NCBI RefSeq assembly: GCF_018882155.1
Contig: NZ_JACVPA010000001.1
Coordinates: 868,001 to 932,000 of the forward strand
Source of the DNA: Polynucleobacter nymphae
GTDB lineage: Bacteria; Pseudomonadota; Gammaproteobacteria; Burkholderiales; Burkholderiaceae
DNA: 64,000 nt
Direction: 5' to 3'
Part shown: positions 1-64,000 of the stretch, piece after piece
Layout of the letters: the number at the start of each line of letters is the position of its first letter
Position numbering within the stretch: the first letter of the stretch is position 1
The notes under the pieces: model-generated
Told to the model about the DNA's origin: nothing
Databases searched by the model: none
Seen by the model: the letters and a program-made list of their open reading frames with translations, nothing else
Position numbers and translations under genes: made by a program

Positions 1-1
1 G

Positions 2-1105
2 AATGGCAAAAAATTAATTGAAGTCAGTCATATGCTGATGGGGCCTTATTGCGGCATGCTACTTGCCGACTTGGGTATGGAAGTAATTAAAATTGAACCA
101 CCTGATGGCGATATCGCTAGAACGCTTGGCCCACACAATATTGATGGGCACAATGCGTATTTCGTCAGCCTCAATCGCAATAAAAAAAGTATCGTTTTAG
201 ACTTGACAACAGATGAAGGTCGTACAAAGTTTCATGAATTGGTTAGGCACGCCGATGGGCTCATTACCAATCTTCGGCCAGGAGCAATAAACTCACTCGG
301 GCTAACCTACGAGCATTTAAAACATATCAATCCTCAGATTGCTTGTGTCGCAATGACGGGCTTCGGTTTAGATAGCATTGAGTCAGAGCGGCCAGCGTAT
401 GACTACATTATCCAAGCGCTGGTAGGAATTATGGATCTGACTGGCGAGCCAGATGGCTACCCCACTAAAGCAGGCTATTCAGCTGTTGATAATTCAGCAG
501 GAATTATGGGTGCTCTTGGCTTACTCGCCCGCATCATCGAGGGCAAAGGCGGTCAAGTGGATATTGCGATGCATGATGTCATGCTATCTCAGTTAAATTA
601 TCTAGCAGGCGCATGGCTCAATGCACAAGAAAAACCAGTACGGCAATCAATGTCTGCTCATCCCTACATTGTCCCAGCTCAAGTATTTGAATCGGCAGAT
701 GGCTGGCTGACTCTCTTCATTACACATGATAATTTTTGGATTAAATTCTGCGAAATCATCAATCAGCCAGAATGGATCAAGGATGAGCGCTTCTGCACAA
801 TGAAAAAACGTGGCGAGCATCGAGGCTCTCTGATCCCGCTATTGAATGAAGTGATGAAAACCAAAACTTCCAAGGAGTGGGAAGAGCTCCTCATACCGCT
901 TGGAATTGTGATTGCTGGCATTAAGAACCTAAGTGATGCAATCAGTTCTCCGCTAACCGAAGATAGGGAGATGGTCATTAAACTCAAAGATGATGAAACT
1001 CATTTCCTCGCGATTGGTAACCCTATCAAAAATATCGGCTATCAAACCTCCTATAGCATCTCACCAAAACTAAACCAAGACCCAAACGCCCAATTTGAAT
1101 CATGA
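2..1105 (+). CDS. CaiB/BaiF-family (class III) CoA-transferase, 5' end outside the window
   Basis: Family III CoA-transferase, which moves coenzyme A between organic acids in the cytoplasm. The first ATG is at 32, but the frame is open back to base 2 and encodes NGKKLIEVSH, which matches the conserved N-terminal strand of this family just before the GPYCGMLLADLGMEVIKIEPP segment. The true start therefore lies upstream of the window and the gene is only partial here. Further family features are the LNRNKKSIVLDL stretch and an Asp in the AYDYIIQALVG segment, at the place expected for the catalytic Asp. The stop overlaps the next gene as ATGA at 1102-1105, so the acyl-CoA dehydrogenase is translationally coupled. 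The natural acid substrate cannot be told from sequence. Confidence 0.88.
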   Translation, partial: NGKKLIEVSHMLMGPYCGMLLADLGMEVIKIEPPDGDIARTLGPHNIDGHNAYFVSLNRNKKSIVLDLTTDEGRTKFHELVRHADGLITNLRPGAINSLGLTYEHLKHINPQIACVAMTGFGLDSIESERPAYDYIIQALVGIMDLTGEPDGYPTKAGYSAVDNSAGIMGALGLLARIIEGKGGQVDIAMHDVMLSQLNYLAGAWLNAQEKPVRQSMSAHPYIVPAQVFESADGWLTLFITHDNFWIKFCEIINQPEWIKDERFCTMKKRGEHRGSLIPLLNEVMKTKTSKEWEELLIPLGIVIAGIKNLSDAISSPLTEDREMVIKLKDDETHFLAIGNPIKNIGYQTSYSISPKLNQDPNAQFES

Positions 1106-2337
1106 TCGAACAAGCCCCAGACCACCTCCTCCCTATTATCGAAAAAATTGAGACTTTTTATACTAAAGAAGTTGAGCCGCGAGAGCATCAACTTCGCCAC
1201 AGACTCAGAAACAGTCTGGAATATATAGATCGAACTGGTAAATTACATCCAGAGATACAAGCAGCAAGACGAGAAATCATGCAAGCATCTGGAGAGGCGG
1301 GTTTATTTTCACTTCACCTGCCTCAATCGATTGGTGGTGGTGGGCTCTCAAGAACAGAAATGTTCTTCATCGAAGAAAAAGTATATTCCTATGGCATTGA
1401 TTTAGCGCCAGGGATCTTATCGTGGACTGATGGATCAACCCCAAGGTTAATTTTTGTCGGAGAAGAATTGCATGATCAATTTGTAAAGCCGCTAATCCTA
1501 GGGCAAAAAACCAGTTGTCATGCTGTCACAGAGCCCGATGCTGGCTCTAATTTATTTGATATGAAAACAAATGCTGTCCAAAAAGGGGATCAGTGGATCC
1601 TCAATGGTCACAAAGCCTACATCACCAACCCATTTGAAGCGGATATTGTGAACGTACTAGCCATTACTGACCCAGGTAATGGTAAAAAAAGTTTTAGCTA
1701 CTTTCAATTTGAGTCTAAAGACTATTTAGGTAAGGGCTTCAAGCATGGTCGGCTCAATCGAACCATGTTTGATGATGGCTTAACGGGTGAGTTACATTTT
1801 GAAAATCTGGAGCTCCCGCAGAGCGCAATGATTGGAAATCGTGGTCAAGGCTTTGAGATAGCACTGACATCGATCAACTGGACCAGAACGCGCCGTGGCG
1901 GAATGTGCTCTGCTTGGTCAAAACTGCTCATTGATAAAACTCTCGATCGCCTTAAACACAGAAAAGTGGGCGGAAAGCCTCTAGGTCGCAACCAAGGTCT
2001 ACAGTGGATGGTCTCGGATATGTATTTAGACTGGTATAGCGCCCGAGCTACCTCATTGGCATGCTTAAGAGATATCGAGAAGTTTGGTCCATGGTGGGAC
2101 ACCAATCGCCCTCAAGAACAAATTCGGCTTTTTGCATTAATGAAAATCGCCAATGATGAAGCCTTTTATCGGGTTGCTGATAAGGCATTACAACTGCATG
2201 GTGCCACCGGGATCATGAAAGATACTGTAGTAAATAAACTATTCCAAATTGCACGCAATCTTCGCATTCCAGGTGGTACTGATGAATCTCAACGAAATAC
2301 GATTGCGGAAACATTGGGATTAAACGCAAATATGTAA
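1102..2337 (+). CDS. Acyl-CoA dehydrogenase family flavoprotein
   Basis: 411-residue acyl-CoA dehydrogenase-like FAD enzyme, expected to introduce an alpha,beta double bond into an acyl-CoA. Visible features are the AVTEPDAGSNLFDMKTNA segment (flavin/substrate region), WILNGHKAYITN, the C-terminal helical domain with QLHGATGIMKDTVVNKLFQIARNLRIPGGTDESQRNTIAETLGL, and near-normal family length (about 380-410). It overlaps the CoA-transferase by 4 nt (ATGA) and the following phosphatase-superfamily gene by 1 nt (TAATG), so all are one transcript. Together with the CoA-transferase it suggests that a CoA-activated acid is oxidised. The C-terminal segment resembles family members acting on branched or unusual acyl groups, but I cannot assign a substrate. 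Confidence 0.87.
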   Translation: MIEQAPDHLLPIIEKIETFYTKEVEPREHQLRHRLRNSLEYIDRTGKLHPEIQAARREIMQASGEAGLFSLHLPQSIGGGGLSRTEMFFIEEKVYSYGIDLAPGILSWTDGSTPRLIFVGEELHDQFVKPLILGQKTSCHAVTEPDAGSNLFDMKTNAVQKGDQWILNGHKAYITNPFEADIVNVLAITDPGNGKKSFSYFQFESKDYLGKGFKHGRLNRTMFDDGLTGELHFENLELPQSAMIGNRGQGFEIALTSINWTRTRRGGMCSAWSKLLIDKTLDRLKHRKVGGKPLGRNQGLQWMVSDMYLDWYSARATSLACLRDIEKFGPWWDTNRPQEQIRLFALMKIANDEAFYRVADKALQLHGATGIMKDTVVNKLFQIARNLRIPGGTDESQRNTIAETLGLNANM

Positions 2338-3632
2338 TGAAAAAAATATTACTGATTCTTCTGGATGGTATTGGCGATCGTATTTACAAGGAGTTGGGAA
2401 ATTTAACTCCACTAGAGTATGCCAACACTCCAAATTTAGATCGTATTGCCAAACTAGGGGCATCGGCATCGGTCTACCCAATTAACCCTGGCATGGTTCC
2501 CCCGTCTGAATTGGCTCACTTTCATTTATTTGGCTACGAGAAAGATTTTTATCCGGGTAGAGCAGTATTTGAAAGCATGGGCTTTGGTATTACGCCACCC
2601 TCTAATGTTGCTGTAGCACACTTAGGCTTACGTCATGTAAGCCCATCAAATGAAGGACTCATGATCACCCCATGGTGGCCAGCATCGGAAGCCCAAGATG
2701 CCCAACAATTGGTGGAGTCAATCAGTCAATTTGAATCGTGTGGTATTCAGTTTGAAGTGAAATATATTGGTAACTCTGACTCTTTACTGATCATGCATGG
2801 TGGCTGTGAGGATATTACAGATTCCGATCCATTTATGCATACAGGGCGACCAGTACTCGAAATTCAAGCGCTTGATTCTAGTAAAAACCATAGCGGCGCT
2901 CAGAATACAGCTAAAGCATTAAATCATTATTTAAGATGGACTCATGAGGTACTCTCAAGGCACCCCATTAATTCCCAAAGGGTGCTGGATGGTAAGTTAC
3001 CTCTGAATATGACTGTTACTAAGTGGCCTGGTAAGCATCAAGAACTCATGAGCTTCTATCAAAAAACAGGTTTAACTGCTTCTTTAATTGCATCAGCGCC
3101 AATGTATAAAGGCATGGCCAGCGTATTGCAAATGAATTACATCGAGGTTGCTGAAGGCGATCCTAGCTGCGAAATGATTGATAAGTTAGTAGCAGCTAAG
3201 CATGCCTTTGATCATGGCTGTGATTTTGTGCATCTTCATACTAAGGCCGCTGATGAAGCTGCGCATAGTCATTCCCCACTAAACAAGGCCCAAGTCATTG
3301 AGGCTATTGATGTTGGCATTTCTGCTCTTTGGGATTGGGAAAAGCTACAGGAAGACTTCCTGATAGCGGTTACCGCAGATCACTGCACTCCAAGTCATGG
3401 TCCAATGCTCCACTCAGGTGAATCTGTACCCCTTTCTTTAATGGGTGAAGGAGTTCGGGTGGATTCAGTAAATCATTTTTCTGAAAGATTATCTGTCGGT
3501 GGTTCGCTGGGTCAACTATGCAGCCGTGATCTAATGCCCATACTCTTAAACGCATCAAACCGGTCTCATTTTTTGGGCGGCAAGCCAAATGCTTATGAGA
3601 GTTTTGGAATTACCTCATTTAAGGCGCTGTAA
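2337..3632 (+). CDS. ApgM-like (archaeal-type) cofactor-independent phosphoglycerate mutase homologue
   Basis: 431-residue alkaline-phosphatase-superfamily protein of the archaeal-type 2,3-bisphosphoglycerate-independent phosphoglycerate mutase family. It has the N-terminal metal Asp (LLDGIGDR, Asp10), the phosphoserine-type residue in PPSELAHFHLFGYEKD (Ser57), the GRAVFESMGFG segment and the C-terminal metal site TADHCTPSHGPMLHSG. Length is usual for ApgM (about 400-430). A glycolytic role is unlikely because it sits inside a CoA-transferase/acyl-CoA dehydrogenase operon next to an NMNAT-like nucleotidyltransferase. ApgM homologues with non-glycolytic roles are known in phosphonate/phosphinate pathways (PhpH of phosphinothricin tripeptide synthesis). 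Family call is firm; the reaction is unknown. Confidence 0.82.
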   Translation: MKKILLILLDGIGDRIYKELGNLTPLEYANTPNLDRIAKLGASASVYPINPGMVPPSELAHFHLFGYEKDFYPGRAVFESMGFGITPPSNVAVAHLGLRHVSPSNEGLMITPWWPASEAQDAQQLVESISQFESCGIQFEVKYIGNSDSLLIMHGGCEDITDSDPFMHTGRPVLEIQALDSSKNHSGAQNTAKALNHYLRWTHEVLSRHPINSQRVLDGKLPLNMTVTKWPGKHQELMSFYQKTGLTASLIASAPMYKGMASVLQMNYIEVAEGDPSCEMIDKLVAAKHAFDHGCDFVHLHTKAADEAAHSHSPLNKAQVIEAIDVGISALWDWEKLQEDFLIAVTADHCTPSHGPMLHSGESVPLSLMGEGVRVDSVNHFSERLSVGGSLGQLCSRDLMPILLNASNRSHFLGGKPNAYESFGITSFKAL

Positions 3633-3634
3633 AA

Positions 3635-4219
3635 ATGCAGTCGCATAAACCATTCAAATATGCTGTTGCTCATGGCCGCTTTCAGCCTTTTCATAACGAG
3701 CATTTAGCCTATTTAAGATGGGCTCATAGTTATGGAACTCATTTATTTATTGGCATTACCAACTTCGACCGCACTGCTATTCAAAAAGAGAGCACTAGCA
3801 ACCATCGTCATACAGCATTTGCAAACCCTTTTACGTATTGGGAGCGCGCAGCAATGATTCAGGGTGCGCTATTAGAAGCTGGTGTTGATCCATCTCAATT
3901 TACTATCGTTGCCCTGCCGATCCATGCTCCAGAAAAATGGCCTGAGTTTGTGCCAACCTATCCCAATGAAAGCATTCATTTACTCCGCGTATTCTCCGAA
4001 TGGGAGCAAGAAAAAGTTAGCCGCTTGCAGTCAGCAGGCTACAAAGTCATTACTGAAATAGGTTCACCAAAATTGATCAGCGCCTCCACCATCAGAGAAG
4101 CGATTCTGTTTGATAGAAATTATTCCGATCTCGTGCCACCAGCAGTAGCAGTGTGGCTAAAAAGAATGAATGCTAAATCAAGATTAGAAAGTTTGAATGC
4201 TTTAGAAAGCCAAGAGTAA
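3635..4219 (+). CDS. NMN adenylyltransferase-like nucleotidyltransferase
   Basis: 194-residue Rossmann nucleotidyltransferase. The N-terminal HGRFQPFHNEHL (residues 13-24) is the nucleotide-binding GRFQPxHxxH signature, and LISASTIREAI is the C-terminal ISxSxIR motif that binds the nucleotide phosphates. Archaeal NMN adenylyltransferases are usually about 170 residues, so this one is slightly long. It starts 2 nt after the ApgM-like stop and ends the operon. A plain NAD role is possible, but pairing with an ApgM homologue is also seen in phosphinothricin biosynthesis, where the NMNAT-like PhpF transfers CMP to a phosphonate. Which nucleotide and acceptor are used here cannot be read from the sequence. 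Confidence 0.8.
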   Translation: MQSHKPFKYAVAHGRFQPFHNEHLAYLRWAHSYGTHLFIGITNFDRTAIQKESTSNHRHTAFANPFTYWERAAMIQGALLEAGVDPSQFTIVALPIHAPEKWPEFVPTYPNESIHLLRVFSEWEQEKVSRLQSAGYKVITEIGSPKLISASTIREAILFDRNYSDLVPPAVAVWLKRMNAKSRLESLNALESQE

Positions 4220-4241
4220 GTATTAGAAAAAATTCCGAGGC

Positions 4242-4787
4242 TTACCTATTTTTGATAATCTTTAGAATATTTTTGAATTGGGGATGCTCTGAGGTTTTGA
4301 GCCACTCAAAGACGAGCATTTCAGCGCCTAGCATAGGCATTTTTTGCTGACGCATACGCTCCATAGCTAGCTGCTTATCTTCTACCCTTCTGCTACCGCA
4401 GGCCTCTGGTACTACTGCCACCTCATAGCCTAGCGCCTGCAATCCCAAGGCCGTTTGTATCAAGCAGACATGCGCCTCACAACCAGCCAGAACGACTTGA
4501 GTGATAGCAGGATTGATAGCCTTAATATCCTTTGCCAAGCCATCTGCAGCGCCATTAAAGGAATGCTTTACGAAGGTCTGATCACAAAACGCTTTAATAC
4601 GCTCATCATTTGGCCCTAGCCCATCTGGATTTTGCTCAGTTCCTAGAATGGGGATTGCTAGAGCTTGCGCTACCTGAGCAAGAAAGAGCGCTGATGCAAT
4701 CGCATTTTCACTCTCATGAATACTGGGCATCAAACGGGTTTGATAGTCAATCAGAATAAGGGCACTAGTGTCTTGGTTGATCATCAT
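4242..4787 (-). CDS. Isochorismatase-family cysteine hydrolase
   Basis: 181-residue cytoplasmic cysteine hydrolase of the isochorismatase/YcaC superfamily. The N-terminal Asp is in ALILIDYQTRLMPSI, the nucleophile is the second Cys in AGCEAHVCLIQTALGL, and VVPEACGSR follows the nucleophile as in the family. It lies 7 nt downstream of the TetR gene on the same strand and is likely co-transcribed with it. Two successive ATG codons are possible starts. The substrate is unknown; simple ring- or amide-type substrates are common in the family. Confidence 0.82.
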   Translation of the reverse strand: MMINQDTSALILIDYQTRLMPSIHESENAIASALFLAQVAQALAIPILGTEQNPDGLGPNDERIKAFCDQTFVKHSFNGAADGLAKDIKAINPAITQVVLAGCEAHVCLIQTALGLQALGYEVAVVPEACGSRRVEDKQLAMERMRQQKMPMLGAEMLVFEWLKTSEHPQFKNILKIIKNR

Positions 4788-4794
4788 GAAGTCT

Positions 4795-5460
4795 TTATTT
4801 TTTAATGGGCAAGCGTAGTGCTAATTTATCTAGGTAGTGGGTGATTAATTCATCGGCGCCTTTACCAAACATCCGAATGCGGCCTGTATGGTTTAGTAAT
4901 AGTACGCCAACAATATGCGCAAAAATAGCGGTTAACTCCGTATCTACATCTTTTTTACTACACCCTAACTTGATCAGCGCTGCCTCTTGGTGTTGCATCG
5001 CTGCTCTGAGGCGCGCATTTAACTCTGAGTCCCACTCGTTCGTGAGTCCTCTGGGCTTGAGTCCCTGGAAGAGATAAAACCCCAAATCCAAATCGCGCGG
5101 ATTGTCTCGATAGAACTCATAAAAAGCTAAGGCACTTTTACGCAGCTCCTCAAGTGCGGTCTGCTGCTTCCGCTCAAGCGAAATATCCTCTGCAGCCAGA
5201 TTTACGAAATCATTTAAACGCTCGAGCGATTCAGCCAGTAAAGCGCCATAGATTTCTTCTTTGCTCCCAAAGTAACTATAAATAGCACCAGCCGTATAAC
5301 CCGCTCGTTTTGCAATTTCTCGCATGCTGACGGCCTCTAATCCCAACTCAATAAATACTGCTCTAGCAGCGCTCAAAATATGCTCACGCCGCGCATCAGC
5401 CAAAGCTTGTTGACGCACATCTCTTGGGGAGGCAATGGCCTGATTTATGGCTTGATTCAT
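4795..5460 (-). CDS. TetR/AcrR-family transcriptional regulator
   Basis: 221-residue TetR-family repressor. The N-terminal DNA-binding domain (about residues 25-72) has the standard three-helix pattern ILSAARAVFIELGLEAVSMREIAKRAGYTAGAIYSYFGSKEEIY, followed by an all-helical ligand-binding domain. It is divergent from the HpaB/AbfD-family gene. The 95-nt gap between them holds a perfect 19-bp inverted repeat that overlaps the hpaB-like promoter, so it most likely represses that gene and itself. The ligand is not deducible. Confidence 0.92.
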   Translation of the reverse strand: MNQAINQAIASPRDVRQQALADARREHILSAARAVFIELGLEAVSMREIAKRAGYTAGAIYSYFGSKEEIYGALLAESLERLNDFVNLAAEDISLERKQQTALEELRKSALAFYEFYRDNPRDLDLGFYLFQGLKPRGLTNEWDSELNARLRAAMQHQEAALIKLGCSKKDVDTELTAIFAHIVGVLLLNHTGRIRMFGKGADELITHYLDKLALRLPIKK

Positions 5461-5485
5461 TGCTTAATTATACATATATCTTAAT

Positions 5486-5504
5486 AATTGAACACTGTTC
5501 AATT
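5486..5504. promoter_or_regulatory. Perfect inverted repeat, likely TetR operator
   Basis: AATTGAAC-ACT-GTTCAATT: two perfect 8-bp arms around a 3-bp centre, midway between the divergent tetR and hpaB-like genes. Size and symmetry are typical of TetR-family operators. The left arm contains the -35 hexamer of the rightward promoter, so a bound repressor would block RNA polymerase. Confidence 0.72.
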
Positions 5505-5516
5505 TATGTGTATGAT
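5488..5516 (+). promoter_or_regulatory. Sigma70-type promoter for the HpaB/AbfD-family gene
   Basis: TTGAAC (5488-5493) and TATGAT (5511-5516) are separated by exactly 17 bp and lie 40 bp upstream of the ATG at 5556. The -35 is inside the inverted repeat at 5486-5504. Confidence 0.65.
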
Positions 5517-5555
5517 CGGGTAACTAACTGATTTAACTACCCATTAAGGCCCAAT

Positions 5556-7145
5556 ATGAGTCAAAGCACCTCCCAATTCATGACCAGCAAGGATTATCAA
5601 GAATCGCTGCGTAAATTAAAGCCGGTCGTCTATGTTGATGGACGCCTAGTTGAATCCGTAGCCGATGAAGCAATGTTGAGACCTGGAGTGCAAGCTTTGG
5701 GTGTGACTTATGACATGGTGCATGACCCTGCTTTAGCACCTCTCATGTTAGCAAGCTCTGATGGCAAAACCGTTCCAAGAATGTTGCATATCAATGAGTC
5801 CTCCGGTGATCTGCTGAATAAATTAGAAGCGGTGCGCGTCTTATGTCAAGAAACCGGTTGCGCGCAACGTTATCTAGCGCACGATGCCTTAAACGCGATT
5901 GGGCAAGTATCCGCTCGGATTGATGATGCCCATGGTAGCAATGATCATCGCGCTAAATTTGCAGAGTATCTTGCCCATGTACAGAAAAATGATTTGGCCT
6001 TAGGTATTGCAATGACCGATGCTAAAGGTGATCGCTCCCTTAAACCGCATGAACAAGCAAACCCAGATACCTACGTGCATATCGTTTCTCAAGATGCCAA
6101 AGGAGTAGTCATTTCTGGAACTAAAGCCATCGTTACTGGTGCGCCGTATATGCATGAGTTCTTAGTAATGCCAGGTCGCAATATGAGTAAGGAAGATGCC
6201 GCGTTTGCCATTTGTTGCGCTGTCCCAGTGGATGCTAAAGGTATTACTATCGTTGCCCGCCCTGCTGGGCGCCCAGGCGAAAAGGTTGAACATGGCAAGC
6301 CCCTCTTTTCTAGCAAGTATGGTCAATCAACTGGTGTAGTGATCTTTGATAAGGTATTTGTTCCTTGGGATCGCGTTTTCTACGCAGGTGAATGGGAGCA
6401 CTCCAGTGTTTTAACGTATAGCTACGCTACTCATCACCGCCATAGTTGTATTGCTGCGAGAGCTGGCTTTGGTGACCTCTTGATTGGTGCTGGAGCATTG
6501 ATGTGTGAAGCTAATGGCTTTGATCCAGAAACTAAATCCAATCTGCGTGACCCCATGGTTGATCTCATTAAGATCACTGAAGGATTTTATGCTTGTGGCG
6601 TTGCTGCCAGTGTGTATGGCACACAAGACCCTTACAGCAAATCTTTTATGCCTGAACCCGTGTTTTCAAATATCGGGAAACTCTTATTAGCTACCCAAAT
6701 TTATGATATGCATCGTCTTGCTCATGAGGTATCAGGCGGGCTAATTGTGGCTCTGCCTGGACCAGACGAAGATCACAATCCAGCAACAGCTGCTACCTTA
6801 GCTGAAGTATTACGCGCTAATCCTGCAGTTCCTTACGATAAGCGTATTGAAGTCGCGCGCTTTATTGAAGATTTGACCGCCTCTTATCAAGGTGGCTGGT
6901 ACTCCGTCATTAGCCTGCATGGCGGCGGCTCGCCAGCAGCCATGAGAAAAGAAATCTATCGTCAATATCCTATTGGCAACAAAGTAGAGTTGGTTGAAAG
7001 ACTATTAGACCGTGGTGTTCTCACTAGCAATCAGGAGCGTGCTATTACCAAGAATAAGCAGCCGGGACGCTGCTGTGATCAAGGTTGTAGCGCTCCAGGT
7101 CAAGCAGTGATGGTGCCGCTACCTGAACCAGGCAGACGAACTTAA
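5556..7145 (+). CDS. HpaB/AbfD-family flavoenzyme (4-hydroxyphenylacetate 3-hydroxylase family)
   Basis: 529-residue member of the family that includes the FADH2-using monooxygenase HpaB and the iron-sulfur/FAD enzyme 4-hydroxybutyryl-CoA dehydratase (AbfD). The overall pattern (YxESLRKLKPxVY, MTDAKGDR, VISGTKAIVTG, HHRHSC, AHEVSGGLIVALP, SLHGGGSPAAMRKEI) is closest to AbfD. Of the four [4Fe-4S] ligands of AbfD, only Cys102 and His294 have counterparts; the other two positions read Tyr106 and Ala301. It may therefore be an FAD-only dehydrogenase or oxygenase. An extra C-terminal tail carries GRCCDQGC (Cys506, Cys507, Cys511), a possible metal or redox site. It is monocistronic and divergent from a TetR gene. 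Confidence 0.85.
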   Translation: MSQSTSQFMTSKDYQESLRKLKPVVYVDGRLVESVADEAMLRPGVQALGVTYDMVHDPALAPLMLASSDGKTVPRMLHINESSGDLLNKLEAVRVLCQETGCAQRYLAHDALNAIGQVSARIDDAHGSNDHRAKFAEYLAHVQKNDLALGIAMTDAKGDRSLKPHEQANPDTYVHIVSQDAKGVVISGTKAIVTGAPYMHEFLVMPGRNMSKEDAAFAICCAVPVDAKGITIVARPAGRPGEKVEHGKPLFSSKYGQSTGVVIFDKVFVPWDRVFYAGEWEHSSVLTYSYATHHRHSCIAARAGFGDLLIGAGALMCEANGFDPETKSNLRDPMVDLIKITEGFYACGVAASVYGTQDPYSKSFMPEPVFSNIGKLLLATQIYDMHRLAHEVSGGLIVALPGPDEDHNPATAATLAEVLRANPAVPYDKRIEVARFIEDLTASYQGGWYSVISLHGGGSPAAMRKEIYRQYPIGNKVELVERLLDRGVLTSNQERAITKNKQPGRCCDQGCSAPGQAVMVPLPEPGRRT

Positions 7146-7169
7146 TAGTTCAGTAGGCTTGATCGCTTT

Positions 7170-8132
7170 TTAATAAAATTTCTTGAGATCCATGCCAGCA
7201 TACATGCTGGCTACTTGCTCAGCATAGCCATTGAACATCTGCGTTTTAATCTTTGGTGCAAAAGCCCCTTTAGCATCACCAATGCGACGCTCCATCGCTT
7301 GGCTCCAACGTGGATGATCCACCTGGGGATTTACATTGGAATAAAAACCATACTCGCGAGCGTCAAACTGGCTCCAGCTGGTTTTAGGCATTTCTTCAGT
7401 AAAGCGAATCTTCACAATAGACTTCGCACTCTTAAAGCCATACTTCCAGGGCACTACGATACGCACTGGAGCACCATTTTGTTTAGGCAAGACTTCACCA
7501 TATAAACCAAAGGTGAGCAGAGTGAGTGGATTCATCGCCTCGTCCATTCGCAAGCCTTCGCGATAGGGCCATTCAATAATGTTACTTTTGATTCCTGGCA
7601 TTTGTTTTTTATCTGCCAGAGAAATAAATTCTACGAACTTAGCAGAGCCTAGGGGCTCGACTTTATTAATTAATTTGGACAGAGAGTAACCATCCCAAGG
7701 AATTACCATTGACCAACCCTCAACACAGCGCATGCGATAGATACGCTCTTCTATCGGCGCTAGCTTTAATAAAGTATCAATATCTAAGCTCATCGGCTTT
7801 TTCACCAAACCTTCAATCGCAATAGTCCATGGGCGAGTTTGCAAGGTATGCGCATACTCAGCAGGATCTGCTTTATCGGTTCCAAACTCATAGAAGTTGT
7901 TATAGCTCGTGACATATTTATAGGGAGTGAGCTCATCTTTAGATGCATAAGCCTGATTGAGTACAGCGCTGAGCTTTTCTGGATTAGCGGCGAATGCCTG
8001 CCTTGAAAACCAAGGAACTAGTGCCATACCAAAGCTTCCTGCTGCGGCAGCCTTAATTAGATTGCGACGATTCTCAAAAACAGCTTGAGGAGTGATATCG
8101 CTCGGATGAATCGTCTTATCAATAAATGGCAT
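7170..8132 (-). CDS. msrP: MsrP (YedY), periplasmic molybdenum methionine-sulfoxide reductase subunit
   Basis: 320-residue sulfite-oxidase-fold molybdopterin enzyme that repairs oxidised methionine in periplasmic proteins. It has a twin-arginine signal peptide (Arg22-Arg23 in [12 protein letters not shown], then a hydrophobic stretch ending near AFA) and the molybdenum-ligand Cys136 in [18 protein letters not shown]. The [15 protein letters not shown] segment is also typical. Length matches E. coli MsrP (about 334). The usual partner, the haem membrane protein MsrQ, is not adjacent here. It converges with the hpaB-like gene and is separated from the upstream icd by a terminator hairpin. Confidence 0.93.
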
Positions 8133-8215
8133 GGGATACCCCCGATGAACGTAATGCGCTTATTTTGCTACTGATGTGAATTTATTGCTTGCCGATCTTC
8201 ATGAACCCCCAAAGA

Positions 8216-8243
8216 AAAAGGCAAACCCGAAAGTTTGCCTTTT
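8216..8243 (-). terminator. Rho-independent terminator after icd
   Basis: An 11-bp perfect stem (8216-8226 with 8233-8243, GGCAAAC core) with a 6-nt loop and a T-rich tail on the - strand. It lies 39 nt past the icd stop codon and upstream of msrP. Confidence 0.82.
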
Positions 8244-8281
8244 AATACCCAGCTTGATTAGCTCTAAGTGGCTCTGATTGA

Positions 8282-10516
8282 TTAGACTCTAGCTGCCTTT
8301 AAAGCTGCATTGAAGGTGGCGCTAGGACGCATTACTGTCTTGCACTTCTCTGTATCAATCACAAAGTAGCCACCGATATCTGCTGGCTTGCCTTGCACTG
8401 CTTTGAACTCATCCACAATCTTCTGCTCGTTTGACTGTAGAGATTTAGCTAAAGGTGTGAAATACGCTTGCAATTCTTTATCTTCAGTTTGGGCGGCTAA
8501 AGCTTCTGCCCAATACATCGCCAAGTAGAACTGGCTACCACGGTTATCTAATTCACCGGTGCGTGGAGAAGGCGACTTATTGTTTAGCAATAATTTGCCA
8601 GTAGCCTCATCTAAGGTACGAGCCAAGATCTTCACTTTAGCATTGCCTGTCTTATCACCCACATCTTCCAGAGATACTGCCAAAGCTAAGTACTCACCCA
8701 GTGAATCCCAACGCAAGTGGTTTTCTTCCACCAACTGTTGTACGTGCTTCGGTGCAGAACCACCAGCACCAGTTTCAAAGAGGCCGCCGCCTGCCATCAA
8801 AGGCACGATGGACAACATCTTTGCACTAGTACCTAATTCCATAATTGGGAACAAGTCGGTGAGGTAATCACGCAAGATATTGCCAGTAACAGAGATGGTG
8901 TCTTTGCCACGAATCACACGCTCGAGTGTGTAACGCATTGCGCGAGTCTGGGACATGACCTGAATATCTACACCCTTAAGATCATGGTCTTTGAGGTAAG
9001 TATTGACCTTCTTAGTCAACTCAGCTTCGTGTGGACGATACTCGTCTAACCAAAATACTGCTGGAGTATTAGAGAGTCGCGCGCGGTTGACGGCCAACTT
9101 CACCCAGTCACGAATCGGAGCGTCTTTCAATTGACACATACGCCAGATATCGCCCTCTTCCACATGTTGCTCGAGCAATACAGTACCGTCATCAGCAACA
9201 ATACGGGCTACGCCAGCTTCAGGAATTTCAAAAGTCTTGTCATGTGAACCATACTCTTCAGCTTGTTGAGCCATCAAACCCACGTTAGGTACGGTGCCCA
9301 TGGTCGTGGGATCAAAGTTACCGTGCGTCTTACAGAAGTTGATCATTTCTTGATAGATACGCGCAAAGGTACTTTCTGGAATAACTGCTTTAGTGTCATG
9401 TAAGCGACCATCAGCTCCCCACATCTTGCCGCCAGCACGAATCATTGCTGGCATCGAAGCATCTACGATCACATCGCTTGGAGAATGTAAGTTCGTAATG
9501 CCTTTCGCAGAATCCACCATTGCTAATGCTGGGCGGTGTTCATGGCAAGCATGCACATCTTCAATAATTTCTTCGCGCTTTGACTCTGGCAGAGTCTTGA
9601 TCTTTTCATATAGGCTACTCATGCCGTTATTGACATTGACGCCCAGCTCTTCAAACAGCTTGGCATGTTTCGCAAAAGCGTCTTTATAGAAAATCTTCAC
9701 GGCGTGACCAAATACGATCGGATGAGAGATCTTCATCATGGTGGCCTTCACGTGCAAGGACCACATCATGCCAGTCTTGTAAGCATCTTCGATTTCTTTT
9801 TCGTAGAATTCGCACAATGCTTTTTTACTCATGAACATACTGTCGATGATTTCGCCAGCAATTAAAGAAACTTTGGGCTTAAGCACAATGGTCTTGCCGC
9901 TCTTGGTTACCAAGTCCATTTTCACATCGCATGCTTTAGTCATGGTCATGGACTTTTCGCCAGCGTAGAAATCACCGCCATGCATATGCGATACATGGGT
10001 ACGGGAAGCTTGGCTCCACTCACCCATCGAGTGAGGATGTTGACGTGCAAACTGTTTCACTGCATTTGGTGCGCGACGATCAGAGTTGCCTTCACGTAAA
10101 ACTGGATTGACTGCACTACCTAAGCATTTGGAATAACGAGTGCGAATGACTTTCTCTTCCTCACTCTTTGGATCATCTGGGAAATTGGGGATCTTATAGC
10201 CCTTCAATTGCAATTCTTTAATCGCTGCCAGTAATTGAGGTACGGAAGCGCTGATATTGGGCAACTTAATAATGTTGGTATCTGGCAATAAAGTCATCTT
10301 ACCGAGCGCGGCCAAGTTATCAGGCACTTTTTGCTCAGCTGTCAGGCAATCTGAAAATTCAGCCAGGATGCGGGCAGCAATAGAAATGTCGCTCTTCACA
10401 ATCTCAACGCCAACAGGTGCAGTAAAAGTACGAATAATCGGCAGAAATGCACAAGTTGCCAAGAGTGGCGCCTCATCTGTCAGGGTGTAAATAATCTTTG
10501 ATTTCTCTGCAGCCAT
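8282..10516 (-). CDS. icd: Monomeric NADP-dependent isocitrate dehydrogenase
   Basis: 744-residue monomeric (IDH-II type) isocitrate dehydrogenase, converting isocitrate plus NADP+ to 2-oxoglutarate, CO2 and NADPH in the TCA cycle. Length (about 740) and sequence are typical: [24 protein letters not shown] at the N-terminus, [26 protein letters not shown] in the substrate-binding region, and [21 protein letters not shown] near the C-terminus. It is a single-gene unit: a 236-nt gap separates it from the divergent MFS gene, and a terminator follows. Confidence 0.96.
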
Positions 10517-10752
10517 GAACGTTTCCTTAATATTGAAAAATTACAGGGCCAGGTTTTTACCCAGCCAGTCCCACATCCCCATTTTGCAAGCCGCTTTTAG
10601 CGCACCCATTGCCAATGAGGGGAGCCTTCCATTTTAAATCATTGGGCTTGGCAAAATTGGTAGATTTAGAGCCTAAATGCCTGAAAGGCGCACAATTTCA
10701 GGGAATCTAGTAAAACTGCTAAAGACGCTAGATTGCCCGTAAACTCTATCTA

Positions 10753-11964
10753 ATGAGCAACAAGCACCCTTTACTCAATAAAAACCTCTTACTGCTCATT
10801 GTTTGCCAGGGTCTATTCCTGACTAATAACGTCACCTTTATTGCTATTAATGGTTTAGTTGGCTTTAGCCTTGCGCCTGTCGCCTGGATGGCTACATTGC
10901 CAGTGATGGGCTATGTTGTAGGGGGCGCCTTCTCCACCTCGATTGTTGCAAAATCCCAAAATTACTTTGGTCGGAAGATTTCTTTTCAGTTAGGGCTATT
11001 AGTAGCAGTGCTCTCGGCGCTCTTATGCGCTTACGCAGCGATCACTAAGAATTTCTGGCTCTTGGTAATGGGCACCTTCATTGCTGGCTACTATAGTGCT
11101 AACGGACAGCTCTACCGTTTTGCTGCTGCCGAACTGACTGAAGCTAGCCAACGAGATAAAGCAGTGTCATGGGTTTTAGCTGGGGGCATTCTCGGAGCAG
11201 TGATTGGACCCAACCTAGCCTCTTGGACGCGCGATCTTTTTGATACTGCATTTTTGGGCGCCTACCTGACTCTTTCAATAGCGGGACTGCTTGGGATCTT
11301 CGTCATGCAGTTGATTCACTTTCCAGAAGAATTCAAAACTCAGCACGCGCTATCAGACGGCAGGTCTCTAAAGACCATCCTACAGCAGCCCATCTTTATG
11401 GTGGCCGTCATTGGTGCCGCCCTTGGTTATGGTGTCATGAATTTGCTCATGGCAGCAACTCCACTGGCAATGCAAATCTGTGGATTGCCTTTCTCAGATA
11501 CAGCCCTAGTATTGGAATGGCATGTGATTGGCATGTTTGCACCAGGATTTTTTACTGGGTCTCTGATTCAACGCTTTGGCACTCTGAAAATTATGGGGGT
11601 TGGTGTACTTCTTAACTTTATTTGTATCTTAATTGCATTAACCGGCACCGATCTTCATCAATTCCTCCTTGCACTATTTTTACTGGGGGTTGGTTGGAAC
11701 TTTTTATTTACTGGGTCTACCTCCTTGGCGATGACTGCTTACAAACCCAATGAACGGGATAAGGCTCAGGCTGCAATTAACTTTTTTGTTTTTGCTACGA
11801 TGGCATTTACTTCATTTGGATCTGGAGCTTTGATTACCTCACAAGGCTGGAGCTTCCTCAACCTAGGATCGCTCTTTCCTGTCGTGGTGACTGCAGCAGC
11901 TCTGTTATGGCTCGCTAGTCAAAACAAGAAACAGAAGACGCAGAAAAAACACCTGTCAGCTTAA
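10753..11964 (+). CDS. MFS transporter
   Basis: 403-residue integral membrane protein with about 12 hydrophobic segments in two halves, typical of the major facilitator superfamily. A loop-2/3-like motif is visible in YFGRKISFQLGLL, followed by AGYYSANGQLYRFAAAEL. The second half begins around residue 210 after a polar loop. The substrate cannot be predicted. Its end overlaps the convergent hypothetical gene by 4 nt. Confidence 0.85.
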   Translation: MSNKHPLLNKNLLLLIVCQGLFLTNNVTFIAINGLVGFSLAPVAWMATLPVMGYVVGGAFSTSIVAKSQNYFGRKISFQLGLLVAVLSALLCAYAAITKNFWLLVMGTFIAGYYSANGQLYRFAAAELTEASQRDKAVSWVLAGGILGAVIGPNLASWTRDLFDTAFLGAYLTLSIAGLLGIFVMQLIHFPEEFKTQHALSDGRSLKTILQQPIFMVAVIGAALGYGVMNLLMAATPLAMQICGLPFSDTALVLEWHVIGMFAPGFFTGSLIQRFGTLKIMGVGVLLNFICILIALTGTDLHQFLLALFLLGVGWNFLFTGSTSLAMTAYKPNERDKAQAAINFFVFATMAFTSFGSGALITSQGWSFLNLGSLFPVVVTAAALLWLASQNKKQKTQKKHLSA

Positions 11965-12977
11965 GAAGTTTTTGCGAGCGGTAAATTAAATAAAAGGTTT
12001 TGGGGTTTGAGCTTGAGTTGCTTTTGCTCATTCATGGCGATCGCCATATAGACTGGCTTACCCGCCTGCGCTTTAGCTAGGGCTGCCTCATCAATAAAGT
12101 CTAGACGGAACAGGCAGATCACTTTCTCTAGCTCATCTGCTTCAACAGATTCCTTGTTATATAGCTTATTGAGTATCTCCGTTGCCACCGCATCTAAGCC
12201 TACATGCCATGACCACTTGGGGTCACTAATTTGTTGCATGGGTGTAATACGTACCTTAGCCCCCAGAAAATGCTCTACCCACTTTTCCAGGACGCGGCAA
12301 AAGTGATTAATTGGTTCATGTCCAAAGTTCAGCTGTACTGCGAAATCAAAATCCTCATTTCGAGCCCAGTACTCGGCAGCATTTTCTTCATACAAGACAT
12401 CTAAGTCAGTTGACCTCATCGTCATAGATTTACCCTTCAGTAAGTCCATGATGTTCCCGGTATCACCTGCTTGGGCATTGCGGGCTACCACTTCTTCGTC
12501 CGCGCCCATGACAATCGCGTCTTCAAGCACAGTAATCTTTTGAGTTCTAAAGAATAATTCGCCCATACGCACTTCTAGAGGATGGGCTTGGTCGCCCAAT
12601 ATATGCCTTACAAAGATCTGGGCTAATTGGGCTACAAATAAAGGTGGCACATCCACTCCCTCACCCTTGAATAAGCTCATATAAAAACTCTCTAGGGAAC
12701 TGGCTGCCAATAGCCGTGCGCGATAGCGCAACCAAACCCGGTAGTTTTCTTGTATATCCTCATCCGCCATAGTGGCAATTTCATGGTCGGTAATATCGGC
12801 ACGGGGGTTTTGTAGCAAGCGCTGATGCAAGGATTGTTCGATGGCGCAGGACTCTGGAACCAAGCTCAGCTCAGGCCTGTACAAATAGGTTCGCAAAAAG
12901 TCATCTGTCACCAAGAGCTGATGATCTGGGCTTACTAAGAGGGTGTTATATGCGGAATTGGGCCAATAATTTGTCAT
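11961..12977 (-). CDS. Conserved hypothetical protein (DUF6352-like)
   Basis: Soluble, acidic protein of about 338 residues. It begins MTNYWPNSAYNTLLVSPDHQLLVTDDFLRTYLYRPELSLVPESC, which I recognise, without certainty, as the start of a betaproteobacterial family of unknown function (DUF6352). The frame is open 27 nt further upstream (ATG at 13004), but MVSLIWLHD does not fit the family, so I prefer the ATG at 12977. No catalytic motif, signal peptide or membrane segment is visible. It lies immediately upstream of, and divergent from, the FKBP gene. Confidence 0.72.
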   Translation of the reverse strand: MTNYWPNSAYNTLLVSPDHQLLVTDDFLRTYLYRPELSLVPESCAIEQSLHQRLLQNPRADITDHEIATMADEDIQENYRVWLRYRARLLAASSLESFYMSLFKGEGVDVPPLFVAQLAQIFVRHILGDQAHPLEVRMGELFFRTQKITVLEDAIVMGADEEVVARNAQAGDTGNIMDLLKGKSMTMRSTDLDVLYEENAAEYWARNEDFDFAVQLNFGHEPINHFCRVLEKWVEHFLGAKVRITPMQQISDPKWSWHVGLDAVATEILNKLYNKESVEADELEKVICLFRLDFIDEAALAKAQAGKPVYMAIAMNEQKQLKLKPQNLLFNLPLAKTS

Positions 12978-13065
12978 GTCATGGAGCCAAATGAGGCTCA
13001 CCATCAGAATCGATAAAGCTCAGAATATACTAGCCAGTCAATTTGTGTGAAATAGGAAAAATATC

Positions 13066-13413
13066 ATGAGTGAACTTAAAAAAATCGATACCGTCGTAGG
13101 CGACGGCAAAGAAGCTGTAACTGGCAACCATGTTGACGTGCATTACACAGGCTGGCTCTATGATGAGAAAGCAACTGACCACAAAGGCCAGAAGTTTGAT
13201 AGCTCATTAGACCGTGGCCAACTATTCAGCTTCCCATTGGGCGCTGGTCATGTGATTAAGGGTTGGGATGAAGGTGTTGCTGGTATGAAGATTGGCGGGA
13301 AACGCACACTCATCATTCCTTCTGACATGGGCTACGGTCCACGCGGTGCAGGTGGCGTGATCCCACCCAATGCCACTTTAGTTTTTGATGTGGAGTTGCA
13401 TGGCGTCAATTGA
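13066..13413 (+). CDS. FKBP-type peptidyl-prolyl cis-trans isomerase
   Basis: 115-residue single-domain FKBP that isomerises X-Pro bonds. Typical features are [11 protein letters not shown], the [11 protein letters not shown] segment, [30 protein letters not shown] and [23 protein letters not shown]. No signal peptide, so cytoplasmic. It has its own terminator. Confidence 0.95.
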
Positions 13414-13450
13414 TCACCAAGTCATCTGCCCTATTTAGTTAGCGGAATGT

Positions 13451-13478
13451 AAAAAAGTCACCCTAGGGTGACTTTTTT
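13451..13478. terminator. Bidirectional terminator between FKBP and lytic transglycosylase genes
   Basis: A 28-nt perfect palindrome (AAAAAAGTCACCCT and its complement) with A-run and T-run flanks, which would end transcription from both convergent genes. Confidence 0.88.
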
Positions 13479-13516
13479 CTATCTCATTGCTTCTACAAAT
13501 TGAGGTGTTACTTATA

Positions 13517-14503
13517 TTAAGAGCGGGCATCCTTGCCATTTAAGGTCAAACGATTAGTAGATCCGTTTTGGCAAAGGCTAATGAGACGATTTCTTTCAGC
13601 CATGACCTTGTCGGCATAGCCACCGTCATCTTCAGCATTAGCAGCGCCGACGTAGTACTTCAACCCATTGCGCAATGAACCTGCGGTAGCGATCAAGTAC
13701 TTCAAAATATAGGCTCCCACCCGAATATTGACTTCAGGCTTCACTGCTTCGGTTGTGCCACCATACAAATCATATTTATCTTTATGCACTGAAGTCATGA
13801 CTTGCATGAGACCTTCGGCACCAGCATGACTCTTAGTATTTGGGTTGAAGTTTGACTCAACCGAAATCACAGCCAACAACAGCACCGGATCAATATTGAC
13901 TTCTTTGGCAATCAAAATAGTGTTCGATACATACTCTTCGATCTTGGCGCGATCAAGCTTATATTTCTTCTCAAAGAAATCGGCAACCGCACGTTGATTT
14001 TGAATCGAGCCCATCAAGTTGCTATCTAAGGCTTGAGGATCAATCCTAGAAGTCGGAATGCGATCAGCCAAATGAGAAATCGATTTGACCTGCATCTGGG
14101 CAACAGATGGCATCAACAAAGCCACTGTCTGCTGCTTGGCGCTGCTTAAGCCAGTTGAGAGGGGATTAGATTTGTTATAGATCACAGCAGCAATGCCAGA
14201 ATCTGCCATCTGGGTAGTGCTGTCGTTTGCAGTCTTATATTCCTCGAGCATGCTAAAGCCATTGCTCCAAACAATATGACGGGCTTCATCTGGCACTAAG
14301 ACGCGGGCTAAATCAAAAGCACCAGCATTGGTACCGTTACCAGAAAGCCAAAGACCCACCACCATGAACACAGCAACAACGAGTACGCCATTGATGACTC
14401 GGTAAACCGGAGCCATGGCATGCGCCAGTAGATCTTTAGCTACCAGGATTACTGGCTTGCGATCTTGCGCCCCACTCAAATTGTTCGTTAAACATTTACT
14501 CAT
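13517..14503 (-). CDS. Membrane-anchored lytic transglycosylase (SLT domain)
   Basis: 328-residue peptidoglycan-cleaving enzyme. One N-terminal membrane segment (about residues 33-55, VYRVINGVLVVAVFMVVGLWL) anchors it in the inner membrane, facing the periplasm. A low-complexity linker follows, then a soluble lytic transglycosylase domain from about residue 190, with catalytic Glu216 in AVISVESNFNP, the GAEGLMQVM motif and NIRVGAYILKYL. The C-terminal AAN and YADKV fit the family. It is transcribed alone towards the bidirectional terminator. Confidence 0.9.
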   Translation of the reverse strand: MSKCLTNNLSGAQDRKPVILVAKDLLAHAMAPVYRVINGVLVVAVFMVVGLWLSGNGTNAGAFDLARVLVPDEARHIVWSNGFSMLEEYKTANDSTTQMADSGIAAVIYNKSNPLSTGLSSAKQQTVALLMPSVAQMQVKSISHLADRIPTSRIDPQALDSNLMGSIQNQRAVADFFEKKYKLDRAKIEEYVSNTILIAKEVNIDPVLLLAVISVESNFNPNTKSHAGAEGLMQVMTSVHKDKYDLYGGTTEAVKPEVNIRVGAYILKYLIATAGSLRNGLKYYVGAANAEDDGGYADKVMAERNRLISLCQNGSTNRLTLNGKDARS

Positions 14504-15008
14504 CTATTTATTTGCGACACCCCTAAAACCCAGATACTGATTTATGTTGCATCGCAATACGTAAAAAACATGGGTCATCCTAAGAAGGTTCTTATATCAA
14601 GTCAAGAATAAAGAAAGTCATTTCGATAACTTTTTGATCTCGAAATACGGGATCTCCCGTATACGTCTTCTTATATTGATATTTATTCTATTAAAATCAA
14701 ACACTTATAGAAGTTAGGGAACACTAATTTCATACTGTAAAAAAATCCTTAAATTATGACTTTTTTACGATTTAGCCTAAAAAATAGGCTCATAAAATCG
14801 TACATCTAGTGTTTTAGGATCAAATTATTTCTACCGGTAGTACCCCGTGCAGATTACCGCAAGGCATTATTTTCAAAGTCTTTCTTCATAGAAAAGAGGC
14901 GTTTACCCAAATCCAATCCCCTCTTTTGGCTAGATTCTGATTGGCTCCAGAGCTAGTGCGGATGAAAAGGGAAGAAAGATCTGGTGGCTCGTCCTACACT
15001 GAAATCCT
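14504..15008. other. 505-nt gene-free gap with several inverted repeats
   Basis: No convincing ORF on either strand. It holds three inverted repeats: 14645-14662 (ATACGGG-ATCT-CCCGTAT), 14766-14802 (8-bp outer stem TACGATTT/AAATCGTA plus 5-bp inner stem AGCCT/AGGCT, 4-nt bulge) and 14892-14927 (AAAAGAGG/CCTCTTTT). They could be parts of the divergent promoters, operator sites or a small RNA; none matches a class I know. Confidence 0.5.
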
Positions 15009-15731
15009 ATGAAAATCTTTCGCAAGTTTCTCGTCCTTGGCGCCCTTCTCAGCCTGCTCAGCCCCCTGAGCGCCTTTGCCTTATTTGAAGAATGCAAAGA
15101 TCTGTTTCCAAAGCAGCAAATACCCAGCACCCAAGAAGTAGGGCGAGATCTCTGTTTTGATAGCTTTGCGATCTATTACTCACCTATCGATAAGAAACCT
15201 ATCTATACAGTCGAGAAGCTGAGTAAAGAGCAGCTATCGGCTCCTCACCCTAAAAGAAGTAATCAGTTTTATGAGGAGGCTAGACTGCCTCTGGCAGAGC
15301 GCTCGCTGCTCTCAGACTATCGTGGTAGCGGCTATGACCGGGGTCACAATGCCCCAGCGGGAGATATGACTAATGAGCGGGCAATGGCCCAGTCCTTCTC
15401 ATTGGCAAATATGATGCCTCAGGCCAGACAAAACAATCAGGGCATTTGGGCCAAGAATGTGGAGGAGCCGACCAGACTCTATGTCAAAAGAGTTGCTGGC
15501 GATATTTTTGTCTATACCGGATCGACTGGTAGTAGTGGCAGCATCGGCGGCAGTCGCGTGACCATTCCCAGTCATTTATATAAATTGGTATATGACCCAA
15601 ATAAAAATATGGCATGGGCTTATTGGATTGAGAACACCAACGAAGCAACAATGAGTCCGCCTATCTCTTATCAAGACCTCGTTCAAAAAACAGGAATTGA
15701 TTTTCAGTTACCGCTCAAATTAAAGCAATGA
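15009..15731 (+). CDS. Secreted DNA/RNA non-specific endonuclease (NUC1 family)
   Basis: 240-residue sugar-non-specific nuclease of the beta-beta-alpha metal type. It has a signal peptide (about residues 1-24, ending SAFA), then the catalytic DRGH motif with general-base His113 in SGYDRGHNAPAGDM and the metal-binding Asn in ANMMPQARQNNQGIWAKNVE. It probably degrades nucleic acid in the periplasm or outside the cell. Its 3' end overlaps the convergent DUF3820-like gene by 12 nt. Confidence 0.92.
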   Translation: MKIFRKFLVLGALLSLLSPLSAFALFEECKDLFPKQQIPSTQEVGRDLCFDSFAIYYSPIDKKPIYTVEKLSKEQLSAPHPKRSNQFYEEARLPLAERSLLSDYRGSGYDRGHNAPAGDMTNERAMAQSFSLANMMPQARQNNQGIWAKNVEEPTRLYVKRVAGDIFVYTGSTGSSGSIGGSRVTIPSHLYKLVYDPNKNMAWAYWIENTNEATMSPPISYQDLVQKTGIDFQLPLKLKQ

Positions 15732-15962
15732 CGATCTAGCTTTCAAGCCATGCGCCCGTTGAATCGGCGCCAATAGTCCACGCAAGCCATTGTGATCGAG
15801 CGTATGCATTAGCTCTAGCAACTGACCCAACTCTCCTTGAGGAAACCCCTCACGCGCAAACCAGGCTAAATAATTTCCTGGTAAGTCTGCCAAAGCACGC
15901 CCAGCATATTTGCCGAAGGGCATTTTCATTAAAACCAGTTTCTCGAGGGCTTCTGCATTCAT
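15720..15962 (-). CDS. DUF3820-family small protein
   Basis: 80-residue protein with the family signature MPFGKYAGRALADLPGNYLAWFAREGFPQGELG (residues 14-46), seen in small DUF3820 proteins and in some exonuclease C-termini. It is soluble with no signal peptide; function is unknown. It converges on the nuclease gene with a 12-nt overlap. Confidence 0.8.
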   Translation of the reverse strand: MNAEALEKLVLMKMPFGKYAGRALADLPGNYLAWFAREGFPQGELGQLLELMHTLDHNGLRGLLAPIQRAHGLKARSSLL

Positions 15963-16036
15963 TAAAGAGAAATCTTACAAGCAAAAATGAGAAGCCCTAT
16001 AAATCTCGCCATTAATCAGGTCATGGTCATTTTTAC

Positions 16037-16057
16037 AAATGAGAATGATTCTCATTT
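16037..16057. promoter_or_regulatory. Fur box
   Basis: A perfect 21-bp palindrome with 10-bp arms (AAATGAGAAT, central G, ATTCTCATTT), close to the GATAATGATAATCATTATC Fur consensus. It lies 54 bp upstream of the first gene of the flavin operon. A TATATT at 16063-16068 may be the -10, so Fur-Fe2+ would cover the promoter. Confidence 0.87.
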
Positions 16058-16110
16058 GATGATATATTGAAAATTATTCCTACTTAGATTTTTTCAACCA
16101 CCAACCTGAG

Positions 16111-17031
16111 ATGACTATGAAATTAACCATCAAAAGACTGATTGCCTTTAGCTTTATTCTCGCAACCGCCCTTCATTTCTCCTTTGCCCATGCAGGCGAA
16201 GGAGTATTTGGCTGGATCTACACACTAGACCTTCAACCCAAAGGTAAGCTCGAATTTGAACAACGTTTGCAATTGAACCAACAGCAGGCAGCTGGAACCT
16301 ATGAAGCATGGACAGCGAGATCCGAGTTGGAATATGGCCTCACAAATGATCTGCAAATTGCTGGCTATATCAATTCGTATTACACCAACGCTAGTCAGAA
16401 CTACACCAATCCTGAAGCATGTGGAGAAGAACCTACTTGCACAGGTGGTTATGCAGTACCTTCCTCACATGATCCTGCCACCCCTTATAGAAAGAGCGGT
16501 ATTGAAGGTGGCTCACTCGAAGCCATTTATAGACTCACCAATCCAGTCACTTCACCTGTTGGCGTTGGTTTTTATCTAGAACCGACCTGGGGGAGAAATA
16601 AAGATGAACTCTCAGCAAGGCTTTTACTACAGTCCAACTTCATCGATGATCGTTTAATACTGGCCGGTAACGTCGTCGTAGCAAATGAACGCTTGAAGTT
16701 TATTGAGAATGGCGATGTGCCTGAATCGATGCTCGATTTTTTAGTGGGTGCTAGTTATCGCTTTGCTCCCAAGTGGTCTGCAGGAGTTGAAGCACGCTTT
16801 CATAATGATTACTCAGAACTCAATCTGCGCAACCAAGTGCAACGCGCTACCTTTATTGGCCCCAATATGCACTATGCCGCTAAAGACTGGTGGGTAACTG
16901 GTGCTTGGCGTTACCAACTGGCAGGGGGAAACTGCATGGGTGGTGGCGAAGCTGAATGCTCTGATGCTCGGGTATGGGATAGCCACACCGTCAATGAATT
17001 TATTGTCAAAGTTGGCTTTCCATTGAACTAG
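16111..17031 (+). CDS. Outer-membrane beta-barrel-like protein (DUF6662-like)
   Basis: 306-residue exported protein. The signal peptide ends at about residue 28 (FSFAHAGEG). The rest alternates polar and hydrophobic residues with many aromatic girdle positions, and ends in a strand (HTVNEFIVKVGFPLN), as in outer-membrane barrels. It resembles a poorly described family of barrel-like proteins (DUF6662). The ATG at 16117 is an alternative start. It is the first gene behind a Fur box and is followed after 11 nt by the FMN-binding protein, so it may be the outer-membrane part of an iron-related redox or uptake path. Confidence 0.75.
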   Translation: MTMKLTIKRLIAFSFILATALHFSFAHAGEGVFGWIYTLDLQPKGKLEFEQRLQLNQQQAAGTYEAWTARSELEYGLTNDLQIAGYINSYYTNASQNYTNPEACGEEPTCTGGYAVPSSHDPATPYRKSGIEGGSLEAIYRLTNPVTSPVGVGFYLEPTWGRNKDELSARLLLQSNFIDDRLILAGNVVVANERLKFIENGDVPESMLDFLVGASYRFAPKWSAGVEARFHNDYSELNLRNQVQRATFIGPNMHYAAKDWWVTGAWRYQLAGGNCMGGGEAECSDARVWDSHTVNEFIVKVGFPLN

Positions 17032-17042
17032 AGACAAAGAAA

Positions 17043-17576
17043 TTGATGAACTGGAAACCCAACCCTGTTGCGATTGTTGGCCTAGCAATGGTAAGCGCAC
17101 CTATCATTGCTCAGGCAAAAATTTATGTAAATGCAGAGCAAGTACAAAAAATATTCTTCCCCACTAAACAGCTTAGTCAAGCACCCCTCCTCATCAGTGA
17201 GGATTTACAAGAAAAGATGCGGGTAGCTTCTAGTATTCGGCACCCCTTTCAAGGGGATCGCATCTGGAAAACATCTGATGGTAGTTGGCTCATCATTGAT
17301 GAGGTGGTCGGTAAGCACGAGATGATTACTTATGCTGTTGCGATTGCCCCCAACGGTAGTGTTTTAGGTATTGAGATTATGGAATATGTTGAATCGTATG
17401 GTTATGAAGTAGCAGAAGCCTGGTGGCGCGAACAATTTGTTGGCAAGACTGCAAAAGACCCCATCAAGCTTAATCAGGATATTCAGAATATTGGCGGCGC
17501 TACCCTGTCTTGCAAACACATTACTGATGGCGTGAAGCGAGTAGCCGTTTTATATGAGTTAGCCTTGAAAAAATAA
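17043..17576 (+). CDS. Periplasmic FMN-binding domain protein
   Basis: 177-residue exported protein with an N-terminal signal peptide (hydrophobic to about residue 22, APIIAQA) and one FMN-bind domain. The motif IGGATLSC near the C-terminus (Thr154) is the site where ApbE attaches FMN covalently by a phosphoester bond. It is followed directly by apbE, which supports covalent flavinylation. It likely acts as a one-domain electron carrier in the periplasm between an inner-membrane donor and an outer acceptor. Confidence 0.87.
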   Translation: MMNWKPNPVAIVGLAMVSAPIIAQAKIYVNAEQVQKIFFPTKQLSQAPLLISEDLQEKMRVASSIRHPFQGDRIWKTSDGSWLIIDEVVGKHEMITYAVAIAPNGSVLGIEIMEYVESYGYEVAEAWWREQFVGKTAKDPIKLNQDIQNIGGATLSCKHITDGVKRVAVLYELALKK

Positions 17577-17579
17577 ATC

Positions 17580-18398
17580 ATGCAGCGCTGCCAAGCCCTT
17601 TTAGGAACATATGTAGAGATCTCTTCTGATCAAGATGATAGCCAAGCGGTAGATAAAGCATTTGCTGCAGTAAAACAGGTTCAAGATTTAATGGGCTTTC
17701 ATCATCCTTTTAGTGAACTGAGCCAAATCAACCGCTGGGCCCACCAAGTTTCGCTTGAGCTTCATCCCTGGACCGCACAAATTCTCAAACTTGCTCAAGA
17801 GATTCATCAGCAATCAAATGGTTTATTCAATTGCGGCATTGGCCACCGACTTGTAGCTGCTGGGCTCTTGCCGCGCCATATTGATTTATCTAGCCACAAA
17901 CTCGGCGGCATCGAAGATATCCATTTTTTAGACTCACAGCTCATCACCTCTAGCAAGCCCATCTGTTTAGATCTTGGAGGTATTGCCAAGGGCTTTGCAG
18001 TCGACAAGGCAGTGGAGAGCTTGATCTCCAGTGGAGTCGAATCTGGGTGCGTAAATGCCGGAGGTGACTTGCGGGTCTTTGGTGATAAGCCAAAATCAAT
18101 CCAAATCCGGAATCCAAGTCTACCGATGCAGTTAATCGACATTGGCTCATTACAAAATGGAGCCATCGCTACCAGTGGCTTGTACTTTACGAATAGAGAT
18201 GAGCAGCAAAGCCATATGATCAATCCATTTGCGCAAGATGAATCTGAAGTGCATATCCATTTCTCTAGCTCTTATTCCGTTATAGCAAACGAATGTGTCT
18301 ATGCAGATGCACTCACCAAGGTATTGGCTCTCTGTACAGCACATGATCACCCCTGCTTAAATTACTTCTCTGCAAAGGCCATCAGGATTACTGCATGA
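17580..18398 (+). CDS. apbE: ApbE, FAD:protein FMN transferase (no signal peptide)
   Basis: 272-residue FAD:protein FMN transferase, which attaches FMN to Thr of FMN-bind proteins using FAD and Mg2+. Motifs are LGTYVEIS at the N-terminus, the CLDLGGIAKGFAVDKAVESL segment and VNAGGDLRVFG. It is shorter than typical ApbE (about 330-350) because it lacks an N-terminal signal or lipoprotein peptide. An in-frame stop 3 nt upstream (17574-17576, the stop of the FMN-binding gene) rules out a longer start. The two genes are thus in the same frame, separated only by TAA-ATC. Its stop overlaps the next gene by 4 nt. Confidence 0.9.
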   Translation: MQRCQALLGTYVEISSDQDDSQAVDKAFAAVKQVQDLMGFHHPFSELSQINRWAHQVSLELHPWTAQILKLAQEIHQQSNGLFNCGIGHRLVAAGLLPRHIDLSSHKLGGIEDIHFLDSQLITSSKPICLDLGGIAKGFAVDKAVESLISSGVESGCVNAGGDLRVFGDKPKSIQIRNPSLPMQLIDIGSLQNGAIATSGLYFTNRDEQQSHMINPFAQDESEVHIHFSSSYSVIANECVYADALTKVLALCTAHDHPCLNYFSAKAIRITA

Positions 18399-18946
18399 GT
18401 CGCCTAGGAAGAATGCCGAGCTGGCAAAGATTCTTTGTGATTGGTGGCATGCTTGCCTGCTCTATTAGCGGCACTCTATATCTCATTGGCCATGAATTTC
18501 AGATTCAACGAAGTACGTTTGGTAATCGTTATATATTGGCCGCTCACGGCATCTTTGCGATCTTAGCAACCCTAGCTCTAGGCTCAGTCCTGTCTTTTCA
18601 TCTTAAGGCTGGAATTCAATCAAAAAAGAAATGGCTTAGTGGTTTTAGCCAGTTCAGTTTTTTGGCTACTCTAATAGCTACTGGAGCCTTGTTATATTAC
18701 GGGCCTGCACAAATTCGAGATGGTGTTGTGACGACACATTGGGTGTCGGGGTTGATATTCTTTGCGATCTTTTTATTGCATGCAGTCAGAAAAAATACAG
18801 GTCTCAATCCTGTGAGCCCATCAAAAACCTATTTTTTTCTAAACCACCTTTGCAAGCTTGGCCAGAATAAGTTCACAACCAGGCCAGCAATCACTAGGCC
18901 AGCTGCTAAAATTTTCCACAAGGGTAGTGACTCGTTCAAGAAATAA
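18395..18946 (+). CDS. DUF4405-like inner-membrane haem/redox protein
   Basis: 183-residue membrane protein with about four hydrophobic helices and histidines placed within or at the ends of helices (AAHGIF, SFHLK, TTHWVSG, LLHAV), as in DUF4405/PepSY-type b-haem proteins. This suggests a haem-binding quinol or NAD(P)H-side electron donor to the periplasmic flavoprotein. It starts inside apbE (ATGA overlap). The last 38 or so codons overlap the 3' end of the convergent DMT gene. They look unlike the rest, so a shorter native tail or a frameshift is possible. Confidence 0.72.
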   Translation: MSRLGRMPSWQRFFVIGGMLACSISGTLYLIGHEFQIQRSTFGNRYILAAHGIFAILATLALGSVLSFHLKAGIQSKKKWLSGFSQFSFLATLIATGALLYYGPAQIRDGVVTTHWVSGLIFFAIFLLHAVRKNTGLNPVSPSKTYFFLNHLCKLGQNKFTTRPAITRPAAKIFHKGSDSFKK

Positions 18947-19734
18947 GTAGATGCCCCCATCCCAAATATTGGCACTAATAATGGCGCTGGTGCTACTACT
19001 GCCGCTGGGTGTTTAGAGAGTAGCCAAGCCCAAGCAGCATAACCAAAGACGGTATTGCCCCAGGATTGCCAAAAGACACCGATCCAAGCCCACATTGATG
19101 CAGAGATTATTGAGGTACTCATCTGCTCCCAACCGCCCTCGAAAATCCAAGAAATCAGAAAGAGTGGTGGAAGTGAAAACGCGCTGGCCCACACTACATA
19201 AGAGAGCATATTAATAGAGCCCGCACGACGACTCACCGTGTTCCCCACTCCCCATGAAAGTCCTGCAAAAACTATCAAGGCCAATCCTATAAATGTCGTA
19301 TCGGCATCCGTATGAAGTCCAATAATTGCGAGGCCAGCCATAGATACTGAGACAGCAACTGCTTGATAGAGCCTTAAACGCTCTTTTGCAAAAAACATTG
19401 CAAGGCCGATGGTGAAAAATACCTGCGTCTGTACGACTAATGAAGCTAACCCTGGAGAAATTCGTCCATCAAGCGCAAAAAACAAGATCCCAAATTGCCC
19501 AACCCCAATAGCCAAACCATATGCACAAAGATTACCCCAAGAAACCTTAGGCCTTGGTATAAAAAATGCCAAAGGCAAAAAGGCAAAGGTGAAGCGCAGC
19601 GCTGCAAATAGGAATGGCGGAAAGGCATCTAAAGAAAGTTTAATTACTACAAAGTTAGTGCCCCACACCGCGACAATTGCTAAGGCTAGTAAAAGATGGC
19701 TTAGGGGTAATTGATTGCTTTTATGGCTATTCAC
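18829..19734 (-). CDS. EamA/DMT-family transporter
   Basis: About 301 residues with ten hydrophobic segments in two repeats (EamA), typical of drug/metabolite exporters of the RhaT/YdcZ type. WGTNFVVIKLSLDAFPPFLFAALRF is the hallmark of repeat 1. I prefer the GTG at 19734, preceded by GGAG at a good distance and overlapping the upstream GMC gene by 8 nt. The ATG at 19764 would add ten residues (MQSVLRSCSL) encoded within the GMC gene. Likely co-transcribed with that oxidoreductase; substrate unknown. Confidence 0.87.
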   Translation of the reverse strand: MNSHKSNQLPLSHLLLALAIVAVWGTNFVVIKLSLDAFPPFLFAALRFTFAFLPLAFFIPRPKVSWGNLCAYGLAIGVGQFGILFFALDGRISPGLASLVVQTQVFFTIGLAMFFAKERLRLYQAVAVSVSMAGLAIIGLHTDADTTFIGLALIVFAGLSWGVGNTVSRRAGSINMLSYVVWASAFSLPPLFLISWIFEGGWEQMSTSIISASMWAWIGVFWQSWGNTVFGYAAWAWLLSKHPAAVVAPAPLLVPIFGMGASTYFLNESLPLWKILAAGLVIAGLVVNLFWPSLQRWFRKK

Positions 19735-21352
19735 TAGTGAGCAACTCCGCAACACGCTCTGCAATCATCATTGTAGGAGCCGCGGTATTACCCGAAGTGA
19801 TGGTGGGCATAGCAGAGGCGTCTACCACCCGTAGATGATGAATGCCCCTAACGCGTAATTGAGAGTCAAGCACTGCCATAGGATCATTAGCGCGCCCCAT
19901 CTTGCAGGTGCCTACCGGATGAAAGATCGTAGTTCCAATATCACCCGCAGCCTTGACTAACTCTTCCTCAGTTTGATACTGCGCACCCGGTCTATATTCC
20001 TCTGGGGAGTATGGTTGAAGTGCGGGACTTTGCACAATCTGACGGGTGAGTCGCAATGACTCAGCTGCAATCTTGCGATCTTCTTCTGTCGCCAAATAAT
20101 TTGGCGCAATGACTGGTGGCGCTTCAGGATTTACTGAATTGATATGCACACTGCCTCGCGATGTTGGCCGAATATTGCAAACACTGGCTGTAAAGGCATT
20201 AAAAGAATGTAAATCTTCACCAAACTTATCTAGCGATAAGGGTTGCACGTGGTATTCCACATTGGCACGCTTTTGTGTTGGCGAGCTATAAGCAAAAGCG
20301 CCCAACTGGGAAGGCGCCATCGACATCGGCCCAGAGCGCTTGAAGAGATATTCCAAGCCAATCATGATTTTACCAAACCAAGAATTGGCTTTGGTATTGA
20401 GCGTATTAATACCGTTGACTTTGTAAACCATACGCAGCTGCAAATGGTCTTGTAGATTTTCACCAACGCCCGGTAAATCCACAATGACTGGGATGCCTAA
20501 TGAAGATAGATGGCTAGCTGCGCCAATACCGGAGCGCTCTAGTATTTGCACACTGCCAATCGAACCTGCACACAACAGCACTTCGCCACCCTGATCAATT
20601 GCGCACAGCGCCTCACTAACCATGCCATCCTTTGAGTACTCAAGGCCATAGCAATTTTTAGTGGTCGGATCAATTTTGAGCTTTGTGACTACTGCCTCAG
20701 TAATCACTGTGAGATTGCTACGCTTGGCAGCATCCTTTAAAAATGCCTTAGCAGTATTTAATCGAAATCCAGCGCGTTGGCTCACATCAAAGTAACCAAC
20801 ACCAAAGTTATCACCCCGGTTAAAGTCATCCGATGCCGGAATACCTGCCTCTACAGCGGCCTCTCTGAATCTATCCATAATGGGCCAGCGCAAGCGTTGC
20901 AGAGATACTGTCCACTCACCGCCTTTGCCATGCCATTGATTGGCGCCACCGTGATAATCCTCAAACTTTTTGTAGCGCTCTAGCGCGTTTTGCCAAGACC
21001 AAGCATCATCGCCAGTTGCTTCTACCCAAGAGTCGTAATCGCCTACTTGGCCACGCATGTAGATCATGCCGTTAATAGAGGAGCAGCCACCCAAGACCCT
21101 GCCACGAGGATAGAGTAATGAGCGGCCATTTAGGCCTTTTTCAGCAGCGGTCTTAAAACGCCAATCAGCTCTAGGGTTATCAATGCAGTACAGATAACCC
21201 ACCGGAATATGAATCCAGATGTAGTGGTCACTCTTACCTGCCTCAATGAGTAATACCTTCTTGTTGGGATTCTCAGTCAAGCGCTTAGCCAACATACAGC
21301 CAGCACTGCCTGCCCCAATGATGATGTAGTCGTAGGTGTTTGCTTGAGTCAT
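19727..21352 (-). CDS. GMC-family FAD oxidoreductase (choline/alcohol dehydrogenase type)
   Basis: 541-residue glucose-methanol-choline oxidoreductase. The FAD-binding motif is YDYIIIGAGSAGCMLAKRL at the N-terminus, followed by the ADP-ribose Glu in VLLIEAG. The first GMC signature is in GRVLGGCSSINGMIYMRG, the second in GSIGSVQILERSGIG. Near the C-terminus FHPVGTCKMG holds the catalytic His region, and HHLRVVDASAMPTITSGNTAAPTMMIAERVA completes the fold. It oxidises an alcohol, but choline versus an aliphatic or aromatic alcohol cannot be told. No betaine-aldehyde dehydrogenase is adjacent. Confidence 0.92.
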   Translation of the reverse strand: MTQANTYDYIIIGAGSAGCMLAKRLTENPNKKVLLIEAGKSDHYIWIHIPVGYLYCIDNPRADWRFKTAAEKGLNGRSLLYPRGRVLGGCSSINGMIYMRGQVGDYDSWVEATGDDAWSWQNALERYKKFEDYHGGANQWHGKGGEWTVSLQRLRWPIMDRFREAAVEAGIPASDDFNRGDNFGVGYFDVSQRAGFRLNTAKAFLKDAAKRSNLTVITEAVVTKLKIDPTTKNCYGLEYSKDGMVSEALCAIDQGGEVLLCAGSIGSVQILERSGIGAASHLSSLGIPVIVDLPGVGENLQDHLQLRMVYKVNGINTLNTKANSWFGKIMIGLEYLFKRSGPMSMAPSQLGAFAYSSPTQKRANVEYHVQPLSLDKFGEDLHSFNAFTASVCNIRPTSRGSVHINSVNPEAPPVIAPNYLATEEDRKIAAESLRLTRQIVQSPALQPYSPEEYRPGAQYQTEEELVKAAGDIGTTIFHPVGTCKMGRANDPMAVLDSQLRVRGIHHLRVVDASAMPTITSGNTAAPTMMIAERVAELLTSE

Positions 21353-21424
21353 GTGTTTTACATCATATAGAGCGCTATTCGCTTTACTTCCTATTATTTA
21401 CCAATACAAAAAATCAGGCATTTC

Positions 21425-21453
21425 TTGTCACTTTTGTTGATTTGATATAGAAT
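21425..21453 (+). promoter_or_regulatory. Promoter of the toxin-antitoxin pair
   Basis: TTGTCA (21425-21430) and TAGAAT (21448-21453) are 17 bp apart. The expected transcript start falls at the left edge of the palindrome that covers the toxin start codon. Confidence 0.5.
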
Positions 21454-21459
21454 CATATT

Positions 21460-21477
21460 TGATCTAATATTAGATCA
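21460..21477. promoter_or_regulatory. 18-bp perfect palindrome overlapping the toxin start codon
   Basis: TGATCTAAT-ATTAGATCA. The last base is the A of the toxin ATG at 21477. Such a site is expected for autoregulation by the antitoxin or toxin-antitoxin complex; it could also act on translation. No Shine-Dalgarno sequence lies between it and the ATG. Confidence 0.65.
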
Positions 21478-21779
21478 TGAGAACCACCTATAAAAAAGCT
21501 TTTGCCCAATTTGTAAAAAAGGCCTCCAAACCTTTGCAGTTAGCAATTGAAATCAGGGTCGCTGAAGTTTGCAATAACCCCAGGATAGGCCAACAAAAGC
21601 TGGGCGATCTCCAGGGGGTGTTTATTTATAAATTTCGCTTTAATAAGCAGGAGTATTTGATGGCATATCAATTTGATCATTTTGCAGGTGAATTAAAAAT
21701 AACCTGGATTGAGTTTTGCCAAATCGGACCTCATGAAAATTTTTATACGCAATTAAAAAAATCCTTTCGACTCAAATGA
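21477..21779 (+). CDS. RelE/ParE-superfamily toxin
   Basis: 100-residue basic protein with the RelE/ParE fold pattern: an N-terminal helical pair, LGDLQGVFIYKFRFNKQEYLMAYQF strands and the C-terminal CQIGPHENFYTQLKKSF segment typical of type II toxins. These usually cleave mRNA at the ribosome or inhibit gyrase. The toxin gene comes first, as in higBA-type loci, followed 40 nt later by a small HTH protein likely to be the antitoxin. The target is unknown. Confidence 0.8.
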   Translation: MRTTYKKAFAQFVKKASKPLQLAIEIRVAEVCNNPRIGQQKLGDLQGVFIYKFRFNKQEYLMAYQFDHFAGELKITWIEFCQIGPHENFYTQLKKSFRLK

Positions 21780-21819
21780 TAACTTCAAGCCACTTCAATA
21801 CAGAAAGTGAGAGATATAT

Positions 21820-22137
21820 ATGACTCAATCAATGACTGCAGAGGCTCTGTTTGCTCAAGTGAAACAAATGCCCGCAAAAGAACGTATTAAATTTTTCTCT
21901 TTAATTGCAATAAATGCCTTCCAAGAGACTGACTACACACATGAACAAGTATTTGGACATCTAAGAAATGCGACCTTTTCAGCTGAGGAAGCAGCAGAAT
22001 TTTTAGAGATCTCACTTCCCACCCTACGAAGACATGTTCAGACGGGTAGATTAAAACCCTCATCAATTATCGGAAGAAGTCAGCTATTCTCTAGCGCCGA
22101 TCTAAGACTTTTAAAGCAGAAAATCAACAAAGAATAA
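21820..22137 (+). CDS. Helix-turn-helix antitoxin-like protein
   Basis: 105-residue protein. The C-terminal half (about residues 46-100) is an excisionase/MerR-type winged HTH (FSAEEAAEFLEISLPTLRRHVQTGRLKPSSIIGRSQLFSSADL). The N-terminal half (MTAEALFAQVKQMPAKERIKFFSLIAINAF) resembles the short helical dimer segment found in some antitoxins. It has a good ribosome site (AGTGAGAG). Its position behind a RelE/ParE toxin makes it the probable antitoxin and autorepressor, although it is not a RelB, HigA or PhD type. Confidence 0.68.
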   Translation: MTQSMTAEALFAQVKQMPAKERIKFFSLIAINAFQETDYTHEQVFGHLRNATFSAEEAAEFLEISLPTLRRHVQTGRLKPSSIIGRSQLFSSADLRLLKQKINKE

Positions 22138-22168
22138 TTAAAGCTCAATACCCGTCTAAAATGAGACT

Positions 22169-22696
22169 ATGCACATTAATGAGAAGAATCGCACTCCTAA
22201 AGTAGTTGAGGCCGATGAAGGCCCGAGCAAGTCTGAGCTCAAACGCCAGATGACTGAGCGCCAGAAATTGGCTGAAGTCTTGGCAGCCTTAAGTAGCGAC
22301 GCCCTCAAAACCATCCCCATGGATGAGGCCATTAAAGTAGCGATTGCTGAAACCAATAAGATCAAAAGCTTTGAAGCGATTCGTCGCCATAAACAATACC
22401 TTGGCAAACTCATGCGCTTTTTGGATGCAGACGAACTAGATGCTATTCAAAAACGGTTAGATGCAATTCAGGGGGTTAGTAAAGCTGAGACTGCTAAGCT
22501 CCATTTTTTAGAGAGCTATCGTGACCGTCTGATAGCCAATGATGAAACCTTTTCTAAAATGATTGAGCAGTACCCTGATATGGATATTCAGAATATGCGT
22601 ACCCTCATTCGCAATGCGCGCAAAGAAAAAGAGCAGAATAAGCCACCAAAAGCGTATCGCGAGATCTTTCGGGTCTTAAAGGATATGGGGCTCTAA
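22169..22696 (+). CDS. darP: DarP (YjgA/UPF0307), 50S subunit maturation factor
   Basis: 175-residue charged helical protein of the UPF0307/YjgA family, now known as DarP, which associates with late 50S assembly intermediates. Typical segments are PSKSELKRQMTERQKLAEVLAAL and EAIRRHKQYLGKLMRFLDADELDAI, followed by FLESYRDRLIANDE and a basic C-terminus (MRTLIRNARKEKEQNKPPKAYREIFRVLKD). Length agrees with the family (about 180). It stands alone between the TA pair and the convergent acyltransferase gene. Confidence 0.9.
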   Translation: MHINEKNRTPKVVEADEGPSKSELKRQMTERQKLAEVLAALSSDALKTIPMDEAIKVAIAETNKIKSFEAIRRHKQYLGKLMRFLDADELDAIQKRLDAIQGVSKAETAKLHFLESYRDRLIANDETFSKMIEQYPDMDIQNMRTLIRNARKEKEQNKPPKAYREIFRVLKDMGL

Positions 22697-22711
22697 ACCC
22701 AATCTCTCGAA

Positions 22712-23773
22712 TTAGATTTTCAGGCGCAGTGCTGGCATTTCAATCCAGCGATATAAATAGTTAGCAGCAATGATGCTACACCCCACTACCCCTAACATGA
22801 AGGCAATTGCCAATGCGCTACTTTTATGGGTATGCAGACTGCTTGCAACATAAAGTGTGTTCGCTAATAAGATCAACGCGAAGTGAGTCAAAAAAGCACA
22901 GTAGGAGCGCTGGCTTCCCCAAGCAATCGCATGAAGCGCTGCCTGAGATCCTGCTTTAGTAGGGTATGGTTTATCTCCCCAGTACAGTAATATCATTGCC
23001 ACAAACCAGGCTAAGAAGTTTCTCAGCCAAATTTGCTCAAAAGATGAAATTGCGATGATGAGTCCAATGAGCAATAGCGCAATCTTGGCTAAGCGATTCA
23101 CACTCTGATTATCAAAGTGCTTACCTAAGTAGGCTAATACACCTAAGCCATACGAGCCAATGAAATAAATAAAATAAGCCTCATAAAGTCCCGAGCGATT
23201 AAAGAATAAAAGTGAGCTCACTGCTAGAACGCTAATCACCCATATAGCAGCTTGATATCGCGGAAAAGAAATCAGCAAGATTGCCAAGACTGAGTAAAGC
23301 TGCCAATCAATCGCGATATACCAAGCGCCCGCTGAAATCGAATCGAGACCCAAGATACCCTGGATAAAAAAGAGATGGGCTAAAAATTGAGAAAGGGTTT
23401 CTGATTCACCTACAAATTCATCGCTCACCCAAAAGCGAGCGATATAGGCACAGGCAATCGTCAAGATCAAGGCGCTGGCATAGGGAGCAAAGAGGCGTAA
23501 ATAACGATTGAGAATGACCTTCAATAATCGATGTACGCTAAATCTGTCATTGGCATAGCGACTTAAAGACTGAGCAGCCAGATAACCAGCCAACACCAAG
23601 AAGATTTGCACGGCATAACGACCATACTCGAAGAGCCAAGTCATGATGATGGGCAATGCCTGCCGCGCATCCTGTGCAATCTGTCCGTAACTGGATAAAT
23701 GGTGAAGAATGATTAAGAGGGCCGCAAAGACCTTTAGAAAATCAATGAATAAAAAATGGGTTTTTGATTGCAA
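22712..23773 (-). CDS. Acyltransferase family 3 membrane protein (OafA/NodX type)
   Basis: 353-residue polytopic membrane protein with about ten hydrophobic helices. The N-terminal FIDFLKVFAALLIILHHLSSYG is the acyltransferase-3 signature, where the conserved His acts in acyl transfer; YAVQIFLVLAGYLAA follows. Such enzymes O-acetylate surface polysaccharide or lipid. It is not inside the polysaccharide locus of this window. There is a gap of 84 nt to the downstream cytochrome gene. Confidence 0.87.
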   Translation of the reverse strand: MQSKTHFLFIDFLKVFAALLIILHHLSSYGQIAQDARQALPIIMTWLFEYGRYAVQIFLVLAGYLAAQSLSRYANDRFSVHRLLKVILNRYLRLFAPYASALILTIACAYIARFWVSDEFVGESETLSQFLAHLFFIQGILGLDSISAGAWYIAIDWQLYSVLAILLISFPRYQAAIWVISVLAVSSLLFFNRSGLYEAYFIYFIGSYGLGVLAYLGKHFDNQSVNRLAKIALLLIGLIIAISSFEQIWLRNFLAWFVAMILLYWGDKPYPTKAGSQAALHAIAWGSQRSYCAFLTHFALILLANTLYVASSLHTHKSSALAIAFMLGVVGCSIIAANYLYRWIEMPALRLKI

Positions 23774-23857
23774 TGAAGTTGTCTATTTAAAGGGTGGCTC
23801 ATCAAACATTTGCTTAAATAACTTTAAGCGCAATGATTGAATGCTCTGATCAAAATC

Positions 23858-24439
23858 TTATTTTAATTGGGATAAGTACTGAGCGATAGCCTGAAGATCA
23901 GCATCATTCATACCGTACAAAGAGGCGGCCATAATCGTATCCCGCCCAGTTGCTTGATTATTTCGAAATTGGCGCATGGTATGCAATAAGTAATCCTCAC
24001 GCTGCCCCGCCAGTCTAGGCATTTGCTCACGACCAACGTAATCGGGCAAATGGCATGTTCCACAGAGTGCCTGCTTAGAAAGAAGCTGGCCGCGCTCATA
24101 AAGAGCTTCATCACGCTGACCTGGTACAGGCTTTAGTACTTGAGCGGAATAAAACTTGGCCAGAGCAATAATTTGCGGATCACTCAGGCCATCTAATTGA
24201 CCCCTCATGACAGGAATATTCCGCATGCCTTCACGAATCATAATGAGATTATTTTCGAGAAATACTTTAGGTTGACCTGCCAATGATGGCGAGCCTGCCA
24301 TTGTCGAATTACCATCAGGTCCATGGCAGGCGCTGCAAACAGCCAATTTGGCACTCATATCCTGCGCATAAGAAAGCGGCGCAACCAGGAAGAAATAAAT
24401 CCCCGAGATTAACGCCGCTATTTTTACCAATCTCACCAA
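23858..24439 (-). CDS. Dihaem c-type cytochrome (cytochrome c4-like)
   Basis: 193-residue exported cytochrome with a signal peptide (about residues 1-25, PLSYAQ) and two CXXCH haem sites, CSACH and CGTCH, each in a class I domain. Candidate axial Met residues are in the downstream helices (VMRGQL, IMAASLYGM). The layout matches cytochrome c4/c553-type carriers. It starts 9 nt after the stop of the sorbosone-dehydrogenase-like gene, so it is the probable electron acceptor for that enzyme. Confidence 0.9.
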   Translation of the reverse strand: MVRLVKIAALISGIYFFLVAPLSYAQDMSAKLAVCSACHGPDGNSTMAGSPSLAGQPKVFLENNLIMIREGMRNIPVMRGQLDGLSDPQIIALAKFYSAQVLKPVPGQRDEALYERGQLLSKQALCGTCHLPDYVGREQMPRLAGQREDYLLHTMRQFRNNQATGRDTIMAASLYGMNDADLQAIAQYLSQLK

Positions 24440-24448
24440 AACGAATAC

Positions 24449-25714
24449 TTATTTTTTGCTATAGCTAATTCTGTAGATTGCACCTAACTGCTCATCAGTC
24501 AGCAACATAGAGCCATCAGGAAGTTGTAGGAAGAATGTAGGACGACCCCAGAATGACTGATCAGCAGAGTTCATAAAGCCAGTAATGAAAGGAGTGATCT
24601 TGGCATTCTTACCATTCGCATCTGAAGTCACAGTGACAACGTCATAGCCTGATTTGGTATTCCGGTTCCAAGAACCCTTACGTGCGATAAAAGCTACATT
24701 TTTATATTCTGCTGGGAACATATTGCCGGTGTAGAACTTAATGCCCATCACTGCAGCATGTGCTCCCATTAAAGCGACTGGCTTAGTGACACCCTCACAA
24801 GCATTTGGTTTGATAATAGTGTCGTCAGGCATGTTGCCTTCGTGACAATAAGGGAAGCCAAAGTTTTCACCTTTTTTGGTGAGAATATTGAGCGTGTCAT
24901 TTGGCTTGTCATCGCCCATCCAGTCGCGTCCATGATTGGTGAACCAGAGTTGCTTGGTAACGGGATGCCAATCAAAGCCTTGTGTATTTCTAACACCAGT
25001 TGCTAAGACTTCCATACCTGAGCCGTCTGCATTGTAGCTACGGATCTGTGCATATGCAGGCGATGGCAGTTCACAAATATTGCAAGGCGCTCCGAAAGGG
25101 ACATACAGTTTGCCATCAGGTCCGAAGGCAAGATATTTCCAGTTATGGTGTTGCTCTGGTGGCAAATTGAATTTGGAAGTTAAATCCACCGGTGCCACAT
25201 TGGGATTCTTACCGATACCATCGTAGCGCAAGACTTTATCAATCGCCATGACATAAAGCGAGCCGTTTTTATAAGCGACGCCAGAAGGTTGCACTAATTT
25301 ATCAACCACTACGCGGCTAGTACGCTCTTTACCGTTATCGCTCACCTCATAAACGCGACCAATCGCACGGGTGCCGATATAAATTTTGCCGTTATCACCC
25401 ATTGCCATTTCGCGGGCACCGGGGATACCAGCTGCATAGACTTCAATCTTAAAGCCAGGAGGTAACTTTAAGGTCTTCAGAGGAATTTCATTGGCTGGGG
25501 TGGCGGTCATCTTGCCAGCCAATGGAGCCAGCTTAGAGCTGGACATATCTGCGCCCATACCTTGTTTCCATGCTGGAGCTGGTGCTGGCTTAGGAGCCTC
25601 TGCAACAGGATTAGAGGTAGTAGAACATCCCTGCAAACCTATTAATGAGGATGCCAGTAAAACAGTAGCCAATGGGATGAGCTTATTCATCACCGGCCTA
25701 TTAATTGCTTTCAT
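24449..25714 (-). CDS. Sorbosone/glucose dehydrogenase-like beta-propeller lipoprotein
   Basis: 421-residue exported protein. The lipobox LIGLQGC near residue 30 predicts a lipoprotein. A glucose/sorbosone dehydrogenase beta-propeller follows: LPPGFKIEVYAAGIPGAREMAMGDNGKIYIGTR, then HHNWKYLAFGPDGKLYVPFGAPCNIC with the likely catalytic His, RNTQGFDWHP and LFTNHGRDWMGDD-type repeats. Members use PQQ to oxidise sugars or alcohols in the periplasm. The start at 25714 has a strong GGGAG 8 nt upstream. Pairing with a dihaem cytochrome c supports a respiratory dehydrogenase. No PQQ synthesis genes are in the window. Confidence 0.85.
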   Translation of the reverse strand: MKAINRPVMNKLIPLATVLLASSLIGLQGCSTTSNPVAEAPKPAPAPAWKQGMGADMSSSKLAPLAGKMTATPANEIPLKTLKLPPGFKIEVYAAGIPGAREMAMGDNGKIYIGTRAIGRVYEVSDNGKERTSRVVVDKLVQPSGVAYKNGSLYVMAIDKVLRYDGIGKNPNVAPVDLTSKFNLPPEQHHNWKYLAFGPDGKLYVPFGAPCNICELPSPAYAQIRSYNADGSGMEVLATGVRNTQGFDWHPVTKQLWFTNHGRDWMGDDKPNDTLNILTKKGENFGFPYCHEGNMPDDTIIKPNACEGVTKPVALMGAHAAVMGIKFYTGNMFPAEYKNVAFIARKGSWNRNTKSGYDVVTVTSDANGKNAKITPFITGFMNSADQSFWGRPTFFLQLPDGSMLLTDEQLGAIYRISYSKK

Positions 25715-25827
25715 TTAAAAATCTCCCATATTTTTAATATTTATTTAGACTTCGACACCTATTTGAGCACCATTTTACCTTTGGAGCCATCCTATTTTCC
25801 TAGGGTAATGCCCTATATGATCGACCC

Positions 25828-27966
25828 CTAGAAGGTCATTCGGGCCCCCACTGAAATTGCCTGTGGCATACCCGCTTGATAGGCAGATGCCTGTGAGGCA
25901 ATATTAAAGGTGACATATTGGCGGTTAAACAAATTAACCACTGAAGCAAAAACTGAGGCTTGGGGTGTTACTTGGTAGTTCGCCTTTAGGCCTACTACCG
26001 CATATGCCGGTACCGGCAAAGAACCGGTTGCCATCCAAGAATTGCCGACATAACGCACTGTCGTTGTTAGGCTTGCTTGTGGCGTAGGGTAATAAGTTAC
26101 GCCTGCATTGGCCATATTCATCGGCACACCGCCAACTTGGGTATTGATGGGATCAGTAGTTGCACTCCAGGTCAGTACGGTACGTGTATAGGAATAGCCA
26201 CCATCTAAAGCCCAATGCGCACTGACATCATGGTGATACTGTAATTCAAGGCCGCGGCTTAATAGATTTTGTTGGTTAGTGTAGTAACTGACGTTGGTAT
26301 AACCGCCCGTACTTGTAGTGCAACCCGAAATACCTGAAGCATTACATAGACTAGTAGCAAAAGCAGAATTCGCATTCGTGATTTTGTAGCTCGTAATGGC
26401 ATTTTGAATATAGTTACTAAATCCAGTTAGTTGTGCAAAACCATTCTTCCAGCGATAGTCAGTACCTAACTCATAACCTGTCATGGTTTCTGGCGTTAAA
26501 TTCGCATTTGATATGGAGTAACCCGTTGTGCTATTGCCATAACTACGCAAGGTATTGTTCATGCTGGGCGCATGAAAAGCCTGATAGGCAGCAGTTCTCA
26601 GATCCCAATTACTAGTGGCTTTATAGAGTAAACCCAGTGATGGACTAAATTGATTCTTGCTTTGATTGGGGATATTTTGATAAGTCGGATTAGCCCCGTT
26701 GGCACCGGCGTTATAAAGCGTTGGCGTTTGGCTATTCCAGACATCGACTCTTGCTCCTAGCGTTGCTTCTAGTGGAATAGCACTTGCGCTTGATTTGATT
26801 TGGCCAAGTAAGCCATAAAAGTTTTGCTGCCCTTTTGCATAATTCACACTTGTCACCGCGCCACTGCCAGTGGTGCTCAGATTGTTACTTAAGTTTGATG
26901 CCGAGATATTGCGCGCATCTACCCCAAGGATGTATTGATCAATCCCAGCAACTTTGAGGTCATGCGTATATTGGGTAGAAGCTCCAAGGGTTGTATAAGG
27001 ATCCGTGTAATTAGCATTGATATAAGTACCGGCACTATTTGCAGTCTGCTTATAAAAATTCGTTGCCTGATAGTAGGCATTGACCTGCACCTTTTTATTG
27101 GTATCAAGCTTGGTAGTAGAGCCACCTGCCAAATCTGTCGTTTGTATAAAATTTCTTGCAATCGCAAAGTTATTGCTGAGGTCAGCCATGGTGCTGTGGC
27201 CCATTCTCAAGAAAGCATTGGTATCTTGCGTAGGCTTGAAATAATTTTGCAGACGAATGTTGGAATTTTGCGTCGCATTGGTGGTCATCCCCTTAGTGTT
27301 ATTTACTGGTGCTGGCGAAATCGAGGCGTAGTTCTGAAAACCCTCGCTCGCAAAGTAATCTGCAGAAAAGCGCATTTGCATCGCATCAGAAACTATCAGA
27401 TCTTTTGATGCAGCGACATTGCCAGTGCCAAAAGCGCCATAACTTGCAGAGACATCTTGGGAGCTATTCTTGGGCGTCTTAGTATTGATATTAATCACGC
27501 CACCCATGCCGTAGTTACCCCACAGACTAGAGACACCACCCCTTACAAACTCCACCGATTCAATTGAGGACATCGGAACCAGATTCCATTGCACGGTTCC
27601 GTAAAACGCATCATTGGCTGGCAATCCATCAATCAGTACCAAGGTGCGGCCATAGCCAAGACCGCGCACATTAATACTTTGCCCAGTAGGATCTTTTTGG
27701 TAATACGGCACATCATTTAAAAATACGCCTGGCACATTCTTAAGTACCTGATCAATCGTTTGATCGGGCGAAGACTCCAATACCTCTTTTGTCAGAATAG
27801 TAGTGTTGAGCGGAATTTGATTAAGCGGTGTCTCTGAACGGGTGGCATTGATCACTACATCACCAAGTTTTTGATCGTAATTGGGTGGTGGTGCAATTTG
27901 CGCAAAGGCCACCATTGGCAAGATCCATCCAAGGAATGCGATGCAATGACTTAATCTAAAACCCAT
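25828..27966 (-). CDS. TonB-dependent outer-membrane receptor
   Basis: About 712 residues with a signal peptide (MGFRLSHCIAFLGWILPMVAFAQ), a TonB-box-like GDVVINATRS, a plug domain (DQVLKNVPGVFLNDV, INVRGLGYGRTLVLIDGLPAND, VEFVRGGVSSLWGNYGMGGVININTK) and a 22-strand-type barrel ending SVGARMTF. The first ATG is at 27966; an upstream TTG at 27981 is less likely. The ligand could be a siderophore, a cofactor or a sugar. The gene sits just upstream of the PQQ-type dehydrogenase and its cytochrome on the same strand, which makes PQQ or the dehydrogenase substrate a candidate. No Fur box is obvious in front. Confidence 0.9.
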   Translation of the reverse strand: MGFRLSHCIAFLGWILPMVAFAQIAPPPNYDQKLGDVVINATRSETPLNQIPLNTTILTKEVLESSPDQTIDQVLKNVPGVFLNDVPYYQKDPTGQSINVRGLGYGRTLVLIDGLPANDAFYGTVQWNLVPMSSIESVEFVRGGVSSLWGNYGMGGVININTKTPKNSSQDVSASYGAFGTGNVAASKDLIVSDAMQMRFSADYFASEGFQNYASISPAPVNNTKGMTTNATQNSNIRLQNYFKPTQDTNAFLRMGHSTMADLSNNFAIARNFIQTTDLAGGSTTKLDTNKKVQVNAYYQATNFYKQTANSAGTYINANYTDPYTTLGASTQYTHDLKVAGIDQYILGVDARNISASNLSNNLSTTGSGAVTSVNYAKGQQNFYGLLGQIKSSASAIPLEATLGARVDVWNSQTPTLYNAGANGANPTYQNIPNQSKNQFSPSLGLLYKATSNWDLRTAAYQAFHAPSMNNTLRSYGNSTTGYSISNANLTPETMTGYELGTDYRWKNGFAQLTGFSNYIQNAITSYKITNANSAFATSLCNASGISGCTTSTGGYTNVSYYTNQQNLLSRGLELQYHHDVSAHWALDGGYSYTRTVLTWSATTDPINTQVGGVPMNMANAGVTYYPTPQASLTTTVRYVGNSWMATGSLPVPAYAVVGLKANYQVTPQASVFASVVNLFNRQYVTFNIASQASAYQAGMPQAISVGARMTF

Positions 27967-27997
27967 GCCTATAGTTACCAATGGTCGCCAATAAAAA

Positions 27998-28174
27998 CTA
28001 CTTTGTTTTTTTCTTACCCATTAAAGAAGCCAGCAAAGGGTTTGCCTCTGCCAGCTCTTTTTTAGATTTAGCCTTATCTGCTGCAGTTAACTTAGGGGTC
28101 TTGGCTGCATTTTTCATCCGCTGCGCAGTGACCAAAGCTAAGTTTTTATACAGGTCGGTTTTTTTCATGCTCAT
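27998..28174 (-). CDS. Small basic protein, 58 residues, unknown function
   Basis: A short ORF, MSMKKTDLYKNLALVTAQRM then KNAAKTPKLTAADKAKSKKE then LAEANPLLASLMGKKKTK, on the same strand as the TonB receptor and ending 31 nt before the receptor ATG. It is Lys/Ala-rich, with predicted helix and no membrane segment. It fills an otherwise unexplained gap in a run of - strand genes, and codon use looks like real coding sequence. The ATG at 28168 is an alternative start. I do not recognise the family. Confidence 0.55.
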   Translation of the reverse strand: MSMKKTDLYKNLALVTAQRMKNAAKTPKLTAADKAKSKKELAEANPLLASLMGKKKTK

Positions 28175-28219
28175 CAAAAATACTTTCTACGCTACTTATC
28201 TATTGAGTTACTTTGTTCG

Positions 28220-28798
28220 TTATTTAGTCAGCGAGCGGGCTGCAAGGCCTAAGAACAGCAAAGACCAGCCTTGTAAGAGTAATTCAATTGCGATCAACAA
28301 ACCGGGCAACCACAAGCTTGAGGCTGGGTAGCTATTCATAATGAGGACCCCCATCAAGATCGATAGCGCCGATGAAAGTACTAACCAGATCCATTCACTG
28401 AAATGGCGATGCTGAAATGCGGAAATTAAACGCAATACCCCGGTGACAAAAAAGATTGCTGCTAACCACAACGTAATTGCCTCAAGCGCAGGAATCGGAA
28501 AAGACCAAGTAAAGATCGCAGTAGCGATATAAAGAACAGCAAGCAGCAGTTGCACGCCCACACTCTTCCAGCCCTGTGATTTGAGAGCATGTAAGCCCTG
28601 CAAGACCCCACCAGCAAACAAAAAGATACCTAGAACATTAATGGATATAAAGGAGAATAAGGTCTGACCGGCAATACCAATCATCCCGAGCACAACAAAC
28701 AAAATACCCAGGCCAATGAGAGCCCCAGGAATCTTGGCAGCGGCGCCAAGTACCTTGCTACGCATTTCATTGATTTGTGCAGCATTAAGTTCAGTCAT
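28220..28798 (-). CDS. HdeD/DUF308-family membrane protein
   Basis: About 192 residues with six hydrophobic helices in three two-helix units, as in HdeD of the E. coli acid-resistance island (DUF308). Segments include PGALIGLGILFVVLGMIGIAG, GGVLQGLHALKSQG and SGALSILMGVL-like repeats. I prefer the ATG at 28798 (MTELNAAQINEMRSK), because the upstream extension to 28870 lacks family character. Function of the family outside enterics is unclear. Confidence 0.82.
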   Translation of the reverse strand: MTELNAAQINEMRSKVLGAAAKIPGALIGLGILFVVLGMIGIAGQTLFSFISINVLGIFLFAGGVLQGLHALKSQGWKSVGVQLLLAVLYIATAIFTWSFPIPALEAITLWLAAIFFVTGVLRLISAFQHRHFSEWIWLVLSSALSILMGVLIMNSYPASSLWLPGLLIAIELLLQGWSLLFLGLAARSLTK

Positions 28799-28873
28799 TT
28801 GGATGCTTTCTGTTATGAGTTCGGTGCTGCCATTCAAAATTGAAATGATCATGCTTGAGATGATCACCACTAC

Positions 28874-29689
28874 TTACAAAGCATTATCAATAGAGTCAAT
28901 GAAATCTCGTACCGCACGATTAAATGCAGCTGGCTGCTCAATATTAGAAAGATGAGCCGCATCTTCTAATACCACCATCTTAGACCCATCAATCAAACGA
29001 TTGAGCACAATGCCCTGCTCTACTGTACAAGCTGGGTCATAGCGCCCTGAAAGCACTAAAGTAGGAGTTTTGATCTTGAGTAACATCGTGCTTTGTGCCA
29101 TGTCTCGCACTGCGCTACCACAAGCCATGTAACCATCCACATTAGTTCCTAAAATCATCTGACGGACTTTTTCAATCTCTGCTGGTGCACGCTCAATAAA
29201 AGGTGCTGTAAACCAACGCTTGATCGTGCCATCTACTAAACCGGCGATACCTTGCGTCTTTGCGATTTCAAAACGCTCTTTCCACAAACTACGAGGCGGC
29301 ATTTCAGAAGCAGTATTACAAAGGGATAAAGAGTAAATTCGCTCAGGGTAGCGCGCGCCTAATTGCTGACCAATCATGCCGCCAATCGACAGCCCCATAA
29401 AATGCACCTTCTCAATTCCCAGTGCATCTAATAATCCAATCGCATCATCAGCTAATTGCGCTATGCTATAAGGGCCAGGGCTAACTTCAGAACCCCCATG
29501 CCCACGCTTGTCATAGCGTAGTACCCGGTAACGGTCTGCTAAGGCAGGTACGTTCCAATCCCACATACTGCCGTTGGCCATCAAGCTATTCGCAACCAAA
29601 AGAACCCGGCCCTCTTTGGGGCCATCAAATCGATAGGCCACATCAAAGCCATTGACCTGGATTGTCTGTTTATCTTGCATTTGTGTCAT
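28874..29689 (-). CDS. Alpha/beta hydrolase, 3-oxoadipate enol-lactonase-like
   Basis: 271-residue alpha/beta hydrolase with the nucleophile elbow FMGLSIGGMIGQQLG, the oxyanion region near LVANSLMANGSMWDWNVPAL, the Asp in LSGRYDPACTVEQG and the catalytic His in EDAAHLSNIEQPAAFNRAVRDFI. The pattern is closest to PcaD, which opens 3-oxoadipate enol-lactone in protocatechuate breakdown. No other pca genes are nearby, so the true substrate is open. Confidence 0.85.
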   Translation of the reverse strand: MTQMQDKQTIQVNGFDVAYRFDGPKEGRVLLVANSLMANGSMWDWNVPALADRYRVLRYDKRGHGGSEVSPGPYSIAQLADDAIGLLDALGIEKVHFMGLSIGGMIGQQLGARYPERIYSLSLCNTASEMPPRSLWKERFEIAKTQGIAGLVDGTIKRWFTAPFIERAPAEIEKVRQMILGTNVDGYMACGSAVRDMAQSTMLLKIKTPTLVLSGRYDPACTVEQGIVLNRLIDGSKMVVLEDAAHLSNIEQPAAFNRAVRDFIDSIDNAL

Positions 29690-29789
29690 TTATCTCGAAC
29701 TCCCAATAATCTTTATTTATCTATTCCAAAGAGCATGTTAGATTATCCGATGAAACAAGCAGAAACTATAAAAATACTCAGGAGATCAG

Positions 29790-30794
29790 ATGCTCACCTC
29801 ATCTAAACAGGCAAAACCTGCTTTCAATAGTCTTATTCTTGGCAAGCTCATTCTTGCCCTCAGTTTTTACTTTGGGATCAGTCTGGCTCAAGCCCAGAAC
29901 TACCCCAATCGGACAGTCAAAATGGTAGTCCCTTTAACCACTGGTTCAGGCGCTGATATTGCCGGTCGCGTGGTTGCCAAAAGCCTGACAGAGTCTTGGA
30001 AGCAACCGGTCATTATTGAAAACCGTCCGGGTGCTGGCGGACTCATTGGCACTGGAGTGGTTGTGAACTCTGAGCCAGATGGTTACACCTGGTTAGTTCA
30101 GTCTGCATCTTATGCAGCCAATCCGGCGATTTACAAAAAACTGCCTTATGACCCACTCAAGAGTTTGATTGATGTTGCCATTTTGGGGCAAACACCGTAC
30201 GTCATGATCACTGCAGCCGATGGCCCATACCAAACCATTCGCGATCTAGTCATCGCTGCTAAATCCAAACCTGGGGAAATTACTTTTGCTTCTGCAGGTG
30301 TTGGTAGCTCTACCCATTTGGCCGCTGAATACTTTAATCAAGTGATGGGCATCAAACTCATTCATGTACCTTATAAAGGCTCACCTGAAGCCATTTCTGA
30401 CACCATGTCTGGTCGCACTGCTTTTTATATGGCACCACTAGATACTGCGATTGGTCAACTCAAAGGTGGCAAGGTCAGAGCCCTTGGGGTCACTAGCAAA
30501 ACCCGCAATGCGGCAGTACCCGAGATTGCTAGCGTGGCAGAGCAAGGCTATCCCAACTTTGAAATTGGTTTGTGGTTTGGTGTTTGGGCGCCAGCAGGTA
30601 CTGCACCTGCGATTGTGAAAAAGATTAATCAAGATATTAATCAAGCGATGCAAGACCCTGAAGTCAAAACTGCTTATGAAACCAAAGGTATTAAAGCAAC
30701 CCCAATGAACCCTGCTGAATTTGCTAAATTTGTCCGCGATGAAATGGCTAAGTATCAAAAGATTGCTAAAGAGGCCAATATCGAACCGCAATAA
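29790..30794 (+). CDS. Bug-family (TctC-type) periplasmic solute-binding protein
   Basis: 334-residue exported solute receptor. The signal peptide ends around SLAQAQ, then the Bug hallmark NYPNRTVKMVVPLTTGSGADIAGRVVAKSL, IIENRPGAGGLIGTGVVVNSEPDGYT and STHLAAEYFNQVMGIKLIHVPYKGSPEAISD. These capture carboxylates for tripartite tricarboxylate transporters, yet no TctA/TctB genes are near, as is usual for the many orphan Bug proteins of Burkholderiales. It has a strong ribosome site (AGGAG) and is followed after 12 nt by an amidohydrolase that may act on the captured ligand. Confidence 0.93.
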   Translation: MLTSSKQAKPAFNSLILGKLILALSFYFGISLAQAQNYPNRTVKMVVPLTTGSGADIAGRVVAKSLTESWKQPVIIENRPGAGGLIGTGVVVNSEPDGYTWLVQSASYAANPAIYKKLPYDPLKSLIDVAILGQTPYVMITAADGPYQTIRDLVIAAKSKPGEITFASAGVGSSTHLAAEYFNQVMGIKLIHVPYKGSPEAISDTMSGRTAFYMAPLDTAIGQLKGGKVRALGVTSKTRNAAVPEIASVAEQGYPNFEIGLWFGVWAPAGTAPAIVKKINQDINQAMQDPEVKTAYETKGIKATPMNPAEFAKFVRDEMAKYQKIAKEANIEPQ

Positions 30795-30806
30795 AAAGTA
30801 GCTCTA

Positions 30807-31727
30807 GTGAAGCAAGATCTATCAGCACTACTGTGCCAAGCCCCTGATCCAGAAATTCGATCGCCAAAGATCATATTTCCTGCTGGGGCAGTAGATTGTC
30901 ATGCGCACGTCTGTGGCCCTGCTCGTGTCTTTCCTTATGCGCAAGAGCGCATTTATACCCCACCCGATGCTACTGTAGAGAACTATCAAGCTCTATTACA
31001 GATGCTGGGTATCGATCGCGCAGTGCTAGTTCAGCCCAGCGTATATGGCACAGACAATCGAGCAATGCTTACTGCACTCAAAGCCTATCCAAAACAATTT
31101 CGTGGTGTTGCAGTTATTCCGAATGAGCCAGCTGATGTGAGTGATCGCTCTTTAGAAGAACTACATTTGGCTGGAGTACGTGGGATACGTTGCAATATGG
31201 TTGATGTCGCTGACAAGTCGGCGGGATTACCGATTCAAACTCTTAGAGCATTAGCAGAGCGCATCAAACCTTTTGGCTGGCATTTGGAATTACTCATGCA
31301 TGTCAACGAGTATCCAGATTTGGCTGCTGTGTTTAAAAACTTTCCAGTGGATTTAGTATTTGGGCATTTTGGCTACTCCCATGCAAAACACGGCATTGCT
31401 GACAAAGGCTTTGAAGGATTGCTAGAACTCATGCGCAATGGACAAGCTTGGGTCAAGATGACGGGGCCCTACCGTATTTGCGATGGCAATCTGCCCTATG
31501 CCGACATGCGTCCATTTAATGATGCTGTGATTGAAGCAAACTCAAAGAGGTTAATTTGGGGTAGCGACTGGCCCCATGTGATGGTGAAAAAACAGATGCC
31601 TCATGATGCAGACCTGTGTGAGCTCTTCGGCAGCTGGGTAACTGATTCCTCCCTGAGAAAGACCATCTTGGTCGATAACCCCTGTATCCTGTATGACTTT
31701 CCGGCATTTAGTAAAGTCGGCACTTAA
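30807..31727 (+). CDS. Amidohydrolase-superfamily lactonase (LigI-like)
   Basis: 306-residue TIM-barrel metal hydrolase. The metal motif is VDCHAHVCGP, with VFGHFGYSH and the C-terminal RLIWGSDWPHVM typical of 2-pyrone-4,6-dicarboxylate lactonase and related dicarboxylate lactonases. The start is a GTG at 30807. It lies 12 nt behind a Bug solute-binding gene, suggesting that the same lactone or carboxylate is bound and then hydrolysed. The exact substrate is not known. Confidence 0.86.
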   Translation: MKQDLSALLCQAPDPEIRSPKIIFPAGAVDCHAHVCGPARVFPYAQERIYTPPDATVENYQALLQMLGIDRAVLVQPSVYGTDNRAMLTALKAYPKQFRGVAVIPNEPADVSDRSLEELHLAGVRGIRCNMVDVADKSAGLPIQTLRALAERIKPFGWHLELLMHVNEYPDLAAVFKNFPVDLVFGHFGYSHAKHGIADKGFEGLLELMRNGQAWVKMTGPYRICDGNLPYADMRPFNDAVIEANSKRLIWGSDWPHVMVKKQMPHDADLCELFGSWVTDSSLRKTILVDNPCILYDFPAFSKVGT

Positions 31728-31766
31728 GTAAGATACGAAATACCAGCAAGAAAGAAATGAAATCCC

Positions 31767-31994
31767 ATGGATAACACCCTTACCGTCATTCTTGGCATTG
31801 TTGCCATGCTCCTACCACTTGTAGTGGGACGCCTCGTCTGGAAACGCTTTGATCAATATTTTGGTCGTAATGATGAAGCCTATATGGATAGCCTTGGATA
31901 CTTCCTCAAGAAAATTGGTATTACGATCCTAGTCGCTTTTGTGCTGCTATGGATTGGTATCACCTTAGTCTTTAACGGCAGCGCAGTTTCATAA
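31767..31994 (+). CDS. Small two-helix membrane protein, unknown
   Basis: 75 residues: an N-terminal membrane helix (about 5-24, LTVILGIVAMLLPLVVGRLV), a polar loop (KRFDQYFGRNDEAYMDSLG) and a second helix (about 53-70). No family recognised. It is in the same direction as the neighbours on both sides. Confidence 0.65.
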   Translation: MDNTLTVILGIVAMLLPLVVGRLVWKRFDQYFGRNDEAYMDSLGYFLKKIGITILVAFVLLWIGITLVFNGSAVS

Positions 31995-32024
31995 GTACTG
32001 CGAAGCAAAAAAATATCCAATCAG

Positions 32025-32396
32025 ATGAACGATCAACTCAAAACTATTTTCCTTAAAGCAAAACTGAACTTTGCTGTACTAGCAGCCATTCTTTTGATTG
32101 CTGTTGTTGGTAAGGTGATCAATCCCCAATTTACCAATACGGTTTTTCTGACCGCAGACCAATTGGTCTCTGATTTATATATTGTCTTTATTGCAATTAC
32201 TTTGGGCGCCTTTATTCCCAACTTTAAGTTAGTTGCTTTTGGCTCAATTGCTGCCTTTGTTGGGGCAGCAATCCTGATTCAACTGGGCATCTTTACTTAC
32301 TTAACAATCGATTATGTCTTTGCAATCTTGATTGTGATTCTTGGTTTTGCATCGATTGCCAATCTCTATAGGCACTATCGAGAGTTTCGGTTTTAA
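32025..32396 (+). CDS. Membrane protein of 123 residues, unknown
   Basis: Four predicted membrane helices (about residues 14-31, 47-65, 70-88, 92-113) and a short basic C-terminus (YRHYREFRF). No known motif. It lies between the two-helix protein and the large membrane protein at 32434, probably in one transcript. Confidence 0.65.
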   Translation: MNDQLKTIFLKAKLNFAVLAAILLIAVVGKVINPQFTNTVFLTADQLVSDLYIVFIAITLGAFIPNFKLVAFGSIAAFVGAAILIQLGIFTYLTIDYVFAILIVILGFASIANLYRHYREFRF

Positions 32397-32433
32397 TCAG
32401 ACCAAAGCAAGTCGCCAACAGTAGATCAATGGC

Positions 32434-33969
32434 ATGAAATCTCTTCTAAAACAATGCAGCCCTTATTTCCTGATTGGCCTAGTACTAACGGTACTGTTTT
32501 ACGGTACTGGATATAACCGCAACTGGTCTTTTTGGGCCGACCAAGAATTAACACTCGGCTATAACGGACTTTTAATTAATTCTGGGCTTAATCAAGAATA
32601 TATTGATCATCCAGGGTTTTTCTCAATTCATCTCATCGCCCTGCTTCTGAAGGTAGGAAGCCTTCTGGGCTTAAGCGATATTAATAATATTATGCAGTTC
32701 AATCAAGCGCCATCGATGTTTGATGCAATGCGTTATCTAGTGATTTCTGCGAGACATGCTGCATTACTTACTACCTTTGCATTAATCTCTGGCGTCTACT
32801 ATGTGAGTAAGCAAATTTTTAAGAGTGCGGGCATTGCACTACTGGTAGCATTTTTGGCGTTTGTCAGCAATGGCGTCTTTTACCATTTCACCGCCACGCG
32901 GACAGAGCCAATCGCCTTTCTATTCTTGATGCTAGCCTTGTATTACTTTGTTGCCAGCTATCAAAATAGCTCTTTCAAGAAATATCTTGTACTTCAGCTC
33001 TGCCTCATTTGCTTTTTCTGTGCAGCGCTCAATAAAGCACAAATCATTGTTCTAGCACCCTTTTACTTCTGTTGGGCGACTTACTTTATCCCCACTACCA
33101 ATTTAATTGCGAAAGAGACTTCTAGGAATATTACCTTCGCGTTTTTAGCAGCACTCTCCTATGCCATCTTGCTCTACTTTTATTTTATTCAGTCGACGGG
33201 CATTGGCTTCCTATTTAATGTGGCCTTAGTGAGCTTTTTTAATCTCCTGATTGCAGGTATAGCGCTTAAGATCCAGCGCAAGAATGCCTTCATAGCAGTC
33301 GCTATTTTTAATGCCTGCTATCTGCTTGCTTTTTTAGTTGTGGAATTAATAAGCACCCAAATCAATCTGGGAATCTCTATTTTTGGCAATATTGCTGACC
33401 CCATGAGAATGCTAGGATTTTTAAAGGCTGATCCCTCTCAGATAATGCATCCTGAAAATCATTTTTCAGCAAGCGCATCTATTTTAGAGAGAGTTTCTAG
33501 CTTACTAGGGTTTGCTGCCAGTCCGCTAATAGAGACTTTTGGGAGGATTTCATCTTCTACCCTCCTCATTACATTTATTGTTATGACACTAATATATCAA
33601 TGCAAGAGTATTGCGAAGAAAGAATGGTGGTTTGGATGCTTTAGTCTCGCTAGCTTCTATATTGTCAGTTTAGTGAATAAATTTCGTTATTTAGATGCAC
33701 CGCAGTACCGCATCTTTTCTGAATTTTTCCTATTCACGTTTGCACTCTTGCTGATCTATAAAATGCCGCAACGGTTACAAAAGAGAACTCTAGGTATTTT
33801 AATATTCTTGACTCTACTGGCAAATCTAGTGCCCTATACCCATTACTACAATTGGTTAATACGCAAAGGGTCTCACCCCTTCTGCCAATCTGGGCTCATT
33901 CCTGTTCACCAGCGAATGGATGCTAAAAGAATTGATCTGGAATGTATCCAGCCTTCTGCAGAGCATTAA
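32434..33969 (+). CDS. Polytopic membrane protein, GT39/GT-C-like glycosyltransferase candidate
   Basis: 511 residues with roughly eleven membrane helices. After helix 1 a periplasmic loop carries WADQELTLGYNGLLINSGLNQEYIDHPGFFSIHL. The acidic pair (WADQE) in the first loop and the following HPGF match GT-C enzymes that use polyprenyl-phosphate sugars; FTATRTEPIAFLFLMLALYYF also fits. It converges with a methyltransferase/glycosyltransferase fusion whose GT2 part resembles polyprenyl-phosphate sugar synthases, so the two could form one glycan-transfer path. No family is certain. Confidence 0.68.
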   Translation: MKSLLKQCSPYFLIGLVLTVLFYGTGYNRNWSFWADQELTLGYNGLLINSGLNQEYIDHPGFFSIHLIALLLKVGSLLGLSDINNIMQFNQAPSMFDAMRYLVISARHAALLTTFALISGVYYVSKQIFKSAGIALLVAFLAFVSNGVFYHFTATRTEPIAFLFLMLALYYFVASYQNSSFKKYLVLQLCLICFFCAALNKAQIIVLAPFYFCWATYFIPTTNLIAKETSRNITFAFLAALSYAILLYFYFIQSTGIGFLFNVALVSFFNLLIAGIALKIQRKNAFIAVAIFNACYLLAFLVVELISTQINLGISIFGNIADPMRMLGFLKADPSQIMHPENHFSASASILERVSSLLGFAASPLIETFGRISSSTLLITFIVMTLIYQCKSIAKKEWWFGCFSLASFYIVSLVNKFRYLDAPQYRIFSEFFLFTFALLLIYKMPQRLQKRTLGILIFLTLLANLVPYTHYYNWLIRKGSHPFCQSGLIPVHQRMDAKRIDLECIQPSAEH

Positions 33970-33976
33970 CTGGTAT

Positions 33977-35425
33977 CTAGATAAATTTAATGCGGCGGGC
34001 AGCAAACGCTACCATCTTCAGCAGCAGCCAGCCGTGACTCCAGCGAGAGATGTTGGTCTCACCATAACGTCTTGCACGATACCGAATGGGCACCTCAACA
34101 ATCTTTAAATTTAATCGTGCTGCGCCAAAGAGTAAGTCAAAATCACCAAAGGGATCAAAGTCACCAAAATATTTGCGATTATGAGCAATACGTTCGTAGT
34201 CGGCTTTCCAGAGCACCTTCGTGCCGCACAAGGTATCCCGAATAGGTTGGCCAATCAACCAACTAAATGCCCATGAGAAAAACTTATTACCTAATAAATT
34301 GAGGAAACGCATCGCTTCGTCTTGCATGGGGTATACCAAACGTACGCCATTGACAAACTCACCTAGGCCGCTAGCAATAATGGTATAGCAGCGTGTTAAA
34401 TCTTCGGGTGGAACAGTGATGTCGGCATCTAGAATCATTAAGATATCACCAGTAGCGGCATCAAATCCATTACGTACTGCATTGCCTTTACCTTTACCGG
34501 TTTGCTTAAGTAATTTGCAATTGCAATCCGGGCGCTTAGCTATTTCACTAGCGATCATGTCGTAAGTATCGTCAGTGGAGTTGCCTTCCACAAAAATGAT
34601 CTCTGTCCCAGAACCCATCTGGGGAACGCGCTCAAAGAGTTCGGCAATATGGCCAGACTCATTGCGGGCAGCAATGATGACTGAGACGCTAGGGTTTTTC
34701 TTTTCTTGTAATCCTACGGGCCTAGCAATCATGAAATTAGTAATTGCCAATAACTCAAATGGCCAAATTTTGGCGAGGTAGCGATTACAAAAATTCGAGA
34801 TGAGTGGAATATTGATCGGTGTAATAATTTCGCGCCACTGCCGCAAGTTCTCATACTGAGAAATCTCCAGCAGATTATTCATATCATGGCGGGTAAGCCA
34901 GTTCTGCGGCAAATTTGGGGTAGCCAAACCTAAAGCACGTGCAGCACGTAAAGGTAAACTCCAGGCATGACTAAAAAAGTTCAATACGATCCGCGTGTCT
35001 GCATGACAATATGGACGAATGCCATCTAACATCGTTTGCACATCCCATAGATCGTTCACCAGATCTGAGATCACAATGTAATCAAAGATCTGATCACCCA
35101 GATCAAGCTGATGGGCATCGGCATGGATAAATTGCAAATGGGAATAATGCTTACGCGCCTTAATTAGTGCTTGCTCACTGAAATCTACTCCCACCCCCAA
35201 AGAGGGCTTGAGGGCATGGAGTAAGGCACCATTACGACAGCCAAGCTCTAAAACCTTGCAATCACTTGGTATGATATTTTGGTAAATATGCGCTAACTTC
35301 TTTTGGTAGTAAGCGCCCCAAGAATGCGAAGCTGAGCCATTTGCCTGATCCCAAAATTGCTCTCGCGTCTGCTGATACTCTGAAAACTCTAATTCGTAGG
35401 GATTGGTGTCTGGGCTTATATTCAT
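33977..35425 (-). CDS. Fused class I methyltransferase and family 2 glycosyltransferase
   Basis: 482 residues. The N-terminal part (about 40-190) is a SAM-dependent methyltransferase with CKVLELGCRNGALLHALKPSLGVGVDFSEQAL and the FDYIVISDLVNDLWD segment. The C-terminal part (about 245-480) is a GT2 domain with VSVIIAARNESGHIAELFERV, the nucleotide-binding EGNSTDDTYD, and ILDADITVPPED as the DxD motif. It ends with basic residues and lacks membrane helices, resembling dolichyl-phosphate-mannose-synthase-type domains (GTKVLWKADYERI). It is monocistronic and convergent with the GT-C-like gene, 7 nt apart. Confidence 0.87.
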   Translation of the reverse strand: MNISPDTNPYELEFSEYQQTREQFWDQANGSASHSWGAYYQKKLAHIYQNIIPSDCKVLELGCRNGALLHALKPSLGVGVDFSEQALIKARKHYSHLQFIHADAHQLDLGDQIFDYIVISDLVNDLWDVQTMLDGIRPYCHADTRIVLNFFSHAWSLPLRAARALGLATPNLPQNWLTRHDMNNLLEISQYENLRQWREIITPINIPLISNFCNRYLAKIWPFELLAITNFMIARPVGLQEKKNPSVSVIIAARNESGHIAELFERVPQMGSGTEIIFVEGNSTDDTYDMIASEIAKRPDCNCKLLKQTGKGKGNAVRNGFDAATGDILMILDADITVPPEDLTRCYTIIASGLGEFVNGVRLVYPMQDEAMRFLNLLGNKFFSWAFSWLIGQPIRDTLCGTKVLWKADYERIAHNRKYFGDFDPFGDFDLLFGAARLNLKIVEVPIRYRARRYGETNISRWSHGWLLLKMVAFAARRIKFI

Positions 35426-35499
35426 AACAAGAATATAACCTAGCTTAAGGCTTGCAAGCCTAAATCATGCTCTATAAAGTACTGTGGTTTGTATTCTAT

Positions 35500-36789
35500 T
35501 TACTTCTCTAGTGCTCCATAAATCACCGCATTGAGCTGCTCACGATGAACTTTCCGAATTTCTCCTGGCGCTACACCCATCATGACGACTACCATTTGTT
35601 CCTTTGGATCAGCCCAAAAAATAGTGCCATAAGCGCCATTCCAAGTGAAGTCGCCAACATTACCGTTGATGGTTGAAAGACCGCGCTCCATACGCACCGC
35701 CACACCTAAGCCAAAGCCGTAACCAACGCGACCTGGCTCAGTGGCACCCACATTATTTTTAATGTCTTTGTTTAAGTGATTTGAAGTCATAAAAGCGACT
35801 GTCTGCGGACCTAATACTCTTTTACCTTCGAGACTTCCACCATTGAGCAACATTTGACCAAAACGAATGTAGTCTCCTGCTGTTGAATAGGCGCACGAGC
35901 CACCGCAATCAAACTTCACTTTTTGTGTATGAATATCTACCTTCTGGGGCTTTCCCGTAAGCGGGTCTATTGGCAATGGTTGTGCCAAGCGTGGCCGATC
36001 TTTTTCCGCAAGCTCAAAGGTAGTGTTGGGCATTCCTACCTTATTCCAAATGCGTTCTTGCATTACTGCACCCAAAGGTTTGCCGGCGATCTTCTCCTCA
36101 ATCACACCTAGAACATCTAAACCAAAACCATAGTCCCATGTGGTGCCAGGCTCATAGAGCAAAGGTGCGGCTGCTAACTTGTCAATAAACTCTTGCGCGT
36201 TGTATTGAACTGCTGCCGGAGCTGAGCCTGCTGGATAAAATTTATGGACAGGGGTCGTACCACGACCACCATAGGTAAGTCCGTTGGTATGACGCATGAG
36301 ATCTTGAATCGTGATGGGATTTTTTGCTGGCACCAGATTTAACTTGCCGTCTGAATCCATCTGCCCAACTTTCATATCCTTAAACTGCGGAAGCCAATTG
36401 GAGATTGGTGCATTTAGAGGTAATTTACCTTCCTCGTAAAAAGTGAGACCACTTACAGTTGCCATCACCTTAGTCATTGATGCCAAATTAAAAATGGCAT
36501 CTATTGTCATGGGTTTGTTATTGGCCTTATCGAGATAGCCATATGGCTTGTAAATGACCAACTTGCCATTTTTAGACACCGCCAATACTGCGCCAGCCAT
36601 ATTATTGCTAGTGATTTGATCTGCAAAGAAAGCGTCAATTCTTTTAAGGCCATCTTGGGTGAAGCCTTGACCAGGAGGGTTACTCAGAGGCAAAGGTGCT
36701 TTTGATGTATCGGCCGCAAACAGAGGGGAGCTTAGGAGCAAGCAAGCCCCTAGGGCGATAGATAGGTCAATCAGCGCTAATTTCTTCAT
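35500..36789 (-). CDS. Beta-lactamase-family serine hydrolase (class C/EstB-like)
   Basis: 429-residue exported serine hydrolase. The signal peptide ends at about residue 25 (SPLFAAD). The active-site SxxK is NLASMTKVMATVSGL, with the second-motif Tyr probably in CAYSTAGDYIRFG. Members include esterases and D-amino-acid peptidases; they are not necessarily resistance enzymes. It stands alone and diverges from cysI. The physiological substrate is unknown. Confidence 0.87.
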   Translation of the reverse strand: MKKLALIDLSIALGACLLLSSPLFAADTSKAPLPLSNPPGQGFTQDGLKRIDAFFADQITSNNMAGAVLAVSKNGKLVIYKPYGYLDKANNKPMTIDAIFNLASMTKVMATVSGLTFYEEGKLPLNAPISNWLPQFKDMKVGQMDSDGKLNLVPAKNPITIQDLMRHTNGLTYGGRGTTPVHKFYPAGSAPAAVQYNAQEFIDKLAAAPLLYEPGTTWDYGFGLDVLGVIEEKIAGKPLGAVMQERIWNKVGMPNTTFELAEKDRPRLAQPLPIDPLTGKPQKVDIHTQKVKFDCGGSCAYSTAGDYIRFGQMLLNGGSLEGKRVLGPQTVAFMTSNHLNKDIKNNVGATEPGRVGYGFGLGVAVRMERGLSTINGNVGDFTWNGAYGTIFWADPKEQMVVVMMGVAPGEIRKVHREQLNAVIYGALEK

Positions 36790-36890
36790 TTTCTCTCCAA
36801 ATTTTTCTATTTTTTCTATGAGGCTCGTCTTGGTGCGGGCCCTTTAAAGCTATTGAAGCAGACTTTTGCAGTCTAAATACACTTTCTATC

Positions 36891-36913
36891 CTATATAGCC
36901 AAAGGTTATATAG
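36891..36913. promoter_or_regulatory. Inverted repeat upstream of cysI
   Basis: CTATATAGCC-AAA-GGTTATATAG: 10-bp arms with one mismatch, 54 bp before the cysI ATG. Placement suits an activator site of a LysR-type regulator such as CysB/Cbl, but the assignment is inference. Confidence 0.42.
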
Positions 36914-36967
36914 AGCCGACTTTTAAGTAGTTTGATGAATATTGAATGGCCCTGACAATCGTGGGCT

Positions 36968-38689
36968 ATGTATAAATATGACCACATTGACCAAACCCTA
37001 GTAGATCAACGGGTTGCCCAATTTAGGGATCAGGTTGCAAGGCGCCTAAATGGCACCTTAGCCGAAGAAGAGTTTCGTCCACTGCGCCTGCAAAATGGTC
37101 TTTATCACCAGCGCCATGCTTATATGCTGCGTGTTGCCATACCCTATGGTCTATTAAGCTCTCAGCAACTCAGAACCCTAGCCGTCATTTCCGAAAAATA
37201 TGACCGTGGCTATGGTCACTTCACAACCCGTCAAAATATTCAGTTCAACTGGGTTACCTTAGAAGATACACCTGATATTTTGGCTGACCTTGCCAAAGTA
37301 GAAATGCATGCGATTCAAACTTCAGGTAACTGTATCCGCAATATTACGAGCGATGCTTTTGCTGGAGTGGCTGACGATGAATATGTTGATCCCCGCCCCG
37401 TTTGTGAATTGCTCCGCCAATGGTCAACACTGCATCCTGAATTTGCCCATCTGCCACGCAAGTTTAAGTTCGCCATCAATGGCGCCAAAGAAGATCGTAC
37501 GGTATTACTCTGTCATGACGTCGGTATTGAGCTTAAGAAGAGTGCCAATATCAACAACGGTGAACTGACGGATGGACTCACTGCGGACATCTACGCAGGT
37601 GGTGGCATGGGCCGCACTCCCATCTTAGGATCACTGATTAAAACTGGTTTGCCATGGCAACTGCTACCCAGTTACCTTACTGCCCTGCTGCGTGTCTATA
37701 ACCGCTTTGGCAGAAGAGACAATCTCTATAAAGCCCGTATCAAGATTTTGGTCAAAGCATTGGGCCCGGAAGAATTTGCCCGCCAAGTTGAAAGTGAATG
37801 GCAACATATTCAAAATGGGGATGATAATTTCACCCAAGCTGAATGGAGTCGGGTTGCCAAACACTTCACTAAGCCTGCATATCAAAGTTTAGAAAAACTC
37901 TCCACTGAGCAAGTGCTAGAGCTTGCTTCAAATACAGATACAGCGGCATTTCAACGCTGGCTTGAGCGCAATGTCAAAGATCATCAAGTGCCGGGCTATG
38001 CCAGCGTGATTTTGTCGCTCAAACCGCATGGCACAGTAGCGCCTGGTGATGCCACCACTGCGCAGATGAATGCCATCGCCAATTTAGCAGATCAATACTC
38101 TTTTGGTGAACTGCGCGTTACCCACGAACAAAATTTAGTACTAGCCGATGTGGAGCAAAGAAAACTATTTGAGCTATGGCAAGCGGCTAAGCAACAGTAT
38201 GTGGCGCTGCCTAATATAGGCTTGCTGACTGACATCATTGCTTGCCCAGGTGGTGATTTTTGCTCACTAGCCAATGCTAAATCTCTGCCAATAGCCAAAG
38301 CCATTCAGGAACGCTTTGATGACTTAGATTATTTATTTGATCTAGGGGATATCAGCGTCAATATCTCAGGCTGTATTAACTCTTGCGGCCATCACCATGT
38401 GGGTAATATTGGTGTACTCGGTGTCGATAAAGATGGTGAAGAGTGGTATCAAATCACTTTAGGTGGCGAGCAAGGCAATGCCGCTGCGATTGGCAAAGTC
38501 ATTGGCCCTTCTTTTTATGCTGATGAAATCCCCGACGTCATCAGCAAAATTATCAATACCTACACTAAGCATCGTAGTGCAGATGAATCCTTTATTGAGG
38601 CTTATCGCAGATTAGGTGTAACACCTTTCAAAGAAGCTGCCTATCAAGATAAAAAAGAAAAGGCAGAAGTCATGGGGAGTGCTGCATGA
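36968..38689 (+). CDS. cysI: Assimilatory sulfite (or nitrite) reductase hemoprotein
   Basis: 573-residue siroheme/[4Fe-4S] reductase that makes sulfide from sulfite for cysteine synthesis. The four cluster ligands are Cys426 and Cys432 (CPGGDFC) and Cys469 and Cys473 (CINSC), with the following GHHHVGNIGV. The N-terminal repeat has FRPLRLQNGLYHQRHAYMLRVAIPYG and RGYGHFTTRQNIQFNWV. Length matches CysI (about 570). It is overlapped by the DUF934 gene (ATGA) and followed by cobA, which makes the siroheme precursor, so the cluster is coherent. No CysJ flavoprotein is present; the electron donor is probably ferredoxin or a separate protein. Confidence 0.92.
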   Translation: MYKYDHIDQTLVDQRVAQFRDQVARRLNGTLAEEEFRPLRLQNGLYHQRHAYMLRVAIPYGLLSSQQLRTLAVISEKYDRGYGHFTTRQNIQFNWVTLEDTPDILADLAKVEMHAIQTSGNCIRNITSDAFAGVADDEYVDPRPVCELLRQWSTLHPEFAHLPRKFKFAINGAKEDRTVLLCHDVGIELKKSANINNGELTDGLTADIYAGGGMGRTPILGSLIKTGLPWQLLPSYLTALLRVYNRFGRRDNLYKARIKILVKALGPEEFARQVESEWQHIQNGDDNFTQAEWSRVAKHFTKPAYQSLEKLSTEQVLELASNTDTAAFQRWLERNVKDHQVPGYASVILSLKPHGTVAPGDATTAQMNAIANLADQYSFGELRVTHEQNLVLADVEQRKLFELWQAAKQQYVALPNIGLLTDIIACPGGDFCSLANAKSLPIAKAIQERFDDLDYLFDLGDISVNISGCINSCGHHHVGNIGVLGVDKDGEEWYQITLGGEQGNAAAIGKVIGPSFYADEIPDVISKIINTYTKHRSADESFIEAYRRLGVTPFKEAAYQDKKEKAEVMGSAA

Positions 38690-39318
38690 CCATCAATACG
38701 ATTGCAAGCCATGAGCAAATCTTGCACTTCCCAAGCGAGGGACAACCCCATCTATCAAGCAATGAGTGGCTTATCTGGAATGGTAGCCAAGATGAAGCTG
38801 GGAATGTTACCCTCCCCGATTTAGAGAATAGTCAATTTAAAAAAGTACTGGTGCCCTTTACTTGGTGGCGTAGTCAACTTGATGCACATCACAATGAAGC
38901 TGACATAGAAGCCGACATAGAAGCCAAAGCCAAGTTAGGCCAAATGGGTGTTTGGTTTGCGGCGGATGACGATATTCTCAAATATGCGGATCTGATTGAA
39001 GAAGGAAAGCATTATTGGCTATTAGTAGCTGCGCACTTCCCGATTTTTAGAGATGGTAGAAGCTTTAGTACTGCAGCGCTACTGAGAGATCGTTTCCAAT
39101 GGGATGCCGAAATTCGGGCGATTGGTGATGTGCTGATCGATCAACTCTTACAAGGAGCAAGAGTCGGCTTTGATAGCTTTGCATTGCGCCCAGATCAAAA
39201 GGTTGATGTTGCCCTAAAACAATTTGATTTATTTACAGTAAGCACTCAAAACAGTTGGCGCGGCCAAAGAACTTTGCTGCAAAGCGCGCAATCGGAAGCA
39301 CACTTAGTTAATGCATAG
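38686..39318 (+). CDS. DUF934-family protein, sulfite-reduction partner
   Basis: 210-residue soluble protein of the DUF934 family, which in betaproteobacteria and relatives sits directly after the cysI-like gene. The core is KKVLVPFTWWRSQLDAHHNE, then LGVWF-type strands, FPIFRDGRSFSTAALLRDRFQWDAEIRAIGDVLIDQL and RVGFDSFALRPDQ. It starts inside cysI (ATGA). It has been suggested to support sulfite reduction; its biochemistry is unclear. Confidence 0.87.
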   Translation: MTINTIASHEQILHFPSEGQPHLSSNEWLIWNGSQDEAGNVTLPDLENSQFKKVLVPFTWWRSQLDAHHNEADIEADIEAKAKLGQMGVWFAADDDILKYADLIEEGKHYWLLVAAHFPIFRDGRSFSTAALLRDRFQWDAEIRAIGDVLIDQLLQGARVGFDSFALRPDQKVDVALKQFDLFTVSTQNSWRGQRTLLQSAQSEAHLVNA

Positions 39319-39342
39319 CCGATACATAACTAATACACAGTC

Positions 39343-40146
39343 ATGACAAGCCATTCTTCTCCCGGAAAAGTCTATTTAGTTGGCGCTGGCCCTGGCGCTG
39401 CTGATCTCATTACTGTTCGTGGTGCTAAGCTCTTAGCCAAAGCAGATATTGTGTTTCATGATGCGCTGGTGGAGCCAGAGATGCTCGATCTGTGCCCACA
39501 AGCAATCAAAGTGCCAGTTGGTAAGCGCTGCGGCAAGCTCTCCTCTGCACAGCACTTTATTAATAAGCGCTTGGTTGATGCAGCTAAGCAATACAAAACC
39601 ATCGTCCGGCTCAAGGGTGGTGACCCTATGCTCTTTGGTAGAGCTGATGAAGAAATCCAGTCCTTATCTAAAGCAGGGGTTGAAGTAGAAGTTGTTCCAG
39701 GAATCACTGCAGCATTAGCTGGTGCAGCGAGCATTGGCCAATCACTGACATTGCGTGGGGTCTCACGTAGCGTGGCTTTTATTACGCTAGCGCAAGCAAC
39801 AGAAAAGAGAGGCGAAGGGCAACCTATTAGTAACCCCAGTGCAGATACCTTGGTGTACTACATGGGGCGTAAAGATACCGCCAAGATTGCACATCAATTA
39901 ATAGATGAACAACGCGATCATCATGCTAATACTCCTGTACATATTTTAGAAGCAGTGAGCACCAAGCGAGAACGTCAGTGGTCTAGTACTTTAGGCGAAC
40001 TCGCTTTAGGTAAAGCAGACTCCTGGTTTGATAGCAGCTCACCAGCGCTGATTATGATTGGTGAGGCGTTAAGAGAAAAAATAGTGGAAAATCATTTGCT
40101 CATCGACAGAGGTGATGATGCTGAATATCAGAAACGCTTTGGATAA
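39343..40146 (+). CDS. cobA: Uroporphyrinogen-III C-methyltransferase
   Basis: 267-residue single-function SUMT that methylates uroporphyrinogen III twice to precorrin-2, the entry to siroheme. It has the N-terminal GKVYLVGAGPGAADLITVRGAKLLAKADIVFHDALV, then VRLKGGDPMLFGRADEE and VPGITAALAGAASIG. It is not fused to the CysG dehydrogenase/chelatase part. A CbiX-type chelatase is encoded 350 nt away on the other strand and could complete the pathway. Confidence 0.94.
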   Translation: MTSHSSPGKVYLVGAGPGAADLITVRGAKLLAKADIVFHDALVEPEMLDLCPQAIKVPVGKRCGKLSSAQHFINKRLVDAAKQYKTIVRLKGGDPMLFGRADEEIQSLSKAGVEVEVVPGITAALAGAASIGQSLTLRGVSRSVAFITLAQATEKRGEGQPISNPSADTLVYYMGRKDTAKIAHQLIDEQRDHHANTPVHILEAVSTKRERQWSSTLGELALGKADSWFDSSSPALIMIGEALREKIVENHLLIDRGDDAEYQKRFG

Positions 40147-40149
40147 ATT

Positions 40150-40353
40150 TTAAGAGCTAGCTTTAGCTTGACGTTGCTTAATGAGTTCTGCGGCAGGTAT
40201 GCGCTGCACTTTACCATCCAACATTATCACAATTGCTGTATTTGTCTGAATGGCCAAGTCGATAGCTGCTTGACCGGCTCTTTGCATAGCATAGTAAGAA
40301 CCTGCAATATCAGGGTCCGCTGAATCTCGTATGTCTTTAATTTTTGCGCTCAT
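40150..40353 (-). CDS. Small hypothetical protein, 67 residues
   Basis: Soluble protein MSAKIKDIRDSADPDIAGSY... with an alternating pattern ending in a basic tail (AELIKQRQAKASS). It has a good ribosome site (GGAG, 7 nt before the ATG). No family recognised. The middle stretch (AGQAAIDLAIQTNTAIVIMLDGKVQRIPAAEL) looks like an antitoxin or small regulatory fold, but this is only an impression. It converges with cobA, 4 nt apart. Confidence 0.6.
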   Translation of the reverse strand: MSAKIKDIRDSADPDIAGSYYAMQRAGQAAIDLAIQTNTAIVIMLDGKVQRIPAAELIKQRQAKASS

Positions 40354-40497
40354 ACCTTAACTCCAATCGCTTTGCTCTGGAGGAGTTTTATCTCCATAAA
40401 ATCCTACAAACATAATGATCTTCTTTATTGGTTGCATACGCGTCATTTTAAGCAGTCACCTGTAAAAGCTTTTCATATTCCGGAAAAATAAGACTAC

Positions 40498-40866
40498 TTA
40501 TGGGGACATAGCCCGACACCCAAAATCAACAATCGCCTGTAAAACCGCTTGGTCCTCACCAACAGCGCTCGTCGCGCTTAAAGTAATCTGCGGAAACTTT
40601 GTTTGGCACTCTTTCAGTAGGACCGGAAAATCATTTCTTAAGTGGCCACCCTGACCAAAAAATATGGGTACTACGGTAATTTGGGTGGCTCCCTGAAGGC
40701 TTAAACTCCTCACAGCCTCTTCCAAGCTAGGCTGCATCATTTCTAAGAAGGCGAGCTCTACTGGGATCCCAGCATGCTGGGCACGCCATAAGGAGACCAG
40801 CGTATCAAAAGGCTCGCGCCACCGAATATCGCGGGCCCCGTGGCCAAACAGGATAATTGCTTTCAT
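40498..40866 (-). CDS. CbiX/SirB-like sirohydrochlorin chelatase
   Basis: 122-residue small class II chelatase that inserts metal (cobalt or iron) into sirohydrochlorin. The metal-binding His residues are in the N-terminal LFGHGARD and in FGQGGHLRNDFP. The short length is that of the single-domain CbiX-S/SirB form. In this context, beside cobA and cysI, it most likely makes siroheme, although a cobaltochelatase function cannot be excluded. Confidence 0.86.
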   Translation of the reverse strand: MKAIILFGHGARDIRWREPFDTLVSLWRAQHAGIPVELAFLEMMQPSLEEAVRSLSLQGATQITVVPIFFGQGGHLRNDFPVLLKECQTKFPQITLSATSAVGEDQAVLQAIVDFGCRAMSP

Positions 40867-40945
40867 ATATGTCAGATCTTGTAGATAATTTTCTAAACTG
40901 TCGTAAGCTTAACCTTAATTACTATTCCTACCAAGCGGCGCCCTT

Positions 40946-41965
40946 ATGACCACTCTCCTGAGTCAAACCTGGTTCATCATTTTGATGAGCATTACCTTAA
41001 TTGGTGGAGTTCTAGCTGCTGTGCATCATGCAGAAGTCATTGCCCATAAAACGGGTGAGCCCTATGGCTCCTTGGTGCTTGCCATCTGCGTCACGGTTAT
41101 TGAGGTTTCACTCATCATCTCGATGATGCTCACAGGGCATGAGGGCTCACAATTTATTGCTAGAGATGCGGTGTTTGCTACCGTGATGATTGTCATGAAC
41201 GGTGTGATTGGTCTGTGCATTTTTATTGGCGGCCTTAAGCATCATGAAATGACTTTTCGCAATGAGGGTACTAACTCAGCGCTCGCAGTCCTCACTGCCC
41301 TAGCCACCTTCATTTTGATCATGCCGATTGTGACTGTGAGTACACCAGGGCCAGACTTTACTAAAAGCCAACTTGCATTTGCTGGTACAGCTTGTTTTGC
41401 TTTGTATATTGCTTTTCTCTTTTTTCAAACGGTGAGCCATCGCGACTATTACTTACCTAAAGCTGAAGATCAGAAAACCGATGTGAATTTTCATGCAGAT
41501 AAACCCAGTAACCTCAAAACTGCAGTAAGCGGAGTACTGCTCGTTCTGTCCCTGATCGTCGTCGTTGGGCTAGCAGAATTACTCAGCCCTGCGATTGAGG
41601 CAGGTGTTGAAGCTGTGGGCGCTCCTAAGACGATTGTGGGCATTGCCATTGCCCTACTCGTACTACTGCCAGAAGGATTTGCCGCAGTCCGGGCAGCTAG
41701 AGCCAATCGCTTGCAAAGTAGCTTGAACTTAGCTCTAGGATCGGCATTAGCCAGTATTGGGCTATCCATTCCAGCGATTGCGGCCATTGCCATCTTCTTT
41801 GATTTACCGCTCAGCCTAGGCATTAGCAACCTCAATATGACATTGATGTATTTGTCATTCTTTATTGGGGCCTTAACACTTGCTATTGGTAGAACCACCC
41901 TATTGCAAGGGGTAGTGCATCTGATTATTTTCTTTGAGTATCTATTTTTAAGTTTAGTACCTTAG
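40946..41965 (+). CDS. chaA: Calcium/proton antiporter, ChaA-like
   Basis: 339-residue membrane protein with about eleven helices in two related halves (CaCA superfamily). The acidic signature helices are PYGSLVLAICVTVIEVSLIISMMLTG and VGIAIALLVLLPEGFAAVRAARANR, and SSLNLALGSALASIGLSIPAIA follows. It exports Ca2+ (or Na+/K+) in exchange for H+. A single gene, diverging from the CbiX-type chelatase gene. Confidence 0.88.
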   Translation: MTTLLSQTWFIILMSITLIGGVLAAVHHAEVIAHKTGEPYGSLVLAICVTVIEVSLIISMMLTGHEGSQFIARDAVFATVMIVMNGVIGLCIFIGGLKHHEMTFRNEGTNSALAVLTALATFILIMPIVTVSTPGPDFTKSQLAFAGTACFALYIAFLFFQTVSHRDYYLPKAEDQKTDVNFHADKPSNLKTAVSGVLLVLSLIVVVGLAELLSPAIEAGVEAVGAPKTIVGIAIALLVLLPEGFAAVRAARANRLQSSLNLALGSALASIGLSIPAIAAIAIFFDLPLSLGISNLNMTLMYLSFFIGALTLAIGRTTLLQGVVHLIIFFEYLFLSLVP

Positions 41966-41977
41966 CAAGACTTAAGC

Positions 41978-42220
41978 TTAATTCTGCGGGCAGGCCTTAG
42001 ATAAAAAATGCACTAGACGAATTAAAACAGGATCCCAAGATAAAGGGTCTACCGTCGAGGACTCTTTGCTAGGCTTGGGCTCTGGAATAGCATTAGAGAG
42101 GACCTGCGCAACTGAATTTTTCTGAGTGGGCTTGCACAATAAACTGACAGCGCCCTGAAATAAAACAAATCCCAGTAGGACAACTGCAATGACAGCAATG
42201 AGTATTTGGCGATTCATCAA
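41978..42220 (-). CDS. Small membrane-anchored hypothetical protein
   Basis: 80 residues. One N-terminal hydrophobic helix (about 4-24) is followed by a polar tail with two Cys residues. It could be a signal-anchored periplasmic protein. The second ATG (Met2) is equally possible. It lies 16 nt behind the DUF3108 gene and is probably co-transcribed. No family recognised. Confidence 0.6.
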   Translation of the reverse strand: MMNRQILIAVIAVVLLGFVLFQGAVSLLCKPTQKNSVAQVLSNAIPEPKPSKESSTVDPLSWDPVLIRLVHFLSKACPQN

Positions 42221-42236
42221 AACGTCCTAAGCATCC

Positions 42237-43046
42237 CTACATTGCAGGGATTTTTTTCAAATCAATCTGAATAGTTGCCCCATATTGCGCGTTTAGGCCA
42301 ATCACTGAGCGCAGCGGTATATGCTCTTTTTCTGAAAACCAGACTTCAAAGGTAGCGGTGTCATCTTTTGAGGTGGTCTTGTAATATCGAACAGCCTTGA
42401 CCTTAGCGCCATCAAACGGAAACTCCCAAGGCTCGCCACGCACTAAGGTATAGGTCTTGAGAGACCGTCCATCGGTTACTGGCAGCGTAATTGATTTAGC
42501 AGGCAAGTCACGGCCAATAAATTGATAGCCTACTGTGAGCATGTCATACAAGCGGCCAGTAAAAGGGGCATTGCCAACGGGAGGGGTGCGTGAAGACACT
42601 TTATAAAAATTCAATAGATTCTTTTCTACCTTGGCAATCAGTAATTCGGTATTGCCGCGCTTCTCTTGATAGGTGTTAGTTACAAAACCCTCTTTGGTAA
42701 TGGTCCCAACAGAATCGCGTAATAACTTTTGATCCGCCAGTACTGTAGAGAGCACAGAGCCTAAAGTGCCCGTCGAGTTGATATGGTATTGGTCTTTGCG
42801 TAGATCCACTTTATCCACCACTGTAGCTACTTGCATCGAGCCCTTGACTAAACTTAATACTTGCTCATAAGGGCTTGGCGCTTCGCCAGATTGTTTTAAG
42901 TAGGCTGCGCGTTTGGTGGGATCAGCAGTGATTTTCAGATCGTATTCAAACTGAATGGTTTGGGCGCTAGCCCCAAAAGCAGACAAGGCAAAGATGATGA
43001 GGGCAGCAATCTGCCTAGCATCAGGTGACAATGGAATATTTTTCAT
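42237..43046 (-). CDS. DUF3108-family exported protein
   Basis: 269 residues with a signal peptide (to about residue 28, FGASAQT). The body FEYDLKITADPTKRAAYLKQ, VRYYKTTSKDDTATFEVWFSEKEHIPLRSVI matches the DUF3108 domain, a beta-rich envelope protein of unknown function. It is the first gene of a two-gene - strand unit and diverges from the WecA/WbpL-like gene. Confidence 0.8.
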   Translation of the reverse strand: MKNIPLSPDARQIAALIIFALSAFGASAQTIQFEYDLKITADPTKRAAYLKQSGEAPSPYEQVLSLVKGSMQVATVVDKVDLRKDQYHINSTGTLGSVLSTVLADQKLLRDSVGTITKEGFVTNTYQEKRGNTELLIAKVEKNLLNFYKVSSRTPPVGNAPFTGRLYDMLTVGYQFIGRDLPAKSITLPVTDGRSLKTYTLVRGEPWEFPFDGAKVKAVRYYKTTSKDDTATFEVWFSEKEHIPLRSVIGLNAQYGATIQIDLKKIPAM

Positions 43047-43238
43047 CGTCCTATTTTATAAGCAATCACCCCTTCAGCGTGGCTGAAATTTACTCCCCCC
43101 TTTTTTTGATGTTAGATTTTTGAACACTATTGCCGCCCATCACCCCCCTTCGCATCAAAGATTCAAAGCTACAAAACGCTCAGAGTGCTAGGGTTATTAC
43201 TATCAAATCGGGAGAAGCCAGAAATATTCTCGAAAAAT

Positions 43239-43250
43239 GGGGGGGGGGGG
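43239..43250 (+). repeat. Run of 12 G upstream of the initiating glycosyltransferase gene
   Basis: A homopolymer of 12 G, 45 nt before the ATG at 43296 and 33 nt before a TATAAT at 43284-43289. Such tracts change length by slipped-strand mispairing. Nearby C-runs (43095-43100, followed by seven T) show the same tendency. Confidence 0.8.
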
Positions 43251-43295
43251 AGAAAAGCCTACTCAATGAATGCTAATTAAATCTATAATCAATCC

Positions 43296-44363
43296 ATGCT
43301 CGGATTAATCACCGCCTTTCTCGTCTCGTTTGCGATTACGCTACTGATTATTCGCACCAAGCATTTACATAAGCAATTTTCTGGCGACTCTGATTTTTCA
43401 GGGCCCCAAAAGTTTCATCAAACTTCAGTCCCCAGAATTGGCGGCATTAGCATTGCTGGTGGCCTGTTTGCGGCAATTCTGATCAAGGCCATGGATATCG
43501 GTCTTGAAAATCCAGCAGTAGCCCTCTTATTGTGCGCCATCCCTACTTTTGCCATTGGACTGACTGAGGACCTGACTAAAAAAATTGGGGTTAGGCAGCG
43601 CCTGCTTTTCACTACTATCTCTGCACTGTGCGCAATCTACCTTCTCGGCTTGCAAATTACCAAACTCGATATTGTGATAATCGATTTTTTATTTACCCTA
43701 CCCTTGTTTGGGGTTTTGTTGACGGTAGTTGCCATCACAGGCTTGGCCAATGCGTACAACATCATCGATGGCTTTAATGGCTTATCAAGCATGGTTGGAA
43801 TCATCACCTTATTAGCACTGAGCTATATTGCTTTTATAGTAGGTGACACTGCGATCATTTTTCTTGCCCTAGTGATGGCTGGCGCAATCTTCGGATTTTT
43901 TATTTGGAACTACCCCCAAGGCCTGATTTTTTTAGGCGATGGTGGCGCTTATCTGATTGGCTTTTGGATTGCCGCTTTGAGCATCTGGCTTTGCGCTAGG
44001 CACCCTGAAGTGTCCCCCTGGTTTGCCCTCTTAATCAATGGCTACCCCATCATGGAGACCCTCTTTACGATCTATCGCAGAAAAATTCATCAAGGCAAAA
44101 GTCCAGGTCTACCCGATGGCATTCACTTTCACACCTTAATCTATCGCCGTATCTTGCTCGCCAAACATGACAATAGCGCCCTTGCGGCAAATGCCAGAAC
44201 GGCGCCCTACCTTTGGATTTTAGCCGCGCTGTGCATTATTCCAGCAGTGCTGTGGTGGCAATCGACCCCGATTCTAATGGGAGCCTGCGCGCTCTTTATG
44301 GTTTCGTATGTGTGGCTCTACACCCAGATTGTGCAATTTAAGATGCCTAAATGGTTTGTGTAG
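43296..44363 (+). CDS. MraY/WecA-family polyprenyl-phosphate sugar-1-phosphate transferase (WbpL-like)
   Basis: 355-residue membrane enzyme with about ten helices that moves a HexNAc-1-phosphate from a UDP-sugar to undecaprenyl phosphate, starting glycan-unit synthesis on the cytoplasmic face. Conserved sites are ITGLANAYNIIDGFNGLSSM (Mg and lipid site), FLGDGGAYLIGFWIA and the basic loop PDGIHFHTLIYRRI. An N-terminal KFHQTSVPRIGGISIAGG is typical. It is the only + strand gene at the edge of the polysaccharide locus; WbpL (FucNAc/QuiNAc-1-P) is the closest functional model given the WbpM- and WbpK-like genes. Its TATAAT lies only 6 nt before the ATG. Confidence 0.88.
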   Translation: MLGLITAFLVSFAITLLIIRTKHLHKQFSGDSDFSGPQKFHQTSVPRIGGISIAGGLFAAILIKAMDIGLENPAVALLLCAIPTFAIGLTEDLTKKIGVRQRLLFTTISALCAIYLLGLQITKLDIVIIDFLFTLPLFGVLLTVVAITGLANAYNIIDGFNGLSSMVGIITLLALSYIAFIVGDTAIIFLALVMAGAIFGFFIWNYPQGLIFLGDGGAYLIGFWIAALSIWLCARHPEVSPWFALLINGYPIMETLFTIYRRKIHQGKSPGLPDGIHFHTLIYRRILLAKHDNSALAANARTAPYLWILAALCIIPAVLWWQSTPILMGACALFMVSYVWLYTQIVQFKMPKWFV

Positions 44364-44445
44364 GTTGATAGGTATCAACTGCTAGCGCGATACATAACAA
44401 TACCTCACCAAATAATTTGATAATAGATATTGTTAAGGGCAATAA

Positions 44446-45672
44446 TTAAAGACATTTTCGAGTCATTTTATAGAGATAGCAAGCCGAAGCAACAGACAAA
44501 ATTAATGTTGAGGATAAATAGTTGCCACCACGAATAAATAATTCTATAAGGCTCGATAGTGCAATGAAGTATGTAAAAAGTATCTTGTAATCTTGCTCAC
44601 CATTAAGCTTAGATATTTTAGACCAAATGAATATTAGCCAGAAAATATATAGACATACCAACAAAATACCCAATACACCAAATTCACTAGCAATTCTTGA
44701 AAATAAAAATGAGCCATCTTTTCTACCTAAATCACTAAAACCATAGCTATCAAGCATCAAACCAACCTCTGTTTGACTATTTGTTCCCATCTGACGATAG
44801 CCCAAACCAAATCCGGATGTATCTTGAAGCGCCTTAAATATTTCATGCCAGCCCTGCAAATAAGTCAAAGAAGAGATATTTGTACTACCTGCTGAAAGAT
44901 CAAGACGGGAGAAAAAATAGTTCTCACCTACCAACTCCCCAAATATAAGAATTGAAAGAACAGCAATTAAGATAATTAGTAAAAATTTTTTCATATGGCC
45001 TCTCAAAACCAAAGCAATCAAGAAAAGAGTGCATAAAATTAATGTAAGACTGGGGAAATATAAGGCTTGTAGAATAAAATTGGAGATTAATAGAATCTTG
45101 AATTTAATATTTAACTTAATTATTACTGGTATGGAGATCGAAAGCACACAAAGAGCATAATAAGAAGGCTCCGCAAATGGAAATACAGGATTATTGAAAT
45201 CACCAAAGCCAAAATATATTTTTGAATTTGGAATCAAAATTGACAGCCATCCAAAAATAATGAATATTATTAAAGTTAATTTGAAGCCTTCAAATAGATA
45301 TTTTTCCGAGATATCTGAAAATAATTTTTGAATAAACACACCTAATGCTATAGCCACAGGAACAGAAATTATGATGTTGTATAGATCTTGAACATCTCCA
45401 TTATTAAACAGAAAATTGCTTAATGTTTGTAATAGTACTAAAAAATATAGAGTAAATACTAGTATCGATAAATTAATATTTATTCTGGATATATAATTTT
45501 TACTTAATAATAATAATATAATTATTAAAGGTATTAGCAAGCCTATTGACGATCCTACGCCATTAGTTATGTTTGAAATAATGGATACTACAGAAAAAAA
45601 AATAATGAGAAATATTGATATGCTGACACTCTTTGCATATAAAAAATTCTTATTTCTATTTACCGTTTTCAT
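44446..45672 (-). CDS. Wzy-like O-antigen polymerase/ligase family membrane protein
   Basis: 408 residues with about eleven membrane helices and a large periplasmic loop late in the protein (about residues 285-345), typical of Wzy/WaaL-type proteins. Signature-like sequence DTSGFGLGYRQMGTNSQTEVGL and KDGSFLFSRIASEFGVLGILLV lies in this loop and after it. Since the ligase is encoded at the other end of the locus, polymerase is the better reading. AT-rich, last gene of the - strand run, converging with the WecA-like gene. Confidence 0.76.
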   Translation of the reverse strand: MKTVNRNKNFLYAKSVSISIFLIIFFSVVSIISNITNGVGSSIGLLIPLIIILLLLSKNYISRININLSILVFTLYFLVLLQTLSNFLFNNGDVQDLYNIIISVPVAIALGVFIQKLFSDISEKYLFEGFKLTLIIFIIFGWLSILIPNSKIYFGFGDFNNPVFPFAEPSYYALCVLSISIPVIIKLNIKFKILLISNFILQALYFPSLTLILCTLFLIALVLRGHMKKFLLIILIAVLSILIFGELVGENYFFSRLDLSAGSTNISSLTYLQGWHEIFKALQDTSGFGLGYRQMGTNSQTEVGLMLDSYGFSDLGRKDGSFLFSRIASEFGVLGILLVCLYIFWLIFIWSKISKLNGEQDYKILFTYFIALSSLIELFIRGGNYLSSTLILSVASACYLYKMTRKCL

Positions 45673-45711
45673 TTGTATAAAAAATTTTTTAAAAATATCC
45701 TGTTAGTCGCT

Positions 45712-46395
45712 TCATTCATAATAATTTAAGAAAACCCTCAGATTTTCCGGTGGCGAAGGCAAAGACGGGAAAATACTCCAAACTAAGCCAGATTTAGGAT
45801 ATATGACAACCCAAATAGTTATAAATATACAAATAAAGTATATTTTAATGCTCCGGTTATTAACATACCATTCTTCAAGCCTCCCTTTATATGGGGCTAT
45901 AACTGAATTATAGATGTGAATTGGATCTTTTTCGTCAGCTAATATATCTTCCTCCCCTCGAAAAATTATTGAACCAATACCAGATAAACCAGGCTGCACC
46001 TTTACAATACAATTTTGAATAGATTTACTGTACGCATTAAAATTTTTAATCGTCAAAGGCCTGGGGCCGATGATGCTCATATTTCCTAAAAAAATATTCA
46101 ATAATTGTGGCAGTTCATTTATCTTTGATTTACGTAAAAATTTTCCAAGCGGCAAGACACGGGGGTCATTTTTAACGGTGATGCTACCGTTGTTCATATT
46201 GAGGCTATTTTTTAACATAGTAGCAAACTTAACCAGGCTGAAAGGAGCCCCGCCCTTGCCGACCCTCTCCTGAAAATAAAATACCTCGCCCTCTCCAGTC
46301 ATTTTAAGAAAAATAATGACTGGAATTAGTAGGGGCGATAAAGTTAGTAGTGCAATGCCTGAGAATATGATGTCAAAAAAACGTTGCATAATCAC
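45712..46395 (-). CDS. PglC/WcaJ-type sugar transferase (small monotopic form)
   Basis: 227-residue phosphoglycosyl transferase with an N-terminal membrane hairpin (about residues 8-31), then FYFQERVGKGGAPFSLVKFATM and KINELPQLLNIFLGNMSIIGPRPL. In the family the catalytic pair is Asp-Glu in DELPQ; here it reads Asn93-Glu94. This may reduce activity or mark a variant subgroup. The length (about 200) is that of the small PglC-like form. It overlaps the dehydratase gene by 4 nt. It would be a second possible initiator beside the WecA-like protein. Confidence 0.82.
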   Translation of the reverse strand: MIMQRFFDIIFSGIALLTLSPLLIPVIIFLKMTGEGEVFYFQERVGKGGAPFSLVKFATMLKNSLNMNNGSITVKNDPRVLPLGKFLRKSKINELPQLLNIFLGNMSIIGPRPLTIKNFNAYSKSIQNCIVKVQPGLSGIGSIIFRGEEDILADEKDPIHIYNSVIAPYKGRLEEWYVNNRSIKIYFICIFITIWVVIYPKSGLVWSIFPSLPSPPENLRVFLNYYE

Positions 46396-47582
46396 ATTCT
46401 TTGATCTAGATATTTACCGGTTTCTTTGTGAGAGAAGTTGGGGATCATTTCATTAAATAATTCAACTATCTCCCCCTTGCTCCAAGTTGACCTAGCTTTT
46501 ATTGCCCTTACTGTACTCAGAAAATACTCTAACTTTGCCTGATTAAACGTTGGGTCATTTTTAATGATCCCGATATTTTCATATCTATCTAAATTTAATA
46601 TTTCTGTCGAAGTATAAAATTCTTCAAAGTCTTTTTCACCAGTAGTATTGCTCTCAAAAAAGAAACAAGGCCACTTCTTATGTGAAATTAATTCATCAGC
46701 GCGCTGTCGCGCCTCCTCTTCGCTGGCACACTCATATGCCTCATACCCTTGCTCAGAGAGATAACGAACCGCAATGTCAGAAAAAGTCGCAAGGTGAAGA
46801 TCTTCACTTAACTTAGGGAAAAATATATCTCGATTGTCCCCAAGCAAGCATGACATTAAGCACAACTCCCCCGACTCTTGCGGGGTTACAAAATAGCGAC
46901 GCACATCGTATGGCGCGGAAATTGGCTGCCGTTTAGAGATCCGCTGACTAAAACCATGGGTTAATGATCCATCAGAAAATACAACGTTTGCAAATCGTGC
47001 TGTAGATACGGGAATGTCAAGACTGGCTCGCATTAAGAACATTTCCATGATGCGCTTACTTGCGCCCATCATATTAACCGGATTGGCAGCCTTATCCGTT
47101 GAAACACAAAAATACTTTTTAGCTCCATTAGCTTTAGCCATCTCAAAGGTGCGTATTGTATTTAAAATATTTACCTCGAGTAGCCTCATTAGAGTAAAAG
47201 GATCTTTTTCACTCCTCACATGCTTAAGCGCTGATAAGTTTAAAAAATAGTCATACTTGTAGCCAGAATTTAATAGGGCCTCGAATTCAGTTGACCCACA
47301 ATCAATTGTGAAAGTTTTAAAATCTCCCTTTATATATCCCAGAGTGCTCCTGAGATCACGAACCAATTCGACCATATTATTTTCATTAATGTCGACTACA
47401 TGCAGGACTTTAGGGTGTCTTTTAAATATCTCACGTACAACAGCTTGACCAATCGAGCCAGCGCCCCCGATAACCAAGAACCGTCCACCAGAAACTCTCT
47501 CAGAAATAGACTCCGCATACCTAGCAACATCTTTGCCAAATAGCTGACAATCTCTTCCAATTAAATTTAATATATTATTCAA
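46392..47582 (-). CDS. WbpM/PglF-type UDP-HexNAc 4,6-dehydratase
   Basis: 396-residue SDR enzyme that makes UDP-4-keto-6-deoxy-HexNAc. It has the NAD motif FLVIGGAGSIGQAVV, the catalytic threonine-aspartate region CVSTDKAANPVNMMGASKRIME, and Met in place of the usual SDR Tyr, as in WbpM/PglF-class dehydratases. It lacks the N-terminal membrane domain of full WbpM, so it is soluble and about 390 residues, like the short forms. The reductase at 48737 may complete UDP-QuiNAc or UDP-FucNAc synthesis. It is coupled to the sugar transferase by a 4-nt overlap. Confidence 0.86.
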   Translation of the reverse strand: MNNILNLIGRDCQLFGKDVARYAESISERVSGGRFLVIGGAGSIGQAVVREIFKRHPKVLHVVDINENNMVELVRDLRSTLGYIKGDFKTFTIDCGSTEFEALLNSGYKYDYFLNLSALKHVRSEKDPFTLMRLLEVNILNTIRTFEMAKANGAKKYFCVSTDKAANPVNMMGASKRIMEMFLMRASLDIPVSTARFANVVFSDGSLTHGFSQRISKRQPISAPYDVRRYFVTPQESGELCLMSCLLGDNRDIFFPKLSEDLHLATFSDIAVRYLSEQGYEAYECASEEEARQRADELISHKKWPCFFFESNTTGEKDFEEFYTSTEILNLDRYENIGIIKNDPTFNQAKLEYFLSTVRAIKARSTWSKGEIVELFNEMIPNFSHKETGKYLDQRM

Positions 47583-47616
47583 TTTAATAATTCCATAACA
47601 TAATTAATTCTTAATA

Positions 47617-47639
47617 ATATTTTTCTAATAGAAAAATAT
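47617..47639. promoter_or_regulatory. 23-bp perfect AT-rich palindrome before the dehydratase gene
   Basis: Arms ATATTTTTCTA and TAGAAAAATAT around a single A, in a very AT-rich gap 35 nt upstream of the dehydratase ATG. It may be an operator, or a weak hairpin ending transcription from the 2OG oxygenase gene; function is unknown. Confidence 0.4.
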
Positions 47640-47752
47640 GCCTTATAAATTTAATAAACCAACAAAAATATTAATAAAATTCAACTATTTTTTATCATTG
47701 AAATAAATAAATAATTACATCTGGATAATAATTGACGAAATTATGGGATAAA

Positions 47753-48628
47753 TTATTCCTTTTCATTATTAATTAAATTCTTTCCGCGCCCAATTTTCAG
47801 CACTTTCGAAATAATATTTCTAAATAAATTATCCCCGAGCCCAACGATCTTCTTAATTTTTTCTTCTGGCCTTCCAGTAAAAGAAGTTACATGGAAATAG
47901 CTAGAAGCATCAGGGGATATTGGTGAAAAATAGTAATTTGAAACACAGCATCGCGGAGTATCTGCTTCTACCTTGCTAACAGAGTGCCAGCTAGCTCTAT
48001 TTGTCTCCATAACAACCAATCGATTAGTTTTTGCGACGATTGTTTTTGGAGTAGTCCTATTTTCATCCCAGAGCTCCAGATTCCCTCCATTTTTAATTAC
48101 CCACTCAGGTGAAACATAATACAAAAGATTTAATCTTCTATACTTGCTTCTTATTCCATCATGGCTATTATCTAAATGGGGATTAAGAAAGTCATCCCGA
48201 AACATCATTGATAAACCACCAGCATAAAGCAAGGGATCCGGCTCTATACAATCCCACTCCACAGCACCTGCAATTCTATCTACAATTTTTTTATCGTGGA
48301 ATGCATAGGTAATATTAGATAGAATCTTGCTGTAAGCATTCAAGTTGGATGATGTTCTTTTTTTCTCACGAAATGATTCGCGAGAAAAAAATCCATCGCC
48401 ATCTCTAGGAAAAGCAGAATATATAGACTCACATGCATCAAGAGGCAAAAGATTATCAATAAAAAAATGCCGTGTTTTAGTTCCCACAGGATTAACCCAT
48501 TGCTGCCTTATTGATAAATTTGAATCTTCAATTTTTTGTAATATTAATTTTACAAAATCTTCTTTGCTAATGGTCAAAATACTTCCCCTCATGCCAGATG
48601 GTCCGCTGTTTATGGAATTAATGCTCAA
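47753..48628 (-). CDS. 2-oxoglutarate/Fe(II)-dependent oxygenase
   Basis: 291-residue double-stranded beta-helix oxygenase. The iron ligands are His151 and Asp153 (NPHLDNSHDG) and His215 (RASWHSV), with an Arg near residue 226 (TPRCCVSNYYF) placed for 2-oxoglutarate binding. It is cytoplasmic, without signal peptide, similar in layout to prolyl-hydroxylase-like and other 2OG-Fe enzymes. In a polysaccharide locus it could hydroxylate a sugar or acyl substituent; this is inference. Flanked by AT-rich gaps of 170 and 108 nt, so it may have its own promoter. Confidence 0.82.
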   Translation of the reverse strand: MSINSINSGPSGMRGSILTISKEDFVKLILQKIEDSNLSIRQQWVNPVGTKTRHFFIDNLLPLDACESIYSAFPRDGDGFFSRESFREKKRTSSNLNAYSKILSNITYAFHDKKIVDRIAGAVEWDCIEPDPLLYAGGLSMMFRDDFLNPHLDNSHDGIRSKYRRLNLLYYVSPEWVIKNGGNLELWDENRTTPKTIVAKTNRLVVMETNRASWHSVSKVEADTPRCCVSNYYFSPISPDASSYFHVTSFTGRPEEKIKKIVGLGDNLFRNIISKVLKIGRGKNLINNEKE

Positions 48629-48736
48629 ATTGATAACTCAAACTATAGGTATTCATACAGCACTTTTGACTCTGTATTATCTAATCAAGCCTCATTCACA
48701 ACAAGGAAAATAATTTTTAATAATAGTGAGTGATTT

Positions 48737-49702
48737 TCAATTGCTTAATGTTCGATTTGCAAGCGCTCTTAAACCTTGCTCTAAGGTAACTTTTGGCCTC
48801 CAGCCAGTAGCATTTTCTATTTTTTTGGATGAGTACCAAGCAGAATGAATTAATCGATCTAAAACTTCAGAATTAAATGGTAATTGTTTTTTAAAAAATA
48901 TTTGCATGTAGTCAAAAATTAAAGCAAAAAAAACTAAAGATATTTTGGGCACTTGGACTGAAGTCGCTGACATTGAAAGCGCAGAACGTAAGCCATCATA
49001 AAGCTGCCTACCCGACGGTGCCGCAGGTCCAGTAACGATATAAATATCATTTGCAATCATTTGAGTTTTTTTCATTGCAATTACGATTATGTCCAATAAA
49101 TCCTCAATGTATATCATCGACCTATGGTTTCCTGTATCAGGAATTGGAGGAAAACACCTTTTTTTTACCAATCTTGCCATACGCTCTAAATTGCCTTTAC
49201 CCCCACCGTAGACCATTGTTAATCGTAAAATTACGTATTCCAATTTATACAAATCTGCATATTTTTCAATTAATTGTTCCGCAGCTAGTTTTGACTGACC
49301 ATATTTTGATGCTGGGAGACAATCCCAACTCTCATCTACACAGATTTCCCCTGATTCGCTCATTGCCTTAACTGATGATAAAAAAATAAACTTCTTAACT
49401 CCAGATTCTGCAGCGGCCTCTAGCAATACTTCCGTCCCACATACATTTACTGCCCAAGCTTCATTTAATATTTCATTCGGGGGCAATTTAAAGGCATGTG
49501 CATACCCGGCACAATGAACAATACAATCAACCCCTTTTAATAACTCAATAAGGCGAAGCTTGTTAGATAATTCACATATATGGATATTGGGGTTAGTAGT
49601 TTTACTTCTTGATATTCCCAACCAAGAAAGGCCTTCGCTATTCAACCTATTGACAAGCTCACCCCCCACGAATCCGGATGCCCCCGTTATAAAATATCTC
49701 AT
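48737..49702 (-). CDS. NAD-dependent epimerase/dehydratase, WbpK-like
   Basis: 321-residue extended SDR with MRYFITGASGFVGGELVNRL, the catalytic Ser and YxxxK (SSVKAMS..., KYGQSKLAAEQL) and LRLTMVYGGGKGNLERMARLV. It is nearest to WbpK/WbjF-type reductases that turn UDP-4-keto-6-deoxy-HexNAc into UDP-D-FucNAc or UDP-QuiNAc. This fits the WbpM-like dehydratase and WbpL-like transferase of the locus. It starts 11 nt after the GT2 gene stop. Confidence 0.82.
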   Translation of the reverse strand: MRYFITGASGFVGGELVNRLNSEGLSWLGISRSKTTNPNIHICELSNKLRLIELLKGVDCIVHCAGYAHAFKLPPNEILNEAWAVNVCGTEVLLEAAAESGVKKFIFLSSVKAMSESGEICVDESWDCLPASKYGQSKLAAEQLIEKYADLYKLEYVILRLTMVYGGGKGNLERMARLVKKRCFPPIPDTGNHRSMIYIEDLLDIIVIAMKKTQMIANDIYIVTGPAAPSGRQLYDGLRSALSMSATSVQVPKISLVFFALIFDYMQIFFKKQLPFNSEVLDRLIHSAWYSSKKIENATGWRPKVTLEQGLRALANRTLSN

Positions 49703-49713
49703 CGATTAGCCAA

Positions 49714-50454
49714 TTAATTTTTTACCTTAGGTAGTCTTCCCGTATACCTGAGTACATACCTCACCATGCTTGTCATGTGCCAAATCATAAATTTAAGATT
49801 CTTGTGGCTTTTTCTTTGTGCAAAATGCGTTACATTTATCTCGGGATTTACAACAACTTTGAACCCCTCTTTCCAGAGTCTAGTACAAATATCAACATCT
49901 TCGTAGTAAAGAAAATATGATTCATCAAACCCTTTGATTTTACGGAAATATTTCGATTTAAATACGATAAACATACCACCAACCCATTCAGGGAAAAGTG
50001 AAGTAGCCGCACTATCAATTCGGTACTCCCCCCTTCTATTGAGAAATAGTTTATATATCAAAGAAGTAATCGTAGGGAAATATCTAACGCTATCCTCAAC
50101 ATAACCGCTAGGACTTATTATTAAGGGAGCAGCAGCTGCAGACCCAGTAAGCTTTAAAACACTAATTAAACCTGGAAATGGGTTCTCATCGAAAAAAATA
50201 TCTGGGTTAACTATGCAGAAAAACTCATCAGTATTTAAAGAAAAGGCAAGATTGTGGTTTTGCCCAAACCCCTTGGGAGTAGTGTTAGTAATGATTTGCA
50301 GTCGATCAGAATCTGCTAGGCTAAGAAATTCTGGAATATTTTTAATAAGAATTATTTTATGAACTTCTTTACAATTCAATAATAGAGGTATTAGAAGCTC
50401 TACCATGGATCCATGTCCATGAGAAATTATTGAAACAGTGACTAAATTATTCAT
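49714..50454 (-). CDS. Family 2 glycosyltransferase, rhamnosyltransferase-like
   Basis: 246 residues, GT2: N-terminal VTVSIISHGHGSMVE-LLIPLL, IVNPDIFFDENPF as the metal/nucleotide site, then PEWVGGMFIVFKSKYFRKIKGFDESYFLYYEDVDICTRLWKEGF, the C-terminal signature of WbbL-type rhamnosyl- and related transferases. Adds a sugar to the growing unit; donor unknown. Confidence 0.84.
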   Translation of the reverse strand: MNNLVTVSIISHGHGSMVELLIPLLLNCKEVHKIILIKNIPEFLSLADSDRLQIITNTTPKGFGQNHNLAFSLNTDEFFCIVNPDIFFDENPFPGLISVLKLTGSAAAAPLIISPSGYVEDSVRYFPTITSLIYKLFLNRRGEYRIDSAATSLFPEWVGGMFIVFKSKYFRKIKGFDESYFLYYEDVDICTRLWKEGFKVVVNPEINVTHFAQRKSHKNLKFMIWHMTSMVRYVLRYTGRLPKVKN

Positions 50455-50510
50455 AAAATGTAATTTAATAATAACTATTCAATAAAAGTATTTAAAAATT
50501 TAAAAAGAAT

Positions 50511-51098
50511 TTAATTAACTTGCTTAATAATTCTAGCTGGCACACCTGCAGCAAGAGAAAAACTAGGAACATCTGATGTAACTACAGCCCCTGCTGCTAT
50601 AACACTAGAAGAGCCAATTTTCACACCTTTAAGTATTACAACATTTTCACCAATCCAGACATTATCTTCAATGGTAACTGGTGCATAGACTAGCCTTCGG
50701 GATGCTGGGGAAATAAGTAAATCCTCTAAATTCATACTTCCATGATCGTGGTCAGAAATAAATACACCACTTGCAATTAAAACATTATTCCCAATTTTAA
50801 TCTGGTTAAATGCGCCTATATGACATTTATCGTTTATCTGAACATTATTACCAAATATCAATGATGGAGTATTGTCGGACTTATCACCTGCTTCAATCCT
50901 ACAATATTGACCCGTAGTAAAATCTTTGCCAAATAAAATGTTTCGATAACCCCTAATTCTTGTTGGCTGTCTTATAAGCCTAGCCTTATTAAAAAATATA
51001 AATGTGATAAATAAAGACCAAGTTAGTCTTATTAAATCAGGAATTGAATATCTACTAGATAACGCGAGAGGGATATTAATATTGGATTTTTTCATCAA
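50511..51098 (-). CDS. Hexapeptide-repeat acyltransferase (WcaF/LbH family)
   Basis: 195-residue left-handed beta-helix acetyltransferase, with hexapeptide repeats from about residue 60 (GNNVQINDKCHIGAFNQIKIGNNVLIASGVFISDHDHGS, VTIEDNVWIGENVVILKGVKIGSSSVIAAGAVVTSDVP). The catalytic His is in the SDHDHGS loop. It probably O- or N-acetylates a sugar. It overlaps the upstream GT2 gene by 4 nt. Confidence 0.87.
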   Translation of the reverse strand: MMKKSNINIPLALSSRYSIPDLIRLTWSLFITFIFFNKARLIRQPTRIRGYRNILFGKDFTTGQYCRIEAGDKSDNTPSLIFGNNVQINDKCHIGAFNQIKIGNNVLIASGVFISDHDHGSMNLEDLLISPASRRLVYAPVTIEDNVWIGENVVILKGVKIGSSSVIAAGAVVTSDVPSFSLAAGVPARIIKQVN

Positions 51099-52108
51099 TA
51101 GGGGTGTATACGTAATATTTTTAAAAGCTGCGCTAATACCCTATTTACAATGGGGTATTTAGTAATTTTTATCATTAATTGATGCTTTAAGCTTAAATAC
51201 TTAGTGACATCATTACGACTTGAGCTAACTTTGTAAAATGATGCACTTACAATTTCATAACATTTTAAGTATTCATTAAAATCTGAAACTCTATACGCCG
51301 CATGAACTAAGAATGCAGCAAGCATTTTTACTCCATGAGCAAGAAAAATTGTTTTTGTGCGTTCCAAGGCATGATCACCTATTAAATCAATTTCTTCAGC
51401 CTTTAATATACTCAAAGCCTCCAGAAAGGAAATTGAATTCATACTCCTAGTTACACTATCTTTCCTAATTAAAGCATGATAATAAATTTTATTAATGAAA
51501 ATACATTTTTTTGAAAATTTTGAAACTAGTTTTGAATAATAGATATCTTCGTAGGCCCTGGTTTCAGGAAATCCTATTTTATACTTATCTAAAAATGACT
51601 TTCTATACACCTTATTCCACGGAATTGAATAAATATTTTTATCCAATAAGGCGTCCTCTAAAATATTTAACCCGCGAAGAATATCAAAATTAAATTTATT
51701 AAATTTTTTATTAATCTTTCCAGTTGGGGCAACAAATTCAAAGCCAAAATTTACAAAATCAGCATCTGATTCATCCATTGCTAAAATCACATCTTCGGCT
51801 AATTTAGGATCCAACCAATCATCAGCATCTACATAGCAAATAAGCCTACCTTTCGCAAGCCTAGTTCCAACATTTCTTGCTGCCCCTTGACCTCTATTAT
51901 TTTGATGAATGATAGTTAATCGAGAAATTAATGATTTATAGCTTTCACAACACCTTAGGGTGCCATCTGTAGATCCATCATCAATAACAATTATTTCCCA
52001 ATCATTGCTACTCTGATTAATAATACTTTTAATGCATTTATCCAAATAATCTTGCACGTTATAAGCGGGAACTATAAATGTAATAGAAGGATTATTTTTA
52101 TTTAACAT
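51095..52108 (-). CDS. Family 2 glycosyltransferase
   Basis: 337 residues: SITFIVPAYNVQDYLDKCIKSIINQSSNDWEIIVIDDGSTDGTL at the N-terminus and the DxD site in ICYVDADDWLDP. The C-terminal half is helical and variable, as common in locus-specific GT2 enzymes. Overlaps the acyltransferase gene by 4 nt. Donor and acceptor unknown. AT-rich. Confidence 0.87.
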   Translation of the reverse strand: MLNKNNPSITFIVPAYNVQDYLDKCIKSIINQSSNDWEIIVIDDGSTDGTLRCCESYKSLISRLTIIHQNNRGQGAARNVGTRLAKGRLICYVDADDWLDPKLAEDVILAMDESDADFVNFGFEFVAPTGKINKKFNKFNFDILRGLNILEDALLDKNIYSIPWNKVYRKSFLDKYKIGFPETRAYEDIYYSKLVSKFSKKCIFINKIYYHALIRKDSVTRSMNSISFLEALSILKAEEIDLIGDHALERTKTIFLAHGVKMLAAFLVHAAYRVSDFNEYLKCYEIVSASFYKVSSSRNDVTKYLSLKHQLMIKITKYPIVNRVLAQLLKILRIHPY

Positions 52109-52139
52109 TATTCATTCAAAAAATAATAGATAATATTGG

Positions 52140-53252
52140 CTATTTTAATAATTTTGAATACAAATATTCGATTTTTTTGGTAGTAAATTTTATATCATAT
52201 TCATTAAATATTTTTTCTGAAATATCTTTATTTTTTGGAAATGGGATCATTGAATATATTTTATCGGCCCAATAATCTGAACCATATTCAAGAGGCAAGT
52301 GCTCAAGTAGAGGGGTTAACCTAATTTCATTTGGGACCCTATCTGAGACAAGGCACCTTACGTTAGCGAGTTGTGCCTCTAGGGCAACTATACCAAAACC
52401 TTCTTGAAGCGAAGGGAGGATAACAATATCCGCCAAGTTAATAATATTATTTACATCATTTCTTGACCCTAGAAAATAACATGAGTGGCCGATATTTGAA
52501 TTAATTACTTTAGATTTATAATACTCAAATAGCAGACCATCACCAACAAGTATAAAATTGAAATCTTTTGATTTACTATATAACTTGCTAAATACTTCAA
52601 AAGCAAATTCATGATTTTTTTCAGGCGAAAATCTTGCCACCATTATAATGTTATATTTATTATGTAATCCCAATGACTTTTTTAATTCTAAAACATTTAC
52701 AATGTTTGGCTTTATACAGAATTCACTTATTGAAATTCCATTATTAATAATCTCAACTTTGTTATCAGAATAAAATTTATTTCCCAGGAATGATTTAGCT
52801 GATTTGACACTGCATGCAATAAAATGAGTTCCAAATTTAGCAGTTAACAACTCTAATAATTTAATAAAATATTTTAAAATCCCCTCCTTCTCTGGGATAT
52901 TAAAATGATTATGTACAATTCTTACTTTATAACCACAAATATAAGAAATTAATAGCGCTGGTACTGAATATATACCTTGATGGATATGTATAATATCATA
53001 TTTTTTATTTTTTAATATTTTAACAAAATTAAATATATATAATAAAGGTGAAACCGTAAGTCTTTCAATTTTATAAATTTTGCAACCCATTTCTTGAAGC
53101 TCTTGAGCAACCAATCCTTTAATCTCTTGCGCAGCAAAAGAGAATTCAAATTTATTATTATTTATATTTTTACAATGATTGAGTAATAAATTTTCAATTC
53201 CACCTGATCCCAAGCATGGGACGACATGTAGAACTTTAATTTTACTTTTCAT
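52140..53252 (-). CDS. Family 4 (GT-B) glycosyltransferase
   Basis: 370-residue GT-B enzyme: N-domain VLHVVPCLGSGGIENLLLNHCKNI, VARFSPEKNHEFAFEVFSKL in the middle and the nucleotide-sugar site LPSLQEGFGIVALEAQLANVRCLVSDRVPNEI near the C-terminus. Retaining transfer from an NDP-sugar is expected. Its ATG shares one base with the stop of the upstream GT2 gene (TAATG). Confidence 0.86.
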   Translation of the reverse strand: MKSKIKVLHVVPCLGSGGIENLLLNHCKNINNNKFEFSFAAQEIKGLVAQELQEMGCKIYKIERLTVSPLLYIFNFVKILKNKKYDIIHIHQGIYSVPALLISYICGYKVRIVHNHFNIPEKEGILKYFIKLLELLTAKFGTHFIACSVKSAKSFLGNKFYSDNKVEIINNGISISEFCIKPNIVNVLELKKSLGLHNKYNIIMVARFSPEKNHEFAFEVFSKLYSKSKDFNFILVGDGLLFEYYKSKVINSNIGHSCYFLGSRNDVNNIINLADIVILPSLQEGFGIVALEAQLANVRCLVSDRVPNEIRLTPLLEHLPLEYGSDYWADKIYSMIPFPKNKDISEKIFNEYDIKFTTKKIEYLYSKLLK

Positions 53253-53980
53253 TAATTACTTTTTAATTTAATATAAATATATTTTAAAATATATTTAATT
53301 AATCCATAGGACTTATATTTAAAGAGAATAGAATTTGTTTCCAAAAATCCTAATTTTGTAGATGATATCCCACCTAAAACAAAATTTGATATAATTTTTT
53401 CAATGTAGAAAAATTTGTATTGGTTATTTAATATTCGAAATATCAAATCATAATCAGCCGCTGACTTGTATTTAATATCATAATTTATGTAATTATAAAC
53501 ATCTTTAGATATGAAACATGAGGAGTGAGATATCATTTCTTTTTTTATATTCATGATTGTAGCCCCATTAACTCCAATTATATTTGAATCTTGATCCCAC
53601 AACCTTACTAATCCATAATATACATCTGATTTTTCTTGAGTAGAAATTGAGTGTACATGTTCAAGAATATCACTTTCTAGCCAATCACCGCTATTAATAA
53701 ATATTATATACTTTCCACGAGATAAATTGATGGCCTTATTCATTGCATAATAAATTCCATTATCTGGTTCACTTATTATCAAATTGATATTTTTATTATA
53801 GTTTCTTATGATTTCTACAGTGCCATCACTACTGCCTCCATCAATTACTATATATTCAAAGTTAGTAAAACTTTGGGAAACAATACTTTTTAGCGTCCTT
53901 TCAATACCTTCTCTATTATTTTTAACAATTGTCACAACCGTACAAAAGTAATTAGTAGTAATCTTATTTTTCTCATCCAT
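53252..53980 (-). CDS. Family 2 glycosyltransferase, WcaA-like
   Basis: 242 residues: FCTVVTIVKNNREGIERTLKSIVSQSFTNFEYIVIDGGSSDGTVEII, then KYIIFINSGDWLESD as the donor/metal site, with SAADYDLIFRIL later. The pattern matches small GT2 enzymes of polysaccharide loci (WcaA-type). 1-nt overlap with the GT4 gene. Donor unknown. Confidence 0.85.
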   Translation of the reverse strand: MDEKNKITTNYFCTVVTIVKNNREGIERTLKSIVSQSFTNFEYIVIDGGSSDGTVEIIRNYNKNINLIISEPDNGIYYAMNKAINLSRGKYIIFINSGDWLESDILEHVHSISTQEKSDVYYGLVRLWDQDSNIIGVNGATIMNIKKEMISHSSCFISKDVYNYINYDIKYKSAADYDLIFRILNNQYKFFYIEKIISNFVLGGISSTKLGFLETNSILFKYKSYGLIKYILKYIYIKLKSN

Positions 53981-53991
53981 ATATCTAATAT

Positions 53992-55014
53992 TTAAAGTTC
54001 AAGTATTTCGCTATATGCATTTATATAAGATTTACCAACAAAGCTCCCTCTACACTCATTTAAGTATTCATTTTGGGTGAATTTTTGAGATGTGTCTTTT
54101 CTAATAAGATAAAGTAGACTATTTTGAATTTTCTTTACAGAGTCGCAATCCACTAAAGTAGCCCCACTGAATAATTTTTGCCTAGCATATTCTCCATTAC
54201 CCAATAGGAGAGGTTTATGCATAACAGCAGCCTCTAAAGCAGATATTGGCTGTGTTTCATCTTTACTTGGCAATGCAAAGGCAATGGCTTTTTTATAGGC
54301 CATGTATAAGTCGTTTGAAGCTGGCTCTAAACCATTTATCCACACAATATTACTACTTGATTCAACTAATTTTTTAACCTTATTTAAGTATGCCTCTTCC
54401 CCTGGAAGTCCTTTTCCTACTATTAATAAAGGTATATTTGCATTGATACAAGCTTGCGTTAGATTGAGCTGATTTTTTCTATTACATATGTTCCCCGTTG
54501 TAATGATGTAATCTTTTAGATGCACTTGATTATGTTCGCTATTATTTACATCACAGTTGTAAAAAATATCATCCACGATATTGGGAATTACAAATATTTT
54601 ATTAAGTGGGTAGCCATATACATTCGATAAAAATAATTTCTGCTCGATATTAACAACAGATATACCATCTATGTTTTCTAATAATTGTAAATTTACTTTT
54701 TCACTACCTATTTTCGCTGACAGCTTAATTCGCCAATTATTATAAAAATTTGGATATCTCGTTAGAGCACTTAAAAATACTTTTTTACCAGTTTTTTTTG
54801 CCCAATATGCTGAATTTATATGCTGGCATGATAGCCCCCATAAATGCAGTACTTCATAATTATCATCTTGCCTCCAGAAATCAAGCGGTTTAATATCTAA
54901 ACCCTGCTTTGCAACTGCATTCATTGCATTTAGCATCTGTAGTTCAAAGCCTCCAAATGTAAGCCCATGTGGCTGCAATGGTACCACTCTGACTCTCATC
55001 TCATTAAATTCCAT
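53992..55014 (-). CDS. Family 4 glycosyltransferase
   Basis: About 340 residues; GT-B fold with VVPLQPHGLTFGGFELQMLNAM, IITTGNICNRKNQLNLTQACINANIPLLIVGKGLPGEEAYLNKV and ALPSKDETQPISALEAAVMHKPLLLG as the nucleotide site. I chose the ATG at 55014 because an AAGAG lies 9 nt before it; the open frame reaches a TTG at 55023. Donor unknown. AT-rich and variable. Confidence 0.82.
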   Translation of the reverse strand: MEFNEMRVRVVPLQPHGLTFGGFELQMLNAMNAVAKQGLDIKPLDFWRQDDNYEVLHLWGLSCQHINSAYWAKKTGKKVFLSALTRYPNFYNNWRIKLSAKIGSEKVNLQLLENIDGISVVNIEQKLFLSNVYGYPLNKIFVIPNIVDDIFYNCDVNNSEHNQVHLKDYIITTGNICNRKNQLNLTQACINANIPLLIVGKGLPGEEAYLNKVKKLVESSSNIVWINGLEPASNDLYMAYKKAIAFALPSKDETQPISALEAAVMHKPLLLGNGEYARQKLFSGATLVDCDSVKKIQNSLLYLIRKDTSQKFTQNEYLNECRGSFVGKSYINAYSEILEL

Positions 55015-55138
55015 TTGTTTCAACTCTTTTTTAGATGGGGTTGCAATAAAAAATTGTAGATTTTTTTAAGTGTTACCTCCAAAAAAATCCCTGGTTATTC
55101 ATTTCAAACTAAGCGTCTTGAATAATTTTTTCCAGAAT

Positions 55139-56074
55139 TTAGAGCTTCTTCAATAGTACTAAAACTGAGTTTCCGACTACCCCTTGCGGACTATTATCAC
55201 GCTGCAATTGATGTAAAAGAGTTTTAACTGTTGAGATTGGCCTCACAATCAACCTAAAAATTAACCTCAATTTTCTATTAAATGCGCTGCCAGTAATATG
55301 TGGCATTGAATGTTTTAATTGCATCGTAGAGGCAACTCTTTGAATTAACCCATTACAAGGCTCAATTACAAACTCTGCCTTTGCTCCTAAAAAGGTTGCC
55401 AGAGCATTTAATGCCTTCAAATTCCAGCGAGTGAGGTGATGCGGCGGCCTGTTCAAAGGGTCCCACCAGTCCTCCTCAAAAAACATTGGGGACAAAGGAA
55501 TTGATATTGCCAATAAACCACCCGACTTGACATGCGCCCATAAACTAGCAATTGACTCGCGCGGATCTTCCAAGTGCTCCAACACATGAAATAAGGTAAT
55601 TACATCAAATTTACTTCCGTTACCTAGCGTACCTAAAAGATTAATTGGCAAGCACTCAGCTGTCAGGCCCTTGCTTCTGCACTCCAATACGCTACCCAAA
55701 TTAGAATCAATTCCGACGCCACTTATCCCATGCTTCGTTAGTTTTTCTAAAAAAATCCCTGAGCCACAACCAACATCAAGAACTACTTTATTTTTTTCCT
55801 TGATTAACTCAATTAAAGCCCCCCACTCCCACCTTTCTGGAGGGTAATAATAATGACTATTACATATCCAGCTATAAAATTCGTCGCTCCCAGCTTTCAT
55901 TGGATTTGAAAATATTAATTCGCATTCAGAACATTTTAATAGAGAATAATCCAACACCTTTGGCCTAGGTAATCTAAGATCATCAAATAAATTTATAATT
56001 GAATCGAGCACTTTAGATCCAGGGATTACCTCAAAGCCCAGGGAATTGGATTTACACACCGGACATTGGCTCAT
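55139..56074 (-). CDS. SAM-dependent methyltransferase with N-terminal zinc ribbon
   Basis: About 311 residues. The N-terminal CPVCKSN and LLKCSECELIFSNPM form a four-Cys zinc ribbon seen in methyltransferases of sugar pathways; the class I SAM motif is VLDVGCGSGIFLEKL, followed by DVITLFHVLEHLEDPRESI. I chose the ATG at 56074, which overlaps the preceding gene by 4 nt (ATGA); the next upstream ATG (56092) would add six residues and overlap by 22 nt. It probably methylates a sugar ring or substituent. Confidence 0.84.
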   Translation of the reverse strand: MSQCPVCKSNSLGFEVIPGSKVLDSIINLFDDLRLPRPKVLDYSLLKCSECELIFSNPMKAGSDEFYSWICNSHYYYPPERWEWGALIELIKEKNKVVLDVGCGSGIFLEKLTKHGISGVGIDSNLGSVLECRSKGLTAECLPINLLGTLGNGSKFDVITLFHVLEHLEDPRESIASLWAHVKSGGLLAISIPLSPMFFEEDWWDPLNRPPHHLTRWNLKALNALATFLGAKAEFVIEPCNGLIQRVASTMQLKHSMPHITGSAFNRKLRLIFRLIVRPISTVKTLLHQLQRDNSPQGVVGNSVLVLLKKL

Positions 56075-57048
56075 AATTTTTTGCCGAGACATCTAAAATA
56101 ATTTACAAGCGCCATGATTTTGTTAGTAGATGAGCTGCTGTTTTCAAGTAATTTTCTTTGATTCTCCTGCCATGCCTTATTAGCATGGCGCTTATCGGCC
56201 TCACTAACAAAATGCCCATCATCAAATCTCACATTGGCACGATTAGTATTGAGTATCTTTTTAATAGCGTCTGCATGCCATAATCTAATAAGATCAATAT
56301 TTCGTTTTTGTATATTTGCTATATGTGGATGAGGATTTATGCGTGTGCCCCCCCACTTTGGATCCGAATAAAATCTTAAGGCAAAAACTCCATTGGTGTA
56401 TCCTGCAGCCATGCATCTAATTGCGTAATCTGTATCATCATGCGCATATGGAGCAAGTCTGGATTCAAGAAAGCCTACATTACGAATAAGCTCAAATGGA
56501 ATGCATACAGGACTTTTAATTGGTATATCCCTGGAAACAAAACAGTCAGGTAACAGAACAGTTGCCTCTGGAAGTCCATGCCCATATGCATTTTCAACAT
56601 AGTCGCAAAGCGGAATATAAGTTTCGGTTTCCAAAATATTTGATTCTAAATTAGCACCCAATCTCAAGGACAGGTACCCTAATTTAATTTGTGACTCTTC
56701 GTATAACCGCTGTATTTTTTCTTCCAAATTAAAATCTGCTAATACCACGTCATCCTGCAACACTATATTGAAACCATAACCTTCATGACTTGCAGCTTTC
56801 AATCCTGCATTAATACTTAGCAACTCATGCACATCGCTTTCATACACCTTAGTTATTGGAAGACCTCGAAATTTTTCCATGTACGAATCAATCAATGCTT
56901 CCGTTTGATCTGTGCACCCATCCAGAACTGCATAAACTCGGCTATCACCTCTACAACACATGAGCACACTTGAAATAACTTCTATTATCAAATCTTCTTT
57001 ATTGTGAATGGTAATAATGTAATTAAATCTTGCTTTCAATTTATTCAT
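56071..57048 (-). CDS. Family 2 glycosyltransferase-like protein
   Basis: 325 residues with a GT-A fold: RFNYIITIHNKEDLIIEVISSVLMCCRGDSRVYAVLDGCTDQTE at the N-terminus and IVLQDDVVLADFNLEEKIQRLY as the acidic donor site. FALRFYSDPKWGGTRINPHPHIANIQ and a basic C-terminus follow. Family assignment is good; donor unknown. Confidence 0.8.
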   Translation of the reverse strand: MNKLKARFNYIITIHNKEDLIIEVISSVLMCCRGDSRVYAVLDGCTDQTEALIDSYMEKFRGLPITKVYESDVHELLSINAGLKAASHEGYGFNIVLQDDVVLADFNLEEKIQRLYEESQIKLGYLSLRLGANLESNILETETYIPLCDYVENAYGHGLPEATVLLPDCFVSRDIPIKSPVCIPFELIRNVGFLESRLAPYAHDDTDYAIRCMAAGYTNGVFALRFYSDPKWGGTRINPHPHIANIQKRNIDLIRLWHADAIKKILNTNRANVRFDDGHFVSEADKRHANKAWQENQRKLLENSSSSTNKIMALVNYFRCLGKKL

Positions 57049-57123
57049 CTAGTCTTAAAATTTACTATTTTTAATGCAATACAGAAAAACCCACTCAATA
57101 ATTTAAAGTATACATAGGGTTAA

Positions 57124-58119
57124 TTATTTAATCCACGAAACAAAGTGTCTGAATGCTTCAAGGTTTAATTTTGGTAGGAAGCCTTTCTCTACCATTAAAT
57201 CTAATGCGGATATAAAAGCATCATTTGGCTTTTGATATGGAAGTTTCATAAGTAGTTTAGACCACTCATCTCCATGTTTATAAAGATCTAACTCCTGCTC
57301 AAAATCTTTAAATAAATTATGGAAATTACGTTTTTGATAAACGACGGGGCTCGAGTAAGCGAGAGTTCGTCCCGACTTCCACAAACACGCAAGACTCATA
57401 TAGCCTCTTAATATATCCGTTACCCGATCAGACTTTCCGATTGGCAAAAACATTAATGGGAAAGCTTCGGGAAGCCATAGCGTAGCCTGTGAATTAAATG
57501 GGCAAAATGTATTTTCTTTTAACCTAAATAGTCTATCTCGAGCAAAATAGACGGGGGAGGAATGCGTCATTCTATAAATTGCATCCACATCAGGATCCTC
57601 ATCAGCTAGATACTGCATTACCCCCCACGGAAAAGCGATAGAATTTAAAGGTCGCTCCTCTTCAGTAGACTCCTGAATATACTGAAGCGGATACCCTCGT
57701 GGCCAACAATCTAAGGCACCAAACTCCTTATAAATATTTGCCCATCCCGACCCAGATGATATTATTTGCCCCCTTTCGCGTGAGCTCGTCAAATCAAGCT
57801 CAACCTGCTCGCATGCATTGGCATAGGGAATATTGTCATCATCACTTTCAAAAATTGCTTCTGCACCATTCTTAAATGCATATAGATAACCAACCATTTT
57901 TCTTATATAGGTATTTTCCGGAAGAAAGCTGCAGAATTCTGGAAATAGATCTTTTTGATCCTCAAGCGATAGATATTTAATGTTTTCCCAGTTACCATTT
58001 GTCGGGGATTTCCTATCGCCTACTACAATCGTAGTCCACCCACTCCATTTTGAAAATTCCTCAACTGCAATTGTTGGATGATTTATTGATGTAATTACTA
58101 TAAATTTCTTGTTTTTCAT
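57124..58119 (-). CDS. STELLO-type (DUF288-like) glycosyltransferase
   Basis: 331 residues. KKFIVITSINHPTIAVEEFSKWSGWTTIVVGDRKSP at the N-terminus and GYLYAFKNGAEAIFESDDDNIPY as the acidic (DDD) metal site match the STELLO family, known from plant Golgi proteins linked to cellulose synthesis and also found in bacterial surface-glycan loci. It lacks a membrane segment. It overlaps the flippase stop by 4 nt. The transferred sugar is unknown. Confidence 0.8.
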   Translation of the reverse strand: MKNKKFIVITSINHPTIAVEEFSKWSGWTTIVVGDRKSPTNGNWENIKYLSLEDQKDLFPEFCSFLPENTYIRKMVGYLYAFKNGAEAIFESDDDNIPYANACEQVELDLTSSRERGQIISSGSGWANIYKEFGALDCWPRGYPLQYIQESTEEERPLNSIAFPWGVMQYLADEDPDVDAIYRMTHSSPVYFARDRLFRLKENTFCPFNSQATLWLPEAFPLMFLPIGKSDRVTDILRGYMSLACLWKSGRTLAYSSPVVYQKRNFHNLFKDFEQELDLYKHGDEWSKLLMKLPYQKPNDAFISALDLMVEKGFLPKLNLEAFRHFVSWIK

Positions 58120-59558
58120 ATTAATTTGTTAAGGTTAGACTTATTTTTTGGGAAGGCCATTAAGTAGGCCGGGATTACATAAAATATAGAATATCCTATT
58201 ACAGTCCCCCATATTGCACCTGATGCGCTCTGCCAATGCCACACCAAAAATATCTTCAATCCTATTGCCACGATTGAAGCCAGTGTATAAATTGATATTT
58301 GTCTTTTCAGAAAACTTCCATTGTTCAAATAAACTGATAGGGAACCACCTATATTCATTAATATAGAATATAGTGCAAATCCAACCATCAAACTTACACT
58401 GGTTTCAACGGGATGGCCAACCCAAATTTTGATGATTTGGCTTCCGAAAAATAAGATAGTTGCTCCGGCTAAAGCACCAATTAAAAATGATACCCATATT
58501 ATTTTTTTTAATGCACGCTGAGCCCAATCATAATCTCCTCTTGCAATAGCTTCACCAAAAATTGGCCACATTGGCGATATGAATAATTGAGAAACCCCTA
58601 ATATCATTGCAAGTTTTTGAACTATTGCAAATGTTGAAACATCGCTCAATCCTAATATTTTTGCAATAACTATATTGTCAGAAGCATTTCCAACAAGTGC
58701 AAGAAATTGCATTATCAAGAATAAACCGCCAACTCGTCCAATATTAGTTAAGGCAGATGATCCAATAACATTAAATTTCGGCAAATAATCTCGGCGTTCC
58801 AAAAAAAAATAAATGCCGAAATTTATTAAAGTTGCAACTGCTGGCCCTCCAGCTACTGCTAGTATTAGAAATGGAACTCCAGCCTCAAAATATACAGCAA
58901 CCCCCAAAAAAAATATTGCAAATAGCTGCCCCAATAGGCTCCATAAATTTGATTTCCAACTTTCCTGCAAGCCAATCTGAACCTTATGCACTATTGACAA
59001 AGGCATTGAGATTAAAAAAATTGTTACATATATGGCGATGGACGGGGCAACCTCTCTTACTACCTCTGGTTTGGTTGCATGAACTACATCTGCCCACTCA
59101 ACAAAATAAAAGCTACTTAGAAATATTGCCTCTATGATTACTGCCAACCCAGTAAGCAAAAATAGAGTGCTGGAAATGGCTCGATGAATTCTTTGATGAT
59201 CTCGCTTTCCAAACGACTCGCTCACAATATTTACAAGGCTATTGCTCATACCCAAATCAACGAAACTCAACAAAGTAATTACAGAGGTAATCGTCATCCA
59301 CAAACCAAATCTCTCGGACCCTAAATAACCGCTAACCCAACGAATCGAGGCTACAACAATGATCAAGGAAGCCAACTTTGTAAATCCAGAAGTAAGGACT
59401 GCCCAACTTAAAAGTCGCAGCCTTTCATTATTTACTCCCTCTAAACTATTGGTATCATAAGCATTTAATCTAAGATGCTTAATGAACGAAAATAATTTAT
59501 TAAGCATTAAAGAAATAATTGGATAGATTTTTTTTGCTCTAACTCTATTTATATGCAT
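58116..59558 (-). CDS. Wzx-type oligosaccharide flippase
   Basis: 480-residue polytopic protein with about 12-14 membrane helices, of the polysaccharide-transporter (PST/MVF) superfamily. Typical segments are VLTSGFTKLASLIIVVASIRWVSGYLGSERFGLWMTITSVITLLSFVDLGMSNSLVNIV and LGLSDVSTFAIVQKLAMILGV. It flips the lipid-linked unit to the periplasm for the Wzy polymerase. Starts after gmd with a 13-nt gap. ATG codons at residue 18 are alternatives. Confidence 0.87.
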   Translation of the reverse strand: MHINRVRAKKIYPIISLMLNKLFSFIKHLRLNAYDTNSLEGVNNERLRLLSWAVLTSGFTKLASLIIVVASIRWVSGYLGSERFGLWMTITSVITLLSFVDLGMSNSLVNIVSESFGKRDHQRIHRAISSTLFLLTGLAVIIEAIFLSSFYFVEWADVVHATKPEVVREVAPSIAIYVTIFLISMPLSIVHKVQIGLQESWKSNLWSLLGQLFAIFFLGVAVYFEAGVPFLILAVAGGPAVATLINFGIYFFLERRDYLPKFNVIGSSALTNIGRVGGLFLIMQFLALVGNASDNIVIAKILGLSDVSTFAIVQKLAMILGVSQLFISPMWPIFGEAIARGDYDWAQRALKKIIWVSFLIGALAGATILFFGSQIIKIWVGHPVETSVSLMVGFALYSILMNIGGSLSVYLNNGSFLKRQISIYTLASIVAIGLKIFLVWHWQSASGAIWGTVIGYSIFYVIPAYLMAFPKNKSNLNKLI

Positions 59559-59571
59559 AGATTTAATTCAG

Positions 59572-60699
59572 CTACTCCGATCCCAACGCCACTGTATAGC
59601 CATGCTTACTCAAGAGTGCATGCTGCATAGCCTGATCGAGGTCATTAGCTACCATTTCCACAATCATTTGATCAAGTGTAATCTCCGGAACCCAGCCGAG
59701 TTTTTCTTTGGCCTTGGTAGGGTCGCCCAGGAGGGTTTCTACTTCTGTAGGACGATAGTAACGCGAATCAATCTGGATAATCACATCACCAACTTTAAGA
59801 GCCGGAGCCTTGTCACCTTCAATAGCAGCAACAATAGCCTTTTCATTTTCCGCAACACCTTCAAACCTGAGGGTGATACCAAGCTGCTTAGCACTGCGGA
59901 TAATAAATTCACGAACGGTGAACTGCACACCTGTGGCAATAACGAAGTCTTCTGGTTTATCTTGTTGAAGCATCAACCATTGCATGCGCACGTAGTCTTT
60001 GGCATGACCCCAGTCACGTAGGGCGTCGATGTTACCCATAAATAAACACTTCTCAAGTCCTTGGGCAATATTCGCCAAACCACGAGTAACTTTTCTTGTA
60101 ACAAAGGTTTCCCCACGACGCTTAGACTCGTGGTTAAAGAGGATGCCATTGCATGCGTACATCCCATAGGCCTCCCGATAGTTCACGGTAATCCAATAGG
60201 CATATAACTTAGCCACTGCATATGGGCTTCTTGGATAAAACGGGGTCGTTTCTTTTTGAGGAATCTCTTGAACTAAACCATAAAGCTCAGAAGTCGATGC
60301 TTGATAAAAACGAGTTTTCTTCTCAAGACCTAAAATTCGGATGGCCTCTAACATGCGGAGTGGTCCCATTGCGTCCACATCAGCCGTGTATTCAGGAGAT
60401 TCAAAAGAAACAGCAACGTGAGACTGAGCGCCTAAGTTATAAATTTCATCAGGTTGGCATTCTTGAATAATACGGACCAAGTTGCTTGTATCCGTTAAAT
60501 CACCATAGTGAAGAATTAAATCAGGGTGATTAACATGAGGGTCTTGATAAAGATGATCAATCCGCTCAGTATTAAAAGAGGATGCGCGGCGCTTAATACC
60601 GTGAACGATGTACCCTTTTTCCAAAAGGAATTCGGCAAGGTAAGAACCATCTTGACCGGTGATGCCAGTAATCAGGGCGACTTTTTGAGTATTAGTCAT
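59572..60699 (-). CDS. gmd: GDP-mannose 4,6-dehydratase
   Basis: 375-residue SDR enzyme making GDP-4-keto-6-deoxymannose. Signature: [50 protein letters not shown], the catalytic [51 protein letters not shown], and the [17 protein letters not shown] segment. Length matches Gmd (about 370). No matching reductase (fcl/rmd), manB or manC is adjacent, so GDP-sugars or the finishing enzyme must be encoded elsewhere or beyond the window. Base composition is closer to the chromosome average than its left-hand neighbours. Confidence 0.95.
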
Positions 60700-60716
60700 A
60701 GCGAATTTCAGAATGA

Positions 60717-61739
60717 TTAATTTTCTGATTCCCCTTTAACGTGCCCTTGTAGCTCTTGAAATTTCCAAGAACTTTCACACATCTCAATTAAATTTCGCTT
60801 CGCAACCCAGTGTAATTGTTCCTTGGCTAACCCAGTCTGCGCAAAGTAAATCGGCAAATCTCCCGCGCGCCTTGGGGCAAATTGCAGTGGAATTACCTTA
60901 CCCGTTATATTCTCAAAAGCCTTTACAATTTCTAGAACACCCGAAGACTTACCCGTACCTAAATTCACAACATTAGATCCGGCGTTTACATTCTGAAAAT
61001 GCAATGCCGCCATATGACCCTCAGCCAAGTCCATCACATGGATGTAGTCGCGTTCCCCAGTACCATCTAGCGTTTCATAATCGTCGCCAAATATATTTAA
61101 ATGAGGAAGCTCGCCAGAAGCTACCTTTACAACATAAGGCATCAAATTATTTGGTATACCGTTGGGCTCCTCGCCAATGAGACCGGATTCATGAGCGCCC
61201 ACTGGATTGAAATATCTCAAGCTAGTTATCCTCCACTTAGAATCAGAGGCAGCTAAATCCCGCAGAATTTCTTCTACCTGTAGTTTCGATTGTCCGTATG
61301 GATTCATGGGCTTTGTTGGGTGGTCTTCATCGTATGGTAAATATTGAGGCTCGCCATACACCGTGGCACTTGAACTAAACACCAATGTTTTAACATCTAC
61401 CTCTTGCATCGCCTGCAAAAGACTTATTGAACCCTGAACATTATTAGCGTAGTACAAAACAGGGTTAGCAACAGATTCACTCACTGCCTTTAATCCCGCG
61501 AAGTGAATCACGGCATCGATTTTATATTCGCGTAAAACTTTTTCGACGACATCAGTCTCACGCACATCCGCCTCAATACAAGGAAGTGCTTTACCTAATA
61601 TTTTCTCGAGCCGCTCTAGAACGCTGGGACTGCTATTGCAAAAGTTATCCAAAAGAACTACTTCGTGACCGGCCTGGGACAACACCACCGCAGTATGGCT
61701 GCCGATGTACCCTGTCCCACCGGTTAATAGAATATTCAC
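60717..61739 (-). CDS. galE: UDP-glucose 4-epimerase
   Basis: 340-residue GalE interconverting UDP-glucose and UDP-galactose (possibly the HexNAc forms too). NAD site [33 protein letters not shown], the catalytic [41 protein letters not shown] and [29 protein letters not shown] are all present. Supplies galactose-type sugars for the polysaccharide; 17 nt before gmd. Confidence 0.94.
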
Positions 61740-61858
61740 TTAGATAACGTAATTTGATTTAATTGATTGTTTTTCAAAGCGTAAATAGGATCAAGCCCGC
61801 TAATGCCCGATCCCGCGCATCCCTACTCCAGCGATCTCGCGCTACTGCTTTTTCCTGG

Positions 61859-61885
61859 GATTTCACTGATTTCATTGATTTCACT
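61859..61885. repeat. Three tandem 9-bp units at the end of the wzz-like gene
   Basis: GATTTCACT, GATTTCATT, GATTTCACT in direct order; the stop codon of the wzz-like gene lies in the last unit. Slippage could change the 3' end of the gene or the 120-nt leader of galE. Confidence 0.6.
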
Positions 61886-63062
61886 GGGCGCTCCCGTTTT
61901 TTATTTTGATCCAAAGCTGTTGTCCTAGCAGCGCTAAGAGCATCAGGAAAAAGGCTGCCGCCAAACCACCTGCAGTGGTTTTGATCATGCCTTTTTTAGT
62001 GGCGACTGGAGCGGTGTTGGCTTCTAGTCCCTTGGTAAAGCGTACTTGAATACTAAGTAATTGGGCGCGCAATTGGTCTAATAGTGCTTGGCCATTGCTA
62101 TCGCCTTTGGCCAACTTGGAGCGCAGAGCGCTCTCAATTGCTAAGAGCTGTTCATTTAGCGCTAAGCCATCAAAGGTTTGATCTTGCAGGGGGATGGCTT
62201 GGTCGATAAAGGTTTTGATGATGGCAATTTGCTCAAGGCGTTTACTCAGGCGAGCTAAGCTTTCCTTTGAGGCATTGATATCGTTATTGACCGCAATAAT
62301 CTGGGTGCTAATCGGCATGTACTTGGCGCCCGAGTCTTTGGGGTCGACCACTTGGCCATTGACATTGACCCCGCCTGGAAAGCGCTTGTGCAAGTCTTCT
62401 AAACTCTTGGCACGCTCTTGCTGGTAGCCCATCTCAATTTGGGTGGTGGTGATCTTTTGCTGCAAGTTAGCTACCTCGCTAATGGTTTGGCTCTCGTAGC
62501 CGTTGAGCAAACTGTGCAGTTGTAAGTAGGCGCCGCCCGAGCGCAAAAATTGACTGGCATTGCGCACATTATCGATTGCTTTTTCTTTAGAAGAGCCGGC
62601 AGCCGTGATTGTCAGACTAAGGATGGTGGTTGATGCTGCGTCTAAATCTTTGCTGATGGCCCCCAAGTCTTTGGTGTCGGCTTTAGAGAGCGCGTAAGCG
62701 GGAGCAACATTTTTTTGCCACCACTGCTCTTGGGCCATGGTCTTATATACGGCAGCTTGATCTTGCGGGATTTTATTTTCTTCGACTACTTGGGCCGCTA
62801 AATTAGGCAGACTCTTTTGTAGATTTTTCCAAGAAATCAAGTCAACCGAATTAATATTGAATAAAACATACTCGGCCTGGTAGCTACCTAAGAAAAACCA
62901 GCCTGTTAAACCTAACACTGCGCCGACGATGCTGGCGGCAAGTAGTTTTTTCCAGGACTCTTGCACAAAATTAACGATATCTATTAGGGAGATTTCGCCC
63001 TCATTTTGGGATGTGCTGTTTTGATCGCTGTTGTTGTTTCGGTCGTTTTGTGTAGATTGCAT
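61881..63062 (-). CDS. Wzz-like chain-length determinant (PCP family)
   Basis: 393 residues. Two membrane helices flank a large periplasmic coiled-coil region: N-terminal GEISLIDIVNFVQESWKKLLAASIVGAVLGLTGWFFLGSYQAEY and C-terminal KKGMIKTTAGGLAAAFFLMLLALLGQQLW. No tyrosine-kinase domain. It regulates polymer length with Wzy. Noticeably higher GC than the central genes of the locus. Confidence 0.85.
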   Translation of the reverse strand: MQSTQNDRNNNSDQNSTSQNEGEISLIDIVNFVQESWKKLLAASIVGAVLGLTGWFFLGSYQAEYVLFNINSVDLISWKNLQKSLPNLAAQVVEENKIPQDQAAVYKTMAQEQWWQKNVAPAYALSKADTKDLGAISKDLDAASTTILSLTITAAGSSKEKAIDNVRNASQFLRSGGAYLQLHSLLNGYESQTISEVANLQQKITTTQIEMGYQQERAKSLEDLHKRFPGGVNVNGQVVDPKDSGAKYMPISTQIIAVNNDINASKESLARLSKRLEQIAIIKTFIDQAIPLQDQTFDGLALNEQLLAIESALRSKLAKGDSNGQALLDQLRAQLLSIQVRFTKGLEANTAPVATKKGMIKTTAGGLAAAFFLMLLALLGQQLWIKIKNGSAQ

Positions 63063-63226
63063 GCCAGACCCATTGAATAAATGTTATACCGATTATAACG
63101 GTCCAGGAGCGCTTGCACAGCCTCAAAGTTGGCCTAGAAAGTCGCGAATCAGCTGCAAATCCGTTATTCAGAATCCGTTATTGCACTCATGGCTTAGGGT
63201 TTATCCGCCACCCTGAATCCTGAACA

Positions 63227-64000
63227 TCACTTTGGGTTCGCGTTCTGGTGTTTTTCGCTAGAGCCGATGGTCTTGCTGATACCCATCGACATTGCGGTTG
63301 CAAGCGCTACCCAGAATAGGAGAACTTCCATATTGACCTTTTGGCTAATTTCGGTAGTGCACCAGATGAGCCCTAGGCCGAGCAAAGCCCACCAGGCAAT
63401 ATTGAGGTGCGCGTTTCTATTGAGGGCATCTTTTTCCGGCATCAAAGCGTGTATTTGTAATCTTGAGCAATTGCGCATTGCAAGCAACATTGCGCCCAGT
63501 ATGAGGGCGACACCCACAATTCCAATTCCGAGGGTAAGGTCAAGCCAGCCGCTATGGGATTGATGCATTTTGGAGTCAGGGTAATCCATTTTCACCAGGC
63601 GTCCAAAGGAGCGGTGCAAAAGACCATAACCTTGGGGATAGCGTGGAATGAGTTCTACTCCATGAATAAACCAACTCACTCGTTCGTAGTTTGATACGTT
63701 GACTTGTCTACCTAGTTCATTATTTGGGTAACCCTGAGTACCATCGTATTTCCACTGTGGATACTTTTCTCCATCAAGCGCCACTTTTGCATCAGCAACA
63801 AAAGTCTCAAAGTGCGAGTCAGTCTTAACTTGATACATTAAGCTAGCAGCCAAAGCACAGATGAAAATGATTGCAATGATCTGCTTACTTGAGGATGCCT
63901 TCTTAAAATATTTCCACACCAACATGCCAGCTAAGATGGCTGTAATCAGTAGCACATAAATAAAGCCATTAAATATCTGCCACTTGGCAAAGACAAATAG
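63227..64000 (-). CDS. O-antigen ligase (WaaL-like), 5' end beyond the window
   Basis: The frame stays open to the window end (64000): codons before the GTG at 63955 read LFVFAKWQIFNGFIY, a membrane-helix type sequence. Only the C-terminal portion (at least 257 residues) is present. It holds the ligase-type VELIPRYPQGYGLLHRSFGRLVKM and the HQSHSGWLDLTLGIGIVGVALILG segment, with at least four helices. It joins polysaccharide to lipid A-core (or another acceptor). Confidence 0.83.
   Translation of the reverse strand, partial: LFVFAKWQIFNGFIYVLLITAILAGMLVWKYFKKASSSKQIIAIIFICALAASLMYQVKTDSHFETFVADAKVALDGEKYPQWKYDGTQGYPNNELGRQVNVSNYERVSWFIHGVELIPRYPQGYGLLHRSFGRLVKMDYPDSKMHQSHSGWLDLTLGIGIVGVALILGAMLLAMRNCSRLQIHALMPEKDALNRNAHLNIAWWALLGLGLIWCTTEISQKVNMEVLLFWVALATAMSMGISKTIGSSEKHQNANPK

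Follow-up and report, generated by a model that had tools for sequence, protein, structure and literature searches.

Three adjoining genes in the window (the whole 64,000-nucleotide stretch of Polynucleobacter nymphae DNA that was analyzed) encode an acyl-CoA dehydrogenase (ACAD)-like flavoprotein, an ApgM-like phosphotransferase and an NMNAT-like nucleotidyltransferase, a trio that we found in three distant lineages. In unrelated hosts the trio adjoins a gene of the activated-selenium type, and it may therefore belong to an undescribed selenium pathway rather than to a phosphonate pathway; we tentatively read it as a mobile module that uses selenophosphate. The first-pass annotation of this DNA had suggested an undescribed pathway for a phosphonate- or phosphate-bearing acid. 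An undescribed pathway is still plausible, while its phosphonate part did not hold, and the recurring partner outside the lineage is SelD or a SelD-related protein. We found no description of the gene set among the titles and abstract openings that our literature search listed.

The trio closes an eight-gene operon, which begins 3.1 kb beyond the left window edge and encodes, in order, an OB-fold protein, a thiolase, an SDR, an enoyl-CoA hydratase, a family III CoA-transferase and the ACAD-like, ApgM-like and NMNAT-like proteins (Table 1). Coordinates and family matches confirm the four window genes initially annotated, as well as the way they overlap or abut: the CoA-transferase and ACAD-like genes overlap in an ATGA, the ACAD-like and ApgM-like genes meet in a TAATG, and a 2-nt gap precedes the NMNAT-like gene. 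The likely ATG of the CoA-transferase lies 35 bases left of window base 1 (L003:9966). Gene order is identical in two relatives (L004 and L005), showing that the operon is not an assembly artefact.

Table 1. Coordinates of the operon genes and flanking features in the window.
Feature	Position	Strand	Basis and remarks
Family III CoA-transferase	1..1105	+	PF02515, 335 bits; 5′ end clipped by window edge
ACAD-like flavoprotein, module gene	1102..2337	+	Pfam, alignments, recurrence
ApgM-like phosphotransferase, module gene	2337..3632	+	Pfam, curated models, alignments, tree
NMNAT-like nucleotidyltransferase, module gene	3635..4219	+	Pfam, curated models, alignments
Isochorismatase-type hydrolase (PF00857)	4242..4787	-	Pfam; kept in L004 and L005
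TetR regulator	4795..5460	-	Pfam; module comparison
Perfect 9+1+9 palindrome, probable TetR operator	5486..5504	.	Between tetR and HpaB-like gene

As had been claimed from the sequence at the outset, this is not a glycolysis or NAD operon, a reading that we rejected on housekeeping scores, rarity in family genomes and recurrence elsewhere. The ApgM-like protein (PF01676 and PF10143) resembles archaeal-type ApgM (TIGR00306; PDB 2zkt) over nearly its full length (E 1.5e-60), and its serine and metal-site residues line up with those of that enzyme, but it scores 290.5 bits against the TIGR00306 cut-off of 320, forms a separate branch and does not belong to the family's core genes, being present in 1 of 200 family genomes. 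Its catalytic Ser57, which aligns to the Ser of 2zkt, is kept in all eight aligned module proteins, in which the metal-site residues D10, D306, H310, D348, H349 and H359 are also invariant. The NMNAT-like protein passes PF01467 (29.9 bits, cut-off 21) and has a profile likeness to archaeal NMN adenylyltransferase (E 6.3e-27; PDB 1f9a, 1ej2), keeping GRFQPxH and the C-terminal nucleotide motif. It differs in falling below the cut-offs of TIGR01527 (45.9 against 181.2 bits) and NF002243 (59.3 against 127 bits), and alignment shows that its nucleotide motifs are kept while the YSGNPL stretch, which has a role in NMN binding in NMN adenylyltransferase, is missing. The ACAD-like protein matches PF00441, PF02770 and PF02771 and keeps an invariant NWxRxxRxGMC, yet it lacks the usual catalytic Glu: where three PDB chains have YEGT, the window, L004 and L005 proteins read PGGT and the remaining five proteins of the alignment PAG[TSA].

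In trees whose key branches hold few sequences in long rows, the window ApgM-like protein groups with module proteins on a branch of their own (100/99), and the window NMNAT-like protein groups with SelD-adjacent NMNAT-like proteins (94/97), apart from PEP-synthase-linked ones. The ApgM tree omits L016 and L061, near copies of retained kinds, together with module matches H2, H4 and H10 and other ApgM matches H13-H15 and H17. Match H10 has 80% query coverage and is possibly incomplete.

The three genes recur jointly on Rhodococcus and Halobaculum plasmids at 30-43% identity, the ACAD of Halobaculum L060 and L061 being assigned from annotation and not by tblastn; the pairing of ApgM-like and NMNAT-like genes is thereby conserved outside the lineage. 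The CoA-transferase was not found in these modules. An ordinary fatty-acid operon with an unusual mutase of glycolysis and an NAD enzyme added to it would fit the beta-oxidation-type genes of the left flank, but it is scarcely credible given that both proteins fall below housekeeping cut-offs, that 199 of 200 family genomes are missing the ApgM-like gene and that these upstream genes do not accompany the trio where it recurs in Actinomycetota and Halobacteria.

Other matches were not taken as part of the module. Six further genomes of the class have ApgM matches (L036-L041, 28-32% identity), which we set aside as module relatives because the ACAD-like, NMNAT-like and SelD queries were all absent from the stretch taken. 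One Macrococcus plasmid record, with an ApgM beside a DASS symporter, and one Bacteroidales plasmid record were treated as other ApgM. No relatives were found in the viral contigs searched; the phage matches (11 records, all below 60% identity) are annotated as NMNAT/Nudix-type or cytidyltransferase.

On the plasmids, whatever dikinase the module has is SelD or a SelD-related protein (11 of 11 records), the background of SelD on plasmids being 166 of 72,556 records. In Rhodococcus, selD lies inside the module and adjoins the NMNAT-like gene (5/5 module records); a SelD-related gene is part of the module in all six Halobaculum records and adjoins the NMNAT-like gene in all seven haloarchaeal ones. 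Two curated models accept the Rhodococcus SelD, which scores 371 and 351 bits where the cut-offs are 125 and 299; the haloarchaeal protein, at 28 bits, does not reach the SelD cut-off of 125. Cys-x-x-Lys and four Asp are kept in 10 of 10 SelD or SelD-related proteins, although the Asn named essential in E. coli SelD is, as read by eye, His in L042 and L052. In another class, the two genomes G670 and G773 carry selD in one operon with a distant HAD-NMNAT-like fusion; they are the only two of eight genomes of their genus with selD, and neither has mnmH or selB over the cut-off. The G670 SelD passes the true SelD model, and the selD of G773 reads as two overlapping frames. Orphan selD genes have been taken to point to a selenium trait yet to be described (PMC5029168, PMC4210487).

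The window operon itself contains no selD, the nearest gene over the cut-off being 309 kb away, and the module of L004 and L005 has no selD or SelD-related gene. In favor of the selenium reading, selD is present in 97 of 101 genomes of the host genus; against it, the operon has no selD and the host selD is explained by mnmH (96 of the 101 genomes). No tRNA is adjacent to the core selD of the host. A rather unlikely alternative dispenses with selenium: the NMNAT-like protein would accompany ATP-using dikinases generally, whether SelD or PEP-synthase-like, and the window trio would activate and process a conventional organic acid, phosphorylated or charged, that the beta-oxidation-type genes feed in. 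The operon without selD and its upstream acyl-CoA genes agree with this, as do four NMNAT-like loci with a PEP-synthase-like dikinase in place of SelD and a DHH-DHHA2 protein that follows in one SelD-linked and one PEP-synthase-linked locus alike. Against it stand the grouping of the window NMNAT-like protein with SelD-adjacent rather than PEP-synthase-linked proteins, the consistent SelD or SelD-related identity of the plasmid dikinase, and the window operon, whose eight genes include no dikinase gene.

A sulfur version of the same logic, in which thiophosphate is what the SelD-type enzyme and the module work on, in haloarchaea at any rate, is improbable. The haloarchaeal partner does match NF038049, a model of SelD-related proteins of putative sulfur metabolism, but below its cut-off (100-173 against 250 bits), and the SelDs of Rhodococcus and G670 are true SelDs by their model. 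Consistent with sulfur, a cysteine-desulfurase-type gene adjoins the NMNAT-like gene in Treponema, and the relevant part of PMC4210487 proposes thiophosphate for its SelD-like family.

Phosphinothricin tripeptide biosynthesis has the same fold pair, in PhpF and PhpG. According to excerpts of PMC6697681 and PMC8976061, the PF01467 enzyme PhpF has CMP-5′-phosphonoformate as its product. PhpG is the transferase named as using that compound (NF038358, the curated name replacing the PhpH of the first-pass annotation). A phosphonate pathway of this type, as first envisaged, is nevertheless very unlikely. The ApgM-like protein scores 186.4 bits against the PhpG cut-off of 545, and PEP mutase stays below its cut-off genome-wide (140.5 at best, and 118.6, with a cut-off of 319.55 bits, in a search that none of 14 control genomes passed and that thus had no positive control), for which reason the pathway is not supported. 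The suggested look to the left for pepM or an enolase homologue turned up neither an enolase-like nor a PEP-mutase-like gene among the ORFs inspected by eye over ~20 kb; beta-oxidation-type genes occupy the left flank. The partners differ as well, being the ACAD-like protein and, elsewhere, SelD.

Beyond the operon, the TetR regulator shares 36% identity over 200 residues with the TetR heading the Rhodococcus module. The palindrome has one mismatch in L005 and is absent from the operon promoter; the Rhodococcus promoter matches its core only, with five mismatches counted by eye. The TetR operator was therefore not accepted as proving co-regulation. The isochorismatase-type hydrolase, which the Rhodococcus and Halobaculum gene tables do not show, has an unproven tie to the module.

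Returning to the selenophosphate reading, the data establish the module, its recurrence, its proximity to SelD and the conservation of catalytic residues in SelD and ApgM; the following reactions, and selenium use by the window copy, we infer. SelD would make selenophosphate, supplied by in-module selD in Rhodococcus, a SelD-related substitute in Halobaculum and the core host selD in this genus. The NMNAT-like protein would condense an NTP with selenophosphate, or with a phosphorylated product of it, releasing PPi, and the ApgM-like metalloenzyme would move the activated group onto an acid or alcohol, as PhpG does with CMP-phosphonoformate according to its name. The ACAD-like protein, with its usual catalytic base missing, could catalyze an atypical reaction (elimination, reduction or C-Se chemistry) on an acid linked to CoA. 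In the window, the thiolase, SDR, hydratase and CoA-transferase encoded upstream would make or use the chain of that acid.

It is possible, if doubtful, that this amounts to a further SelD-dependent use of selenium, running from nucleotide-activated selenophosphate through selenophosphoryl transfer to a selenium-containing acid shaped by the base-less ACAD, and that it moves on bacterial and haloarchaeal plasmids and explains some orphan selD genes. With similar reserve, it might then stand beside selenocysteine, selenouridine, the molybdoenzyme cofactor and selenoneine-type metabolites. The sen cluster for selenoneine (PMC9814287) likewise has selD clustered with non-selenoprotein enzymes, and the selenoneine authors, as quoted there, expected further selenium metabolites; the module is set apart from it by Pfam/NCBIfam names, its proteins being of ACAD, ApgM and NMNAT types. 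The module offers a small, concrete and testable gene set, some of which is carried by plasmids of Rhodococcus and Halobaculum strains in culture. If no selenium is involved, it would still represent a nucleotidyltransferase and ApgM-type transferase pair working outside phosphonate biosynthesis.

The four genes at the left end of the window lie as the first-pass annotation had placed them. Because four further same-direction genes, with gaps of at most 9 nt, precede them in the 10 kb examined further left, the operon comprises eight genes, and its first five suggest chemistry on acyl-CoA chains. All eight stand in identical order in two MAG relatives, L004 and L005, where the ApgM-like protein shares 94% and 88% identity, respectively, with its window counterpart; the close relatives found carry a betaproteobacteria label. 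Next to the module formed by the ACAD-like, ApgM-like and NMNAT-like genes lies an isochorismatase-type gene, and PMC5029168 records an isochorismatase-like gene in the vicinity of orphan selD genes, a shared neighbor that may be coincidental, the family being common. The perfect palindrome beyond it is kept in L004 and has one mismatch in L005.

Coordinates of the features discussed
Feature	Location	Remarks
Window	G000:C9:868001-932000	genome 2.13 Mb, completeness score 99.97%
Four window genes	window 1-4219	junctions ATGA, TAATG, 2 nt
OB-fold protein (PF01796), thiolase, SDR reductase, enoyl-CoA hydratase	left of window	same direction
Eight-gene operon	L003:6890-14219	
Isochorismatase-type gene (PF00857)	window 4242-4787	adjoins module
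Palindrome	window 5486-5504	between tetR and divergent HpaB-like gene (PF11794, PF03241); region 4795-7145
Own selD	C9:558597-559526	309 kb from window module
Own mnmH	C9:314333-315247	
G670 and G773 gene runs with selD	L052:3330-12893; L053	two genomes of one genus
Treponema saccharophilum plasmid genes	L043:7986-12349	
DHH-DHHA2 proteins	L042:8822-9754; L046:8211-9137	
Halobaculum lipolyticum locus	L047:826-3633	
Macrococcus plasmid locus	L015:6368-9059	

When 200 genomes of the family were searched with the ApgM-like protein at 1e-20, one matched, that of the window itself; at 1e-10, 7 of 369 genomes of the class did, namely the same genome and six at 28–32% identity that look like ordinary ApgM, with no other query gene in the stretches taken around them. 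At phylum level, an NMNAT-like family profile (1e-15) matched 3 of 398 genomes: that of the window, plus G670 and G773, which belong to a single genus of another class. Among 72,556 plasmid records, the ApgM-like query matched 17, including five from Rhodococcus and six from Halobaculum, and the NMNAT-like query matched 16, made up of the same eleven, two other Rhodococcus, Halorussus, Treponema and Enterococcus. The Rhodococcus order is tetR, ACAD, selD, NMNAT-like and ApgM-like, the final four genes overlapping by 4 nt each (two records examined, feature names for all five), and the Halobaculum order is ACAD, ApgM-like, SelD-related and NMNAT-like (6/6 records). Among window, Rhodococcus and Halobaculum proteins (four Halobaculum records compared), identities are 34–43% for ACAD, 30–35% for ApgM-like and 33–40% for NMNAT-like; the window and Rhodococcus TetR proteins share 36% across 200 residues. 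The nine module rows of a 17-protein ApgM tree, a small sample with a long Rhodococcus row, fall on one side of a branch with support of 100/99. The trio is very probably one functional, mobile module. On a Macrococcus plasmid, an ApgM-family gene lies directly behind a DASS anion symporter gene, with a divergent LysR gene; here, too, the context of ApgM does not seem glycolytic.

The additional gene of the Rhodococcus module is, judging by its protein, SelD, as it scores over the cut-off of two curated SelD models. The haloarchaeal partner does not pass the SelD model, and its match to the SelD-related NF038049 lies below that model's cut-off; this protein occurs in seven plasmid records, exactly the seven haloarchaeal ones with an NMNAT-like gene, one of which, Halorussus, carries these two genes without ACAD and ApgM. 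True SelD (1e-20) was found in just 166 of the 72,556 records, so its adjacency to the module is not due to SelD being common on plasmids. A Cys-x-x-Lys motif and four aspartates are kept in all ten aligned SelD or SelD-related proteins, and we take these aspartates, by E. coli enzyme numbering, to be the four essential ones. By eye, two of the ten (L042 and L052) carry histidine at the SelD asparagine position. The Cys-x-x-Lys motif, four aspartates and an asparagine are described as essential in PMC4210487.

A second association was found in G670 and G773, where a HAD-NMNAT-like fusion shares a single gene run with selD and with adenosine-deaminase-like, APH-type, Hsp70-like and B12-radical SAM genes. 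The G670 selD scores 309 bits against a cut-off of 125, and that of G773 reads as two overlapping frames. Across the 48 genomes of their class, the NMNAT-like gene is present in 2 and selD in 7; within their genus (eight genomes), selD is confined to the two with the NMNAT-like gene, while mnmH was found in none of the eight and selB was over cut-off in none. As far as mnmH and selB show, these are putative orphan selD genes in the sense of PMC5029168. Of 101 genomes searched in the genus of the window, 97 carry selD and 96 carry mnmH; among those of good quality, each is present in 79/79. The window operon itself has no selD, and a module in a selD-carrying host would presumably need none of its own. 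This conjecture makes the window copy the weakest case for selenium.

Evidence the other way comes from four NMNAT-like loci with a PEP-synthase-like gene in place of selD (Treponema, Enterococcus gilvus, R. opacus pKNR and R. pyridinivorans pRJH2; two of the four dikinases were themselves scanned). The NMNAT-like subfamily overall thus goes with ATP-using dikinases, SelD being one. In the NMNAT-like tree, which has several long rows, the window protein joins the SelD-adjacent proteins of Rhodococcus and haloarchaea with support of 94/97, away from the PEP-synthase-linked ones; G670 and G773 fall outside this group. On the Treponema saccharophilum plasmid, NMNAT-like, PEP-synthase-like, cysteine-desulfurase-type and viperin-type genes are consecutive, and DHH-DHHA2 proteins stand behind one SelD-linked and one PEP-synthase-linked locus. 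In Halobaculum lipolyticum, the module and a PEP/pyruvate-binding gene diverge from each other, which places both dikinase types near one module.

The NMNAT-like protein has the nucleotide motifs of archaeal NMNAT without its YSGNPL stretch, which points to an acceptor other than that of NMNAT. The ApgM-like protein retains the serine and the Asp/His set. The ACAD-like protein has all three ACAD domains and, like its counterparts, an invariant NWxRxxRxGMC stretch, but reads PGGT or PAG[TSA] where aligned dehydrogenases read YEGT; at what we take, from isovaleryl-CoA dehydrogenase, to be the alternative position of the catalytic glutamate, it has Thr or Arg. From these residues, a standard dehydrogenase seems unlikely.

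According to PMC6697681 and PMC8976061, PhpF is a PF01467 enzyme whose product is CMP-5'-phosphonoformate; in NCBIfam, the transferase of the next step is PhpG. By analogy, the module may work in the manner of the PhpF/PhpG pair, without belonging to that family. The first-pass annotation had suggested a phosphonate pathway by comparison with PhpH and PhpF, which is not borne out, the PhpG model scoring 186 where its cut-off is 545 and PEP mutase falling below cut-off in the genome; PhpH likewise gives way to PhpG, NCBIfam's name for the transferase. Its view that the pair serves neither NAD nor glycolysis is borne out, and its "undescribed pathway" stands insofar as the module may be undescribed. 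We lean slightly towards a module that handles a selenium- or sulfur-bearing phosphate, the exact reactions of its enzymes being proposals, and tentatively offer the selenium form, with selenophosphate as the compound used, as the best explanation.
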